Part shown: one piece after another, positions 1 to 64,000 of the stretch | Layout of the letters: each line of letters begins with the position of its first letter | How positions within the stretch are numbered: the stretch's first letter is position 1 | Assembly (NCBI GenBank): GCA_034509925.1 | Contig: CM067538.1 | Coordinates: 2,154,501 to 2,218,500, forward strand | DNA from: Hirudinaria manillensis | Lineage: Eukaryota; Annelida; Clitellata; Hirudinida; Hirudinidae | Direction: 5' to 3' | DNA length: 64,000 bases | The notes under the pieces: generated by a model | What the model saw: the letters and a program-made list of their open reading frames with translations, nothing else | The model's database searches: none | What the model was told of the DNA's origin: nothing | Program-made: the position numbers and the translations under genes

Positions 1-147
1 ATTAAACATCGAGATTATAAAGAAACTTTAAAATAGTGTCCCTCACTAAATTATTAAACTGTAAATCTTGACGTTAAGTTAATTTATAACAAGTATTTTT
101 GGAACCATTGGAGTAAGATATGACAGATAAGATATTTGTTGGTTCAT

Positions 148-1031
148 TTTTTTTTAAATTTATTTTTCTAAGCAAAATGAAGGGTCATCCAATGATCACT
201 TACACATTTTGTAAAAGCGATATTCAACAGAAAATAGAGTGAAACAGAAACAAGCATCAATGTCAGCAGAAAATCAAGTTCACTTAATGGTTAGGTGGTT
301 ATTTAGATTTAGGGATGACAGGTGTGATTTGTAGCAAGAAAAAGTTGAGGAGTTAATGATATCAAGGTGATCATATGGTGGTGAGTTCCAGGGTTTGATA
401 ATGCGGTTGATGAAGAAATGTTGCCTGTGACTGATGGAGCATTTCTCTTAGCGTAATCGAAGGGGGTGACCACGGGTTCTGGAGACTAGAAAGTTAGGGA
501 ATTGTGGAATGCTGCATTTAACGTGACCATGGACCATTTTGTGTCACAAGCATAAATCGTGGATAATACGTCGATGTTCGAGTGTTTTAAGTCCAAGTTG
601 TTGTAGTCTGCTATGATGTTCAGGAGATATAAGGCTGTTTGCTTGAAGATGGTTTAGGATGTCTTTGTTAATCATTCGTTCCATAGCTCGGCAGCAAGAG
701 GATGTCAGTAATATTGGTCGGTAGTTACCGGGGTCAGAGGTGGTACCTTTTTCATGTATGGGGATTACATGGGCTGATCTCCAGTCAAGTGGTAGTTCTT
801 GTGTAATGAAAGAGAAGCTAAAAATGTGGGAGAGTGGCAGGCAGAGACCGACAGCACAGTTTCTAAGGAGGGTGTTTGTAATTCCATCAGGACCAGATGA
901 GAGGGATGGTTTGAGACTGCGAAGTGTTTGATAAGTGCGATCAGGAGCGAACGATATTTGACCGATTTGCTTGTTGGTGCGTGGAAACATGAGGTGATTT
1001 AAGTCGTCGATTGTGAATACACTGCAAAAGT
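148..1031 (-). mobile_element. Internally deleted CR1/jockey-like LINE fragment inside SRP1
   Basis: On the minus strand this encodes the N-terminal part of a non-LTR reverse transcriptase: the motif SSGPDGI, then PLDWRSAHVIPIHEKG and the NYRPI block. It then jumps from LISPEHH directly to QLGLKTLEHRR, which in the copy at 21,974-23,086 lies near the C-terminus. The central catalytic region of the reverse transcriptase is therefore missing. The 3' end (148-540) matches the 3' end of the second copy, including the sequence around GAAGGGTCATCCAATGA. The element joins serpin exon 2 at about 1,031 and cluster flank at about 147. It is dead, but it creates a 204-codon serpin-LINE chimeric ORF (544-1158). 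Confidence 0.8.
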
Positions 1032-1440
1032 AACTAACATTTTCAGTTTCACTAATTCTAGGAATGAAGCTCATAAATTGTTGAAAATATTCATGAATTT
1101 GGTCTTCCGGCGGCGATGGTTGAATGAATTTCTTGCAATGTTTTCCCCTTGGCTCCAAGCGAAGTCATTGCAAATCCGAGAGAAATACTCAGAGGAGAGA
1201 AAATGATGTTGCCTTTTTCTTCTTCTGCAATCTTGTTTTGCAATTTGAATCCAAAATCATTATTGGCAGCTGCTAATTTACGCAGTTCAACCGAACTGGA
1301 GGCGGATGCTTGTTTAATTATTGAAATAAACCAATTTTAATTCTTTTTGTCGCAATAATGAATTGCAACTATTTTTATTCCATAAGTATGTGTGAACTCA
1401 CCATGAAACAAGAGGAGAAACAGCAAAAAAAAAATTGTCA
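1032..1440 (-). pseudogene. SRP1: serpin pseudogene (exons 1-2 only, LINE-disrupted)
   Basis: Exon 1 (about 1,401-1,440) still encodes a hydrophobic signal-like peptide beginning MTIFFLL. Exon 2 begins near 1,320 and carries the serpin block GNIIFSPLSIS and the helix reading FAMTSLGAKG. Compared with SRP4 it has lost 8 bp after the HSTIA codons, which shifts the frame. Its acceptor reads CAA where SRP3 has CAG. The coding similarity stops at about 1,031, where the LINE begins, and the rest of exon 2 and all of exon 3 are absent. The sequence beyond the LINE corresponds to DNA about 1.2 kb downstream of SRP4, so roughly 2.2 kb was lost. It cannot make a functional serpin. Confidence 0.85.
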
Positions 1441-1528
1441 TTCTGATTTGTTGTATTGCGTCGCACTCTGAAAGCCTTTTTAACAATCAGTTATATCAAA
1501 ATGCATAACAATCACTTATCTATTCAAA

Positions 1529-1833
1529 TTGTAATAACCCGGGGTCCTCAAACTAATTATAGAAGTTCAGGTTCATTGAAAGTGTTCGGATGGCTTGGAA
1601 GATGTACAATGCTCAAATGTCAAAGAATTGGAATCTGCTGTTTCTCTAACTCTCGCTCTACTTTTCGAGATAAATCTATTTGTTTAGCTTCATAACCAAA
1701 GACTCTGAATAGAAATTAATTATTTAATTAATTATAAAATTATATTGCCACTAAATTAATTAATTACTAAATTAATTAATCAGCAATATAATTTTAATTA
1801 TTCTTCAATTATCCGGATCCAGGGATCCAACAA
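1529..1833. mobile_element. MITE copy 1 (305 bp, TA target site)
   Basis: Ends are TTGTAATAACCCGGGGTCC and, inverted, TTGTTGGATCCCTGGATCC, an imperfect terminal inverted repeat. The interior contains an AT-rich palindromic part rich in TTAATTAA. TA follows the right end, and the left flank reads AA where TA is expected. The paralogous uninterrupted sequence lies at about 13,200-13,225, in the SRP4 flank. There is no coding capacity. It is in the opposite orientation to the copies at 20,768 and 30,816. The TA duplication suggests mobilisation by a Tc1/mariner-type transposase; the superfamily is inferred. Confidence 0.8.
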
Positions 1834-4300
1834 TATGAAGACTATCTCAGGAAGAGCAGGAAAACAAAGTTAACTTTGGTTTATTACCGCAATCACCAAG
1901 AGATTAAATATTTATAATGTGTTCACACTTGCGCCTCAATTTGAAGTATTATTATGTTTTTCTTTACAATGCTTTCAGTACAACACAAAATATTGGAATT
2001 TTCTAAAATCTTTTCAATATTGTTTCCCAAATTTAATTCACTTCAAGTTTTTTTGAACCAATGGAGTAAAATGTGTTAAATTTGTTTGTACGTGTTACTA
2101 GCATTATCATTTATTAGCGTGGAGTTCTATATCCGAGATCAGGGAAGAATCTGATCTTATATAATTGTGATCTTTGTAAATTGCCATAAAATGTTTCAAA
2201 TTATAATCTAGACTTTAGAACATCATGCACATGTATAAGCAAGAGAAATACTTAAAATCAAGCTCTAGTTTAGCTACCATTATTAAGACATAAATAGATT
2301 CATAATCCCGAGGTTGTGAATAATGTCATATATTAACTTTATATGATTATTATATTTAGAATCCCTCTAATGTCTGTTAACAATAACTTTATCATCACAT
2401 TAAACGTGGTATCGTAGTTTGCACCGAGAAACAGTTTGCACGTACGGAAAGTCATGGTCCAACAACTTTTTCTTGACTTAATCTACTGACGTCTTAGTCA
2501 TATTTGGAAGAATGATTCCAAATCTGAATTCGTGCAATTCTAAATTATTATTATTTATTTGCATTTATGATTATCTAATTATCTTATTTACACGGTGTCA
2601 CCTATAATTATTTGTTAAAAATTAAGTGCTACTTGTGTTTACAGCAAACTAATAATCGATGGCTTATAATGAATTATGATTAACGAGGTCATTTTCGTAT
2701 CTAGATAAATGCATTAAATATTTCTCAAATCATGATTTCGATTTTATTCTTTTCCTTCCTCTTATTCTTATCATTTTTATTCTTCACCCTCATATAAATT
2801 TAAGTTTCTGATTAAATGGTGAATTAAACTTCCTTTTTCAACTGGTTATTCGTACAGTTATATATTCGTATTTTACAAAAAAAACTTATCCTCATCATTT
2901 GATTGTGAATTCATCAGGAATGCACTAATATTGCATTCGTTCATCATGTTTTTCTTGACGCTACTAGTAGGTTCACCCTCTACCCTCCAGTATAGATCCT
3001 ACACAAATTCGATAGAGATTTTGTATGGATTCTACAATACAATTCCCTTAGACCAATTTCCAATCAGGCTGCATTTATATTGCGTTGCGATATTGCGATA
3101 TGGGAGATTAATGAAAAGCGTTTCTAATCACATAAAATATATCTTTCAATGTTAATCGTTGGTCCGATAAAATATATGCGAGTGCATTTCCTACATAAAT
3201 AATATGTGATATAATTATTATATTAAATTATATATGAAATAATGATTTGATGAGCATAATTATTTTTTAATTCACATCAAATGTTTGTCCAAAATTGTAT
3301 CAAGTTAGCAAACTAAGTACAAACTGATTTTTTATTGGGAGTATTTCTCTCCACCATTTTTAGATTGCGATGTTTAAGTAGCACAAGTTATGATTCCTAA
3401 GGTGTCGTGCATCGCAGTCAGACCAGAACGAGAAAATAATAAACAAAACATCTAGATTATCATTATCAAACGTACGTTACTGGAAACCCCTCTTAGTTAA
3501 GATATTAACTAAAATTAATGTTGTAATACTTTTTCTAACAAAGATTCATTTATGTTTGATAAAGCAACTATTATTAATGATATTGCTAATACGTTTTGTT
3601 ACATCGTAAGCTATATAACTTTCAATCTACATATGGCACCGTAATGTTATAATGTATATTAAATAATTATTAAAAAATAAAATGCCATATTAATTAGAAA
3701 AATATATTTTCAAAATAAAAATGTTTGTTAATAATAAATTAATTCAATATTTAAAATACTAATAGCAACAACGAACAATTCTCAAGAAATATGATTAGGC
3801 ACTTTTACTTCAAATAAAATCAATTTCAATAATATGATCTTAAGCTAATCTTACAATAAGCGTAATATTAAAAAATTTAAATGAATTGTAAAAGTGAAAG
3901 AAATATGAATTAGGGTATTAGAATCCCGTACGGACTAATAGACTTTGCAGGAAATTAGTGTCCCTATGTGCGGTTTGTCACTTTTATCAGGTGCCTACGT
4001 TAAACTAAAGTAAAATCCTAGAAAAAAACTGCTCTTAAGTCAGGTTTTACCCTGTTCTCGGGTGCCCAAATTCTCAGGTTTTGTTGTATTTGTTTGCAAC
4101 AATTCCGTTTATTTTAGCAACAAGTTGTGCTTTGTGCATCCAATTTTCATTTTTATTATCTTGTCAAATTGTAAATAATGTCAGAATTTTAGTTAGACTA
4201 TGAATTATATTGAATAAATTCTTAAATTAAAATCAAAAACACTATACGTTCCTGAATGTTGATCTAATCCAATGGGTTAGTATTTTTTTCTACTACAACA
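1834..4300. other. Non-coding flank between SRP1 and SRP2
   Basis: No convincing gene is visible. The sequence is very AT-rich and duplicated almost throughout: 1,835-2,640 matches the SRP4 flank, 2,650-2,970 matches the two sides of the transposon at 13,735-18,352, and 3,040-4,170 matches 20,670-21,850. It contains three informative empty sites, for the transposon (about 2,666), for MITE copy 2 (about 3,142) and for the LINE at 21,857 (about 4,168). Short ORFs here are not supported by anything else. Confidence 0.7.
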
Positions 4301-5675
4301 TTAAGGTCTTGAAAATCTGCCAAGGAAGAGAATCGAACCAGTACCGACGTGTTTGATATAAAACAGAAACGGATGGTCAGCTCTGAAGGTAATCAAATGC
4401 CTAGGAGGACCGTAAAAAGACCCTAATTCCATCCCAACGGCTGTGGCAGCAGAAGCCACCACACCGTTTTCATCGACTTCAATTATAGCTTTGTGTAGGA
4501 CCTTAGAAACGTAGAGACTCTTCGACGATTCTATTCCACTCAGATCTGATTTGCCGTTCATAAAGACCTGACGAATTCCGAGTTTACCAAGGGATTCGAT
4601 TAATTCAAAGTTCGACTGGATTTTGAATTTGGGAATAGTAATGTTGACTTCAGTGGTACTTAATTTTACAATCTTTAGCCTATCTGGCGGCAATTTTTTT
4701 TCGACTTCATCCAATGATGTCTTGGTCAAGTTAGGAAGGATAATTCCAAATCTGAATGCATTTGTCTTTGAAGTACAAGGCGTTGATGAGCACGAGACGT
4801 GTTAACGGATTGAGGTGTTCAGGTTTGATTATCTCCTTAATTTTCTCCTTGGTTTGTTTTGACACCCATTTATTAATTAATGAAGCGCTTTGTTCTCTTT
4901 TTCTGCATTTGACGTATTGAAAACTTTTATGAAGATCATTATAATATAAAAATGAATATAATATAATATAATGATATAATTTCGAGATATAAATATTACT
5001 TCTAACCGGAAATCAAGAGTTTCAAGATTTGAGCCATAAAATCTTCTGGATGATTCAAGAAACGATGGGAGTATATAAAATCCATTCTGAGCGTACAATT
5101 TGTTTGCGATTTTAAGTTGTTCATTTTCACTATTTCTAGTAATGTTTTTTATAATGCGTTGAAATTGTGCATGAACTTGATTCTCTGGAGTTCCGTATGC
5201 AATCGTTGAGTAAATTTCATGTAAAGTTTGACCTCTGGCTCCGAGTGACGTCATTGCCAAAGCAAGAGAGATGCTCAGAGGAGAGAAAATTACGTTTCCT
5301 TCGTCTTTTTCTTTTTTTTTACGGTTTTTCTGCTAAGCGTTTGTACATTTTCATTCCAAAATTAGTGCTGGCATCAACCAAATCGTTCAGTTCGTCTGAA
5401 GTCTCACTGGATCTGTTCACTTGACGTAACAAACGAGAATAATCATTTTAGTTGACGGACATTGTAATGTATCAAATTCATGTGATAATATATCTCGGAC
5501 TTATAATAATAATAATATTATTATATTATTAATATAATAACAATAATAATATGTCATTTATATAGCGCCGTGCTCGTGAGCTACATTATATATTAAGTAC
5601 ATCTTTAAGATGGCACTTACCGAGAAGCAAAGTGAAATATTGTAAAAGAATAATAAATTTTTTCCTGAATTCCAT
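4301..5675 (-). pseudogene. SRP2: serpin pseudogene, near twin of SRP6
   Basis: Exon 1 (5,621-5,675) encodes a signal peptide starting MEFRKKFLILL. Exon 2 (about 5,000-5,415) carries the serpin N-terminal block but has a TAA stop at 5,319-5,321 beside a run of nine A and a net frame change, shared with SRP6. Exon 3 (4,301 to about 4,890) keeps the RCL hinge DENGVVASAATAV and the serpin signature FRADHPFLF, ending LGRFSRP. It lacks 164 bp present in SRP6, deleted between two short CA repeats near 4,760, which removes the conserved FKD(K/Q)W region and breaks the frame again. The copy is otherwise almost identical to SRP6, so the 164-bp loss is recent. Confidence 0.88.
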
Positions 5676-7184
5676 CTTGACGAAGATTAAGATGAGTTCA
5701 ATAATATTTCTTTATTTATTTGACAATAGCACGTTAATTGTAACTTTAATTTAACGAGACCAATATAATTTCAAAAACTGTTCACAGGCCTAGGATTTTA
5801 ATTTTGCGCCATTTTACGCAGATGTCATAAAATGCTTTTTTTCTAAATTTGAGAAGCTTTGAACATATTTTGAGTTCTTATATATATACATATTCTTTAT
5901 CAACTTTAATTGGTGAGAATCATAATTTATAATTAGTAATATTTCAATCATTTAGATAAACTATGGTGTAATCCAATATTTTGAGTTCGTTTTTGTTTAC
6001 AATTTGTCTGTGATTGACAAAAACATTATGGTGGTCATTTATTTTATTGACTGGTAAGTATCAACAACGTGTTAATAAGATCACAACTTTGGTACGGAGT
6101 GCACGAACCTTATCAACGTACCTTGTACAGTTCGAAGGGCGGCTACTCATCTAATGAAATAGATCGATACGCCAATAACAAACTAACGAATAAAATGTTA
6201 AATGATTAAATGACTGCTAAAGTTTCAAAAAATTTTATATATTTTAATTTAATATTTAATATTTTAAAACATTGTTTTGGAGAATCTGAACTTGTAGGAA
6301 AACGATTTTCTGGTGCATATTTAAGGTTGTACATCTCTTATCGGCAGTGTTAGATGCTTACTGACACATAATTGTAGAAATCATCATCATAATCACAAAC
6401 AATCTACCGGGAAACAATTAATTACTTAAAATAATAAGATAGGTTTCAATTTAATGATTCCAGAGTGCCTAGAAAGATGAGTTTGATGGGTTGCATCAAA
6501 TTCAAGGAATGTTTGTTTCATATCGATTCTATAATTGACAATAATTTTTAATAAATCCTAAACCACGTTTTTCATCTTCATGCAGGAAAGCCTCTTGGAA
6601 AATTCTGACGGGAAGGAATTCTCAGACGATCCTGAAAGATTTGAGGCAGATAAGAAGGAGATGCCTCTATAGGATCATACACCTCAATAAATTGCTTACT
6701 CCTTGATGCTTTTTGCTTAGAAAATGCCAACTTTATTTTATTTTTCATTTTATTCGCTTTAATAAAGTTCCGATCTTTATAATAATATATATTACCAAAT
6801 AAAAAATTTAAAACTTCATATTAATTTAAAACTTTGTTTACGTTTTAATCGACAGGCTGAGCTTCAAGTATAGATCTATCGAGCATATAACATAATAAAA
6901 AAAAATTACTTTAGAAATTTTAAAATCTTTTATTTGACTGTTGCTGCAATTCCCCCATTATCGCTTTGACAATTTTAGATTTTTATACTTTTAACATTAA
7001 CCCTTTCACGTGAAATGTTAATTAAATTCTCTTTATTGGCTTCATTTAAAATTATTTTGTTATAATAATTAAAATTCATAAACTTAACGGTCAATATGGA
7101 GATATTTTGATCTGGAATGAACTCAGGAATATATTTATATGTTATAATAATTTTATTATAGGTTATTACTCTTTCTTCTTCTTC

Positions 7185-7215
<31 letters not shown>
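5676..7215. other. Non-coding DNA upstream of SRP2
   Basis: No gene is seen. The first part to about 6,100 matches 24,874-25,270 and, partly, 30,240-30,365, the 5' flanks of related serpins. Beyond 6,100 the sequence has no partner in the second block. Simple ATT repeats occur at 7,188-7,215, next to the LINE tail. Confidence 0.6.
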
Positions 7216-7216
<1 letters not shown>

Positions 7217-7462
7217 CACATTTTTCCTTCTTCTTCTCGGTCTCACAGCCGGTGATGAATGAATGCTGAGCACTACCAGTGCTCTCAGCGATTCATCCAA
7301 GTACTTTCCGAAGAATGTGGGCTGTGCCCAGTAAGGAGATCTTCTGAATCTCCGAAGTCTTTGGTCGTCCTGGTATCAACTCTACATACTTTGTAAAGTC
7401 TTTTCTTAGCGTTCCGAGCGCTCCTACTATTACCGGAACGACTTTAGACTTCACGATCCACA
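7216..7462 (-). mobile_element. R4/Dong-like LINE 3' end between TAA repeats
   Basis: On the minus strand the last ~55 codons of a LINE ORF are open, with VVPVIVGALGTLRK, then SEIQKISLLGTAHILRKVLG and a TGA stop. A C-terminal pattern of the type GALG...LLGTAHILRKVL is familiar from non-LTR elements of the R2/R4 side of the tree (family knowledge, from memory). The fragment is bounded on both sides by TTA/ATT microsatellite, which suits Dong-type elements that insert into TAA repeats. It is severely 5' truncated and inactive. The clade assignment is tentative. Confidence 0.6.
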
Positions 7463-7639
7463 TTTATTATTATTATTATTACTATTTGTTTTGATGGTTA
7501 TGATGATCATTTATGGTGTATGACCATGTTCTTGATTAAGATAAAGACTGCACAGTAAGCGATGTTTTGTCATGAGCACGTATTTCAATTGAAATTCGGT
7601 TTGTTTTATATTTTATGTGTTTATTTCTCTGCAGCTAAT

Positions 7640-7890
7640 CATTAAGTTAGAGAATTCCAAACGAAGATTCTCAGTACATTTTATTAATCATTCAAGGTTT
7701 AAGAATTTCTGATCATTCATTTCCTTAATACATGTTGAATAAACGACTACCTGAAAATTAATCTAAAAATTCTATGCTGGAGACAGTAACAAGCAAGTTA
7801 CTTCACAAAATTGTATTAAAGACTATTTCCGATGATTCAAACCCAGCAAATCTTCCGAAGAGAAGAATCGAACCACTTCTGATTACAGAA
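7640..7890 (-). pseudogene. Relic of a serpin 3' end
   Basis: About 7,845-7,882 reads on the minus strand as SGSILLFGRFA, the C-terminal serpin signature, but the usual final Pro and stop are gone. The flank at 7,640-7,845 matches the sequence just beyond the 3' end of SRP9 (30,740-30,810 plus 31,110-31,200), including the bases that frame MITE copy 3. It is therefore the remnant of an SRP9-type gene that once lay between SRP2 and SRP3. Nothing upstream of the last ~12 codons is recognisable. Confidence 0.6.
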
Positions 7891-8734
7891 AAGTTAACTT
7901 TGATCTTGAAGTTAATTTATTTTTCTATATTGAAATAGGTCTATGGTTCTTTTGTTGCTTAATACTATTAGTATTAATGTGTGACGCTTTTGCAAAATAG
8001 TCTCGATTGCGTGAATTTTAGATAACCTTTCGTTACATTAATAGCCATTTCAAAAGGTAGAAAAATAATAATTTCAGAACATGGTCATTCATTTCGTCAT
8101 TCACGTTTTAAAAATGATTTTCCTTGTGATTTAAGAACGCTTAATTCATTTAAAAATCAATTAAATATAAACGAAATATTTCAATTGTTTCAAACGCGCG
8201 AAATAATCATAAGGTTACCCTAAAGAGAATTGATGTGATAAGTGACAGATACATCTAAAGAGCTAAGTATTTTGCTAGTTATAGGATTATTACAAATTTA
8301 ATGAGGATTGTAGACGTTTGAATTAATTTTTATTTTAACAAGAAAAAGCCAAAAATTGTTTTAAAGAAATTAATAATTGTATGAAATATTTTCATAATAT
8401 TGGTGTAATCCAGTGTTATCAAACTAAATAATGTCAGGTCAAGTTTAGTGAAAATAAATTGATATAATAACGTAAAGATGTCTGGAAATTATGAGTTTTC
8501 TAATAGGACAAGTCTTGAAATCTATTATCATCTCTTGCTTATTTTCTACATTACATTATTGAAGAGTTTCGTAACAAAATATCCTGAATAATAACTGGTT
8601 AATTATGAAATTAATTAATCGTAACATAATTTTAATTATTCCTAATTATGAGTGCCCGGGGTTACAACAATATTATATATAGTTGGGATCCAATAACCGT
8701 GTCACAGTCATGATCTTGTCAGATGCAAATCTTG

Positions 8735-10129
8735 TCATGGCTGAGAAAATTTTCCAAAGAAAAGCATCGATTCAGTTCCAGTGTGTTTTATGTAAAACAG
8801 GAATGGATGATCGGCTCTGAAGTTAACAACTGGTTCTTCTCGATTGAAACCCGATCCAACATTATTTATGTTAGACGTGGCAGCAGTAGCAAATGCACCG
8901 TTCTCATCAATTTCAATAACAGCTTTGTGCAAGGCCTTGTGGATATAGAGACTTTTCGATCTCTCTATGTCACTCAGGTCTGCTTTCCTTAAAAACAAAT
9001 CCCGCATTCCCAGTGCCACAAGCTTGTTATCTAATTCGTGCCTTGAATTGATTTTAAATTTTGGAATTGTAACATTGGCAGTCAACGGTCTCATTGCGGG
9101 CATTTCTAGTACAATTGTCGACAACTTTTTTTCGACTCTGGCCAAGGTAGTCTTGGCTAGGTCAGGAAGGATGATTCCAAATCGGAAATTATATGAGTAA
9201 AAATCTTTTTCGAAAATTTCAAAATTGAGAGTTTCATGAAAGCTGTATAAGCCTTTTGATGCTGGGTCGTGAAGAAATTCAATTTTCACTGATTTTTTAG
9301 GTCCGATGAAGAAGTTTTGAGCTTTTGTGAACTGCTTTTTAAAAGCAAACTCCCACCGAGCTTTAAAATATAAAGCATCGACGAGAACCAGTCGAGTATT
9401 TGCAATAATATCCCTTGATTTAATTATATCTGTAATTATTCCATTGGTTTTTTGAGATACCCAGTTGTTAATTGTTGATACACTTTGTGCATTTTTACTG
9501 CAATATGTCATGTACTTTTCAAATCATAAGTAATGTGAATTTCATTTTGTTAATTATAAATTATGAAATTCACTTAATAAATTAAAAATAATAAAAACTT
9601 GATTAGTTTACCAACCTGAAGTCAAGCGTTTGAAGGCTGGATTTATAATGTATTTTTGATGTTTCAAGAAATGATGGGAGATATTTAAATCCATTCTGAC
9701 CATATAATTTGTTTGCAATGCTAACAGTTTCATTTTCACTAGTTCTAGGAATATCATTCAGAATTTGTTTAAAATATTTATGAATTTGGTATTGTGGAGT
9801 TCTAGCGGCGATGGTTGAATGAATTTCTTTCAATGTTTTCCCCTTGGCTCCAAGCGAAGTCATCGCAAATGCGAGAGAAATACTCAGAGGAGAGAAAATG
9901 ATGTTGCCTTTTTCTTCTTCTGCAATCTTCTTGTATAATTTCAATCCAAAACTATTGCTGGCAGTTACTAAGTCATACAGTTGGTACGAATAGGCGTGGG
10001 ATTCTTGTATAATTACTGAAATAAACCAATTTTAATGATTTAGTCACAATAATGACCTGCAAATATTTTTAAATTATATGTCGACTCACCAAGTTGCGAC
10101 GTGAGAATTAGCAAAAGAAAAATGGCCAT
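8735..10129 (-). CDS. SRP3: secreted serpin, intact
   Basis: Three coding exons are modelled at 10,090-10,129, 9,616-10,015 and 8,735-9,497, giving 400 aa in one frame. Exon 1 encodes a signal peptide beginning MAIFLLLILTSQL, so the product should be secreted. Exon 2 carries GNIIFSPLSIS and ends at LDFR. Exon 3 carries INNWVSQKT, LYFKARW (the conserved Trp), FRFGIILP, the RCL hinge DENGAFATAAT and the signature FRADHPFLF, ending GKFSQP. Counting from the hinge Glu as P17 places P1 at Gly within NNVGSGF, so the target protease is unclear. The hinge has small residues as in inhibitory serpins. A TATA-like AATATAAAT lies about 45 bp upstream of the start codon. Its paralogue is SRP7. Confidence 0.88.
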
Positions 10130-10170
10130 TCTGAATTGCTGTATTGTGTTCCATACCGAGACTTGCTAAG

Positions 10171-10180
10171 ATTTATATTG
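10171..10180 (-). promoter_or_regulatory. TATA-like box of SRP3
   Basis: Minus-strand CAATATAAAT about 45 bp upstream of the SRP3 start codon, conserved at the same distance in SRP7. Position and conservation support a core promoter; transcription start is not visible. Confidence 0.55.
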
Positions 10181-11672
10181 AGTATCTCTTATCAAATCAT
10201 ATGATGACTATCGCAAGAGCAAAACAAAATTAGCTTCTGATTTATTACCTCAATCAGCCAAAAAATCGGTCTCCGGATACATTAAATATTTACAGTGTGA
10301 ACCTCACTCCCAATTTTAAGCACTGGGCAAGTTCTATTTGATTTTTAATGCTTTTACGTGATTATTAAACATCATGATTATAAAGAAACTTTAAAATAGT
10401 ATCCCTCACTAAATCAATAAACAGTAAATCTTGAAGTTAAGTTAATTTATAATAAGTATTTTTGGAATCATTGGATTAAGATGTGACATATTTGTTGGTT
10501 CATCTTTACATTGTTGGTAATCTGGATCAGGGAACTTCCTGATGTTATTCACTTGAGATCTCCGTAAATTCTCATGAAATATTTAAAAATGAAGATGGAC
10601 CTTAGAACATCACGTGGATTTACGAACTAGTGAAGATCTTGAAATACGCTTCATTTACCATCATTTGTGACAAAAATAGCATAACAACCCCTGGGAGCAG
10701 TTTCTGTTAACTTTACAAGGTTCACGAACTCTTGTCTTCTTAATTAGCGACAGAATCATCATTCAATTAGATCATGACAAGGAAAAAAGATAAAGTTTGG
10801 TAAACAACCTAAGCTCTCTGGATCTGTCTTTCTGATTAATTTTAATTGCTTGATGTTATTCTAGACTAGTAACAAGGACAAAAGTGTTCTTCTCAGATTC
10901 AACATTTCAAAAATAAATTAAAAATGATTTACAAAACTTGGAATCTCGTTTTAGACTTTATTTCGTCTGAAATATAACAGAAAGTATGAGTCTGAGTCTG
11001 AATATTGATAGCCGATTATAACCCCGTGTATTTTTCATATTATCTTCAATTATGAAATAGTACTTAATTGACGTAATTTTAACATAATAAATTGTGCAAC
11101 ACCATATGTAAGTATTTGCTCAAATATTAACCTGACGCAGTTAAGTTAAATTATACAAAACCACATAATGTTATATTAAACAATTTTATTGGGTTAAGAA
11201 CTATAACTAATTATAACCAAATTATATAAATATAAATAGTTGTTGGATCTGTTCCATTCAATGTAACCACGTTTAATTTCAATTCACATTGAATTAATAT
11301 AACATTAAACCGCATTATACCATTCGTAGGCAATGAATCGAGACTCTGTAATCTTTTAATAGTGGATAGTTATTGCATGTTAATTATTCAAATATAGTAA
11401 TTATCGGATTATAATAAATACGCATCTTATATATTCTAATTATTATTGCTGAAATAGAAGTCCTTTACCACAATTCCTTCAAAGTTGCTATTGATGCAAT
11501 ATTGCCGCAAGAATTCAATTTTGTGATGAACCGGATTTCTTGTAGTAAAGAAGAGTTTTTAAATGATTTTAATTTCAACAATGAATATCGGAAATATTGT
11601 TTTAAAGGGGTTAAGAATTATGAGAAATATTTTCATAATATTTATGTAGTGGATTGAATAACCAGGTCAGGA
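10181..11672. other. Non-coding spacer between SRP3 and SRP4
   Basis: No gene is seen. 10,181-10,960 matches 26,944-27,640 (the SRP7 5' flank), and 10,366-10,506 also matches bases 1-147. 10,980-11,150 matches 29,870-30,025, upstream of SRP8, a trace of a third copy of the block. Confidence 0.6.
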
Positions 11673-13134
11673 TCATGCCACATGCAAATCTTGGTGAATT
11701 GCAAGTCTTGGTCGAGAGAACTTTCCAAATAAAAGTATCGAATTAGTTCTGGAATCTTTTATGTAAAACAGAAATGGATGATCGGCTCTAAATATAAGAG
11801 CCGGTTTTTGGTGAATCGAAACCGATTCGGAGGACATAGTACTGGATGAAGTGGCACTTGCACCGTTCTCATCAATTTTAATAACAGCTTTGTGAAAGGC
11901 CTGTTGGAGATAGAGTGTGTTCGTTTCCTCAAGGCCACTTAGGTCTGCTTTCTTTGAAAACAATTCCTGTATTCCCAATGCCACAACTTTGTTACCTAAT
12001 TCGTGGTTTGATTTGATTTTAAACTTTGGAATTGTAACATTGGCAATCACCATCTTTATTTTAATTGCTTTCAGTACTTTTGTCGACAGCTGTTTTTCGA
12101 CTTTTTCCAAAAAAGTCATGGCTAGGTCAGGAAGGATGATTCCAAATCGGAAATTATATGAGTAAAAATCTTTTTCGAAAATTTCAAAATTGAGAGTTTC
12201 ATGAAAGCTGTATGAGCCTACTGATGCTGGGTCGTGAAGAAATTCAATTTTCACTGGTTTATTAGGTCTGATGAAGAAGTTTTGAGGTTTTGTGAACTGC
12301 TTTTTAAAAGCTGAAACCACAGAGCTTCGAAATATAAAGCATCGGCGAGAAAAAGTCGAGTATTTGCATTAATATCCTTTGGACGAATTATACCATGTAT
12401 TTTTCCATTGGTTTCTCTAAATATCCAGTTATTAATTGATATTGCAGATAGTTCATTATCACTATAATATGTTATGTTCTTTTGAAATCACGACTAATGT
12501 AAATTTCATTTTGTTATTTAGAAGTTATGTGAACATTAAAAGAAAAGTAATGTTAAGAAGAAATTCATAAAATTAATAATTAATATAAATAAATACAAAT
12601 TTGATTAGTACTAACATGAATAAAGATGTGTAAAGATAGGCTTGATAGTATCTCTCTGATAATTCACGAAATGATGGGAGATATTTAAATCCATGCTGAC
12701 CAAATAAATGGTTTACTATGCTAACATTCTCAGTATTATTAATTCTAGGAATGAAGGTCATAAATTGTTGAAAATATTCATGAATTTGGTCTTGTGGAAT
12801 TCCAGTGGCGATGGTTGAATGAATTTCTTTCAATGTTTTCCCCTTGGCTCCAAGCGAAGTCATCGCAAATGCGAGACAAATACTCAGAGGAGAGAAAATG
12901 ATGTTGCCTTTTTCTTCTTCTGCAATCTTGTTTTGCAATTTGAATCCAAAATCATTATTGGCAGCTGCTAATTTACGCAGTTCAACCGAATTGGAGGCGG
13001 ATGCTTGTTTAATTATTGAAATAAACCAATTTTAATTCTTTTGTCGCAATAATGAATCGCAACTATTTTTATTCCATAAGTATTTATGAACTCACCAAGA
13101 AGCAAGCGGAGAAACAGCAAACAAAAATAGCCAT
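11673..13134 (-). pseudogene. SRP4: serpin pseudogene
   Basis: Exon 1 (13,096-13,134) reads MAIFVCC but is 39 nt instead of 40, changing the phase. The exon 2 acceptor is CAA instead of CAG, the donor after the FRELSERYY region has lost the conserved AG|GTT, and the DFR motif is gone. Exon 3 keeps INNW but has a 1-bp net deletion after the conserved Trp near 12,315. Downstream it is open, with the hinge DENGASATSSS and FRADHPFLF. The normal stop after FSRP is lost, adding about 11 residues. The copy is the partner of SRP1. Independent lesions in every exon make it a clear pseudogene. Confidence 0.85.
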
Positions 13135-13734
13135 TCTGATTTGTTGTATTGCGTCGCATTCTGAAAGCCTTTTTAACATTCAGTTATATCAAAATGCATA
13201 ACAATCACTTATCTATCCATATGAAGACTATCGCAGGAAGAGCAGGAAAACAAAGTTAACTTTGATTTATTACCGCAATCACCAAGAGATTAAATATTTA
13301 TAATGCATTCACACTTGCGCCTCAATTTGAAGTATTATTATGTTTTCATTGTTTTGTTTTTCTTTACAATGCTTTTAGTACAACACAAAATATTGGAATT
13401 TTCTAAAATCTTTTCAATGTTGTTTCTCAAATTTAAAATCTTAATCTACTTCAAGTTTTTTTGAACCAATGGAGTAAAATGTGATAAATTCGTTTGTACG
13501 TGTTACTAGCGTTATCAATTATTAGCGTGGAGTTCTATATCCGAGATCAGGGAAGAATCTGATCTTATATATTTGGGATCTTTGTAAATTGCCATAAAAT
13601 GTGCTACTTGTGTTCACGGCACACTAATTGTTGATCTATGGCTGATATTGAATCATGATTAACGAGGTCATTTTCATCGCTAGATAAATGCATCAAATGT
13701 TTAAGGCAAACTAATTGTTGATCGATGGCTGATA
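13135..13734. other. Host DNA left of the transposon
   Basis: Matches 1,441-2,660 without the MITE. At 13,618-13,734 a host stretch of about 90 bp is present in tandem (two copies of the segment around GATCGATGGCTGATA), and the transposon sits in the second one. No gene is seen. Confidence 0.6.
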
Positions 13735-14071
13735 CCCAGATAGCAAAGATTGATTGGGCCAGCGCCGGTATTTTGATGGCAATCCGGACCGGCCGAGCGC
13801 ACGGTAGTGGCCGCACGGCCGGTCGTCGGCCCGACTGAGGTGGTCCAATTCCGGCAACCGCCTGAAATGGCGAGCTGGTCCAATTCCGGCAAGCCGGACA
13901 CTAAATCGGTCTCCGCCCCCTTCCCAGTCTCCGCCCCCTTCTCAGTTTTGATTGATTTCACAAAAAAAAACTAGTTTCTAATTTTATTGAAAAAGTAACA
14001 AAAAAGGAAAAATGTATTAGAAGAAATATGAGGTAAAATTATTGCACATAATAAACAAATACATATAATGT

Positions 14072-15743
14072 TTAGGAAAATGCTTTACTTAACAATCTTT
14101 TAGTGCGGCCCCCATTCCTGTCTGGGGCATTTCTCAGCCAAAGACGCACTTGCTTCTCCACTTCAGAGTCTGTCACCTTTACAGATCCATTGACAGAGTG
14201 AATGCTCCGAACTGCATCTAGTTGCAATATGTTAAAGCAATTAAAACTTGCAAACGAGATTGGGGAGATCAGAATATTTACCAAGTATAGCTTGGAACAT
14301 GTTTGTTCCACTTAACCCAATCTTCTCCAATTTGTTTGTCCATACGATCCTTAAGGATAATTCATGGGTCAGCAGTCCCCTCAATATTCTGTGAACAGAA
14401 TCTTTAATGGTGATCCCACCAACTAATGAGAATTTTGCAACCTGTAGTTTAAAATATTACTTTTAGTAGACATAATAGGAAAAAAATTCAATCAAAACCT
14501 ACAAATAAGCCATAACAATTTTCATCTGGAAGTTTTGCCTCCAATTTCTTAAAATCATCCTCTGACTGCAAAGGAATTTGTACATCTGGGAGTTTCACAC
14601 TCGTTGTGGTATTGGTTAAGACACCCGACAAACTTTTCATTGACTCCTTTAATTCTGCATTTTGTCTGAGGAGTGCATCCATCTTCAAATTCATAGTTTC
14701 CACTGTCAGTGAAATTAGATTACTATTTAATCAAATTTAAAAGTGAAAAAAAAATCAAGGAATATTACATAGTTCTACCAAAGCTCCAAAATTTTGAGTG
14801 TGAATGGGCATTGCAGTTGTTGTTTGGATTAAACTGGATGCCATCTTCCTAGAGTCTGGTACGTCGAGCATAGTGCCCTTCTGACTTTCACGAAATGATT
14901 CTGAAATGTGTGAATCAATGTTGCAAATACAAATTATGTGAAATACATACAATATCTAAATTCACCAGTTTCATCCAAAGCCACACTGCAATCTGAGGAA
15001 CTGCAAGAAATACCTTGTATTGATGGCTTTTCTGGATATATCCCTTAAAAAAAATTACTAGCTATCAAGACCATTGCTTCTAAATTAAAACAAAAATCAA
15101 CCATTTCTTGAAGCTAAGGCAGGTGGAAGTTTGGGGGTCGGTAAGGTATAATTTCTTTGGTGGCTGCAATGATTCATTTATATATTCATTGTAACTGACA
15201 CATAAAATTTGCAATAGATTTAGTTATCAGAATAAGGCAAAATACTTTGTCTCTGCTTCTTCATCTGTTGAAAGATCTGCTGCAAACTTTCTCTTATGAA
15301 TCTTCCTATAAAATTTCAGTTTGAAATGTTTCACATAATAATTTGGTTTATATCCATGAAACAACCTTCTTTTAATCTTTTCCTTGTTGCTATCGTCACT
15401 AACAACATCAGACAAATCAGTGTATTGTTGTGCTAATTTTCTTTTAGCATTAGCATAATTTATATCGTCTGTATATAAGGATAGATCAACATGCAAAATA
15501 TGACTAGTAGAAAGTTAAAACAAATTAGCATGTCTAACCAGTTTCACAGATGTACCTAACTTTTTCATATCTTGTCCAATTGCTTTCTGGATCATGGCAA
15601 TACTTGACTGCTTTCAAAATCCCAGCTGATGACAGATGTGTCGGCCAATACACAACATCCTCAACTTTGTCGTCGAACCACGAAGTTGGAATAACTTCCA
15701 CCTCTTCACCAGTGTTTGAAGTAAAAACGACGACTCTATACAT
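14072..15743 (-). CDS. Transposon accessory protein with DUF4806-like domain (8 exons)
   Basis: The gene appears spliced, with exons at about 15,539-15,743 (starting MYRVVVFTSNTGEE, with SWFDD and DVVYWP), 15,250-15,474, 15,106-15,193, 14,966-15,050, 14,765-14,898, 14,503-14,703, 14,286-14,443 and 14,072-14,222. The sixth to eighth exons together resemble DUF4806: IPLQSEDDFKKLEAKL, then GGITIKDSVHRILRGLLT, then a WTNK segment. The C-terminus RNGGRTKRLL is basic. No internal stop is seen in these pieces, so it may be intact. Its function is unknown; association with an animal DNA transposase suggests a role in DNA binding or transposition, which is inference. It lies directly downstream of the transposase on the same strand. 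Confidence 0.65.
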
Positions 15744-15818
15744 GACAACTGATCAAAAAAGTTATAATTCAAAAGTAATAAGAGTTATATACACAAGGCT
15801 CAAAATTGTCAGATATAT

Positions 15819-17806
15819 TCAAGTTGTATGAATCAATGGTATCAATAAATACTCATTGCATTCATATTCAAGCTTGACAAATTTGAATTTAATTTCCTTC
15901 ATTTCTGCAATGTGGACTTCTTCATCTAATGTTTTCACTGCAAATATATCAAGTTTAGATGATGGCAGAGGATAAGTAAAAAAATCTTTAACTACTTTAA
16001 AGTATTTGTATTGCACATATATTTTACCATTCTGTGACTTTAAAATACTGGTTATAACTACAGGTGCTTTAATAAAAACACAATCATCATGGGTTCTAAT
16101 ATCAATTATGAAATTTCTGCAATGTAATTGGTAAAACTGTTTATCATTTCCATTTATGCTGCTCACAGATGACTCACGACATTCATATTTAACTGTATTA
16201 AAATTTACTTTTTGGACTTTTGTGACGCCCCGCATTTCAGATACTCGTCTAATTAATTGTGCTAATGGAGTATGTGGCTTCCTCACCAGTCTTTTCAATT
16301 CTTTCAATTTATTTTCAAATGGAAAAGCATTTATATCATTTAAACTTCCGTGGTTCTTAACATCCACAGCTAAATGTATTAAATTGTGGACATTATAGAC
16401 CACAAACTCTTTTCCATACAGAGGAATAGATTCCTTAACAAACAGAGTTAAAAGTTCATTTGCATATTCACAGAAGGACTTGTGATGTGTAGGATGACAC
16501 ATTATGTGTATTCCAACAAACAGGAGTAAGAAATGCTTATATAGTTTGTCAGATAGAATATCTTTTAGGACACATGGGCCTGTATACAAAAGGAACTGAA
16601 TTCTGTGGCCTTCCAGCGATCTATTTCTGAAAGGCTTCGAGGTTTACGTACAAAATCTTTTGGAATGTAAGGCCTTAGTGCAATTAATTTTTTAGAAATA
16701 TCACCTATTTGTTTTCCAGATAACCTTATATTATTATCAATACGTCCTCGTAACCAAAAGTTCATCATTCTTCTTACCACTCCCAAACAAACCAAATGCA
16801 TGTAATCAAGCACAAAATCATTAATTAAATTAACTGGTAGTTTACTTAAAATTGTATCTCCTTTTCTATGTTCATCAAAATTATCACCAATAAATTCTGC
16901 TTGTGTCCTTAAATCTTTGTCTAAATTTAAAAATGTCATTCGATTATTCACAAGTGTGCCTTCTTCCTTACAGCGTTCGCATCCATAGTAACCTGTGTGA
17001 GATTTTATGTTTTTCATAAAAGCTCTCGCAGGTGCGTCACATATAAAGCAATCTATTACCAATTTAAAGTGAAAATCATCAACTGTTATTCCAGAATCAG
17101 TCAATAACACAAGCTCATCAACAAAATCTTGGAGATATTCTGTTATACTAACTGGTTTACCATATCCACAATATAACCCTACAGCAAAAATCTGGGATGG
17201 TAAACCTTTTATCATGCATAAAATTGGCCACAATTCTTGTGATGAACTTTTAAACAAAGGAAGACCATCCACATTGAACTGCAAGTATACATCTGAACCT
17301 ATAACTGCCGTATCTACATTTGTTAACAAAGATATTAAATAGTTTTCAATACCAAAATGATAATATTCTCCTTTCAAATTTGATAGCTGTTTAATATTAT
17401 AGTTGATTGGAGTTTTTAAAAGAGTACGACCATCAATAGGTAGAGTTGAATGATACGGTTTTAAAATGGTTAATAACTTAGACAGTGATGACAATTTTAT
17501 GTTATCTTCTAATGCCCAATGCGATAGCTTATCCGCAAGTGATGGTTCATCGCATGATACTTCTTCAGAACTACTCGAAGAACTAAAATAATCATTTGCA
17601 ATATTATCGCCTTCCGAATATGCTGCGCTAGACTCATCAACTTCGTTTTGGCATCTAAACGTTGTGGTTGAATTGGCATCAGAAGGCGAAAGGAACCTTT
17701 TCTTAATTTCGTCATTAATTTCTTCCAACAGTAAATCGTGCTGTCTTTTGACACGTCTTCTGACCGCCCTCGCCGATCTACCCCAAGAATATCTACTACG
17801 CTTCAT
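15819..17806 (-). pseudogene. Transposase, frame-shifted near 16,600
   Basis: The first 413 codons (16,565-17,806) begin MKRSRYSWGRSARAVRRRVK, a basic N-terminus, then an acidic Ser-rich linker. A motif CDAPARAFMK followed by a zinc-binding-like GYYGCERCK, and later DYMHLVCLGVVRRMM, are typical of Transposase_21/CACTA-like proteins. The open frame ends shortly after DRWKATEF, and a second frame (15,819-16,589) continues with QFLLYTGPCVLKD and an LLLFVGIHIM segment, so one small deletion or insertion near 16,600 separates them. No splice sites are obvious there. The element would need this gene repaired or supplied in trans to move. A sequencing error is possible. Confidence 0.75.
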
Positions 17807-18601
17807 GTTTAAAGCGAGAAACCAAATGTGACAAAATAAGATTACCTTTTTGTCGCGGTCACAAACTCAAAACAGAGGGAGGACCATAAACAATTTTTGA
17901 AAAGAAGCGGGAATAAAAATAACAGGGATCGATGGTTGCTTGTATGATATAGATTAAGTTATCCTCATATTTTTTTTTATTTCAATTTAAATTGTTTATT
18001 TAATAATTGTTTGATAATTTAATTTAAATTATAATAACTTTTTAGGCAGTTATACAACATAATTATGTAACTATAGTTATGTACTACATAATATGTATGC
18101 ATACATAATATAAAATAATAATATGTATTACATATATACATCGGACCCCAATATGCAGAATAGTAGCCGGCTGCCGTACGTCGGCCGAGTGTAACCTTAG
18201 CGGTCATGTAGCGCCATCTATCCGATTAGTAGCCGGCTGTCGTACGTCGGCCGAGTTTAACTGGTCCTGCATAAGAATTGTAATAGGCCCGACCCGGCCA
18301 TGCAATGCCGGCGCCTAACCATGTTCCGGTCCGGATATCATTGCTGTCTGGGTAATGAATTATGATTAACGAGATCATTTTCATATCTCTAGATAAATGC
18401 ATTAAATGTTTCTCGTCCATCATGATTTCATTTTTATTCTTATCCTCCTATAAATTTAAATTTCTTGTATGATTAAATGGTGAATTAAACATCCTTTTTG
18501 AACTGATTATTCATACATAATTTTACAAAACTTATCCTCATCATTTGATTGTGAATTCATCAGGAATTTTTTTCCGGTTTTTCTTGACGCTAGTAGTATG
18601 T

Positions 18602-18755
18602 TCTAGTGCGTATGAGGGTAATGACAAGGTCATGCAGCATGTTCGAATCCCAGCTCGGACGCACAGGCGCGGTCGGGAAGAAGCGCTACATAAATCCGGA
18701 GCGGATAGGTGGTCTTCCATTAGAGGACAGCATCAGCGGACAACAATATAATTTT
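18602..18755 (+). mobile_element. tRNA-derived SINE candidate
   Basis: GTTCGAATCCC at 18,641-18,651 matches the RNA polymerase III B box of tRNA genes. It is followed by a GC-richer body containing GAAGCGCTACATAAATCC, a tail type seen in several SINEs, and then AT-rich sequence. The GC content contrasts with the flanks, and the segment is absent from the paralogous position near 2,970. I do not see a clean A box or target duplications, so it is a candidate. Confidence 0.5.
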
Positions 18756-19013
18756 TAATTTAATTTATATTCAGAATCTCAGCACCAATATTTTATTTGG
18801 CTCAATGAGCTGAGTCTTCAGTGATTCATAAAACATGAAATTATAAATTATACCAAAATTTAAAATGTTTATGTTGGGTATTTCGAATTAAAATCAAATA
18901 TATTGTGGAGCTGTTAATGAGCCGTTCAATTTCAAGTGTTTTTATTCAACAGTAGCTAATTAATTAATTTTATTTTAAAATTAACTTTTCCTCTTCAAAG
19001 TTAATTTAGATCT

Positions 19014-20450
19014 TTATCTCTGGTGTTTAAAAGAAAAGCTTCTTAAAGAAGGTTGAGAGAACCTGCCAAAGAAAAGCAATGAACTGCTATTGACGTGTTT
19101 GATATAAAAGAGGAACGGATGGTCAACTCTGAAGTTAACAACTTGACCTCTTACGGCCACTTGAATTGAAGTCGCTGCAGCAGCCACCACACCGTTTTCA
19201 TCAATTTCAAAAACAGTTTTATGAACAGATTTTGAGACGTAACTATTGTTCACTATACCATTTAGATTTGCTAGATCCTGCAAGAACATAAGTCTGATTC
19301 CAACTTTTGCAAGATCCGTCTTCAAATCAAAGCTCGACTCCATGTTAAATTTTGGAATTGAAAGGTTTGCAATAACTGGGCTTAATGTGATGCGTTTTAG
19401 CATCTCTGCTGATAACATGTTTTCAACTTCTTGTAATGAAGTTATCTCCAAATTTGGCCGGATGATGCCAAATCTAAAATCAGGTGATTTGAATTCTTTT
19501 TCTAAAACATCAAAATCGGGAGCTATGTGAATGCCGTAAAAAGCGTTAGATACTGGATCGTGAAGAAACGGGATCTGAATGGGTTCTATGGGATTTTTCA
19601 CAAAAAAAGTTTGAGATATCGTTAAGCTATTATTGAAAGGTGAAGCCCACTGATTTTCGAAGTATAATGCATTGACGAGAAATAAAACCGTATTGACATT
19701 AAAGTCACTGGGATTGGTGATGTCTTTAATTTTGTCTTTAGTCTTTTGGGATGTCCAGTTGTTAATAATGGAAGAAATATTATCTCTATTCCTGAAATGA
19801 ATCAAATCATTATTCATTTCAGCCGATATGCACGAATTTCATTATGTTCCAATCGATTAATACCAATATTATATTATCTTTCAAATTTCAGAAAATTATG
19901 GAATAATTACCAAAAATTAACAGTCTCGACTTCTGAAGCAAAGTAGTTTTGGGATGAATTGATAAATGATGGATTAACATCTTTTGAGGCATATAATTTG
20001 TTTGCAAGGATCACTTCGGTTCCTATTTCACTTCTCGGGATTAATCCTGTGAGTTGCTTGAAATTTTCTTTTATTTCTTCTTGCGTCAAGTTACTCATGA
20101 ACATCGCTCGACGAATTTCTTGCAGTGTCTCATTTCTGGCTCCAAGTGAGATCATTGCCAAGGCGACGGAAATGCTCAAAGGTGAGAAAATTATGTTATC
20201 TTTCTTCGTCTCCTTAAACTTCCTGAACAATTTCAGTCCAAAATCATTATTGGCCCCAACTACGTTATTCAGTTGACTTGATGTAGCCAGAGTTTCTTAA
20301 AAATTATTTTTTAATTGGTCAATTCTTTAATTTAATCACACGTCACAGTTACATTTAAGAAACAAATTAAATAAATTGTTTCAAATTTTAAACCCCACCA
20401 GAAAGTATATTGAACAAAACTGAAATCTTCCAAATTGTTTTCAATTTCAT
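19014..20450 (-). CDS. SRP5: secreted serpin, intact, predicted P1 Arg
   Basis: Exons are modelled at 20,399-20,450, 19,911-20,295 and 19,014-19,791, 404 aa in frame. Exon 1 encodes MKLKTIWKISVLFNILS, a signal peptide. Exon 2 has DNIIFSPLSISVALAM. Exon 3 has INNWTSQKT, LYFENQW, FRFGIIRP and the hinge DENGVVAAAATS. With the hinge Glu as P17, P1-P1' is Arg-Gly in VAVRGQ, implying a trypsin-like target. The loop after P1 is short. The signature reads FRVDHPFLF. The C-terminus runs 11 residues past the usual FSQP. It is the most divergent member here and has no partner in the first block copy. Confidence 0.87.
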
Positions 20451-20767
20451 CCTTAAAAATATTAAAAATATATATTGTTTTAATAGCATATGCCCGTTAC
20501 AGCGACATCATTCGCTAGAAACTAATTAATAATAATAATAATTAAATGACCTTCTATTGACGGATGTTGACGCTTTTCAAAACCTTGCTCGAATTTATAT
20601 AAGAAAACACCTAGCAAATAGATTATCTTGGCAAATCGAACGTCGAGCCGACTATAGTTAAATCGAATTCCCTTAGACCAATTTCCAATCAGGCTGCATT
20701 TATATTGCGTTGCGATATTGCGATATGGGAGATTAATGAAAAGCGTTTCTAATGACATAAAATATAT
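20451..20767. other. SRP5 upstream flank
   Basis: No gene is seen. From about 20,665 the sequence matches copy 1 from about 3,040, so the junction of the SRP5-containing segment with the duplicated block lies near 20,660. Confidence 0.55.
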
Positions 20768-20978
20768 TGTTGGATCCCTGGATCCAGATAATTGAAGAAT
20801 AATTAAAATTATATTGCTGATTAATTAATTTAGTAATTAATTAAATTTATTAAAATTTAATTATTAAATTAGATTCCAAGACGTAGACAATTGAGCATTG
20901 TACATCTTCCAAGCCATCTGAACACTTTCAATAAACCTGACCTTCCATAATTAGTTTGAGGACCACGGGTTATTACAA
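20768..20978. mobile_element. MITE copy 2 (211 bp, perfect TA duplication)
   Basis: Starts TTGTTGGATCCCTGGATCC and ends CGGGTTATTACAA, flanked by TA on both sides. The paralogous empty site at about 3,142 (in CATAAAATATATCTTTC) has one TA, which proves insertion and target duplication in this block copy. It is shorter than copies 1 and 3, lacking about 80 bp of the interior with the GAGAGAGCGAGAG segment. Confidence 0.88.
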
Positions 20979-21856
20979 TATCTTTCAATGTTAATCGTTG
21001 GTCCGAAAAAATATATTCGAGTGCATTTCCTACATAAATCAACATGTTAAATTATATATGATATATTTATTATATTAAACTATATATGAATGTTTGTCCA
21101 AAATTGTATCAAGTTAGCAAACTAAGTGCAAACTGATTTTTTATTGGGAGTATTTCTCTCCACCATTTTTAGTTTGCGATGTTTAAGTAGCACAAGTTAT
21201 GATTCCTAAGGTGTCGTGCATCGCAGTTAGACCAGAACGAGAAAATAATAAACAAAACATCGAGACGTTATCAACAATGAAAACCTTTCTTAGTTTAGAT
21301 ATTAACTTAAATTAATATTGCAATACTTTTTCTAACAAAGATTATTATTAATACAGCTATTATTAATGATATTGCTAATACGTTTTGTTACATCGTAAGC
21401 TATATAAATTTCAATCTACATATGGCACCGTAAGGTTATAATGTATATTAAACAACAAACAATTCAGAAGAAATATGATTAGGCACCTTTACTTCAAATA
21501 AAATCAATTTCAATAATATGGTCTTAAGCTAATCTTACAATAAGTGTAATATTTAAAATTTTAAATGAATTGTAAAAGTGAAAGAAATATGATTTAGGGT
21601 ATTAGAATCCCGTACGGACTAATAGACTTTGCAGGAAATTAGTGTCCCTATGTGCTGTTTGTCACTTTTATCAGGTGCCTACGTTAAACTAAAGTAAAAT
21701 CCTAGAAAAAAACTGCTCTTAAGTCAGGTTTTACCCTGTTCTCGGGTGCCCAAATTCTCAGGTTTTGTTGTATTTGTTTGCAACAATTCCGTTTATTTTA
21801 GCAACAAGTTGTGCTTTGTGCATCCAATTTTCATTTTTATTATCTTGTCAAATTTA
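20979..21856. other. Duplicated non-coding DNA between MITE 2 and LINE
   Basis: Matches 3,142-4,168 closely with small gaps. No gene is seen. Confidence 0.6.
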
Positions 21857-23190
21857 AATTTAATTTAAATTTATTTATTTATTTCTCAACAAATTGAAGG
21901 GTCATCCAATGACCACTAACACAAATTTGAATAAGTACAGCAAATTGAGCGTAAATAAAGTGCAGAAGCAAGCTTAAATTGATAGGTATTTGTTGAAGTC
22001 AGTAGTCGAGATGCAGGATTTAAATCGGGATAAAGTTGAGGAGTTTATTATATCAAGGGGTAAGGAGTTCCAGGGCTTGATGATCCGGTTGGTGAAAAAG
22101 TTCTGCCTGTGACTGGTGAGACACTTCTCTTGGCGTAGACGAAGGGGATGACCACGGGTTCTGGAAGTTAGAAATGTAGGGAACTCTGGAATCTTGCATA
22201 TAGTATGGCCGTGGATTATTTTGTAGCATAGGCATAAGTCACAGATGAGGCGACGATGTTCGAGTGTTTTGAGTCCGAGTTGTTTTAGTCTGTTGGGGTA
22301 GGGCAGAGCTCTGAGACCAGGAATCATTCTTGTGAAATATTTTTGCACCTTTTCTATTTTAGTTTTAAGCTGTTTGGTGTGTGGGTTCCATATTGGGGAG
22401 CAGTATTCGAGAATCGGCCGGACGAAGGAGCAGTATGCTTTGGTTAAAATGTTTTTGTTCCTGGTGCGAAAGCATTTGGAAATCAAATGTAACCTCACAA
22501 ATGCTTTGTGGACAATATTGCTGATGTGTGCCTTGTAAGTAAGTTTGTCGTCGATGAGGACTCCGAGATCCCGGGTAGTTTCTAATAGAGGTACTGTTTG
22601 TGATGCAATTGTATAATGTCTAGGTGGAGTCCTGGTACGAGCTGACCTGACAGAGATTTGGATGCATTTCTCCGGAGCAAGCTGTAGTTGCCACCTGTTG
22701 CTCCATGACACCAACTTATTAATAGCAGACTGCAGGGAGGAACTTTGAGTGAGTGGTGATGCTGAGTACAGTTTGATATCGTCAGCAAATAGTTTTGATT
22801 TGACGTAGTTATCGTTAAGCGTATCGGTAACATCGTTAATGTATATAAGGAAAAGTGTAGGTCCAAGCACACTCCCCTGAGGCACGCCACTAATCACGTC
22901 CACTTCATTGGAAAGGTGGCCATTAATTTTTACTGCCTGGGTTCGGTTGGATAAGAAAGCTTCAAGCCATAAAAGTAGATTGCCTGAGATGCCATAGGCC
23001 TGAAGTTTAGATAGTAGCTTTAGGTGAGACACCGAGTCGAAGGCTTTTCTAAAGTCAAAGTATATTATGTCTGTTCCCTGGTTCATTGATGCCGACCAAT
23101 CATATGTACATTCAATCAGGTTGGAGCACGTAGATCTGGAATTTAAAAAGCCATGCTGTTCAGGTGATATGAGGTTGTTAGCTTGTAATT
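21857..23190 (-). mobile_element. 5'-truncated CR1/jockey-like LINE
   Basis: The element runs on the minus strand from the codons for NLISPEQHGFLNSRST (about 23,180) to a 3' tail of AAAT-type repeats at about 21,857-21,890. The uninterrupted paralogous site is at about 4,168 (TCTTGTCAAATTGTAAATAATG), so the insertion happened after the block duplication. A 4-5 base AATT overlap is the likely target duplication. The related fragment at 148-1,031 shares its 3' end. Confidence 0.85.
21974..23086 (-). CDS. Reverse transcriptase, C-terminal part, in LINE
   Basis: An uninterrupted 370-codon frame with YFDFRKAFDSVSH, SGVPQGSVLGPTLFL, the catalytic FADDIKLYS, LGVLIDDKL and the thumb/C-terminal QLGLKTLEHRR. 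The frame is open upstream to about 23,180, so the annotated Met is internal. The FADD active site and absence of stops indicate a young insertion. The endonuclease domain and N-terminal RT motifs are lost by 5' truncation, so the copy cannot move by itself. Confidence 0.85.
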   Translation of the reverse strand: MNQGTDIIYFDFRKAFDSVSHLKLLSKLQAYGISGNLLLWLEAFLSNRTQAVKINGHLSNEVDVISGVPQGSVLGPTLFLIYINDVTDTLNDNYVKSKLFADDIKLYSASPLTQSSSLQSAINKLVSWSNRWQLQLAPEKCIQISVRSARTRTPPRHYTIASQTVPLLETTRDLGVLIDDKLTYKAHISNIVHKAFVRLHLISKCFRTRNKNILTKAYCSFVRPILEYCSPIWNPHTKQLKTKIEKVQKYFTRMIPGLRALPYPNRLKQLGLKTLEHRRLICDLCLCYKIIHGHTICKIPEFPTFLTSRTRGHPLRLRQEKCLTSHRQNFFTNRIIKPWNSLPLDIINSSTLSRFKSCISTTDFNKYLSI

Positions 23191-23320
23191 GTAAATAATG
23201 TCAGAATTTTAGTTAGACTATGAATTATATTGAATAAATTCTTAAATTAAAATCAAAAACACTATACGTTCCTGAATGTTGATCTAATCCAATGGGTTAG
23301 TATTTTTTTCTACTACAACA

Positions 23321-24873
23321 TTAAGGTCTTGAAAATCTGCCAAGGAAGAGAATCGAACCAGTACCGACGTGTTTGATATAAAACAGAAACGGATGGTCAG
23401 CTCTGAAGGTAATCAAATGCCTAGGAGGACCGTAAAAAGACCCTAATTCCATCCCAACGGCTGTGGCAGCAGAAGCCACCACACCGTTTTCATCGACTTC
23501 AATTATAGCTTTGTGTAGGACCTTAGAAACGTTGAGACTCTTCGACGATTCTATTCCACTCAGATCTGATTTGCCGTTCATAAAGACCTGACGAATTCCG
23601 AGTTTACCAAGGGATTCGATTAATTCAAAGTTCGACTGGATTTTGAATTTGGGAATAGTAATGTTGACTTCAGTGTGACTTAATTTTACAGTCTTTAGCC
23701 TATCTGGCGACAATTTTTTTTCGACTTCATCCAATGATGTCTTGGTCAAGTTAGGAATGATGATTCCAAATCTGAATGCATACGATTTGAAATATTTTTC
23801 TAAAACTTCAAAATGGAGAGTTTTATGGACGCCATACAAGACACTCGATGCAGGGTTGTGAAGAAAGTCAATTATTACTGGATTGTTAGGACTGTCATAG
23901 AATTTTTGGGAATCTGTTAAAAAAGTATTAGAAACGGAATCCCATTTGTCTTTGAAGTACAAGGCGTTGATGAGCACGAGACGTGTCAACGGATTGAGGT
24001 GTTCAGGTTTGATTATCTCCTTAATTTTCTCCTTGGTTTGTTTTGACACCCATTTATTAATTAATGAAGCGCTTTGTTTTCTTTTTCTGCATTAAAATTT
24101 GACGTATTGAAAACTTTAATGAAGATCATTATAATATAAAAAAGAATATATAATATAATATAATGATATAATTTCGAGATATAAATATTACTTCTAACCG
24201 GAAATCAAGAGTTTCAAGATTCGAGCCATAAAATCTTCTGGATGATTCAAGAAACAATGGGAGTATATAAAATCCATTCTGAGCGTACAATTTGTTTGCA
24301 ATTTTAAGTTGTTCATTTTCACTATTTCTAGTAATGTTTTTTACAATGCGTTGAAATTGTGCATGAACTTGATTCTCTGGAGTTCCGTATGCAATCGTTG
24401 AGTAAATTTCATGTAAAGTTTGACCTCTGGCTCCGAGTGACGTCATTGCCAAAGCAAGAGAGATGCTCAGAGGAGAGAAAATTACGTTTCCTTCGTCTTT
24501 TTCTTTTTTTTTACGGTTTTTCTGCTAAGCGTTTGTACATTTTCATTCCAAAATTAGTGCTGGCATCAACCAAATCGTTCAGTTCGTCTGAAGTCTCACT
24601 GGATCTGTTCGCTTGACGTAACAAACGAGAATAATCATTTTAGTTATCGGATAATATAATGTAACAAATTCTTTTGATAATGTATCTCGGACTTATAATA
24701 ATAATAGTAATAATATTAATAATAATATGTCATTTATATAGCGCCTTGCGCATTAGCTACATATATTAAGTACATTAAGTATATTATATATTAAGTAAAT
24801 CTTTAAGATGGCACTTACCAAGAAGCAAAGTGAAATATTTTAAAAGAATAAGAAATTTTTTCCTGAATTCCAT
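23321..24873 (-). pseudogene. SRP6: serpin with complete exon 3 but broken exon 2
   Basis: Exon 1 (24,819-24,873) gives the signal peptide MEFRKKFLILLKYF. Exon 3 (23,321-24,086, 766 nt) is complete: INKWVSKQT, LYFKDKW, FRFGIIIP, hinge DENGVVASAATAV, FRADHPFLF and a final LGRFSRP. Exon 2 (about 24,199-24,611) is 413 nt where family members have 385-400, and it holds a TAA at 24,511-24,513 directly before a run of nine A, with a frame change across it. The same lesion is in SRP2, so it predates the block duplication. Counting from the hinge puts P1 at Gly (P2 Leu). Unless an unusual splice removes the lesion, this is a pseudogene with a well-preserved C-terminal half. Confidence 0.75.
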
Positions 24874-25514
24874 CTTGACGAAGGTTGAGTCTTTATTTAT
24901 TTGACAATAGCACGTTAATTGTAACTTTAGTTTAACGAGACCAATATAATTTCAAAAATTGTTCACATGCCTAGGATTTTAATTTTGCGCCATTTTACGC
25001 GCATGTCATAAAATGCTTTTTTTCTAAATTTGAGAAGCTTTGAGCATATTTTGAGTTCTTATATATGTACATATTCTTTATCAACTTTAATTGATGAGAA
25101 TCATAATTTACAATTAATAATATTTCAATCATTTAGATAAACTATGGTGTAATCCAATATTTTGTGTTCATTTTTGTTTACAATTTGTCTGTGATTGACA
25201 AAAACATTATGGTGGTCATTTATTTTATTGACTGATAAGTATCAACAACTTTGGTACGGAGTGCACGAACCTTATCATTAATTTTTATTTTAACAAGAAT
25301 ATCTGTTATTTCTCTCTTGTTGATTTTCTACAGTACATTATTGAAGAGTTTCATAACAAAACATCCTGAATAATAACTGGTTAATTATGAAATTAATGAA
25401 TCGTAACATAATTTTAATTATTCGTAATTATCAGTGCCCAGGGTTACAACAATATAATATATATGGGATCCAATAACCGTGCCACAGTCAGGATCTTATA
25501 AGCAGCAAATCTTG
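24874..25514. other. SRP6 upstream flank
   Basis: No gene is seen. It matches 5,676-6,100 and then, from about 25,275, 8,320-8,734, so a segment of about 2.2 kb present in copy 1 (6,100-8,320, with the LINE tail and serpin relic) is absent here. The 25,375-25,460 stretch resembles MITE end sequence but is too decayed to call. Confidence 0.55.
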
Positions 25515-26892
25515 TCATGGCTGAGAAAATTTTCCAAAGAGAAGCATCGATTCAGTTTTAGTGTGTTTTACGTAAAACAGGAAGGGATGATCGGCTCTGA
25601 AGTTAACAACTAGTTCTTCTCGATTTCTTACATTACTTATGTTAGCCGTGGCAGCAGTAGCAAATGCACCGTTCTCATCAATTTCAATAATAGCTTTGTG
25701 CAAGGCCTTGTGGAGATAGACACTGTTCGATTTTTCAAGGCCACTCAGGTTTGCTGCATTTGAAAACAAATCCCGCATTCCCAGTGCCACAAGCTTGTTA
25801 CCTAAGTCGTGGCTTGAATTGATTTTAAATTTTGGAATTGTAACATTGGCAGTCACCGGTATCATTGTGAGCGTTTCTAGTAAAATTGCCGACAACTTTT
25901 TTTCGACTGTGTCCAAAGTAGTCTTGGCTAGGTCAGGAAGGATGATTCCAAATCGAAAATTACGTGAATAAAAATCTTTTTTGAAAATTGCAAAATTGAG
26001 AGTTTTATGAAAGCCATATAATCCATTTGATGCTGGGTCGTGAAGAAAATGAATTTTCACTGATTTTTCAGGTGTGATGAAGAAGTTTTGGCGTTTTATG
26101 AACTGCTTTTTAAAAGCAAAATCCCACCGAGCTTGAAAATATAAAGCATCGACGAGAACAAGTTGAGTATTTGCAATAATATCCCTTGATTTAATTATAT
26201 CTGTAATTTTTCCATTGGTTTTTTGAGATACCCAGTTGTTAATTGTTGATACACTTTGTGCATTTTTACTGCATGTACTTTTCAAATTATAAGTAATGTG
26301 AATTTCATTTTGTTAATTATAAATCATGAAATTCACTTAATAAACCAAAAATAATAAAAACTTGATTAGTTTACCAACCTGAAGTCAAGCGTTTGAAGGC
26401 TGGATTTATAATGTCTTTGTGATGTTTGAAGAAATGATCGGAGAAAGTTAAATTCCTTCTGACCATATAATTTGTTTGCAATTCTAACAGTTTCATTTTC
26501 ACTATTTCTAGGAATGTCTTTCAGAATTTGTTTAAAATATTTATGAATTTGGTCTTGTGGAATTCCAGTGGCGATGGTTGAATGAATTTCTTTCAATGTT
26601 TTCCCCTTGGCTCCAAGCGAAGTCATCGCAAATGCGAGAGAAATACTCAGAGGAGAGAAAATGATGTTGCCTTTTTCTTCTTCTGCAATCTTCTTGTATA
26701 ATTTCAATCCAAAACCATTGCTGGCAGATACTAACTCATACAGTTGGTACGAATAGGCGTGGGATTCTTGTATAATTACTGAAATAAACCAATTTTAATG
26801 ATTTAGTCACAATAATGACCTGCAAATATTGTTAAATTATATGTCGATTCACCAAGTTGCGACGTGAGAATTAGCAAAAGAAAAATGGCCAT
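25515..26892 (-). CDS. SRP7: secreted serpin, intact, predicted P1 Arg
   Basis: Exons at 26,853-26,892, 26,379-26,778 and 25,515-26,268 give 397 aa. The signal peptide MAIFLLLILTSQL is identical to that of SRP3. Exon 3 has INNWVSQKT, LYFQARW, FRFGIILP, hinge DENGAFATAAT and FRADHPFLF, ending GKFSQP. The RCL differs sharply from SRP3: counting from hinge Glu gives P1-P1' Arg-Asn in SNVRNREE, and four residues are missing relative to SRP3. A trypsin-like target is inferred. TATA-like ATATAAAT lies at 26,934-26,943. Confidence 0.88.
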
Positions 26893-26933
26893 TCTGAATT
26901 GCTGTATTTTGTTCCACACTGAAACTTGTTAAG

Positions 26934-26943
26934 ATTTATATTG
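26934..26943 (-). promoter_or_regulatory. TATA-like box of SRP7
   Basis: Minus-strand CAATATAAAT about 42 bp upstream of the start codon, the same position as in SRP3. Confidence 0.55.
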
Positions 26944-27830
26944 AGTATCTCTTATCAAATCATATGATGACTATCGCAAGAAGAGCAAAACAAAATTAGC
27001 TTCTGATTTATTACCTCAATCAGCCAAAAAATCGGTTTCCGGATTACATTAAATACATTAAATATTTACAGTGTGAACCTTAGCCTCAATTTGAAGCACT
27101 GGGAAAGATTTGTTTGATTTTTAATGCTTTTACGTGATTAAACATCATGATTATAAATAAACTTTAAAATAGTGACCATTACTAAATCAATAAACTGTAA
27201 ATCTTGACGTTAAGTTAATTTATAATAAGTATTTTTGGAACCATTGGAGTAAGATATGACATATTTGTTGGTTCATCTTTACATTGTTGGTATTCTGGAT
27301 CAGGAAACTTCCTGATGTTATTCACTTGAGATCTCCGTAAATTCTCATGAAATATTTAAAAATGAAGTTGGACCTTAGAACATAACGTGGATTTAGGAAC
27401 GAGTGATGATCTTGAAATATACGTCACGAACTCTTGCTTTCTTAATTAGCGACAGAATCATCATTCAATTAGATCATGACAAGGAAAAAAGATAAAGTTT
27501 GGTAAACAACCTAAGCTCTCTGGATCTGTCTTTCTGATTAATTTTAATTGCTTGATGATAATTTGATGTTATTCTAAACTAATAACAAGGACAAAATTGG
27601 ACTTCTCAGATTCACCATTTCAAAAATAAATCAAAAATGATTTTCAAAACTGGGAATGTCTTTTTATACTTTATTTCGTATAAAATATGACATGCTATGT
27701 AAGGCTTTACAAATAATCATATAATGCACCAATTATGTGTAACAACTGCAAATTAAATGATTCATAGTTTTCAATAATAATTTTCTTTTCGAACTGTAAA
27801 TAAATATTTAAAATTAGAGGTAATATCGAA
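26944..27830. other. Non-coding spacer between SRP7 and SRP8
   Basis: No gene is seen. 26,944-27,640 matches 10,181-10,960. The tail to 27,830 holds the SRP8 3' untranslated region. Confidence 0.6.
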
Positions 27831-29320
27831 TCAAGGCTTTGAAAATCTGCCAAGAAAGAGAATTGAACCAGTATCCACATGTTTGATGTAAAATAGGAAT
27901 GGATGATCTGCTCTGAAGGTGATTTCAGGAGTGGGATAGTCGAAAGCGGAATCAACTTCTTCCATAAGGGCTGTGACTGCAGCAGCCACCACACCGTTTT
28001 CATCAACGTCAATGACAGCCTTGTGTAGAGACTTCGTAATGTGAAGTCTTTTCGAATCTCCTATTCCAGTCATATCTGCTTTGCCAGCAACAAATAAATC
28101 TTGGATTCCAAACGTTTTCAAATTGTCGGATAATTCAAAACTTGACTGCAATTTAAATTTAGGTATCGTAACGTTTACAGTCACTGAATGTAATTCCAGA
28201 GATTTTAAAGTAATAGCCGACAACTTTTTCTCGACTTCATCTATCGACGTTTTAGCCAAATTTGGGAGGATGATTCCAAATCTGAAAGCATGCGATTCGA
28301 AAGGTTTTTCTAAAACTTCAAAATGGAGACTTTCATGGACACCGTAAAAACCAGTGGTTGCTGAATCGTGAAGGAAATCAGTTTCAACTGGATATTTGGG
28401 TGTGGTATAGAATTTTTGATGTTTCGTCGAATATTCATCAAACGGTGTATCCCACTGAGCTTGGAAGTATAATGCATTGATAAGAATAAGACGGGTAAGT
28501 TCACTAAGATCTTCGGGATTGATAATCTCTTTGATTTTTTCGTTGGTTTTCTGTGACACCCAATTGTTAATTATTGATGCACTTTGTTCCCTTTCCCTGC
28601 AATATGTTATATTAAAAAAAATTTTAAAAAAAGTTAGTAAATTTACATTTTGTTATTTAGAAATATTTATGAATATTGCCAAAAATCAGAAGACATTTGA
28701 TTACTTGAAGTCGATCGTTTGCAGATTGGAGTCATAATATCTTTGAGATGATTCGAGAAATGATGAAAAAATTTTAAATCCCTTCTGACCATATAATTTG
28801 TTTGCAATGCTAACATGTTCATTTTCACTAATTCTAGGAATGACTTTCAGAATTTGTTGAAAATATTCATGAATTTGGTCTTGTGGAATTCCAGTGGCGA
28901 TGGTTGAATGAATTTCTTTCAATGTTTTCCCCTTGGCTCCAAGCGAAGTCATCGCAAATGCGAGAGAAATACTCAGAGGAGAGAAAATGATGTTGCCTTT
29001 TTCTTCTTCTGCAAACTTCTTGTATAATTTCAATCCAAAATCATTATTTGCAGCTACTAAATTATTTAGTCCGTCTGAATTTGCCTGAGTTGCTAGTATT
29101 TGAACAAATCGGTCTCATTAATTTTGGTCGTAACAAGATTTTATTTTATTTAAATCATTTTTATCGTGGGGTTTCGGAGGAGTTTTTGAGCTACGAAGAA
29201 AACCTACTCTGAGAAGTTTTTGTTAAAGATTGTGCTTAGCATTATAGAGCTTAGATAATATAATAAAATATGTATCAACCAACCGAGGAGCAGCGTTACG
29301 AACAAAAGAAAAATGGCCAT
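27831..29320 (-). CDS. SRP8: secreted serpin, intact, predicted P1 Asp
   Basis: Exons at 29,284-29,320, 28,705-29,092 and 27,831-28,596 give 396 aa. The signal peptide starts MAIFLLFVTLLL. An acceptor TTTCAG lies 25 bases before the start codon, which suggests a 5' untranslated exon joined from about 29,400-29,450, where a TATA-like TAATATAAATA is present. Exon 3 has INNWVSQKT, LYFQAQW, FRFGIILP, hinge DENGVVAAAVTA and FRADHPFLF. Counting from hinge Glu puts P1-P1' at Asp-Ser in MEEVDSAF, unusual for a serpin; loop-length variation could shift this. The exon 1 donor GTTGGT is weak. Confidence 0.85.
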
Positions 29321-29455
29321 TCCGATCAGTTTTTGTTTCGCCCTGAAACAAGAATTATAATCATTTAGCAAACCATATTAAAATTATTCAAAACATAAAC
29401 ATATAAAACCAAATCATCATCTGCAGTTGCTTCAACCTGTCCTTAAGAGATCAAG

Positions 29456-29466
29456 TATTTATATTA
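29456..29466 (-). promoter_or_regulatory. TATA-like box of SRP8
   Basis: Minus-strand TAATATAAATA about 140 bp upstream of the SRP8 start codon, with an intron acceptor between them, consistent with a non-coding first exon. Confidence 0.45.
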
Positions 29467-30180
29467 CGAATCTGAGTGAACGTTTTCTACTTGTTGTACT
29501 TCCCTTCAACATTATAATTTTTTTTTTACATTTCACTAATTTGTTCCTAATTCTGGATTCGATGCCTATTTTCTGTACTAGATATCCTTGTAAATTTCCA
29601 TCAAGTCTGAAGATTAAATCTTGTAATTCAAATTGCAAGTTGAACTTTGGAAAGTCACGTAAGTGAGACATCGTTTGCTTAGCAGGTAATAACAGCTGCC
29701 AATAACCCAAAGCTGATGGTTCCCAGTAGGAGAAATGGGGTCAAAGGTCATCATATCAATGACAAATCGTTCGGTTACTACTCCAAACTGAAGTGCAACC
29801 TATCAGCTGCATTTAATATAGTCTCACGAATTTTGATAAACTTTTTATAATTTTTTTTTTATCTTCGTGTTGAAGTATGAGTATGAATATTGATGGCCGA
29901 GTATAGCCCCGAGTATTTTTCTTATTATCTTCAATTATGAAATAATACTTAATGGACGTAATTTTAACATAACATAATTGGGCAACACAATTACGTAAGT
30001 ATTTGGTCAAATATTAACCTGACGCAGTAATAATCATTTTAGTTATCGGATAATATAATGTAACAAATTCATGTGATAATATATCTCGGACTTATAATAA
30101 TAATAATAGTATGTCATTTATATAGCGCCGTGCGCGTGAGCTACATTATATATTAAGTACATCTTTAAGATGGCACTTAC
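29467..30180. other. Non-coding DNA upstream of SRP8
   Basis: No gene is seen. 29,870-30,025 matches 10,980-11,150, and 30,025-30,180 matches the intron 1 side of SRP2/SRP6, placing remnants of a third block copy here. Confidence 0.55.
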
Positions 30181-30235
30181 CAAGAAGCAAAGTGAAATAT
30201 TTTAAAAGAATAAGAAATGTTTTCCTGAATTACAT
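30181..30235 (-). pseudogene. Orphan signal-peptide exon of an SRP2/SRP6-type serpin
   Basis: The segment aligns with exon 1 of SRP2 and SRP6, including the donor CTTG|GTAAGT, but codon 2 is TAA (ATGTAA). The flanks 30,025-30,365 also match. Exons 2 and 3 are missing, so this is the 5' stub of a deleted gene. Confidence 0.7.
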
Positions 30236-30369
30236 CTTGACGAAGGTTAAGATGAGTCCAATAATATTTCTTTATTTATTTCACAATAGTACGTTAATTG
30301 TAACTTTAATTTAACGAGACCAATATAATTTCAAAAACTGTTCGCAGGCCATTTTACGCAGATGTCAAA

Positions 30370-30716
30370 AACAATACCATATTCAATTAAAGAGTTAACA
30401 TGTTTACATTCCTGTCCTTTTGAGTTATTATTCTTGTTGTTTAAAAAATTGTATAAGTCACATCTAGTGATAGATGTCTCAGTTGTTTGAGTTTACATGT
30501 TTGCATTATATATATTATGATTTTTAGGGCCAGTCTGTCTAGCGAAAGCTTGCGCTTCCTTAAGACTGACAGTTTATTTTGTTGTTTTTTTAAATTCATT
30601 CGTTTCATTGTGTTATGTACATAATTGTTTGTTTAATATTGTACATGTTCAATTTGCTATTTGTTCTTTCAGTTGTTTTGACACCTTAATAAACTCATAT
30701 TTAAAAAAAAAATTAA
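30370..30716 (+). mobile_element. Retroposed 3' end with poly(A)
   Basis: The duplicated flank breaks at about 30,370 and resumes after a run of A at about 30,705-30,714, preceded by AATAAACTCATATTT, so this looks like a reverse-transcribed 3' end with a polyadenylation signal. It includes a small inverted repeat (CAGTCT at about 30,532, AGACTG at about 30,570). No coding motif is recognised. It could be a LINE 3' end or a processed transcript. Confidence 0.45.
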
Positions 30717-30815
30717 GTAAGATAATTCAAAAAATGGATCCAAACGAAGATGCTCTGTACATTTTATTGATCAATCAAGGTTTAAGAATTTCTGACCAAT
30801 CATTTCCATAATATA

Positions 30816-31109
30816 TTGTTGGATCCCTGGATCCAGATAATTGAAGAATAATTAAAATTATATTGCTGATTAATTAATTTAGTAATTAATTAAATTGAGT
30901 GGCAATATAATTTGAGAATTAATTAATTGGTACTATTCAGAGTCTTTGGTTATGAAGCTAGACAAATAGATTTATCTCGAAAAGAGAGAGCGAGAGTTAG
31001 AGAAACAGCAGATTTCAAGACTTAGACATTGCACATCTTCCAAGCCATCTGAACACTTTCAATAAACCTGACCTTCTATAATTAGTTTGAGGACCCCGGG
31101 TTATTACAA
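30816..31109. mobile_element. MITE copy 3 (294 bp)
   Basis: Starts TTGTTGGATCCCTGGATCC and ends CGGGTTATTACAA. TA precedes it, TG follows it, and the uninterrupted paralogue at about 7,732 reads CA at that place. The interior contains GAGAGAGCGAGAG as in copy 1. It is inserted just beyond the 3' end of SRP9 in the same orientation as copy 2. Confidence 0.82.
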
Positions 31110-31215
31110 TGTGTTGAATAAACGACCATCTGACAATTAATCTAAACATTCTAAAATGATGTCAGTTACAAGCATGTTATTTCACAAAATTGCATTAAAG
31201 ACTTTTTCCGATGAT

Positions 31216-32672
31216 TCAAGGCCTAGCAAATCTTCCGAAGAAAAGAATCGAACCGCTTTTATGGTCCTTGATGTAAAAAAGGAACGGATGATCAGCTCTG
31301 AAGTTGATTACGTTAGGAGAAAAGAAACCCGATCTTGCCGATACCTGAACAGCAGTAACTGCAGAAGCCACTGCCCCGGCTTCATCAATTTCGACAACTG
31401 CCTTGTGAACAGCTTTTGAAATGTAGAGGTTCTTTGATTTCTCCATGCCGCTCAGATCTGCCTTTCCTTCGATAAACAAATCACGGATTCCAAGTTTCCG
31501 AAGATTGTCGGCCAAGTCGAAGCTCGAATCGATTTTATATTTGGGAATTGTTAGGTTTGCAGCATTTAATTTCAATGTAACAGACTCGAGTACACTTGCC
31601 GACAGCTTTTTTTCGACTTCTTGTAACGAGGTTTTAGCCAACTTTGGCAGGATGATACCGAATCTGAAATCATGTGATTTGAAAGCCTTTTCCAAAACTT
31701 CAAAATGAAGAGTCTTGTGGACTCCATAATACACTTTGTCTTCCGGAGCATGAAGAAAGTTTGTCGTCACCGAATTTTCAGGAGTAATATGAAATAGTTG
31801 AGGTTCTGTAAAGGTTTTTCTAAAAATTGAAGCCCACTGATCTTTGAAGTATAAGGCATTGACGAGGAGGACACGTGAATAAATGTCAAAGTCATTCGGA
31901 CTGACAATTTCTTCAATCTTATGATTGGTCTGGTCAGATACCCACTTGTTAATACGATATGCACATTGCTCGCTTTTACTGTTTAGAATAAAGGCATTGC
32001 ATGATGTTAAATTATTATCACATATTAGTTTCAATGTAGTTCACATAATTCAAACAAATTATCCAAAATTATGAGATGAATTAAATGCAACCTGAAGTCA
32101 ACACTTTCGAGACTAGAATTGTAGAATTTTTTGCACAATTTCTTAAAAGAATGGAGGATTTTAAATCCTTCCTGCACGTATAACTTGTTCGCGATGGTCA
32201 CTTGACTGAATTCATCATTTCTGGGAAGGTCTTTCAAAAGTTGTTGTAAATGTTCGTGGATTTGATTCTTTTTAAAGCCCCTGGCGAGTGTTGAACGAAT
32301 TTCCTTCAAAGTTTGACCTTTGGCTCCAAGCGAAGTCATCGCAAATGCCAGAGAAATGCTTAAAGGAGAGAAAATGATGTTTCCCTGCTTTGTTTCCACG
32401 AACTTATTGTACAATTTCAATCCAAAATCATTGTTAACAGGGATTACGTTATCCACTTTACCCGTGCTTGCCTTGGACACTGCAATATTAGTTAGGTAGC
32501 ATTTAGTTTTGTAGTTTAATTATCATACTACCTAATTATATCCTATAACTATAATGAATTTTATTCGATAAATTTTTCGAATTTTTTAATAACCGAATTT
32601 TATTACTTATTATTTATAATGTTATCACTTACCAAGAAGCAGAAACATCAATTGCAAAAGAATAAATGCCAT
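31216..32672 (-). CDS. SRP9: secreted serpin, intact, Arg-Ser reactive site
   Basis: Exons at 32,633-32,672, 32,092-32,479 and 31,216-31,978 join in frame to 396 aa. The signal peptide is MAFILLQLMFLLL. Exon 2 has NNDFGLKLYNK and GNIIFSPLSIS. Exon 3 has INKWVSDQT, LYFKDQW, FRFGIILP and the hinge DEAGAVASAVTAV. Counting from the hinge Glu as P17 gives P1-P1' Arg-Ser in VSARSGFF, the same pair as antithrombin, so a trypsin-like protease is the likely target. It ends FGRFARP. It founds a subgroup with SRP10-12 (hinge DEAG, signal LLQL). TATATATAAAT lies at 32,719-32,730. Confidence 0.9.
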
Positions 32673-32718
32673 TTTTATAATTTACTTTTCTCTATAAAAT
32701 TGCGAAATATGCTGTTCA

Positions 32719-32730
32719 TTTATATATAGC
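32719..32730 (-). promoter_or_regulatory. TATA box of SRP9
   Basis: Minus-strand GCTATATATAAA about 50 bp before the start codon, aligned with GCTGTATATAAG in SRP10. Confidence 0.6.
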
Positions 32731-33649
32731 ACAGATCGGCAAACATTTTTTGGATTTTTGGGCAAAAAGTTAAGATAACTAGATCAAAGACTGAGTATTG
32801 ATTGGCCCATTGGGAGTAAAAATTATTTCGTCAAATATATCGCATGTGCCAAAATGTGACCAATAAGAAATAAATATGTCGAAGCAATTGAAGTATTTAT
32901 ATTCAGCTTCTCGCAAGATTAAATTCTATTTATGTCATTCATTCGCCCTTTTGAAACGAATTAACAAAATGACCAAACATGATCAGCTACCCTGTATGCA
33001 CCCATCTCATCTACCTGTCCAAATATGTTCAAATGATAGGTATATCATTTCATCTAAATCGGAACTGTTATTTATGTACACATATCAATAAAACAATGTC
33101 AAACAAATATTAATTCGTGCAATCGTGCTATTTCGTTGAGCTTTGCAAACCTAACGAATTCAACCAACATTTTTTTTTTTTTGAGTTTATGAGTTTATTG
33201 AACAAACAGTTATGTACAAAATATAAAATGTATTTTACAAAATATATTTTGATAACAAACAAAGGGTTGTTATGGTTTGCTATAAACTCTTCGGATCAAA
33301 AGCAAAATCCTTAGGCAACTCGAACGAGGACTGGGAGGCACATTATTATGGTCAAATAAAGTGAATCCCATCGATCTACGGTTCGCATGTGCCGTAAATC
33401 TTCATATACGCTGAATGTCATGTGGAATTCTAATACAGCTAGATTGCTTTGAACAGTGGCTCGAATGAAATGACGTGAATGATGTCTCTAAAAGATTTAC
33501 GGATCTCTGATGTAATCCATGCTTAATTAAAATATTTAAATTAATTAAATTACTAAATTAAATTATTTGCCATTTATACTATACCATTAACAATAATATC
33601 TAACATAAATGCATACAAATTGTTTGAATTAAATATAAAGAAATAAATA
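32731..33649. other. Non-coding DNA upstream of SRP9
   Basis: No gene is seen. Parts (32,740-33,500) match the SRP10 upstream flank at 38,150-38,830, so the serpin 5' regions are duplicated along with the genes. Confidence 0.55.
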
Positions 33650-33735
33650 TTACCTCCAGCAGTTGAAAACGCTAAACTTGGACATGCTTGAGAATGTATA
33701 ACAAGTAATCGAAGCTTCAAATGTTTTTAAATATC
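33650..33735 (-). other. Serpin leader-exon homologue (SRP12 type)
   Basis: Minus-strand TTTTCAACTGCTGGAG followed by GTAATA aligns with the non-coding first exons upstream of SRP11 and SRP12 (TCAACTGCTTGGG|GTAAG). The upstream bases align with their TATA region, but the box here reads TTATACATT. It may be an upstream leader exon of SRP9 (an AG acceptor lies just before the SRP9 start codon) or a relic of a lost serpin. Confidence 0.5.
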
Positions 33736-34332
33736 GGGACCATACAAAACTGGAACAGTTCAAATACTAAGGTCGTTCACATAGCTTTAGCTAAGAACAA
33801 AACTGCAGGCTATGGAGTCTTTCGAAGATTGTTGAAAGAAATGGTTTCAAGGAATTCATCCAGACATTGGAACAAAGGTTAAAAGAAAATATTTTGTTAC
33901 AATGACAGACAAAATGGGATTATGCATTATACAAATTCATTGGAGGTTCAATTCAACTGAAAATTACGACAAGTTTTAGAATATTTATTAAACATAACGA
34001 AAACCGTTGTTACGATCTTATAGATTAAATAATCCTTAAAAATATATATCATCCGAATTTTTTAAAAAATACTAAAATATATTTTTTTTAATACACTGAT
34101 TTAATTTCCAAATAAATATATAAAAAAAATTCTATCGCAAAAAAAATTGATTGATTAAATTTCCTAATTAAATTAATCGATTATATTCAGAATCTTTTAT
34201 TACTACCTGCATCGGATTCGCCGGTTGATTCAGCAATTGAGCAGCAAATAGTTGTCGTTCGAAAAGAATTCGAAGTAATTACAGATACAACTAACCTCGA
34301 CAGCATCAGTCACTACAATCGAAGAAAACGAT
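33736..34332. other. 5' flank of CPSF3-like copy 1
   Basis: From about 34,022 the sequence is nearly identical to 39,318-39,628, which marks the left border of the duplicated CPSF3 unit. No TATA box is evident just before the start codon. Confidence 0.6.
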
Positions 34333-36355
34333 ATGGATTCCAAAAAAAGAGCGGCCGAAGAAATTGTTGTCAAAGAAGAGGAAAAGCTGACAATCCAGCC
34401 CCTGGGCGCAGGTCAAGAGGTAGGCAGGTCTTGCATCTACCTCAAGTACATGGGCAAAAAAGTGCTCTTGGACTGCGGCATCCACCCAGGAAGGACTGGC
34501 TACGAGGCGCTGCCGTACTTTGACCTCATCGAAGACGAGTTGAAAGACGTCGACCTCGTGTTAATCACCCACTTTCATTTGGACCACTGCGGCTCTCTGC
34601 CATATCTTTTGCTCAAGACCTCTTTTAAGGGCAGATGTTTCATGACCAGTGCCACGAAGGCCACTTACAGGTGGCTCCTAACCGACTATCTGAAGGTCAG
34701 CAATGCATCAGACAGGCTCTACGATCTGAACGACTTGATGGAGAGCATGGACAGGATCGAAACTGTCAACTTCCACCAGGAGAAAGAAGTCAACGGCATC
34801 AAATTCAGCTGCTACAAGGCCGGACACGTCCTGGGTGCTGCCATGTTCATGATAGAAATTGCAGGAGTCAGAGTACTTTACACGGGGGACTTTAGTCGAG
34901 TGGAAGATCGCCATCTTGTGGCCGCCGAAATTCCAAAAGAGACGCCCGACGTTCTCATCGTGGAGTCCACTTACGGTACGCATGCCCACGAACCCGTGGA
35001 AGAGAGGGAGAGGAGATTCACCAATCTCGTCCGAGATATCGTAATGAGAGGCGGTAGGTGCCTCATTCCCGTCTGCGCCCTCGGAAGGGCTCAAGAATTG
35101 CTTTTGATTTTGGACGAATTCTGGTCCGCACATCCGGAACTTCAGGGCATTCCCATACACTACGCTTCCTGCTTGGCAAAGAAGTGCTTGTCGATATACA
35201 AAAATTACGCGTTCTCTATGAACGAAAAGATTCAGAAAAGGATGAAGATTTCAGATCCGTTCGACTTTAAGCACATTTCATACCTCAGAAGCATCGACCA
35301 CTTTGACGACAACGGGCCGTCCGTGGTCCTGGCCAGTCCCGGCATGTTACAGAGCGGAATGTCGAGAGAGCTTTTCGACAAGTGGTGCGCCGACAAAAAG
35401 AACGGCGTCATCGTCGCGGGCTATTGCGTCGATGGTACCCTCGCCAAACAGATCCTTTCGCAGCCCGAAGAAATCGTGACCATGGGAGGGCAGAGGTTGC
35501 CCCTCAAGTGCTCGGTCGATTGCATCTCCTTCTCTGCGCACACCGACTACCGTCAGACGAGCGAGTTCGTGAGGTTAGTCAAGCCGAGACACATCGTTCT
35601 CGTCCACGGCGAGCAGAACGAGATGAGTAGAATGAAAACGGCTCTGACCAAGGAGTACTCCTATCCGACTGGGCACGTTCTCGACATCTACAATCCCAAG
35701 AACGGACATACAGTCGAACTGCCTTTTAAACAGCACAAGAGGATTAAAATTGTTGGCGAATTTGCCAAGAAGATCGAAAAAGGTGAATTGATGTCTGGGG
35801 TCATCGTAAGAGAGGACTTTAAATGTAGGATGGTTGCTCCTGCCGACGTTGCAAAGTTCACCAGCCTCCAGCCAGGTCTGATCATGCCTCGCATATCGTT
35901 GCCTTTCTCTGGGACTTTCGATCAGATCCACAGGCACCTCTCGAACGTTTGTAGGGACGTAGAGGTCCTAGGGACGTCCGACCCAAAAACCGAGATGAAA
36001 GTCTACAAGAACATTACCGTCACGGTTGGCCAAGGTACGATTTCTTTTCAGTGGATCCACAACAGACTCACAGACACACTGGCCGAGTCTCTGAACCAAG
36101 CCATCCTCTCCATGCCACAAGACATACTTGACATGCCGCTCAATGATTAAAAGTCGACGAGCAACATTGACTTGCTGAAGCCGAAATTTGAAGTGAATAA
36201 TCTGAAGAGATTTATATTGATTATTATTAATATTGGTAATAAAATGGAGATTAATCATTTAATAAATGAATAAATTTGAATCAATGAACTTGTCCCTCGA
36301 ATTCTATCAATTGTAAATAATTCAAGCTAACGATGACAGAAATGAAAATGTTACT
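34022..36355 (+). repeat. CPSF3 duplication unit, copy 1
   Basis: About 2.33 kb nearly identical to 39,318-41,650, covering 310 bp of 5' flank, the whole ORF and about 200 bp of 3' flank. Divergence in the flanks is low and visible mainly as single substitutions. The following serpins SRP10 and SRP11 are also paralogous, at about 5.4 kb spacing, so the original event probably included CPSF3 plus a serpin. Confidence 0.88.
34333..36150 (+). CDS. CPSF3: CPSF73-like 3'-end processing endonuclease, intronless copy 1
   Basis: A single 605-codon frame homologous to CPSF73, the metallo-beta-lactamase/beta-CASP endonuclease that cleaves pre-mRNA at the poly(A) site. Metal ligands are present: HFHLDH at residues 80-85, H165 in AGHVLGA, D186 in YTGDFS. 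The beta-CASP motifs are E211 in ESTYGT, H403 in SAHTDY and H425 in VHGEQNE. The protein stops at MPLND, where human CPSF73 (684 aa) continues for roughly 100 residues that pair with CPSF100, so this region is missing. No introns are present although nearby WDR75 has many. Base composition is clearly GC-richer than the flanks. It could be a retrocopy or an intron-poor native gene; no poly(A) tail is seen. It lies opposite in strand to the serpins. Confidence 0.92.
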
Positions 36356-36692
36356 ATTTTGAACCAAAATTATGGTTCCAAAACATGTTTTATGAATTTA
36401 TTATGAATGAAACGAAATTATGTTTATAATTAAATTGTAAATTGACATATATTTGCATTAACTCATTGCTAGATACTGAAACGATGTTCGATGCAGAAAC
36501 CAGAAGACTGGGCACCAGATGCTCAGGGCACTTTATTTTCCAAAAATAATCAACCACAAGATTTAGAATCTCATTAGTCATTTTCTTAATAATTTAAAAA
36601 TTTTAAAAGCAAAAATTTAATCAACATATGTCGTTAATAAGCAAGTGATTTCATGAACATTTTTATTAAAGACTTTTTTTTCCGAGGATATT
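36151..36692. other. CPSF3-like copy 1 3' flank and SRP10 3' region
   Basis: AATAAA-type signals occur on the plus strand (TTAATAAATGAATAAATTTG near 36,260) shortly after the stop codon. The remainder matches the region 3' of SRP11. No gene is seen. Confidence 0.55.
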
Positions 36693-38099
36693 TCAAGGCT
36701 GGGCATATCTTCCGAGGAATAGGATTGAACCGCTATCATGGTGTTTAATGTAAAATAGGAAGGGATGGTTGGCAATGAACGTTATTTTATGATCGGGAAT
36801 CATGACTGCCATCCTAAAAGATATCTCGACAGCAGTAGCTGCAGCAGCCACTGCCCCGGCTTCATCAATTTCGACAACTGCCTTGTGAACAGCTTTTGAA
36901 ATGTAGAGGTTCTTTGATTTCTCCATGCCGCTCAGATCTGCCTTGCCTCCGATAAACAAATCACGGATTCCAAGTTTCTGTAGATTGTCGGCCAAGTCGA
37001 AGCTCGACTCGATTTTAAATTTAGGAATTGTGAGATTTGCATATACAGAACTTAATGTGAGAGACTCGAGCTCACTCGCCGACAGCTTTTTTTCGACTTC
37101 CTGTAATGATGTTTTGGCCAGCGTTGGCAGGATTATACCGAAGCTCAAATCATGTGATTTGAAATCCTTTTCCAAAACTTCAAAATGAAGAGTCTTATGG
37201 ACGCCATAAAATGCTGTGGCTCCAGGATCGTGAAGAAATTTTGCCTTCACTGGATGTTGAGGCGTTGTGTAAAAAAGCTGAGGCTTTGTGTACTTTTTTT
37301 TAAAAAGTGAATCTCACTGAGCTTTGAAGTACAAGGCATTGACGAGGAAGACACGGGAATAACTGTTAAAGTCACTAGGATTGACAATACGTTTAATCTT
37401 CTTATTAGTCTTCTGTGACATCCACTGGTTTATTAAAGATGCACATTGCTTGCTTTTACTGTAATCAAAAAGCCAGTAAAGCTTAATATTAGTTTAAATA
37501 TTTTGCGCACAGTTTAAATCAACTTCTAAAAATGACGAAATTAAATGAAAAATTTCAACCTGAAGTCAACACTTTCAATATCCGAAGCGTAGATCTTTTG
37601 GCATGATTTCAGAAACGATGAGATGATTTCGTATCCATTCTGAACGTATAACTTGTTTGCGATGGTCACTTGACTGAATTCATCATTTCTGGAAAGGTCT
37701 TTCAAAAGTTGTTGAAAATGTTCGTGGATTTGTTTCTTTTTAAAGCCCCTGGCGAGCGTTGAACGAATTTCCTTCAAAGTTTGACCTTTGGCTCCAAGCG
37801 AAGTCATCGCAAATGCCAGAGAAATGCTTAAAGGAGAGAAAATGATGTTTCCCTGCTCTGTTTCCACGAACTTGTTGTACAATTTCAATCCAAAATCATT
37901 GTTAACAGTGACTAAGTTATCCACTTTACTCACGCTTTCTTTGGACACTGGCAATAGTATTTCGTTACCAGTTTATTTAATAAATTGTAATTAATTTGAT
38001 ATGACATTTTGATCACAACGTTTGCAAGCGCTGATAATGATGTCGCTTACCAAGTAGCAGCACCATCAATTGCAAAACAATTAATTTTATTTTGATCAT
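36693..38099 (-). pseudogene. SRP10: serpin with one nonsense codon at the conserved Trp
   Basis: Exons at 38,051-38,099, 37,560-37,947 and 36,693-37,458 have the same lengths as in SRP11 (apart from the signal peptide) and no frame change. The signal peptide starts MIKIKLIVLQLM. At 37,314-37,316 the codon after LYFKAQ is TGA where every other member has TGG, the breach Trp (Trp194 in antitrypsin numbering). Translation would stop after 193 codons. Downstream is open, with hinge DEAGAVAAAATAV, predicted P1-P1' Arg-Met and FIANHPFLF (Arg-Ala-Asp replaced by Ile-Ala-Asn). The single lesion suggests a very recent pseudogene, a segregating null allele or a base-call error. Confidence 0.75.
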
Positions 38100-38135
38100 T
38101 TTCTGTACTACATAAAATGGCTAAATTTGCTGTTC

Positions 38136-38147
38136 ACTTATATACAG
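38136..38147 (-). promoter_or_regulatory. TATA box of SRP10
   Basis: Minus-strand GCTGTATATAAG about 40 bp before the start codon, conserved with SRP9. Confidence 0.55.
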
Positions 38148-39159
38148 CACATAAAGAACGTTTTTAGGTTTTATGTCAAAAAGTTATGATCTAAATCTGA
38201 ACCGGATTATTGATTAACCCGTGGGGGTTAAAAATGATTTTATTAGTTATATCTCACACCCCAAAAATGGACCGCAGAAAAAAAATATATCCGAGCAGAT
38301 TTTATTTTATTCATCTTCTGCAAGATTAGGTGCATAAAAAGTTTTCATTCGCACCTTTGGAGCGAACTAACAGCAAGGGAAATTGTGTCCAGCTCCCCCA
38401 TGTGATTTCTGTATGCACCATTCACTCATCACACCACACTTATCCGACTACACCTTCAAATATCGGGAATATAATTTCTACGAAATCAAAATTAATGTTT
38501 ACAAATCTCTCCAAGTCGATAAAACAAATAATAATTCGTGCAATCGTGTCTTTTCAGCGAGAACAATTTAATGACTCCGGTAATATAACAAACAATGAGC
38601 TGGGATGGTTCGATACAAATTCTTCTGATTAAAAAAAGTCATTACATAACTTGAGGAACAGGAAGGAACTTTATTATGGTCTAATAATTTGATTCCCGTT
38701 GATCTACGATTCACATATATCACATAAGCTGTATTTCTTTTGGTGCGATAAATCAAATGTTAAATTGATACAACTAGGCTGGATCTAATACCGTCTCGAA
38801 TGAAATTCTCCCAATGATGTCTTCTAAAAGCCCGAGTTTATCGACATCTGATGTAAAGCTTAACATTATTTGGAACGATAAAACCTAAAATTCGGACAAA
38901 TCTGGGCAAAAATGGCTACAGCTGTCACCGATCCAATTTCGTACTTACCAGAGCCGGAGTTGACATTTCGTAAATTCACATTAAGAATATGATCATTTAA
39001 AATATTTAATAAAAATCACTACCATAGTGTTTAATTTGTAAATATGTTATCTTACATTAAATCAATTTATGGCGATAATTTCATTCATTACGATGTAATA
39101 ATAATCATAATAATAATAAAGTCAAAGCAATCAAACAAAAAAGAGAGAGCAGAAGCAAA
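38148..39159. other. SRP10 upstream flank
   Basis: Matches the SRP9 upstream region (32,740-33,500) at moderate identity. A short run of AAT repeats occurs near 39,098-39,118. No gene is seen. Confidence 0.55.
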
Positions 39160-39300
39160 AGTCCGAATCTCACGTTTAATGATGTGACCAAAGCATTTGA
39201 TTCGGTTTCTCATCAATCGATTGTATGAGCAGTCCACTGGGAAGTCCACCATTCATGCTGAAATACATTTCAGAGGCCAAGCGCGACCGGTCAACTGAAA
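39160..39300 (+). mobile_element. Reverse transcriptase relic
   Basis: Plus-strand reading VTKAFDSVSHQSI, a non-LTR reverse transcriptase motif (YDVxKAFDSVxH), followed by a stop after Ile-Val. In another frame GSPPFMLKYISEAKRDR continues in LINE-like style. This is a decayed fragment of roughly 45 codons, located just outside the left border of the second CPSF3 unit at about 39,318. Confidence 0.6.
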
Positions 39301-39317
39301 ATTTGGGCAAATTTTTT

Positions 39318-41650
39318 AGACTAACTAATCCTTCAAAAAATATGTCATCCGAATTTTTTAAAAAATACTAAAATATATTTTTTTTAATACACTGATTTAA
39401 TTTCCAAATAAATATATAAAAAAAATTCTATCGCAAAAAAAATTGATTGATTAAATTTCCTAATTAAATTAATCGATTATATTCAGAATCTTTTATTACT
39501 ACCTGCATCGGATTCGCCGGCCGAATCAGCAATTGAGCAGCAAATAGTTGTCGTTCGAAAAGAATTCGAAGTAATTACAGATACAACTAACCTCGACAGC
39601 ATCAGTCACTACAATCGAAGAAAACGATATGGATTCCAAAAAAAGAGCGGCCGAAGAAATTGTTGTCAAAGAAGAGGAAAAGCTGACAATCCAGCCCCTG
39701 GGCGCAGGTCAAGAGGTAGGCAGGTCTTGCATCTACCTCAAGTACATGGGCAAAAAAGTGCTCTTGGACTGCGGCATCCACCCAGGAAGGACTGGCTACG
39801 AGGCGCTGCCGTACTTTGACCTCATCGAAGACGAGTTGAAAGACGTCGACCTCGTGTTAATCACCCACTTTCATTTGGACCACTGCGGCTCTCTGCCATA
39901 TCTTTTGCTCAAGACCTCTTTTAAGGGCAGATGTTTCATGACCAGTGCCACGAAGGCCACTTACAGGTGGCTCCTAACCGACTATCTGAAGGTCAGCAAT
40001 GCATCAGACAGGCTCTACGATCTGAACGACTTGATGGAGAGCATGGACAGGATCGAAACTGTCAACTTCCACCAGGAGAAAGAAGTCAACGGCATCAAAT
40101 TCAGCTGCTACAAGGCCGGACACGTCCTGGGTGCTGCCATGTTCATGATAGAAATTGCAGGAGTCAGAGTACTTTACACGGGGGACTTTAGTCGAGTGGA
40201 AGATCGCCATCTTGTGGCCGCCGAAATTCCAAAAGAGACGCCCGACGTTCTCATCGTGGAGTCCACTTACGGTACGCATGCCCACGAACCCGTGGAAGAG
40301 AGGGAAAGGAGATTCACCAATCTCGTCCGAGATATCGTAATGAGAGGCGGTAGGTGCCTCATTCCTGTCTGTGCCCTCGGAAGGGCTCAAGAATTGCTTT
40401 TGATTTTGGACGAATTCTGGTCCGCACATCCGGAACTTCAGGGCATTCCCATACACTACGCTTCCTGCTTGGCAAAGAAGTGCTTGTCGATATACAAAAA
40501 TTACGCGTTCTCCATGAACGAAAAGATTCAGAAAAGGATGAAGATTTCAGATCCGTTCGACTTTAAGCACATTTCATACCTCAGAAGCATCGACCACTTT
40601 GACGACAACGGGCCGTCCGTGGTCCTGGCCAGTCCCGGCATGTTGCAGAGCGGAATGTCGAGAGAGCTTTTCGACAAGTGGTGCGCCGACAAAAAGAACG
40701 GCGTCATAGTCGCGGGCTATTGCGTCGATGGTACCCTCGCCAAACAGATCCTTTCGCAGCCCGAAGAAATCGTGACGATGGGAGGGCAGAGGTTGCCCCT
40801 CAAGTGCTCGGTCGATTGCATCTCCTTCTCTGCGCATACCGACTACCGTCAGACGAGCGAGTTCGTGAGGTTAGTCAAGCCGAGACACATCGTTCTCGTC
40901 CACGGCGAGCAGAACGAGATGAGTAGAATGAAAACGGCTCTGACCAAGGAGTACTCCGATCCGACTGGACACGTTCTCGACATCTACAATCCCAAGAACG
41001 GACATACAGTCGAACTGCCTTTTAAACAGCACAAGAGGATTAAAATTGTTGGCGAATTTGCCAAGAAGATCGAAAAAGGTGAATTGATGTCTGGGGTCAT
41101 CGTAAGAGAGGACTTTAAATGTAGGATGGTTGCTCCTGCCGACGTTGCAAAGTTCACCAGCCTCCAGCCAGGTCTGATCATGCCTCGCATATCGTTGCCT
41201 TTCTCTGGGACTTTCGATCAGATCCACAGGCACCTCTCGAACGTTTGTAGGGACGTAGAGGTCCTAGGGACATCCGACCCAAAAACCGAGATGAAAGTCT
41301 ACAAGAACATTACCGTCACGGTTGGCCAAGGTACGATTTCTTTTCAGTGGATCCACAACAGACTCACAGACACACTGGCCGAGTCTCTGAACCAAGCCAT
41401 CCTCTCCATGCCACAAGACGTACCTGACATGCCGCTCAATGATTAAAAGTCGACGAGCAACATTGACTTGCTGAAGCCGAAATTTGAAGTGAATAATCTG
41501 AAGAGATTTATATTGATTATTACTAATATTGGTAATAAAATGGAGATTATTCATTTAATAAATGAATAAATTTGAATCAATGAACTTGTCCCTCGAATTC
41601 TATCAATTGTAAATAATTCAAGCTAACGATGACAGTAATGAAAATATTAA
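39318..41650 (+). repeat. CPSF3 duplication unit, copy 2
   Basis: Nearly identical to 34,022-36,355; the start codons are 5,296 bp apart. Differences in the 5' flank are few (for example GGTTGA against GGCCGA). Confidence 0.88.
39629..41446 (+). CDS. CPSF3: CPSF73-like endonuclease, intronless copy 2
   Basis: The same 605-codon frame as copy 1, with all metal-binding and beta-CASP residues at the same positions. By eye the proteins differ at three places: residue 444 is Asp instead of Tyr, and near the C-terminus Gln-Asp-Ile-Leu has become Gln-Asp-Val-Pro. About ten further differences are synonymous. At residue 444 human CPSF73 reads REYEDNDE, so Asp here may be closer to the ancestral state. 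The C-terminal CPSF100-binding part is missing here too. Whether both copies are expressed, and whether a full-length CPSF3 exists elsewhere, cannot be seen. Confidence 0.92.
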
Positions 41651-42136
41651 CAATTAATTAATTTATTTATTTAAACAACAAACAGGTTCTCACCGCAAAG
41701 TACGTTATCAACTTTCTAATCCATTGGCAAAGATATTAATAATAAACATAATTTAAACCGATCCATTTGCATTATTCAGTTTCTTTTACATGATTTTACA
41801 AATGTATATTTTTATTGTAATTGATATCGTAAGATTATTGATAATTCGCCAGCAAGAAGTTCTTTTGTTTTACCTTTGATTTCAATATCACTTAAATTAT
41901 AATAATTTGCATACATTTGCAGTTACTCACTATGCTAGAGATTTCCAAACGTAGAATATAGAAACTAAAAAGATGCTCTCGCCATTTTATTTTGCAAAAA
42001 TATTTAATCGCGAAGAATTAGAAACTGGTCAGTCATTTTTTTAATAATTTAAAATAGCCAAAAATTAATAACAGATGTCGATAATAAGCAAGTAATTTCA
42101 TTAAGTTTTTACAAAAGACTTTTTTCCGCGGGTATC
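41447..42136. other. CPSF3-like copy 2 3' flank and SRP11 3' region
   Basis: The match to copy 1 ends near 41,650. The remainder is AT-rich with the same TATTTCAAGGCTGGGCATATCTTCC stretch that encodes the serpin C-terminus. No gene is seen. Confidence 0.55.
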
Positions 42137-43592
42137 TCAAGGCTGGGCATATCTTCCGAGGAAAAGGATTGAGCCGCTATCATGGTGTTTAATGTAAAAT
42201 AGGAAAGGATGGTCGGCTCTGAACGTGATTATATGATCAGGAATCCTGGCTGCCATCCTAACAGATGCCTGGACAGCTGTAACTGCAGCAGCCACTGCCC
42301 CGGCTTCATCAATTTCAACAACTGCCTTGTGAAGAGCTTTTGAAATGTAAAGGCTCTTTGATTTCTCCATGCCACTTAGATCTGCCCTGCTCATGTCGAA
42401 CAAATCACGGATTCCAAGTTTCTGAAGATTCGTGGCCAAGTCGATGCTAGACTCGATTTTAAATTTTGGAATTGTTAGGTTTGCATATACAGAATGCAAT
42501 GCAAGAGACTGGAGTTCACTTGCTGACAGCTTTTCTTCGACTTCTTGTAATGAGGTTTCTGCCAATGTTGGCAGAATTACACCGAATCTGAAATCATTTG
42601 ATTTGAAAGCTTTTTCCAAAACTTCAAAATGAAGAGTCTTGTGGACGCCATAAAATGCTTTGGATTTCGGATCATTAAGAAACTCTGTCTTCACTGGATT
42701 TTTTGGAGTACTGTAAAATTGTTCAGATTTTGTCAACTCTGTTTTAAAAATCGAAGCCCATTGAGCTTTGAAGTACAAGGCATTGACGAGGAGGACACGG
42801 GAATAACTGTCAAAGTCAGTAGGATTGACAATACGCTCAATCTTCTTGTTGGTTTTGTCAGATACCCACTGGTTTATTAAAGACGCACATTGCTCGCTTT
42901 TACTGTTATAAACAAAAACAAAGGCATAATATTAATATATCACATATTAATTTGAATATTTTTTCACATAAACCACTGTCTGAAAATGAGGGGAATTAAA
43001 TGTAAAATTTAAACCTGAAGTCAACACTTTGAAGATCCGAACTGTAGATTTTTTGGCACGATTCCAGAAACGATGAAAGAATTTCAAAACCTTTCTGAGC
43101 GTATAACTTGTTTGCAATGCTCACTTGACTGAATTCATCATTTCTGGGAAGGTCTTTCACAAGTTGATGAAATTGTTCATGGATTTCTTCCTCTTTGAAC
43201 CCAGAGGCAAGTGTTGAATGAACTTCTTCCAATGTTTGACCTTTGGCTCCAAGCGAAGTCATCGCAAACGCCAGAGAAATGCTTAAAGGAGAGAAAATGA
43301 TGTTTCCCTGCTCTGTTTCCACGAGCTTGTTGTAAAATTTCAATCCAAATTCATTATTAGCGGTGACTAATTTATCCACTTCGCCCGTGCTTGTCTTGGA
43401 GACTGGTGAAAATTGTCGTAATTAAGTAGCATTTCGTTTATGGTTTCTTTATTAAAATTATTAAAAAGTTACTCAAATAATTTTATAAATAAAACATTAC
43501 AAATATTTTGTTTTATTTATATAACTGTAGCACTCACCAAGAAGCAGTACAAACAATTGCAAAAGCGCAAATGTCATTTTGACCTTTTTCAT
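42137..43592 (-). CDS. SRP11: secreted serpin, intact, predicted P1 Arg
   Basis: Exons at 43,538-43,592, 43,015-43,402 and 42,137-42,902 give 402 aa in frame. The signal peptide starts MKKVKMTFALLQLFVLL, with a second Met at position 6. Exon 2 has GNIIFSPLSIS. Exon 3 has INQWVSDKT, LYFKAQW (Trp intact, unlike SRP10), FRFGVILP and hinge DEAGAVAAAVTAV. P1-P1' is Arg-Met in ASVRMAAR. It ends GRYAQP. A non-coding first exon near 43,757-43,785 with donor GGG|GTAAG and TATAAATA at 43,792-43,804 is supported by conservation with SRP12. Confidence 0.9.
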
Positions 43593-43791
43593 TTCCTCCT
43601 ATAAAAAAAATCTATGTTTATTTTAAATTTATTTTAATTATTTTAAATACATCACTATTTATAAAATTGTCATTTACAAAATCTTGAATACATTAATATA
43701 TTATGCCAATAATAATAGTTTAGATTAATCATAGATAAACCAAATGAATCTTACCCCAAGCAGTTGAGAACGGTACCCTTGGAAAGTCACA

Positions 43792-43804
43792 GGTATTTAT
43801 AAGA
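43792..43804 (-). promoter_or_regulatory. TATA box and leader exon start of SRP11
   Basis: Minus-strand CTTATAAATACC, about 30 bp before the leader exon that ends TCAACTGCTTGGG|GTAAG. Confidence 0.6.
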
Positions 43805-44394
43805 AGCAAAAAAATATAAAATTAATGTTAAAGATTTAAATATTTCCCCAAACATTTGAAGTGATACCGTAGGAAATGTTCAAGTATTTTCAATAAGTAA
43901 TTCTAATTCAAAACGTTCCAACTACCGGTCAAATGTCAAGATTGGCTCGGAATATTTTTCTTTTCACTTGCAATTCAAAGGTGTTTCAACTCAGGTTTTC
44001 CAACATATTTTGTACGTTTCCAAAAGGCATTAAATTGCATATCATATTGGTTATCATATTCGTCCGTATGTTGGGACTTGAGTGACTTGCCCGCTAACTC
44101 TCTGGATTAACCATACCGAGTTTGAAGTTGTAAATAAATAATACTTGAGAACCACTAAATTTAGCTCAATTTTGCTGAAGAACGTATTTTTCATGTTGAA
44201 CTTCGGAATGACTTTTCTATATTTTACAGCAATTGTAATTGTTTTGAATCCACTTGAACTATCATCAAGTTTAGATTCAGAAAAAAAAACTATTAATAAA
44301 AATATTTAATTGTTAATAGTTATTATTAATTTTCTGATTTCATAAATATTCGCTAAATAACCAGATTTAATTAAAGATAAATCACAAAAAAACC
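43805..44394. other. SRP11 upstream flank
   Basis: Matches the SRP12 upstream flank (47,110-47,635) in pieces, for example the GCATTAAATT and AGAACGTATTTT anchors. No gene is seen. Confidence 0.55.
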
Positions 44395-44530
44395 ATGGTA
44401 TTTTAACAGATTTACTTGAAAAATAAAATTTATTAACAGGAAAAACAGTTCCTGTTCAGGGATGACTATCATTGACAATCTGTAGCGTCGTCTGGTATAA
44501 AAACTGTAATTTATTCTATTTACTAAAAAT
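44395..44530 (-). pseudogene. Duplicated 3' end of WDR75 (relic)
   Basis: Aligns with 47,635-47,765, which holds the last WDR75 exon. The codons for the C-terminal FIPDDGAD and its GTCTGGTAT anchor are recognisable (CGTCGTCTGGTATAAAAACTG against CATCGTCTGGTATGAAAACTG), but the sequence has diverged and stops follow. It shows that the duplication that made SRP11 or SRP12 carried in part of the neighbouring WDR75 gene. Confidence 0.7.
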
Positions 44531-44615
44531 TTGAATCTTGTTTACGCTCCATACGCAATAAGGCGCATTTGTATTTACCCGATGTTTTTGAATTGCTTTC
44601 TATGTGCCTAAGGGA

Positions 44616-45115
44616 TGTGAACTTCACATTGTGAGGGCATCTCTTAACTGATCCCCATTTATGTAGCGCCGCCATGTGAGTGCAATCTCTGGCAGAGCAG
44701 GGCTGTTATCGAACGCGACACATAATGGCTTGCTGCCAATGCTGTTACGGGTACGCCACTCATTCGGACAACTGCGAGCCAAAGGACCCCAGACTTTAAC
44801 CCACGGACCTAATATTAATGATGCAAGTGCTAGTGATAATAATAACAGCATTAATAACAATTTGAAATAATTAGAAAGAACTGTTAAAATTGAATATATT
44901 TCTTTATTTGATTTATGCATGAAAAGGAATATAATGCTAACCAGCACAAAATCATTCTTTCGTGATCCTTTAATTCTCGCTCCAAAATGCTCTGCTCCAC
45001 CAAAACAAGGCGTCGGCCAACAAATTATTATTATTAATATTATTATTACTATTACTATTATATTTAGTGATTGCCCTGCTTGCGATGTCAATGCAACTAA
45101 TAATGTAATTAGAAT
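44616..45115 (-). repeat. Unclassified GC-richer repeat-like segment
   Basis: A minus-strand frame of 193 codons (44,624-45,205) contains PEIALTWRRYINGDQLRDAL and VWGPLARSCPNEWRTR, separated from an Ile-rich, low-complexity half produced by ATT repeats. The GC-rich ends and microsatellite core suggest a mobile-element remnant, but I do not recognise the protein. It interrupts the homology between the SRP11 and SRP12 flanks. Confidence 0.35.
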
Positions 45116-45462
45116 ATAATAAATGTCTGATCTTGACCAAAGTAAGCACTGCAACACACAGACAGGCAACTCATTATCCCAAATCAACTTCTGATTTAAT
45201 TCCATTTAATTATTCTATTCTTTTATTAAAGTATTATTCTCCTTTAGGTATCCTTTTACCTACAGTTAGCCATTAAGTAAAAATGCAGAAACTAGGAGAC
45301 TGCGGATGCTCTGGTATATTTTATTGCAGAAAAATAGCCGATCAAGAACATTTGGGATCTGATCGGTCGTTTTTCTTAATAATTGTTAAATTATTATTTA
45401 CCAGCAAAGAATTTAGTCCAATAATGTCTACTCCAGAATCAATAATAAGCAAAGACTTTTCC

Positions 45463-46942
45463 TCAAGGCTGGGCAAATCTTCCGAGGAAGAGAATCGAAC
45501 CGCTGTCTTGGTGTTTGATGTAAAATAGGAAAGGATGATCGGCTCTGAAGGTGATGTAATTAGGAATACTGACTGCCATCTTTTTCCACGATGCTTTGAC
45601 GACCGTAACAGCAGCAGCCACTGCTCCGGCTTCGTCGATTTCAACAACAGCTTTGTGAAGAACTTTTGAAATGTAAAGGCTCTTTGATTTCTCCATGCCG
45701 CTCAGATCTGCCTTGCTCCGATCGAACAAATCGCGGATTCCAAGTTTCGGAAGATAGCCATCCAAACCGAAGCTCGACTCGATTTTAAATTTGGGAATCG
45801 TGATGTTTGCAAATACAGAACGTAATGTGAGAAACTTGAGTTCACTTGCCGACAGCTTTCTTTCGACTTCTTGTAACGAGGTTTTGGCCAACTTCGGCAG
45901 GATGATACCGAATCTGAAATCATGTGACTTGAAAGCCTTTTCCAAAACTTCAAAATGAAGAGTCTTGTGGACGCCATAAAATGCTTTGCATTTTGGATTG
46001 TGAAGGAATGCTGTCTTCACCAGATTTTTAGGTGTAAGATAAAATTGTTGAGGTTTTGTCAATTCTTTTTTGAATAGTGTGGCCCACTGAACTTTAAAGT
46101 ACAAGGCATTGATTAGGAGGACACGTGAATAACTGTTGAAATCACTGGGACTGACAATACGCTCAATCTTCTTGTTGGTTTTGTCAGATACCCACTGGTT
46201 TATTAAATTGGCACATTGCTGTTTTTTACTGTTATGAACAAAATTAATCCATAATATTAGCATATAATATCACATATTATCACTTAACATTTTTTTAATA
46301 TAACTTAAACAAAATTTCATGAAAATGGGAATTAAATACCAAATACCAAATTTCAACCTGAAATCGACACTCTCAAGATTGGAGTTGTAGAATTTTTGGC
46401 ACGATTCCAAAAACGATGAGAGAATTTCAAAGTGTTTCTGAGCATATAACTTGTTTGCAATGCTCACTTGACTGAATTCATCATTTCTGGGAAGGTCTTT
46501 CACAAGTTGATGAAATTGTTCGTGGATTTGTTCCTCTTTGAAGCCAGAGGCAAGTGTTGAATGAATTTCTTCCAATGTTTGACCTTTGGCTCCAAGTGAA
46601 GTCATCGCAAATGCCAGAGAAATGCTTAAAGGAGAGAAAATGATGTTTCCCTGCTTAGTTTCCACAAGTTTGTTGTACAATTTCAGACCAAAATCATTGT
46701 TAGCAGTGATTAAATCCTCTTCACCCATGCTTGCCTTGGAAACTGGGGAAATTATAATAATTAAATGGCATTTTGTTTTCTACTTCACTTATTAAAACTA
46801 ATAAAGAGTTACTCAAATGTAATTATTTTATATATATTTTATTTGGTAAAATCTTTCTAATTTTATCTTGTAATCACTTACCAAGAAGCAGCAAAATCAA
46901 TTGCAAAAGAGCAGATTTTGATGTCATTTTGAAGATTTTCAT
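45463..46942 (-). CDS. SRP12: secreted serpin, intact, predicted P1 Lys
   Basis: Exons at 46,882-46,942, 46,358-46,742 and 45,463-46,228 give 403 aa. The signal peptide starts MKIFKMTSKSALLQLILLL. Exon 2 is one codon shorter than in SRP11. Exon 3 has INQWVSDKT, LYFKVQW, FRFGIILP and hinge DEAGAVAAAVTVV. P1-P1' is Lys-Lys in ASWKKMAV, again a trypsin-like specificity but with Lys and a bulky Trp at P2. It ends GRFAQP. A leader exon precedes an acceptor TTTTAG just before the start codon. It is the outermost serpin, adjacent to WDR75. Confidence 0.9.
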
Positions 46943-47061
46943 TGCCTCCTAAAAGACAAAATTTGGAGTTCATTGCACAGGATTATTCGTCATAAATATG
47001 ATACTAATATCAATGCCAATAAAAATAGTTTGAATTAATTATAAAAAAAACCAGCTCTTAC

Positions 47062-47107
47062 CCCAAGCAGTTGAAAACGTTACCCTACAAATGCTCGAGT
47101 ATTTATA
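47062..47107 (-). promoter_or_regulatory. SRP12 TATA box and non-coding leader exon
   Basis: Minus-strand TTATAAATACTCG at 47,099-47,107 is followed by a leader ending TCAACTGCTTGGG with donor GTAAGAG at about 47,061. The same arrangement is found upstream of SRP11. Confidence 0.6.
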
Positions 47108-47713
47108 ACAAGTAATCGAGACTCCAAAAGTTCCAAGTACTGGTCAAATGTCAAGAATGGCTCAGCATCTCTTTTTATTTGCAATGAGATTTCAGCCACA
47201 TGTTTCGCAATATGGTTGGTTATTTTAAAAGCATTAAATTCTTGTGATGGTCGTTGGTATGTAAGGTTTTTGACGAAATAGCGAACGCTCCGCAACTTCA
47301 TCGGATCAGACATACCCCGTGGTCGAAATTGTAAACAATACTTTAAAAATCTCCCTCAATTCTGCTCATTTTCTTAAGCAAGCAGAACGTATTTTACGCG
47401 TTGAGCGTAGAAATTATTAACGATTCTTAATGATTTCTGACAACAAAAGTAGGTAATGATAGGCAAAGATTTTGATTCCACTTGAGGTGTTTTCAAACGG
47501 CCTTGTATAATAAAAATTATTTGCAGGACAAACAATAAAAATTATTATTATTACTATTAATTTGATGATTTCAGAAACATTCGCTCATCACTCAATCAGA
47601 TTTAATTTAAAAAACACCATTAACGAGAAATCCATGGTATTTCAACAGATTTATTTGAAAAATAAAATGTATTAACAAGGAAAACAGTCCCAGTTCAGTC
47701 ATCTTTGGCAGAA
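47108..47713. other. Spacer between SRP12 and WDR75
   Basis: The WDR75 3' untranslated region lies at the right end, with AATAAA-like sequence near 47,650-47,670 on the minus strand (TTTATT on plus). No further gene is seen. Confidence 0.5.
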
Positions 47714-50700
47714 TCACTCGCAATCCGCACCATCGTCTGGTATGAAAACTGTGAACTCTCTGAAAGAAGAAAAAAACAGATTATACTTTATTCACTAAAA
47801 TTAACAGATTATGAAATTAATATTATTAACTCAACTTCACACTACATAACAACATGTCAATTAATAAGATTGCTGGATTGAGGCCAAATTGAAAAAATAT
47901 CCAACAACTGTAGATATCAATAGCACAACAGCTTCAATAGCAATCATCTGAATTAATTAGCATAAGAGTCATCAAAATCAAAATTAATGAATAATTTTTT
48001 TAATGAATTAGCCAACTACCTGGATGTCTTCCATTTTGGGGTTATCATTTCCAGGAATGCGTCTCCCCATTTGTCTGAGAGAATCAGTGCTTTATCCTGC
48101 AATTAAAGGTGAATATATTAATTAATGTATATAAAAAAATAAATACTAAGTAATACAAACCACTGCATGAGGCATATCGAGGTGATCATCTTTGACTCCG
48201 CCTTTGTATGTCGTGAAATTTGAGAGGAGGTTGATTTCTATTGGTTCTTCTCCTGTTGCTTCGTCGCATTCCATCTGTTAATAAACAATATTTATTTATT
48301 TACTACTAATCTAACTAAGCCCTCACAATAACTTTACAATCAATTAACATTAATAATACTATTTAATTAAACTAAACACTGATTCATTTACAATAACTTT
48401 ACAGGCAATTAACATTATCCCTTATGATCAATCAACCAATCAGTCAATCAATCAATTCAACCCTGCTCTGTTACAATCACCCACTCATCCTCAAAACATC
48501 AATCAATCAATCAATCACTGTCAACCTACCTCAACATTTCCGTCCATCAGAGCGAAAAGTCGTCGGTCTTCGTTGAGGAACAAAAGTCGAGAGTCCCTGA
48601 AACAGGCGGACACGACGGGACTCGGATCTGTCAAGACAACGTTCATAGTCGGAACGCTCGACTGGGGATTGAACGCCAGGACTGCAAATCGAGGGAAGGA
48701 GTTTAGGAATTAAATTGACAATAAATTAACTGATCAAATTTGAAAATAAGTTAAGTATTGATTGAGTAAATGATTATTAAATTAAATGAGTTTGTGTTTA
48801 TGTTAAGAAAGAAAAACAAGGCTTTAAGATTGAACGTTCTTAAAAAAAAATAGTTAAAAATAATCAATATTATTAATATTAACCTCAAGAGGTTAATTAA
48901 TAAATAATTACTTAATAAAAATGAATATTTAGTTAAGCACTCACTCGTTGAATTCATTGTGAAAGCCACAAGTTCTTCTGTGTCCTTGTTGCAGGACATC
49001 GTTCTGATCTCAAGTGGAATCTCCCATCTCTCTGCAAGAAGTATCCAAAGTTTAATGTTAATTTAATGCTAATTATGCTCATTAATATAGCAGACATTAT
49101 TTATATTATATGTATATATATTTAATAATATAATAATGTTTTAATTATTTAATTTTAATAATTAATTTAAAAATGATTAAAAATACTCATTGTTGAGCAT
49201 TGCAATAGCAACGTTATGTAATTATATAATATCTAATATTTATAGTGCATATTGATTCATACCTAATTTATTTATATATAATTTATTATATATATATTTA
49301 ATTTATGTTAAATTTAATTTATATTTAATTTAATTATATTAATATTTATTTTGTTTATATTTAATTCATATTTTATTTATTTATATTTATTTAATTTATA
49401 TGTAATTTATTTATATTTATATTTGATTTATAATTCTCACCATTCTTCTTCAGTGACCAACAGTAAAGGTTTTTGTCTGTTGAAACATAAAAAATGTTGG
49501 AATGGAACTTCTGTCCGAACACAATTTCCCTGCAATTAAAAAATAAATAAATAAATTCAAATTTTATAATAAACTTCATAAAAAATATAAATTGTTAATT
49601 TTAATTATAAAACAAATGCACAGAAATATAAATTACAAATATTTCAAAATAAATATAGTGTGGTATAATCTTAATCTAGTGTAATATAAGTGGATATAAT
49701 GGTAGCAGCATTCAATTCATACATAATTAACATTATCCAATCAAACAAGTGCATCCTAATTTCCATGCATACCAATGAATCTAATTGATTAATATTCTAA
49801 TAAATTAACATATGACGATCGCTCCACCCACCTCGGCTTCTCCTTCTCCTTAAAGAGGCTCATCACCTTTTCCCTCCTTCGTTCCGTGACGTTCCACATG
49901 GTCAGGCACCTGTCGTGGACCACCCCGAGTATGGACCCGTCGCAGCTGAACGAACACGACCTTGGATTCCTATAGTCGCTCGAGAAGCCATGCCTCCACA
50001 TTTGTTGGACTAAATGAGTAAATTGTTTGAAATAAATAAAAAAATAATTAAATAAATAATATTTAATTGCAAATTCTTGATCGGTCCAAAATTATGGTTT
50101 AAATTGTTATATAATTATTCTATTTAATTGCTCTGCTTAATCAATATTCCATCATTTTGGAAAATATATGCTGAATATGCAATTTCAGGAATATACAATT
50201 TATGTATGCCTAACAAGTAATGCAAACATCCTTGTAAAACAATTGCTTCATAATTAAAATATAAAATTATATATTATATTATATTTCAAGAAAATTATAT
50301 CATATTAATATAATTAAAATTATTAACAAACTACTACTAAACACTAACTAGTACTTAACTAATAATCATTAATAAAAGATATATTATATAATAAAAAAAA
50401 AAGAAATAAAAAAGAAATCGAAATCTCCAAACCTTTGCCATTGCAATCCTCATCATAAACATATTCCCAGGTGCTGAACGTCCCGTCGGAAGCGGTCGTT
50501 GCAAACGTCTGCTCGAATCCCGCCTTCCTGTGATTTCTGGCAGCAACAGAGGTTATGGTCGCGTCCTCCAATTCGTACTTTCCGTGGAATTCGAAGCTGT
50601 GATTGCGTGGACAGAGGAGGTGATTAATTTCATTTTCGTTTGAGGTAATTTATTAATTTTCAATTTGTTTTGTTTGAAAATTATGATTTTAAATTATATT

Positions 50701-53175
50701 TAAAATACATATTTTTTACTTTATTGTGACAATCAGTCGACATTTATAATTCGATATTCGTTGCAATTCTTTTGTTTTTTTTTCAAATATGATTCAGTAC
50801 TTATCAGGAGATAAAAATGATGATTCAGTACAGCAATGCTGTATTATATGAATATCCCACAATAAAAATAAACCTTAGTTAAAAGTATATCTTTACATCA
50901 GTCTAGTAAACAGGCATGGAATGCTTCATTAGCAAATTGACCACAGTCAATATCATTATCATCATCGAGTAAATAACCACAACAAGTATCAATATCATAA
51001 TCAACCAAATGACCACAATCAACATCATCATCAACCAACCCTCCAGCATTTCTCTTCCAGAACTTGAGTGCAGTTTCAATCCTGACGTTGCACGGGTACG
51101 TGAGACTCTGAGCCGTCAGGAGCCACATTCCGTCCTCGCTGAGTGAGGCGTGGGTCACCCGAGTGAGGGGGGTTGGACTCAAAAGATTCTCAGGGGAGGT
51201 GTAATTCTCCTTGGTTACGTCGAGCTTTGAATGTAAATATGAAGATATAAATATTCATTATCTGTAATATCTATTCTTTAATTATGAAGGTCTTAATTAA
51301 GATATTCAATATTAATAATTAATCAATAATTGGATAATAATTAAATAATTAATAAATTATTATTGCTACAATTAGTTTTTAATATAAGACAAACAACTTC
51401 TTTAAGAAAATATTTCTAGAAAACCGCTTTTAAATCAAACCAGACGAAAGACAAAGTTATGCCATCCAATCAAAATGCGTGAAAACAAAAATATCCACCA
51501 ATCAAAAACATTGGCACCAACGATGGACTTACATTGAAGACGTGTGAATCCTTGAGCGGATCATAGAACTGCAGGTGACCCGGGATTCCGACGGAGAAGA
51601 CCAATCCCGTCTTCGTGTCGAGCTGGAGCTCCTTCGTTCCGACGTCGGGAATTTCCCTGCACACCTGTGCAAAGCCCTGGACCACCTGTATGACTTTGAA
51701 GCTGCTGTCGACCAATTGGATGCCTGATTGGGTGATAATGTGCAACAATTAATGATATAAATGGAACTCAAAACATCAATAGCATCATAATGATCACCAT
51801 CATCATATCTTCATTTTCATCATCATCATCACCACCATTACATCATTACCAACACCCCATCATACCCATCATCAGGACTAATAGTCACGACCATCATCAC
51901 CACTAATTCTCCATAGTCACGACCATCATCATCATCATAACCGCGGACGGGAAAACAAACCATTGTGAACGTTGCCGACGGCGACGATGGATCCGTCGAC
52001 GGCAGAGGCGATTCGAGCGACTGGCGACCCGAGTCTCGGCAGCACCGACCTCCGCATGTCGATGAGGTTCCACATCGCAAGGACGCATTCGTAACCACCG
52101 CTGTACAGGGAGGCACCTGCAATGGTATTAAGGTGTGAAGGGGGGGTTGTTATTGGTTTTGTTTTCATTGTTGTTATTATTATTTATTGTTATTATTACT
52201 ATTATTATTATTATTATGGCTGCAATGATAAGCATGTATGTTTGTTAATGAATAAAACATATAAGATGTGATCTTAACTATGACTTTTATGAAGCCAGTT
52301 AATAATAACAATAATAATAATAACAACAACGATAATGACACATTACTGTAACCATTATATATATTCATCATATCAAATATACATACTATCTATATACATA
52401 CTTAATCAAAAAATAATCATATCATTACTATATATCATATATCATATCGTATCATATATCATATCGTATCATATATCATATCGTATCATATATCATATCG
52501 TATCATATATCATATCGTATCATATATCATATCGTATCATATATCATATATCATATCGTATCATATATCATATCGTATCATTGCAAATAAAAGAAAACGA
52601 ATCAAAACAAACCATCGAGCGAGAAATGAACGGTTTTAAGCGAAAGACTGTGCCAGTGGTACTCGCTCGTGATTGGTCGGTCACTGCTGACATCCCTCCA
52701 CATCACGATCTTTCCGTCGTCGGCGCCCATGGCGACCATGTTCTCGTTCGGGTGACATGCTATGCAGGTCACCTTCTGCAACGCTTTGTGGCTGGAAATT
52801 TAAAACATACGTCCAGAGATTGCTTTGTATTTCGAAGATGATAATAATGATAATTATGATAGTAATAATAATAATTATTATGATATTAATGATAATAATA
52901 ATTTGTATTTCAATGATATTAATAATTTGTATTTCAATGAGAATAATAATAATTATGATAGTAATAATTATGATAATAATAATAATGACAGTGATAATGT
53001 ATGTAATGTTGGAGTTGTGGTCTTTACGCTTGTATCAATTGTTTATATATATATTTGTTTATAATTCAATCCATTAATTAATCTCCTTATGAATTAATGT
53101 ATTATTACTTAATGAGTAATGCTGTGGTAATTGCTAGATTCTTTATTATTATTATTACTATTATTTTTATTATTA

Positions 53176-53212
<37 letters not shown>

Positions 53213-55047
53213 TAGAGTTGGTGTCATCTCATAAATTATTTTAAGCTATAACTTCTATTCTCGTCACCAATGGTCGGCAAATGAAATGCTTTTAAAAATT
53301 AAATCCAAACAAACAAAACAAACAAATCCAAACAAACAAACAAAAACAAACAAAACCTGAACATTTCCTTGGACTGCAGTTTGTATACTTTCAACTGTTT
53401 GTTGCACACTTGAACAAAGATGGAATTCTACAAAAATATATTTTAACGATGAAACCAACTTAAATTATTATAATATATTTTATTATTATTAAAATTATTA
53501 TTATTAATTATGTATTTAATCAACACCTATTAATATAATTATTACTACCCACACCACCACTAGTAACAGTGATGATGATGATGATTATGATGACCTTAAC
53601 ATAGTTTAAGGAAAATTTATATCTTATTGTAAAGATCACTGAATGGCTCTTAACTAAGCCTTCCAGACCAGCAACATCAAGTATATTAGATTATTGAAAT
53701 AATTTTGTTTAATATTTTAATAATAATATAATATAAATAATAATAAATAATTCTAATAAATATAAACTGACCTGAGCTCCAAAAGCAAACAGGTGAGGTT
53801 GACATTCCACGTCAACGATGACTTCTGAGACGACGTCGCACGACTTTCGTGGAATCTCGAACTGCACGAGTTCCGATTCTGAGAGGAAAAAAAGCACGCG
53901 TTTTGCATGGCAGTTGTGACAGTTGTTAGCAAATATTTTAAACATTTAAATATTAATAAATATTATTTATTGTTTTATTAATAATTTTAATTAATTAATT
54001 TCATTAATAATAAATAATGACTGATACCGAATGGCTTATATGTAATGTACATCAATTGAACATAACTAATGATCAGAGTTAATAGGATCTGAAGAATAAG
54101 ATAATAGGTTAATAGGATCTGTGCAGGGTGGAAGTGTGGAATGCAGGATGAAGAAAAGCAAAACACAAATGAAAACAATGAGAAAGATATGAAAGTCTAA
54201 ATGAAGCATTCAGTTCTTCAAATACCTATATATTGATAAGCAGATCATTGGGGCATTGATAATATATATTTTTTTCAATTTGCATAAAAAATAATGCATT
54301 TTAATTGTATTTCAAAAAGATATTTTAAAATTTAAACGACTGGAGTGATAAGCAAACACCAAGCAACTAACTTTCTTCGTGATCTTTCTTAACAACGGCA
54401 TAACAAGTTGTCGGATCGTCATCATCATCGCCTGCGACAAGATGTAAATAAACCAAGTTTCTTCCGATTTTAAAACTCTTCTCGATCGTTCCGTCCTCAA
54501 AGGACCATAAAATTATTTTGCCGTCTTCAGACCCGCTGATTATCTGATGAACAAAACACGTTGTTAGAAAATATTGAACCGATACATCAAGGAAGCTCCC
54601 CTGTTGACTGGAATGGATCTAATTTCGTCCAATCACGAGTCTCCTCGTTAAGGAGAAGAAAGGATGGAGCCGACGGAAGAATGAAGGAGATCGTCATCAA
54701 CCCCATTTATCAAGTGTTGAGTGGTAAAAAAAAATCTAAAGATAATAAAATCTTACTGTGTTTGAAGTTTCAGTCATTTGGAACATGGAGACGACTTTAG
54801 ATTCATGTCCTTTGAAAACTCTACACCTTTCTCCATTGGCACATGAGAATATACTGATCTTTTTTCCATTTCCACAAATTAAAAACCTAAACAGCCACAT
54901 TTAACCAATTAATATTTCATTAAATAATAAATAAATTTATTGATGATTACTATAAGCATCCAACCTTGAATCTGCTGTGATCAAAGGCTGGATTTCAACT
55001 AAACTTCCTCCACAAATCTGTACGATGTCCGTATTTTTTTCAATCAT
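47714..55047 (-). CDS. WDR75: WDR75 homologue, SSU processome t-UTP protein (about 17 exons)
   Basis: WDR75 (yeast Utp17/Nan1) is a WD40 protein of the nucleolar t-UTP complex needed for rRNA transcription and early 18S processing. Coding exons in order are near 55,047-54,967, 54,887-54,757, 54,547-54,371, 53,883-53,773, 53,430-53,358, 52,794-52,612, 52,118-51,965, 51,721-51,533, 51,232-51,046, 50,596-50,433, 50,010-49,835, 49,531-49,441, 49,034-48,947, 48,682-48,535, 48,278-48,162, 48,098-48,018 and 47,759-47,714. Diagnostic stretches are VTCIACHPNEN, DDGKIVMWRD, SLYSGGYECVLAMWN, SVLPRLGSP, GIPGHLQFYD and FSTWEYVYD, which align with human WDR75. Starts MIEKNTDIVQICGGS against human MVEEENIRVVRCGGS. 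The total is about 730 aa against 830 in human, the deficit being at the C-terminus. Introns are short and AT-rich. Exon borders are approximate. Confidence 0.88.
52432..52580. repeat. 17-bp minisatellite in a WDR75 intron
   Basis: About eight tandem copies of a unit like CATATATCATATCGTAT, with one altered copy near 52,540. It lies between the exons at 51,965-52,118 and 52,612-52,794. It is translatable in some frames only because no stop occurs in the unit. Confidence 0.85.
53146..53216. repeat. ATT microsatellite
   Basis: Interrupted (ATT)n run in a WDR75 intron; several similar runs occur through 52-64 kb. Confidence 0.8.
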
Positions 55048-56525
55048 TCTCTGCAATCACATTAAATGAAGACGTTTTCAATATTATGTCGTCAAATCTC
55101 AGAGATAAAAGTTTTGATTTAGCACAAAAAGTGCTTCAAATGTTGTAAAACATTTCATGCTCCGGAATTGTTTTGTCAACATAAGCGATGCAAGGGTAAA
55201 CGTGCTAGTTTATTGAATTAAGTTTTCCTGAATAAGTAAATTTAATAATCGTTCTAAACACGTTTGAAACATTTTCTAAATACTCACAAATTATATAAGA
55301 AATAATGTATCCTGCGGCTCTCGTATTTAAAAAGATTCATTAACGCTCGCACGTGAACAAAACATTGAACTACTAAGGAATTTTATTTACTTTAGTAAGA
55401 ATCCGATAGAAGTTTAAACACTATTAATAATGATATTTTAATTACTTATCGCTTTTTTATAAATCCGTTTGTCAATTTGTGATCTATTTTTGCCCTATTT
55501 ATGATTCGATAGAGATCAGATCAAAAATTATATCATTTTCTAAAAGTATTTTAAATTTATTAAAATATTTTTATTTAATTTATTAACAAATAAATTTTTA
55601 AACCGCTCATTAAATTATAAAATACTGTATAGCGAAGCGAATTGAATTCATAGCAACTTGCCCAAACATAAACATAATTGAATGAGGGATATCTTTTAAC
55701 CATCATTCACAAGAATTCAGGCTATATACAAGCTATTAAGTTTATAAGCAGGCTATTCAGGCATTATACCTTAATTCATTTCATTTAATTCATAAATAAC
55801 CGAAAATTGAAAACGGATCCTAAATGATAAACTTGAAAGTATTTATAGATTATCAGTTCTTTTCATCATATTTTGAAATGCTTCCAAATATATTTCTTGG
55901 GAGTACCCATGAAATGAAAGAAATACTTAGTACATCGAAGACGTGACCTCTTACATCGGGTGCCATTTTAGTTATTTCCAAGACGAGGATCTCATATCTA
56001 CATAAAGCATCCCTAGAAAACTATGTACTTAATTCAAAATTCAAGGCACACTTTAAAACCTTAAAAGTAGGACGTAACTTCACTGAAAACAGAGGTGCGT
56101 ATTAATGTATTTGCAACGACAAAAATAAACAAGTTATGTTTTAACAAAGCAGGACGTATTAAACTTATCTAAATAATTAATATACTTTTTTTTAAATTTA
56201 ATTTCGTTGTCACAGAATTACACTGGAAGTGAAACTAGATAAAGAATTCTAAATGGGGGATTGGCTCAAATTTCATTCTATTCAGAATTTAATAGAATCC
56301 ATTTATAAAAGATAAATTTAAAAAAAGGGGGTCGATAGATCATTGAAATGTTCAAATAGTCAGAATACAAATGTTGCTAAAAAATGACAATCAAACCGAA
56401 CTAGGGTTATTTAAAAAGTTATTCAAAAGTTTATTTCTAACTTAAGGTTAAGTAAATAAGTGTAATTAATTAATCAATCACATAAACTAACGTCTGATAG
56501 TATACCAATGTCGCATTGGCTAGAC
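55048..56525. other. Intergenic DNA upstream of WDR75
   Basis: An AG acceptor directly before the WDR75 start codon suggests an untranslated exon further upstream, but I cannot place it. No other gene, repeat or RNA is recognised here. Confidence 0.4.
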
Positions 56526-57119
56526 CTAGTTTGTATACTTGATGAACAGCTCAACGTGAAGAAGTCCGAATTGATCCTCGTACAAGGTCTGGACGTAGTG
56601 CTCTCCGCTAACCAAGTGGTAATTGGAAAAGCCAGGGATCTGTACAAACGGACCGTCAGAACAAGACATGAAAACGGCTTCGACGATACATTCGATGGCC
56701 ATCAAAGGAAATCGTACGATCTCCTGGAAAGGCAAGTACAATTCGTGATTGCCGAAAACCTTGGTACCCCCGAAATCTGCGAATATGACGAGGCTTTCCG
56801 TCGCTCCGCAGTTCATGGTTAGGGCCCTATAGAATCGGCCGCCATGCTTGACAACGCACAAGGTGTTCGGGGTGAAGGGATGGGGTAAGCATTTCGGTGC
56901 GCCCAGGGCAGCGTATCTCAAGTCCAGAGCGACTATGTTCTTCATGCATTCTTCGTACGATTCGTCAATTTTCTGGACGAAAATTTGATCATAGTTGACT
57001 ATGCTCGTCACGTTGACCTTGTTCAGGACGCCATGGTCCAGCTGAGGTCTTCGGACTTGGTAGCTCAAGTCAGAAAAAACGTATTGTTTGCGATAGGGTT
57101 TTGTATATCTCGATGCCAT
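56526..57119 (-). CDS. Single-exon Tudor-domain protein
   Basis: A 197-codon frame with one extended Tudor-like domain. Recognisable elements are CVVKHGGRFYRAL (strand 1-2 with the aromatic cage position), LVIFADFGGTKVF (corresponding to VxFVDYGN, with Phe for Tyr and Gly for Asn) and FPLMAIECIVEAV (usually P..A..C.L). Tudor proteins bind dimethylarginine, often in piRNA/germ-granule factors; here the cage is incomplete by eye, so binding is uncertain. The N-terminus MASRYTKPYRKQYVF is basic and unlike known TDRDs to me. There is no intron in an intron-rich neighbourhood. It could be a full small gene, a retrocopy, or one exon of a larger gene. Confidence 0.7.
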   Translation of the reverse strand: MASRYTKPYRKQYVFSDLSYQVRRPQLDHGVLNKVNVTSIVNYDQIFVQKIDESYEECMKNIVALDLRYAALGAPKCLPHPFTPNTLCVVKHGGRFYRALTMNCGATESLVIFADFGGTKVFGNHELYLPFQEIVRFPLMAIECIVEAVFMSCSDGPFVQIPGFSNYHLVSGEHYVQTLYEDQFGLLHVELFIKYTN

Positions 57120-57726
57120 GCTGTTTCTTAGAATATGCAGGAATATGTTGGTGAAACTGCTTTGCTTTTCTGGGATTTGATTTTATTTCAATTCTATGCG
57201 AGTGGAAGACCAAAATAAAAGATACCGAATCTAACGAATAATTAAATATATAATGTAATTAAGTTTTTATTATTAATTAATTAATTAATTTTTATATTTA
57301 ATTTTAAAATTTATCGCAATAAATATTTTAAAATATTTAAAATCGAAAATGTTTTAACAATGTAATAAATTAATAAAAAAAAAGAATTATATAAATAACA
57401 ATGAATACTTTTAAAAATAATTTTTTAAAGCGACATAAATTTCTAAATCTTTGCCCTTAGACGTGCCTTAAAAATCCAAACATTTGAACGACAAGAATCT
57501 GTTTTCAGAATTTTATTCCATTTTTTTTTGACATTTTTCGATGCAACTCAAGTCAAAGTTTCAAGTCAAAGGCATCAGTCAACCGTGACTGATAGGGGGG
57601 GGGGGTGCTTCGTCCATCGTTAAGTCCACCTAGAATGTATTTTCAATTAGTGGTCAATAATATATGAGTGACCTTATTAAATATTCATTAGAGAAATTAG
57701 CAAAATGTGATCCATAGTACGTACGC
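57120..57726. other. Spacer between Tudor ORF and A2M-family gene
   Basis: AT-rich with a run of 11-12 G at about 57,594-57,606, rare in this base composition. No gene is seen. Confidence 0.5.
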
Positions 57727-60700
57727 TTAGGCTCGTCTTGCCTTCTGGATGATGATGATCACAGTGTCGCCTCTTTGAGGAGAACCTGGAGTTGGAAAAG
57801 AGGATTTTCATTTAGAAACATGTTTTTACGATTAATTATTAATTCATAAATTATTTCTTAAAAGTGAAATCTATCCACTGAGTATAATAAGGTCACCATG
57901 GGAATCATACCAATGGTATAATATCAACAATAATATTATTATAACACAATGATATATTCTGTACATTAGTATTTACAATGTCTGAAATCGTGTTAAGTGT
58001 TGATGTTATTAAAAATAACTGAATATAATCCATTAACGGCATCATAATGATGACGACGACGACGATAATGATGATGATGATGATGATACTTCTCCTACCT
58101 CTGCTGACATTGCAATCACACGAGGGACAAACTTCCTGGTTGCTGGATCCATGACGATCGTCGTGATAGGTCAATGTGCTTCTCTTGTCTGAAAGTTTAT
58201 GAATAAACTTAGCCCCTCGAAGTGAACAATTATCATAATTTATTACAATCTATTAATACTAATTAAGAACTAAAGATGTTATGATTCATGTCTGAAAGTT
58301 CGTGAGTGAATGTCATATAATAATGTCAGCCCCTCAAAGTGGATAATTAACATAATTTATTATAACCTATTAGTATTAAGCTTTAAATAAATAAATGAAT
58401 ATTAATGATGCCGACTCAAGTTGAGCCTGGAGTAGACTTGAATGAACTTCTCCCTCCTTCCAACGATTTCATCTGCTTCGATGAAGTTCAAGGACATGCA
58501 TTTCGACTGACCTTTCTTGAACTGAAAATTATTCGATTATAAGAGAAACAATTATTATTAAATATTATTATTATTATTATTTTATATTATTTATGTTATT
58601 ATTTTATTCATTATTCGGTTTCATGATAATATTTCATTATATTATTATTATTATATGCTATTAATATAGCGATTTCATTTGTTGATCGCAATGTTATTAA
58701 ACATAATAAAGATATTTAACATAATAAAGATAATAACATTATTATTACATAATAATTTCCCGAATAAAAAGAAAAGCAGATAGATTCAAATTAGAGAACT
58801 ACGAAACAATAAATCATCAATTCAAAATATTCAATTAAGACATGAATATTCAGTAGGATCAACCTCCTTCAGGACAACATAAACCACGCCCTCCTGCAGG
58901 ATCACGTGATTCTTCGACTCCTCCCACATCATCTTCCTGTTCGTTTCCATGTCTGGAACGTATCCACTCAAAACTGGAACTTCTACGACCACAGGACCGC
59001 TAGAGTGGTTGAGCTTCCACCTGGAATATATTTTTAAATATATTCTATTAATAAATTATTAACCTCATTAATTATTCATTATGAGAATTAACATATAAAA
59101 TAGAATGATTAAATCTCTAGGTTCAGAAGCACTATGATAATTTAATGTAAATGAGGTTAATGTCAAAGTTAATAAACATTTCTGATGTCATAAATAAATA
59201 AATTAATTAATGATAATTGATAACATTACCATAGCATACATTATAATATTCATTAATATTCATTACTTCATGCAAAGATTGAGTTGATGTCCTCCCTGGA
59301 ATTCTGAGATGGAGCGGTTCAACTGGAAGATCTCATCGTTCTCGGGTCTTGGTGGATCGTCGTACTTGCTTTCGGTCTGAGATGTAAATTATAATAATTT
59401 ATTCAGAACTGGAATGTAAATTATTCAATAAAAAGGTAAATTATATTGTATTATGTTATATTCAGAGGAATATTATTATTAGTGAATATAATATATTTAC
59501 GGCTTTATTTATAAATATTTGAAATTGGAACCAAAAGTATATACAACTATATTAATATAAGGCATTTAAAATTGTAATGTAAAATATTTACAGTATTTTC
59601 ACAATTAGAGTATAATTAAAGTAATTATGCCACAATTAGAACATGATTACATTTAATTTTTCCGTAATTAGAATATAATTATAATTAAACGGTCAATACT
59701 TTAATAATAATAATATAATAAATAATAATAATAATATTAATATATAATTTAATAATAATATAAGTTAGGAATGAAATTGAATCATTAAAATCAGAAAAAT
59801 GTGTCTGAACCTGAACCAAAATGATTCCCTCACCGTCGACTGTCACCTCCAGTTCATCGATCATGGAGATGTTTCGCTTCTGATGAATTGAAGAATTGTT
59901 TCGTTATTTTTTTAATAATAAGCATCAATTATGATTTATTTAATTTAATAGTTTATTATGGTTTATTTTATTCGAATTGTTCTGAAATATATTTGAATGT
60001 AAATACGTTTGGCTTAAATCATTGCCATAGCAACTGAGTGGCCATTTTATTCAGGAATTCTAATAATATTTATTTAATGCTTAAGTATTTTATCGATGTT
60101 ATCTGTTGAATAAACACTTTACACACTAACTAATAATACAAATAATTGATTAAATAATTAAATAAAAAAAATAATAATAATAGTAATAATAATCATATTC
60201 CTGTACTCACATCGAATGCAACCCTGTGTACAAAGTCGAATCCAACTGCACTGAACGTGTTTCCATGATTTTCGCGGTTGGAAAATTTCAATTCAACTTT
60301 CGTTTTGCCGGAAGTCGTTGCGTGGATGCTGCTGAATCTTGAGAGGGCTTTCAGTGCTACCATGGTACTCTGGTGGTGAATAATAATAATTATAATAATA
60401 ATAATATAATTATATTTTATAATAATAATATAATTATATTTTATTATTATAATAATATTCTTATTATTATTAACTATTAACAATATCAATAATTATTATA
60501 TTGTGTATTTAATATCATGTTATAATTATTTAATATTTATAATAGAATTTATAAATATAATTATAATTATTATTTTCCATTTCTATCTTAATTACAATTA
60601 TATTAATTATCATCAGATCATGATAAGACTACAGAGCGGACTCTCCACATGAGAGAATGATTGAATGAACGGTTGAAAAGAAAAAATGCTTCACTTCCCA

Positions 60701-61115
60701 CTCAGTCCTCAGTACCTCACTGGTGGCAAATCTTCCATTTGGTCCCATCCTGCTGACGAGCCAATCGGCAACCGACTCCGCTTCCCTGAACTCTGACATT
60801 GCAATGTGGGTCAAAAGGTCAAAGGCCGCGGTTTCAACTTCCATCGATTCTTGCCTCAAGTCTTCCAAGGCCTTTCTAGAGACTTTTTAAAAAAAGGTTT
60901 TAGTTTTGTAAACATAAAACTGTGTCCTTATCGTCATCATTATCATCATTATTATTATATAAATATTTATTTATTTTATATTTTATTATGGTTTAATAAG
61001 TATTTATCAAATGTATTGTTATGCCAATACTGCACTAAGAAAATATACGATTATTTGTTGAACTTAATACACATACAAATATCAGATAATTTGTTTACAA
61101 ATTACAACATAATTC

Positions 61116-61199
<84 letters not shown>

Positions 61200-64000
61200 T
61201 AATAATAATATTACAATTACATTTGTTTATAAATTACAAAATAATTCCAATTATTTTGATTTAATTATTTTTATTAATTTCGTAATCACCTTTTCTATTT
61301 TCCACCCGCAACTTCTTCGAGCGTGTTTCTTTCACCATTTCGGCGTCAATGATTGTCAGGGCGTACACGAACATGGATAAAGCCAGAATTTCCTCATCGT
61401 CGTCGTCATCGTCATCATTATCATCATCATCATCATCATCGTCGTTGTCATCGTCATCGTTTAGCAAGTGCTTTGTCAGGTATGCAGAAGATTTCAAGAT
61501 CGCCTTATCCAAGCTCGTTTTATCTTTGTACTTGATGTAAATAGATACGATTATCGTTATTATGTTATTATTTCTATAAATAATATAACTATTAATAACT
61601 TATAAATGATAATAATAATAATAATAATAATATGTTCAATGAAAATACTACAATGATAACATTTAATAATAAATATATTTATTTCAATTCTCTGTACTGA
61701 TAGAAAAAAATCAAAAGGGGGACCAAAACGTTCACCTGAGGTTTAAATAAAATTTAAAAAATACAAATTGTGGTCTTAATATAATTTAATATCTTAATAT
61801 AGTTTAATATCTTATATTTAATATCTTAAAAGTTTAATTATGAAATTGCAATCTTAAATTAAATAAATATTATAATTATAATCATAATTTTTACAATAAA
61901 AGCAATAAGTTATCCTTATAATGATAGCAACCTACGAAGACTATGTTGAGTCTCACCTTGTCGTAGGATTGAATGAAGGAGAGGAGAACGTAAGCAGTCA
62001 ACCGAGCAGTTTCAGATTTCTTCACAACCTCATGTTGTATTAAATTATTTTTAAAAATAAATAATTTATTTTTATTATTATTATTATTATTGTTATTGTT
62101 TCATAATACTTATTACTAATTATATATTATTTTATACATAATACATAATAACTTTGAGAGATAATCAAATCTTGTTTTACTACATTTTGAGTTATTTTAT
62201 ACTAAAATTAAAAATAATTCCCCAAATTGGCTCACTCCATCACGTGATCCTTCAGCGAAGGAGCCATCTTCATTTTGCTGTCCAATGAGCCACTTTACGG
62301 CTCTGACGATCTTGGATTTGTCCAAATCCGTGTAAAATTTCCATTCCAACATGGCGTCCAACTTGAGCGTGGTGCATCTTTTTAAAAGACAATTAAGGAC
62401 TTAATTAAAATTAAAATACCGCAAAATATTTTTTTCTAAATTATTGCATTAATGCCGATCATCGGATATTTGTGAATATCCGAAATTTAAAATTATATTC
62501 TGGAAACAAATAATTATTTGATATTAGGAAATAATCCAGATGATAATGGTAATTTAAATACTAATAAACGGCTAATTATTATAATTACTAACATGAATAA
62601 TATTATAATTATAATGAATAAATTAACTGAAAACCTCACCTGATTGGTCCGTGGAGAGTGGACGAGAAGGATCCATCTTTGTGCTGACGATGGAAAACGT
62701 GTTGGATGTCTTTGGATGGAAAAGGAAAAATTAAATTTTTAATCCAAAATAATCACTTATTTATTATTATTATTATTATTATCATTAATAATGTTACATA
62801 ATACTTATTACTAATTATACATTATTTTATATATAATAATCAATTATTTTGAAATATTTGTCATTAAATTATAACAACGTAATTGGCAATTGATTAGTTA
62901 TCTATCTAACCCAATTTCTCTTATTAACCAATTTATTTATTCAATATTTTATTATTATTAATGTATTTTTATTAATAAATTATTACTTATTTAATAATTT
63001 TCCTTTTTTTTTTACTGTGTGAGTATGTTGACGTGTTACTTGAATTATATCAATTTATCAACTTATCAATTTACTTAACTACCAATATATTTATTTAATA
63101 ATATTTTTTTTAAAAGTAATTTATTTATTTATCATTTTCCAAAATTGTTTGCCGATTGATTGATTGATTCGCTACTCTAATTAGATTAAATTAGATGATA
63201 AATTAATTTATATCACTCTATTGATGAACATTTTCAATCAGTCCAGATGATAATCACGATCTTACTTGTCCACAGAACATCGATGATGCTTTCAAAGTCT
63301 CCCGATTCGTCCAGGATTCCACTGGCAAATCCAGCGTTGAGTCTCTGATTTCCAATGTGGAACAGGTAATCCAGCGTGTGGGTGATGATGGCGAGCCTCA
63401 TGTTGGTCACGTCGTCCAAGGAGTTGTGATGATGATGATGATGATGATAGTCCCCATCGAGGCTTTTCAAGGCATACTCAATTGCTGGGCCCATAATATC
63501 GCCTGTGATTTTGGACAGGATTAATAATGTTATTATTTTAATTACAATTTATTTCTTTTGAATGAAATTAAGCAAGCAATTCATATTCCATTGTTAATCA
63601 ATCGGATATATAATAAATATAGTAAGAATCCATCGGGTTATGGTCGATAATTATGATATATTACAATTAATAATTAATGATTATTATAATCGATAGGTTA
63701 TGAATTATATAATTATTATAATTAATAACCATAAATGGTCATAATTACTATTATTATTATTATTATTATATTCTTTTTCTTTTTATGAAGGAAATTAAGC
63801 AAATAATTCGTATTTTATAGTTAGTCAATCGGATATAATAGGAATTGGTTGTGATTGATAATTATAAATTAAATACAATTAATAATTATTATAATTATGA
63901 TAATTGATAACCATATATGGTCACTGTGCTTCTGATTGGTTGACGTTTGTCAGGAAGTGTCCACAATAGACTTTCGTGAGTCACCATCAACGAACTTATG
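57727..64000 (-). CDS. Alpha-2-macroglobulin/TEP family protein, 3' half, thioester motif absent
   Basis: The gene runs off the window at its 5' side. Exons on the minus strand include about 63,255-63,492 (GDIMGPAIEYAL, then LAIITHTLDYLFHIGN), 62,640-62,710 (HKDGSFSSTLHG), 62,240-62,380 (AVKWLIGQQNEDGSFAEG), 61,955-62,035 (ARLTAYVLLSFIQSY), 61,290-61,535, 60,710-60,885 (VETAAFDLLTHIA, WLVSRMGPNGRFATSE), 60,213-60,370 (STMVALKALSRF), 59,812-59,880, 59,275-59,380, 58,865-59,022 (VVVEVPVLSGYVPD, receptor-binding domain), 58,405-58,520, 58,090-58,190 and 57,727-57,788. Order and motifs fit the thioester (TED), CUB and receptor-binding domains. Where relatives have GCGEQNM, this protein reads LDDVTNM, so it cannot form the thioester. 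Drosophila MCR is a known thioester-less member, so an MCR-like role is possible. A further partial exon at about 63,925-64,000 is likely. Confidence 0.85.
61116..61212. repeat. AAT microsatellite, about 95 bp
   Basis: Nearly pure (AAT)n in an intron of the A2M-family gene, between the exons near 60,710-60,885 and 61,290-61,535. Confidence 0.9.
61392..61462 (-). repeat. Coding GAT/GAC repeat (Asp-rich tract) in the A2M-family gene
   Basis: Within the exon reading KDKTSLDKAILKSSAYL, a stretch of about 24 codons is almost only Asp (with a few Asn and Glu) before EEILALSMFVYAL. It falls in a loop between two helices of the thioester-domain toroid. No stop or frame change is seen around it. Confidence 0.8.

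Follow-up and report, generated by a model that had tools for sequence, protein, structure and literature searches.

The window, the whole 64,000-nucleotide stretch of Hirudinaria manillensis DNA analysed here, contains two intronless paralogues of CPSF73 (CPSF3) on the forward strand, each an intact open reading frame of 605 residues. Copy a (34333..36150) has complete motifs, CTD1-CTD2 and no CTD3; copy b (39629..41446) was identified by its open reading frame and a profile match. The closest solved relative of the encoded protein is human CPSF3 (799 bits, residues 12-594), clearly ahead of IntS11 (342 bits) and CPSF100 (128 bits), and an IntS11 identity was rejected on these scores. An IntS11-like gene, named by reading, lies in pieces on C8, its multi-exon status being taken from broken matches.

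The first-pass annotation had described two intronless 605-residue frames that keep every metal ligand and beta-CASP motif, and this description stands. HxHxDH, the other metal ligands, and the beta-CASP and RMMBL domains are present in the window genes by profile and motif check, and all of the named motifs were found, with positions verified on copy a (HFHLDH at 80, H165 in AGHVLG at 163, D186 in TGDFS at 184, E211 in VESTYG at 210, H403 in SAHTDY at 401 and H425 in LVHGEQ at 423). Both frames end at a stop codon near the CTD2/CTD3 junction (36148..36150 in copy a and 41444-41446 in copy b, forward strand), as placed by alignment and by the domain map in the excerpted text of PMC10688271. 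Two AATAAA hexamers, seen by eye, lie 3' of copy a on the same strand at 36261..36274 (41557-41570 for copy b).

Duplication and selective constraint of the window pair

Each gene sits within a duplicated forward-strand unit comprising 5' flank, gene and 3' flank (copy a, 34015..36353; copy b, 39311..41649). Pairwise alignment of the units gives 98.85% identity, with 14 differences in 521 noncoding bases and 13 in 1818 coding bases, whereas the neighbouring serpin stretches (36517-37951 and 41971-43406) are 83.8% identical. A duplication linked to the serpins, with which the genes had initially been thought to be copied, is not supported by these figures and was rejected; judged by these identities, the CPSF3 unit was duplicated later than the serpins, or was homogenised.

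Of the 13 changes within the coding sequence, ten are synonymous, an excess with P = 3e-5 in a simple neutral model; the three nonsynonymous ones fall at residues 444, 598 and 599, and dN/dS for the pair is 0.08. Because the stop is common to both copies and most differences are synonymous, the window genes do not look like decay; the excess of synonymous changes and the low dN/dS led us to reject pseudogene status. By these sequence measures the window genes are real and selectively constrained.

Parent genes and the missing C-terminal domain

A full-length CPSF3 parent of 689 aa with three introns (spliced model) is located on C2, and the window paralogues, on C13, have none. The further intron-containing gene that the first-pass annotation had proposed looking for thus exists, so that the window genes are extras, and we rejected the reading that they are the normal gene in shortened form. 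For CPSF2, the parent on C9 has 15 introns (spliced model) and intronless paralogues occur on C1. Both families therefore show an intronless copy with an intron-containing parent elsewhere, the pattern that marks a retrogene. Synonymous divergence from the parents is saturated or nearly so for CPSF3, CPSF2 and poly(A) polymerase (PAP), and the copies are accordingly old; the exon 4/5 junction of the CPSF2 parent model is not GT-AG, and codons there were removed before dN/dS calculation, while the start codon of the PAP parent is not fixed in its model.

Identity between the window CPSF3 and its parent is 76%, 74% and 79% in three core segments. The window copies match the Pfam CPSF73-100_C profile (PF11718) at positions 2-112 and 2-113 of 215, and extrapolation from the CPSF3 alignment puts the end of the protein near human residue 598. 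CTD1-CTD2, the part that pairs with CPSF100, is present as judged by sequence (46% identical to the parent); CTD3 is absent from both copies, and the parent runs on past that point. In the excerpted text of PMC10688271, CTD3 of CPSF73 is the Symplekin-binding part. The lost C-terminus had been taken for the CPSF100 dock and the catalytic core for one freed from CPSF100. It is instead the Symplekin dock that is missing; the CPSF100-pairing domains are retained, and a genome search with PF10996 shows six intronless paralogues of CPSF100 as well. Symplekin was found at one locus, in exons (genome search by its C-terminal domain; exon status from broken matches).

Intronless paralogues of other 3'-end processing factors

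Intronless genes with a shared upstream element (described below) were found for CPSF73 (2), CPSF100 (6), CPSF160 (1), CPSF30 (1), FIP1 (4), CstF77 (2, one partial) and PAP (2), and all 12 of the open reading frames checked are open. Intact, constrained retroposed 3'-end factors are thus present, the constraint coming from the window pair and other compared pairs. No coding difference separates the tandem CPSF2 copies over the compared part, and against the solo copy they show mild constraint (dN/dS 0.47). The CPSF2 paralogue keeps a PIM-like region and ends in FFVTL, compared with FFVMI in the parent; CPSF100 homologues are described as having a conserved C-terminal length and a hydrophobic end (PMC10688271, in the part consulted).

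Searches of the genome by domain found no intron-containing CPSF160, so the CPSF160 gene on C5 is probably the housekeeping one; a candidate parent at C9:2.858 Mb was discarded, as its spliced alignment covers only 98 residues and all 39 solved relatives are DDB1. The intronless CPSF30 gene seems to be without ZF1, its alignment starting at human residue 56, and it may be the only CPSF30 gene of the genome, since a CPSF30 parent, like WDR33, CstF50, CFIm, CFIIm and RBBP6, lay outside the family searches. The multi-exon status of CstF77 on C8 and of CSTF2 was read from broken matches and not from gene models; a second CSTF2 has an intron, by reading. We also observed weaker HAT-repeat matches on C4, C5 and C9 in the CstF77 search and a fourth, weak PAP match at C5:11.39 Mb. 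In a weak test for a viral source, six peptide patterns of the window protein and a 19-bp form of the element gave no match in viral contigs. Among the titles and abstract openings of the one literature library searched, no second or retroposed CPSF set is described.

Intronless genes of this kind occur in 6/8 3'-end families searched by domain versus 1/12 control genes (SF3B3; one-sided P 0.0044), or versus 3/12 if two weak chaperonin-like matches are counted (one-sided P 0.040, weak), in a post hoc test with few controls, chosen by us after the pattern appeared. The two intronless chaperonin-like frames were matched by PF00118 only, and a relaxed form of the element pattern has no match at either; CCT/HSP60 otherwise appears as nine groups of pieces, taken as multi-exon from broken matches. 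RNase_PH, with three loci of unreadable intron status, was left out of the final control count, and counting these loci as controls gives 1/15 and 3/15 (P 0.0017 and 0.017).

A shared upstream element

A core-promoter-like element, ATATTCAGAATCTTTT, lies on the forward strand 150 bp upstream of the start codon in copy a (34183..34198), and is repeated identically 150 bp upstream of that in copy b (39479..39494). Its 15-bp form, TATTCAGNATCTTTT, ends an AT-rich stretch that is followed by a GC-richer one. Allowing up to 2 mismatches, a level reached by 0.7% of 3200 shuffles, it occurs within 250 bp of the ATG in 14 of 16 paralogue upstream regions; two of these regions come from the CPSF3 pair and three from CPSF2, so the 16 do not stand for independent genes. 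Ten of the 14 are exact, two have one mismatch and two have two, FIP1 C2b and FIP1 C8 carrying two-mismatch forms only; the two regions that lack it are those of the intronless CPSF160 gene on C5 and the intron-bearing CSTF2. The similar position across the gene set contrasts with its absence from all four parents (0/4; 700 bp upstream viewed, where 5'-UTR introns could hide one). We take the element to be a putative promoter.

Genome-wide, the exact 15-mer occurs 449 times, against 2 occurrences of a reversed control and 2.7-4.0 expected. Many of the sites listed form same-strand pairs about 5.2-5.5 kb apart, and the one pair opened marks the two LTRs, about 220 bp long and 99.5% identical, of an element of about 5.3 kb; the 15-mer and the AT-rich sequence leading into it are both internal to the LTR. 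Among the 100 exact sites listed, 48 fall outside LTR-like pairs; two such sites were opened and both lead to frames open over the examined sequence, one of them CPSF30. In the one LTR pair compared, nothing beyond the element and the low-complexity AT run matches the gene promoters, and sequence downstream of the element varies from gene to gene. A 40-bp LTR-like fragment adjoins the CPSF2 array (L009:871-910). The gene set also extends beyond 3'-end processing, as the element is found upstream of the splicing factor SF3B3 and of a four-site E2 enzyme array, and a wider retrogene programme is possible.

Interpretation and alternatives

Starting from the observed genes, open frames, constraint on the window pair, domain content and common element, we favour, with a little more confidence than doubt, the reading that the pair encodes the endonuclease of a second, retrogene-encoded cleavage and polyadenylation machine, co-regulated and perhaps expressed in the germline. 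Sharing the element, the paralogues would be produced jointly, possibly in the germline by analogy with the mammalian cases below. The window CPSF73 would pair with a CPSF100 paralogue through CTD1-CTD2; a platform of the CPSF160, CPSF30 and FIP1 paralogues would tether that CPSF100 through its conserved PIM; and FIP1 would recruit the PAP paralogue. Without CTD3 the nuclease is expected not to bind the one housekeeping Symplekin, and would therefore be separated from the somatic pool. More speculatively, and with appreciably less confidence, the machine might have arisen by serial retroposition under one unifying core promoter and serve transcripts from the same promoter class, including those of the LTR retrotransposon; loss of the Symplekin dock would then insulate 3'-end formation in one cell lineage from the somatic machine.

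The same genes could instead be a slice of a general retrogene programme using one core promoter, each 3'-end factor swapping singly into the normal complex. SF3B3, the E2 array and the 449 exact sites, with so many of those listed outside LTR-like pairs, are consistent with this; the post hoc enrichment of 3'-end families over either control count, and the finding of CPSF30 at one of the two non-pair sites opened, argue against it, and we regard it as somewhat unlikely, if worth keeping in view. Promoter donation by the retrotransposon, with the genes being retrocopies captured or switched on by an LTR element, would account for the 15-mer and lead-in within the LTR, the many spaced site pairs and the fragment beside the CPSF2 array. 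Given how little of the one LTR pair compared the genes match and how their downstream sequences differ, the simpler account is a core promoter common to genes and LTR, and we consider donation unlikely.

The specialised nuclease suggested by the first-pass annotation remains plausible for genes that are extra, intact and constrained, but the histone example offered with it does not. CPSF73 and CPSF100 do occur in the histone cleavage complex, yet that complex also contains Symplekin (PMC9570436, in the part consulted), whose dock the window genes have lost, and the FIP1, CPSF30 and PAP genes of the set belong to polyadenylation; a role in specialised cleavage that depends on Symplekin, of histone pre-mRNA or otherwise, is thus disfavoured and seems highly improbable. 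We give slightly less credence still to non-functional retrocopies, intact by chance or gene conversion. The identity of the tandem CPSF2 copies is what recent amplification or conversion would give, and their constraint against the solo copy is mild, but frames have stayed open although synonymous sites are saturated or nearly so against the parents, the window pair shows a deficit of nonsynonymous changes, and different genes carry the same element.

Relation to known systems

The second machine that we favour has partial precedents. In the excerpts consulted, tau-CstF-64 (CSTF2T) is retrotransposed, acts in male germ cells and promotes expression of intronless small genes (PMC3482194), and PAPOLB is a testis-specific intronless gene (PMC3287031). 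Both are, as here, intronless retroposed variants of 3'-end factors, but they represent one CstF subunit and one PAP, whereas the leech set spans seven subunit types, several multicopy, sharing one promoter-like element (CPSF160, CPSF100, CPSF73, CPSF30, FIP1, CstF77 and PAP). The active-site motifs, CTD1-CTD2 and PIM-like region of CPSF100 are those of the CPSF73/CPSF100 nuclease module (mCF/CCC), from which the window CPSF73 differs in lacking CTD3, with a single Symplekin locus found. IntS11 of Integrator belongs to the same nuclease superfamily, but the window genes are CPSF3. Yeast Syc1 of the APT complex, a CPSF73-family relative with altered domains, is reported to define a separate 3'-end complex (PMC10688271, in part); it consists of CTD2/CTD3-like domains, whereas the window genes retain the nuclease with CTD1-CTD2 and have no CTD3. 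The Drosophila TCE, in the text available, is a short A/T-rich core promoter element of many testis-expressed genes (PMC3439415). It resembles the candidate promoter element here in kind and in being common to many genes, but is 10 bp long and of other sequence, against 15 bp here with occurrence also in an LTR.

With its 449 exact sites, the 15-bp element offers a sharp handle for listing a whole retrogene programme. Mammals have single germline 3'-end factors. If the reading is true, the leech, with a duplicate set over most of the subunits examined and one promoter-like element in common, would be a natural experiment on whether the tail-making complex can be duplicated as a unit, on whether the nuclease in it functions when not docked to Symplekin, and on how diverse retrogenes gain a common promoter.

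Intronless CPSF3 genes in the window and their intron-bearing parent

The two intronless open reading frames on the + strand at 34333-36150 (copy a) and 39629-41446 (copy b), each of 605 aa, are CPSF3 genes, scoring 799 bits against human CPSF73 versus 342 bits against IntS11, and all catalytic motifs named in the first-pass annotation were found when copy a was checked. Of 1818 coding bases, 13 distinguish the copies, and 10 of these changes are synonymous (dN/dS = 0.08); replacements this few have P = 3e-5 under a simple neutral model. Noncoding differences across the duplicated unit (14/521, 2.7%) lie near the synonymous rate of 2.6%, so purifying selection is acting on the coding sequence. 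The unit itself (34015-36353 and 39311-41649) is 98.85% identical between copies, against 83.8% for the adjoining serpin stretches, so the proposal that the pair was copied with the serpins is unsupported. Serpin-like copies, pairwise ~71-93% alike, occupy the minus strand from 1000 to 47000 (the one ORF tested is PF00079), with LTR-like fragments among them near 1528-1836, 20764-20979 and 30810-31113. A Tudor-domain ORF of 197 aa (PF00567, 31 bits) lies on the minus strand at 56526-57119.

Elsewhere the genome does hold a full-length, intron-containing CPSF3, the parent, at 6.22 Mb on contig C2; its spliced model has 689 aa and three phase-0 introns and runs on into CTD3. Paralogue and parent share 76%, 74% and 79% identity over core residues 1-250, 251-375 and 376-465, and 46% over the CTD. 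The Pfam profile CPSF73-100_C is matched over positions 2-112 and 2-113 of 215 in the two copies, and the genome search gave positions 2-114 for the paralogue versus 1-209 for the parent. The window proteins align with human residues 5-587 and end at about residue 598 by extrapolation. In known complexes, CTD1 and CTD2 of CPSF73 build the heterodimer with CPSF100 and CTD3 is the Symplekin dock, with a key residue whose human equivalent is Met617 (PMC10688271). Taking E. cuniculi Val589 as the counterpart of human Met617 would fix the exact human CTD2/CTD3 boundary; on this map an end near residue 598 puts the stop near the CTD2/CTD3 junction. The window proteins are thus predicted to retain the CPSF100-pairing CTD1-CTD2 and to lack the Symplekin-docking CTD3, a reading opposed to the earlier view that the CPSF100-docking part had been removed.

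Intronless paralogues of other 3'-end factors

On C1 the same domain search recovered six intronless CPSF100 (CPSF2) genes of 712 aa: five make up a 2547-bp tandem array, and a lone one stands ~250 kb off. Array copies show zero coding differences (four compared whole, the fifth over 2137 of 2139 bases); the lone copy differs from them at 43 bases. A spliced model gives their C9 parent 15 introns. The paralogue keeps a PIM-like region, YPKLSKR.CPMFP, which on our reading of the alignment would be the PIM, described as the tether of the nuclease module to CPSF160-WDR33 (PMC9570436). Paralogue and parent alike have a hydrophobic last residue (FFVTL and FFVMI), and the CPSF100 C-terminus is reported to be hydrophobic and conserved in length (PMC10688271).

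CPSF160 has two intronless genes, of 1352 aa (C5) and 1317 aa (C13), and domain search of the genome found no intron-containing CPSF160. For poly(A) polymerase there are a three-intron parent, two intronless genes (525 and 642 aa) and one weak match. FIP1 is represented by four intronless ORFs (399, 515, 338 and 195 aa) and a single short-frame locus. CstF77 has two loci in pieces, a 665-aa intronless ORF, a partial one of 403 aa and some weaker matches. The CstF77 loci read as multi-exon stand on C8 at 0.95 and 1.02 Mb, ~70 kb apart. Of two CSTF2 loci, the second contains an intron on our own reading, and the Symplekin C-terminal domain has a single locus, in pieces. The splicing factor SF3B3 has an intact intronless paralogue (1205 aa, C1:1.43 Mb), 80% identical to a parent with ten introns in a spliced model. 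Domain searches of the genome for the controls IntS11 and DDB1 found no intronless gene, and for the CCT/HSP60 control nine loci came out in pieces, with two intronless matches that were weak. Counting families searched by domain, intronless genes of this kind occur in 6 of 8 3'-end families versus 1 of 12 control genes (P 0.0044, or 0.040 with the weak CCT/HSP60 matches counted), the controls having been picked by the analyst, some once the pattern had appeared. RNase_PH was excluded from the control count because its intron status was not determinable.

A shared upstream element

Reading of 5' flanks revealed ATATTCAGAATCTTTT upstream of unrelated genes. Within 250 bp before the ATG, TATTCAGNATCTTTT is matched with 0 mismatches in 10 of 16 rows, 1 in 2 and 2 in 2, each of the two CPSF3 copies and three regions of CPSF2 being counted among the rows; best matches there have 4 mismatches for CPSF160-C5 and 5 for CSTF2-C10. 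Four intron-bearing parents reach at best 4-5 mismatches in 250 bp, and still 4 over 700 bp, while 0, 1 and 2 mismatches were reached in 0, 0.03 and 0.7% of 3200 shuffled upstream regions. The element lies at -146 in CstF77-C5 and, with one mismatch, at -100 in the SF3B3 paralogue. A relaxed pattern matches 25 of 62 loci, every one a locus of these intronless genes or of the LTR pair; the other 37 include the ten read as multi-exon (not every one extends as far as its promoter), and CPSF160-C5, FIP1 C2b, FIP1 C8 and two chaperonin-like ORFs also have no match. The intronless CPSF160 without the element (C5:7.03 Mb) may be a retrogene that replaced its parent. Sequence is AT-rich upstream of the element and GC-richer downstream, a layout that would fit a TCA-initiator transcription start.

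Genome-wide, the exact 15-mer has 449 sites, against 2 for the reversed control and an expectation of 2.7 (composition) or 4.0 (first-order model); within the window it stands at the two CPSF3 genes only. These two elements (34184 and 39480) are 5296 bp apart, inside the spacing range of LTR-like pairs, probably by coincidence because a serpin-like gene stands between them. Among 100 listed of the 449 sites, 52 pair up on the same strand at spacings of 4.8-5.6 kb, in part within the CPSF2 and other arrays. The one pair examined is an LTR pair (C1:5431560-5436859; ~220 bp each, 99.5% identical) that carries the 15-bp sequence, bounds a ~5.3-kb element and is adjoined by primer-site-like and polypurine-like sequences, judged by eye; some 20 further similarly spaced pairs occur among the 100 listed sites. 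Two non-pair sites were examined: the first of four same-strand sites ~1.65 kb apart at C2:6348985-6353957, which precedes a ubiquitin-conjugating (E2) enzyme frame (PF00179), and the first listed site, which precedes a CPSF30 frame that scores 131 bits against CPSF4 and aligns from human residue 56 onward. Both frames are open throughout the 601-701 bases examined.

Evolutionary interpretation

A promoter is usually left behind when a retrogene forms, so the presence of one 15-bp element ahead of genes from several families suggests that a single expression programme has been selected for. In Drosophila, testis expression is seen for a large fraction of the retrogenes studied, and transposons are apparently no substantial source of their regulatory regions in that account (PMC2413143); a core element, the TCE, is common to Drosophila testis genes (PMC3439415). 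CSTF2T and PAPOLB are used in mammalian testis (PMC3482194, PMC3287031), where tau-CstF-64 is described as promoting intronless small genes (PMC3482194). Given the shared element and these precedents, we lean towards the paralogues being a second, perhaps germline, cleavage/polyadenylation machine. The element set also spans SF3B3, the E2 enzyme and the LTR element, which would fit a less probable alternative, that the 3'-end paralogues are just part of a broader retrogene programme; recounting the controls moved a little weight towards this alternative, raising it slightly and lowering the reading as a second machine a touch. Such a second 3'-end machine would be expressed together, assembled and independent of Symplekin.
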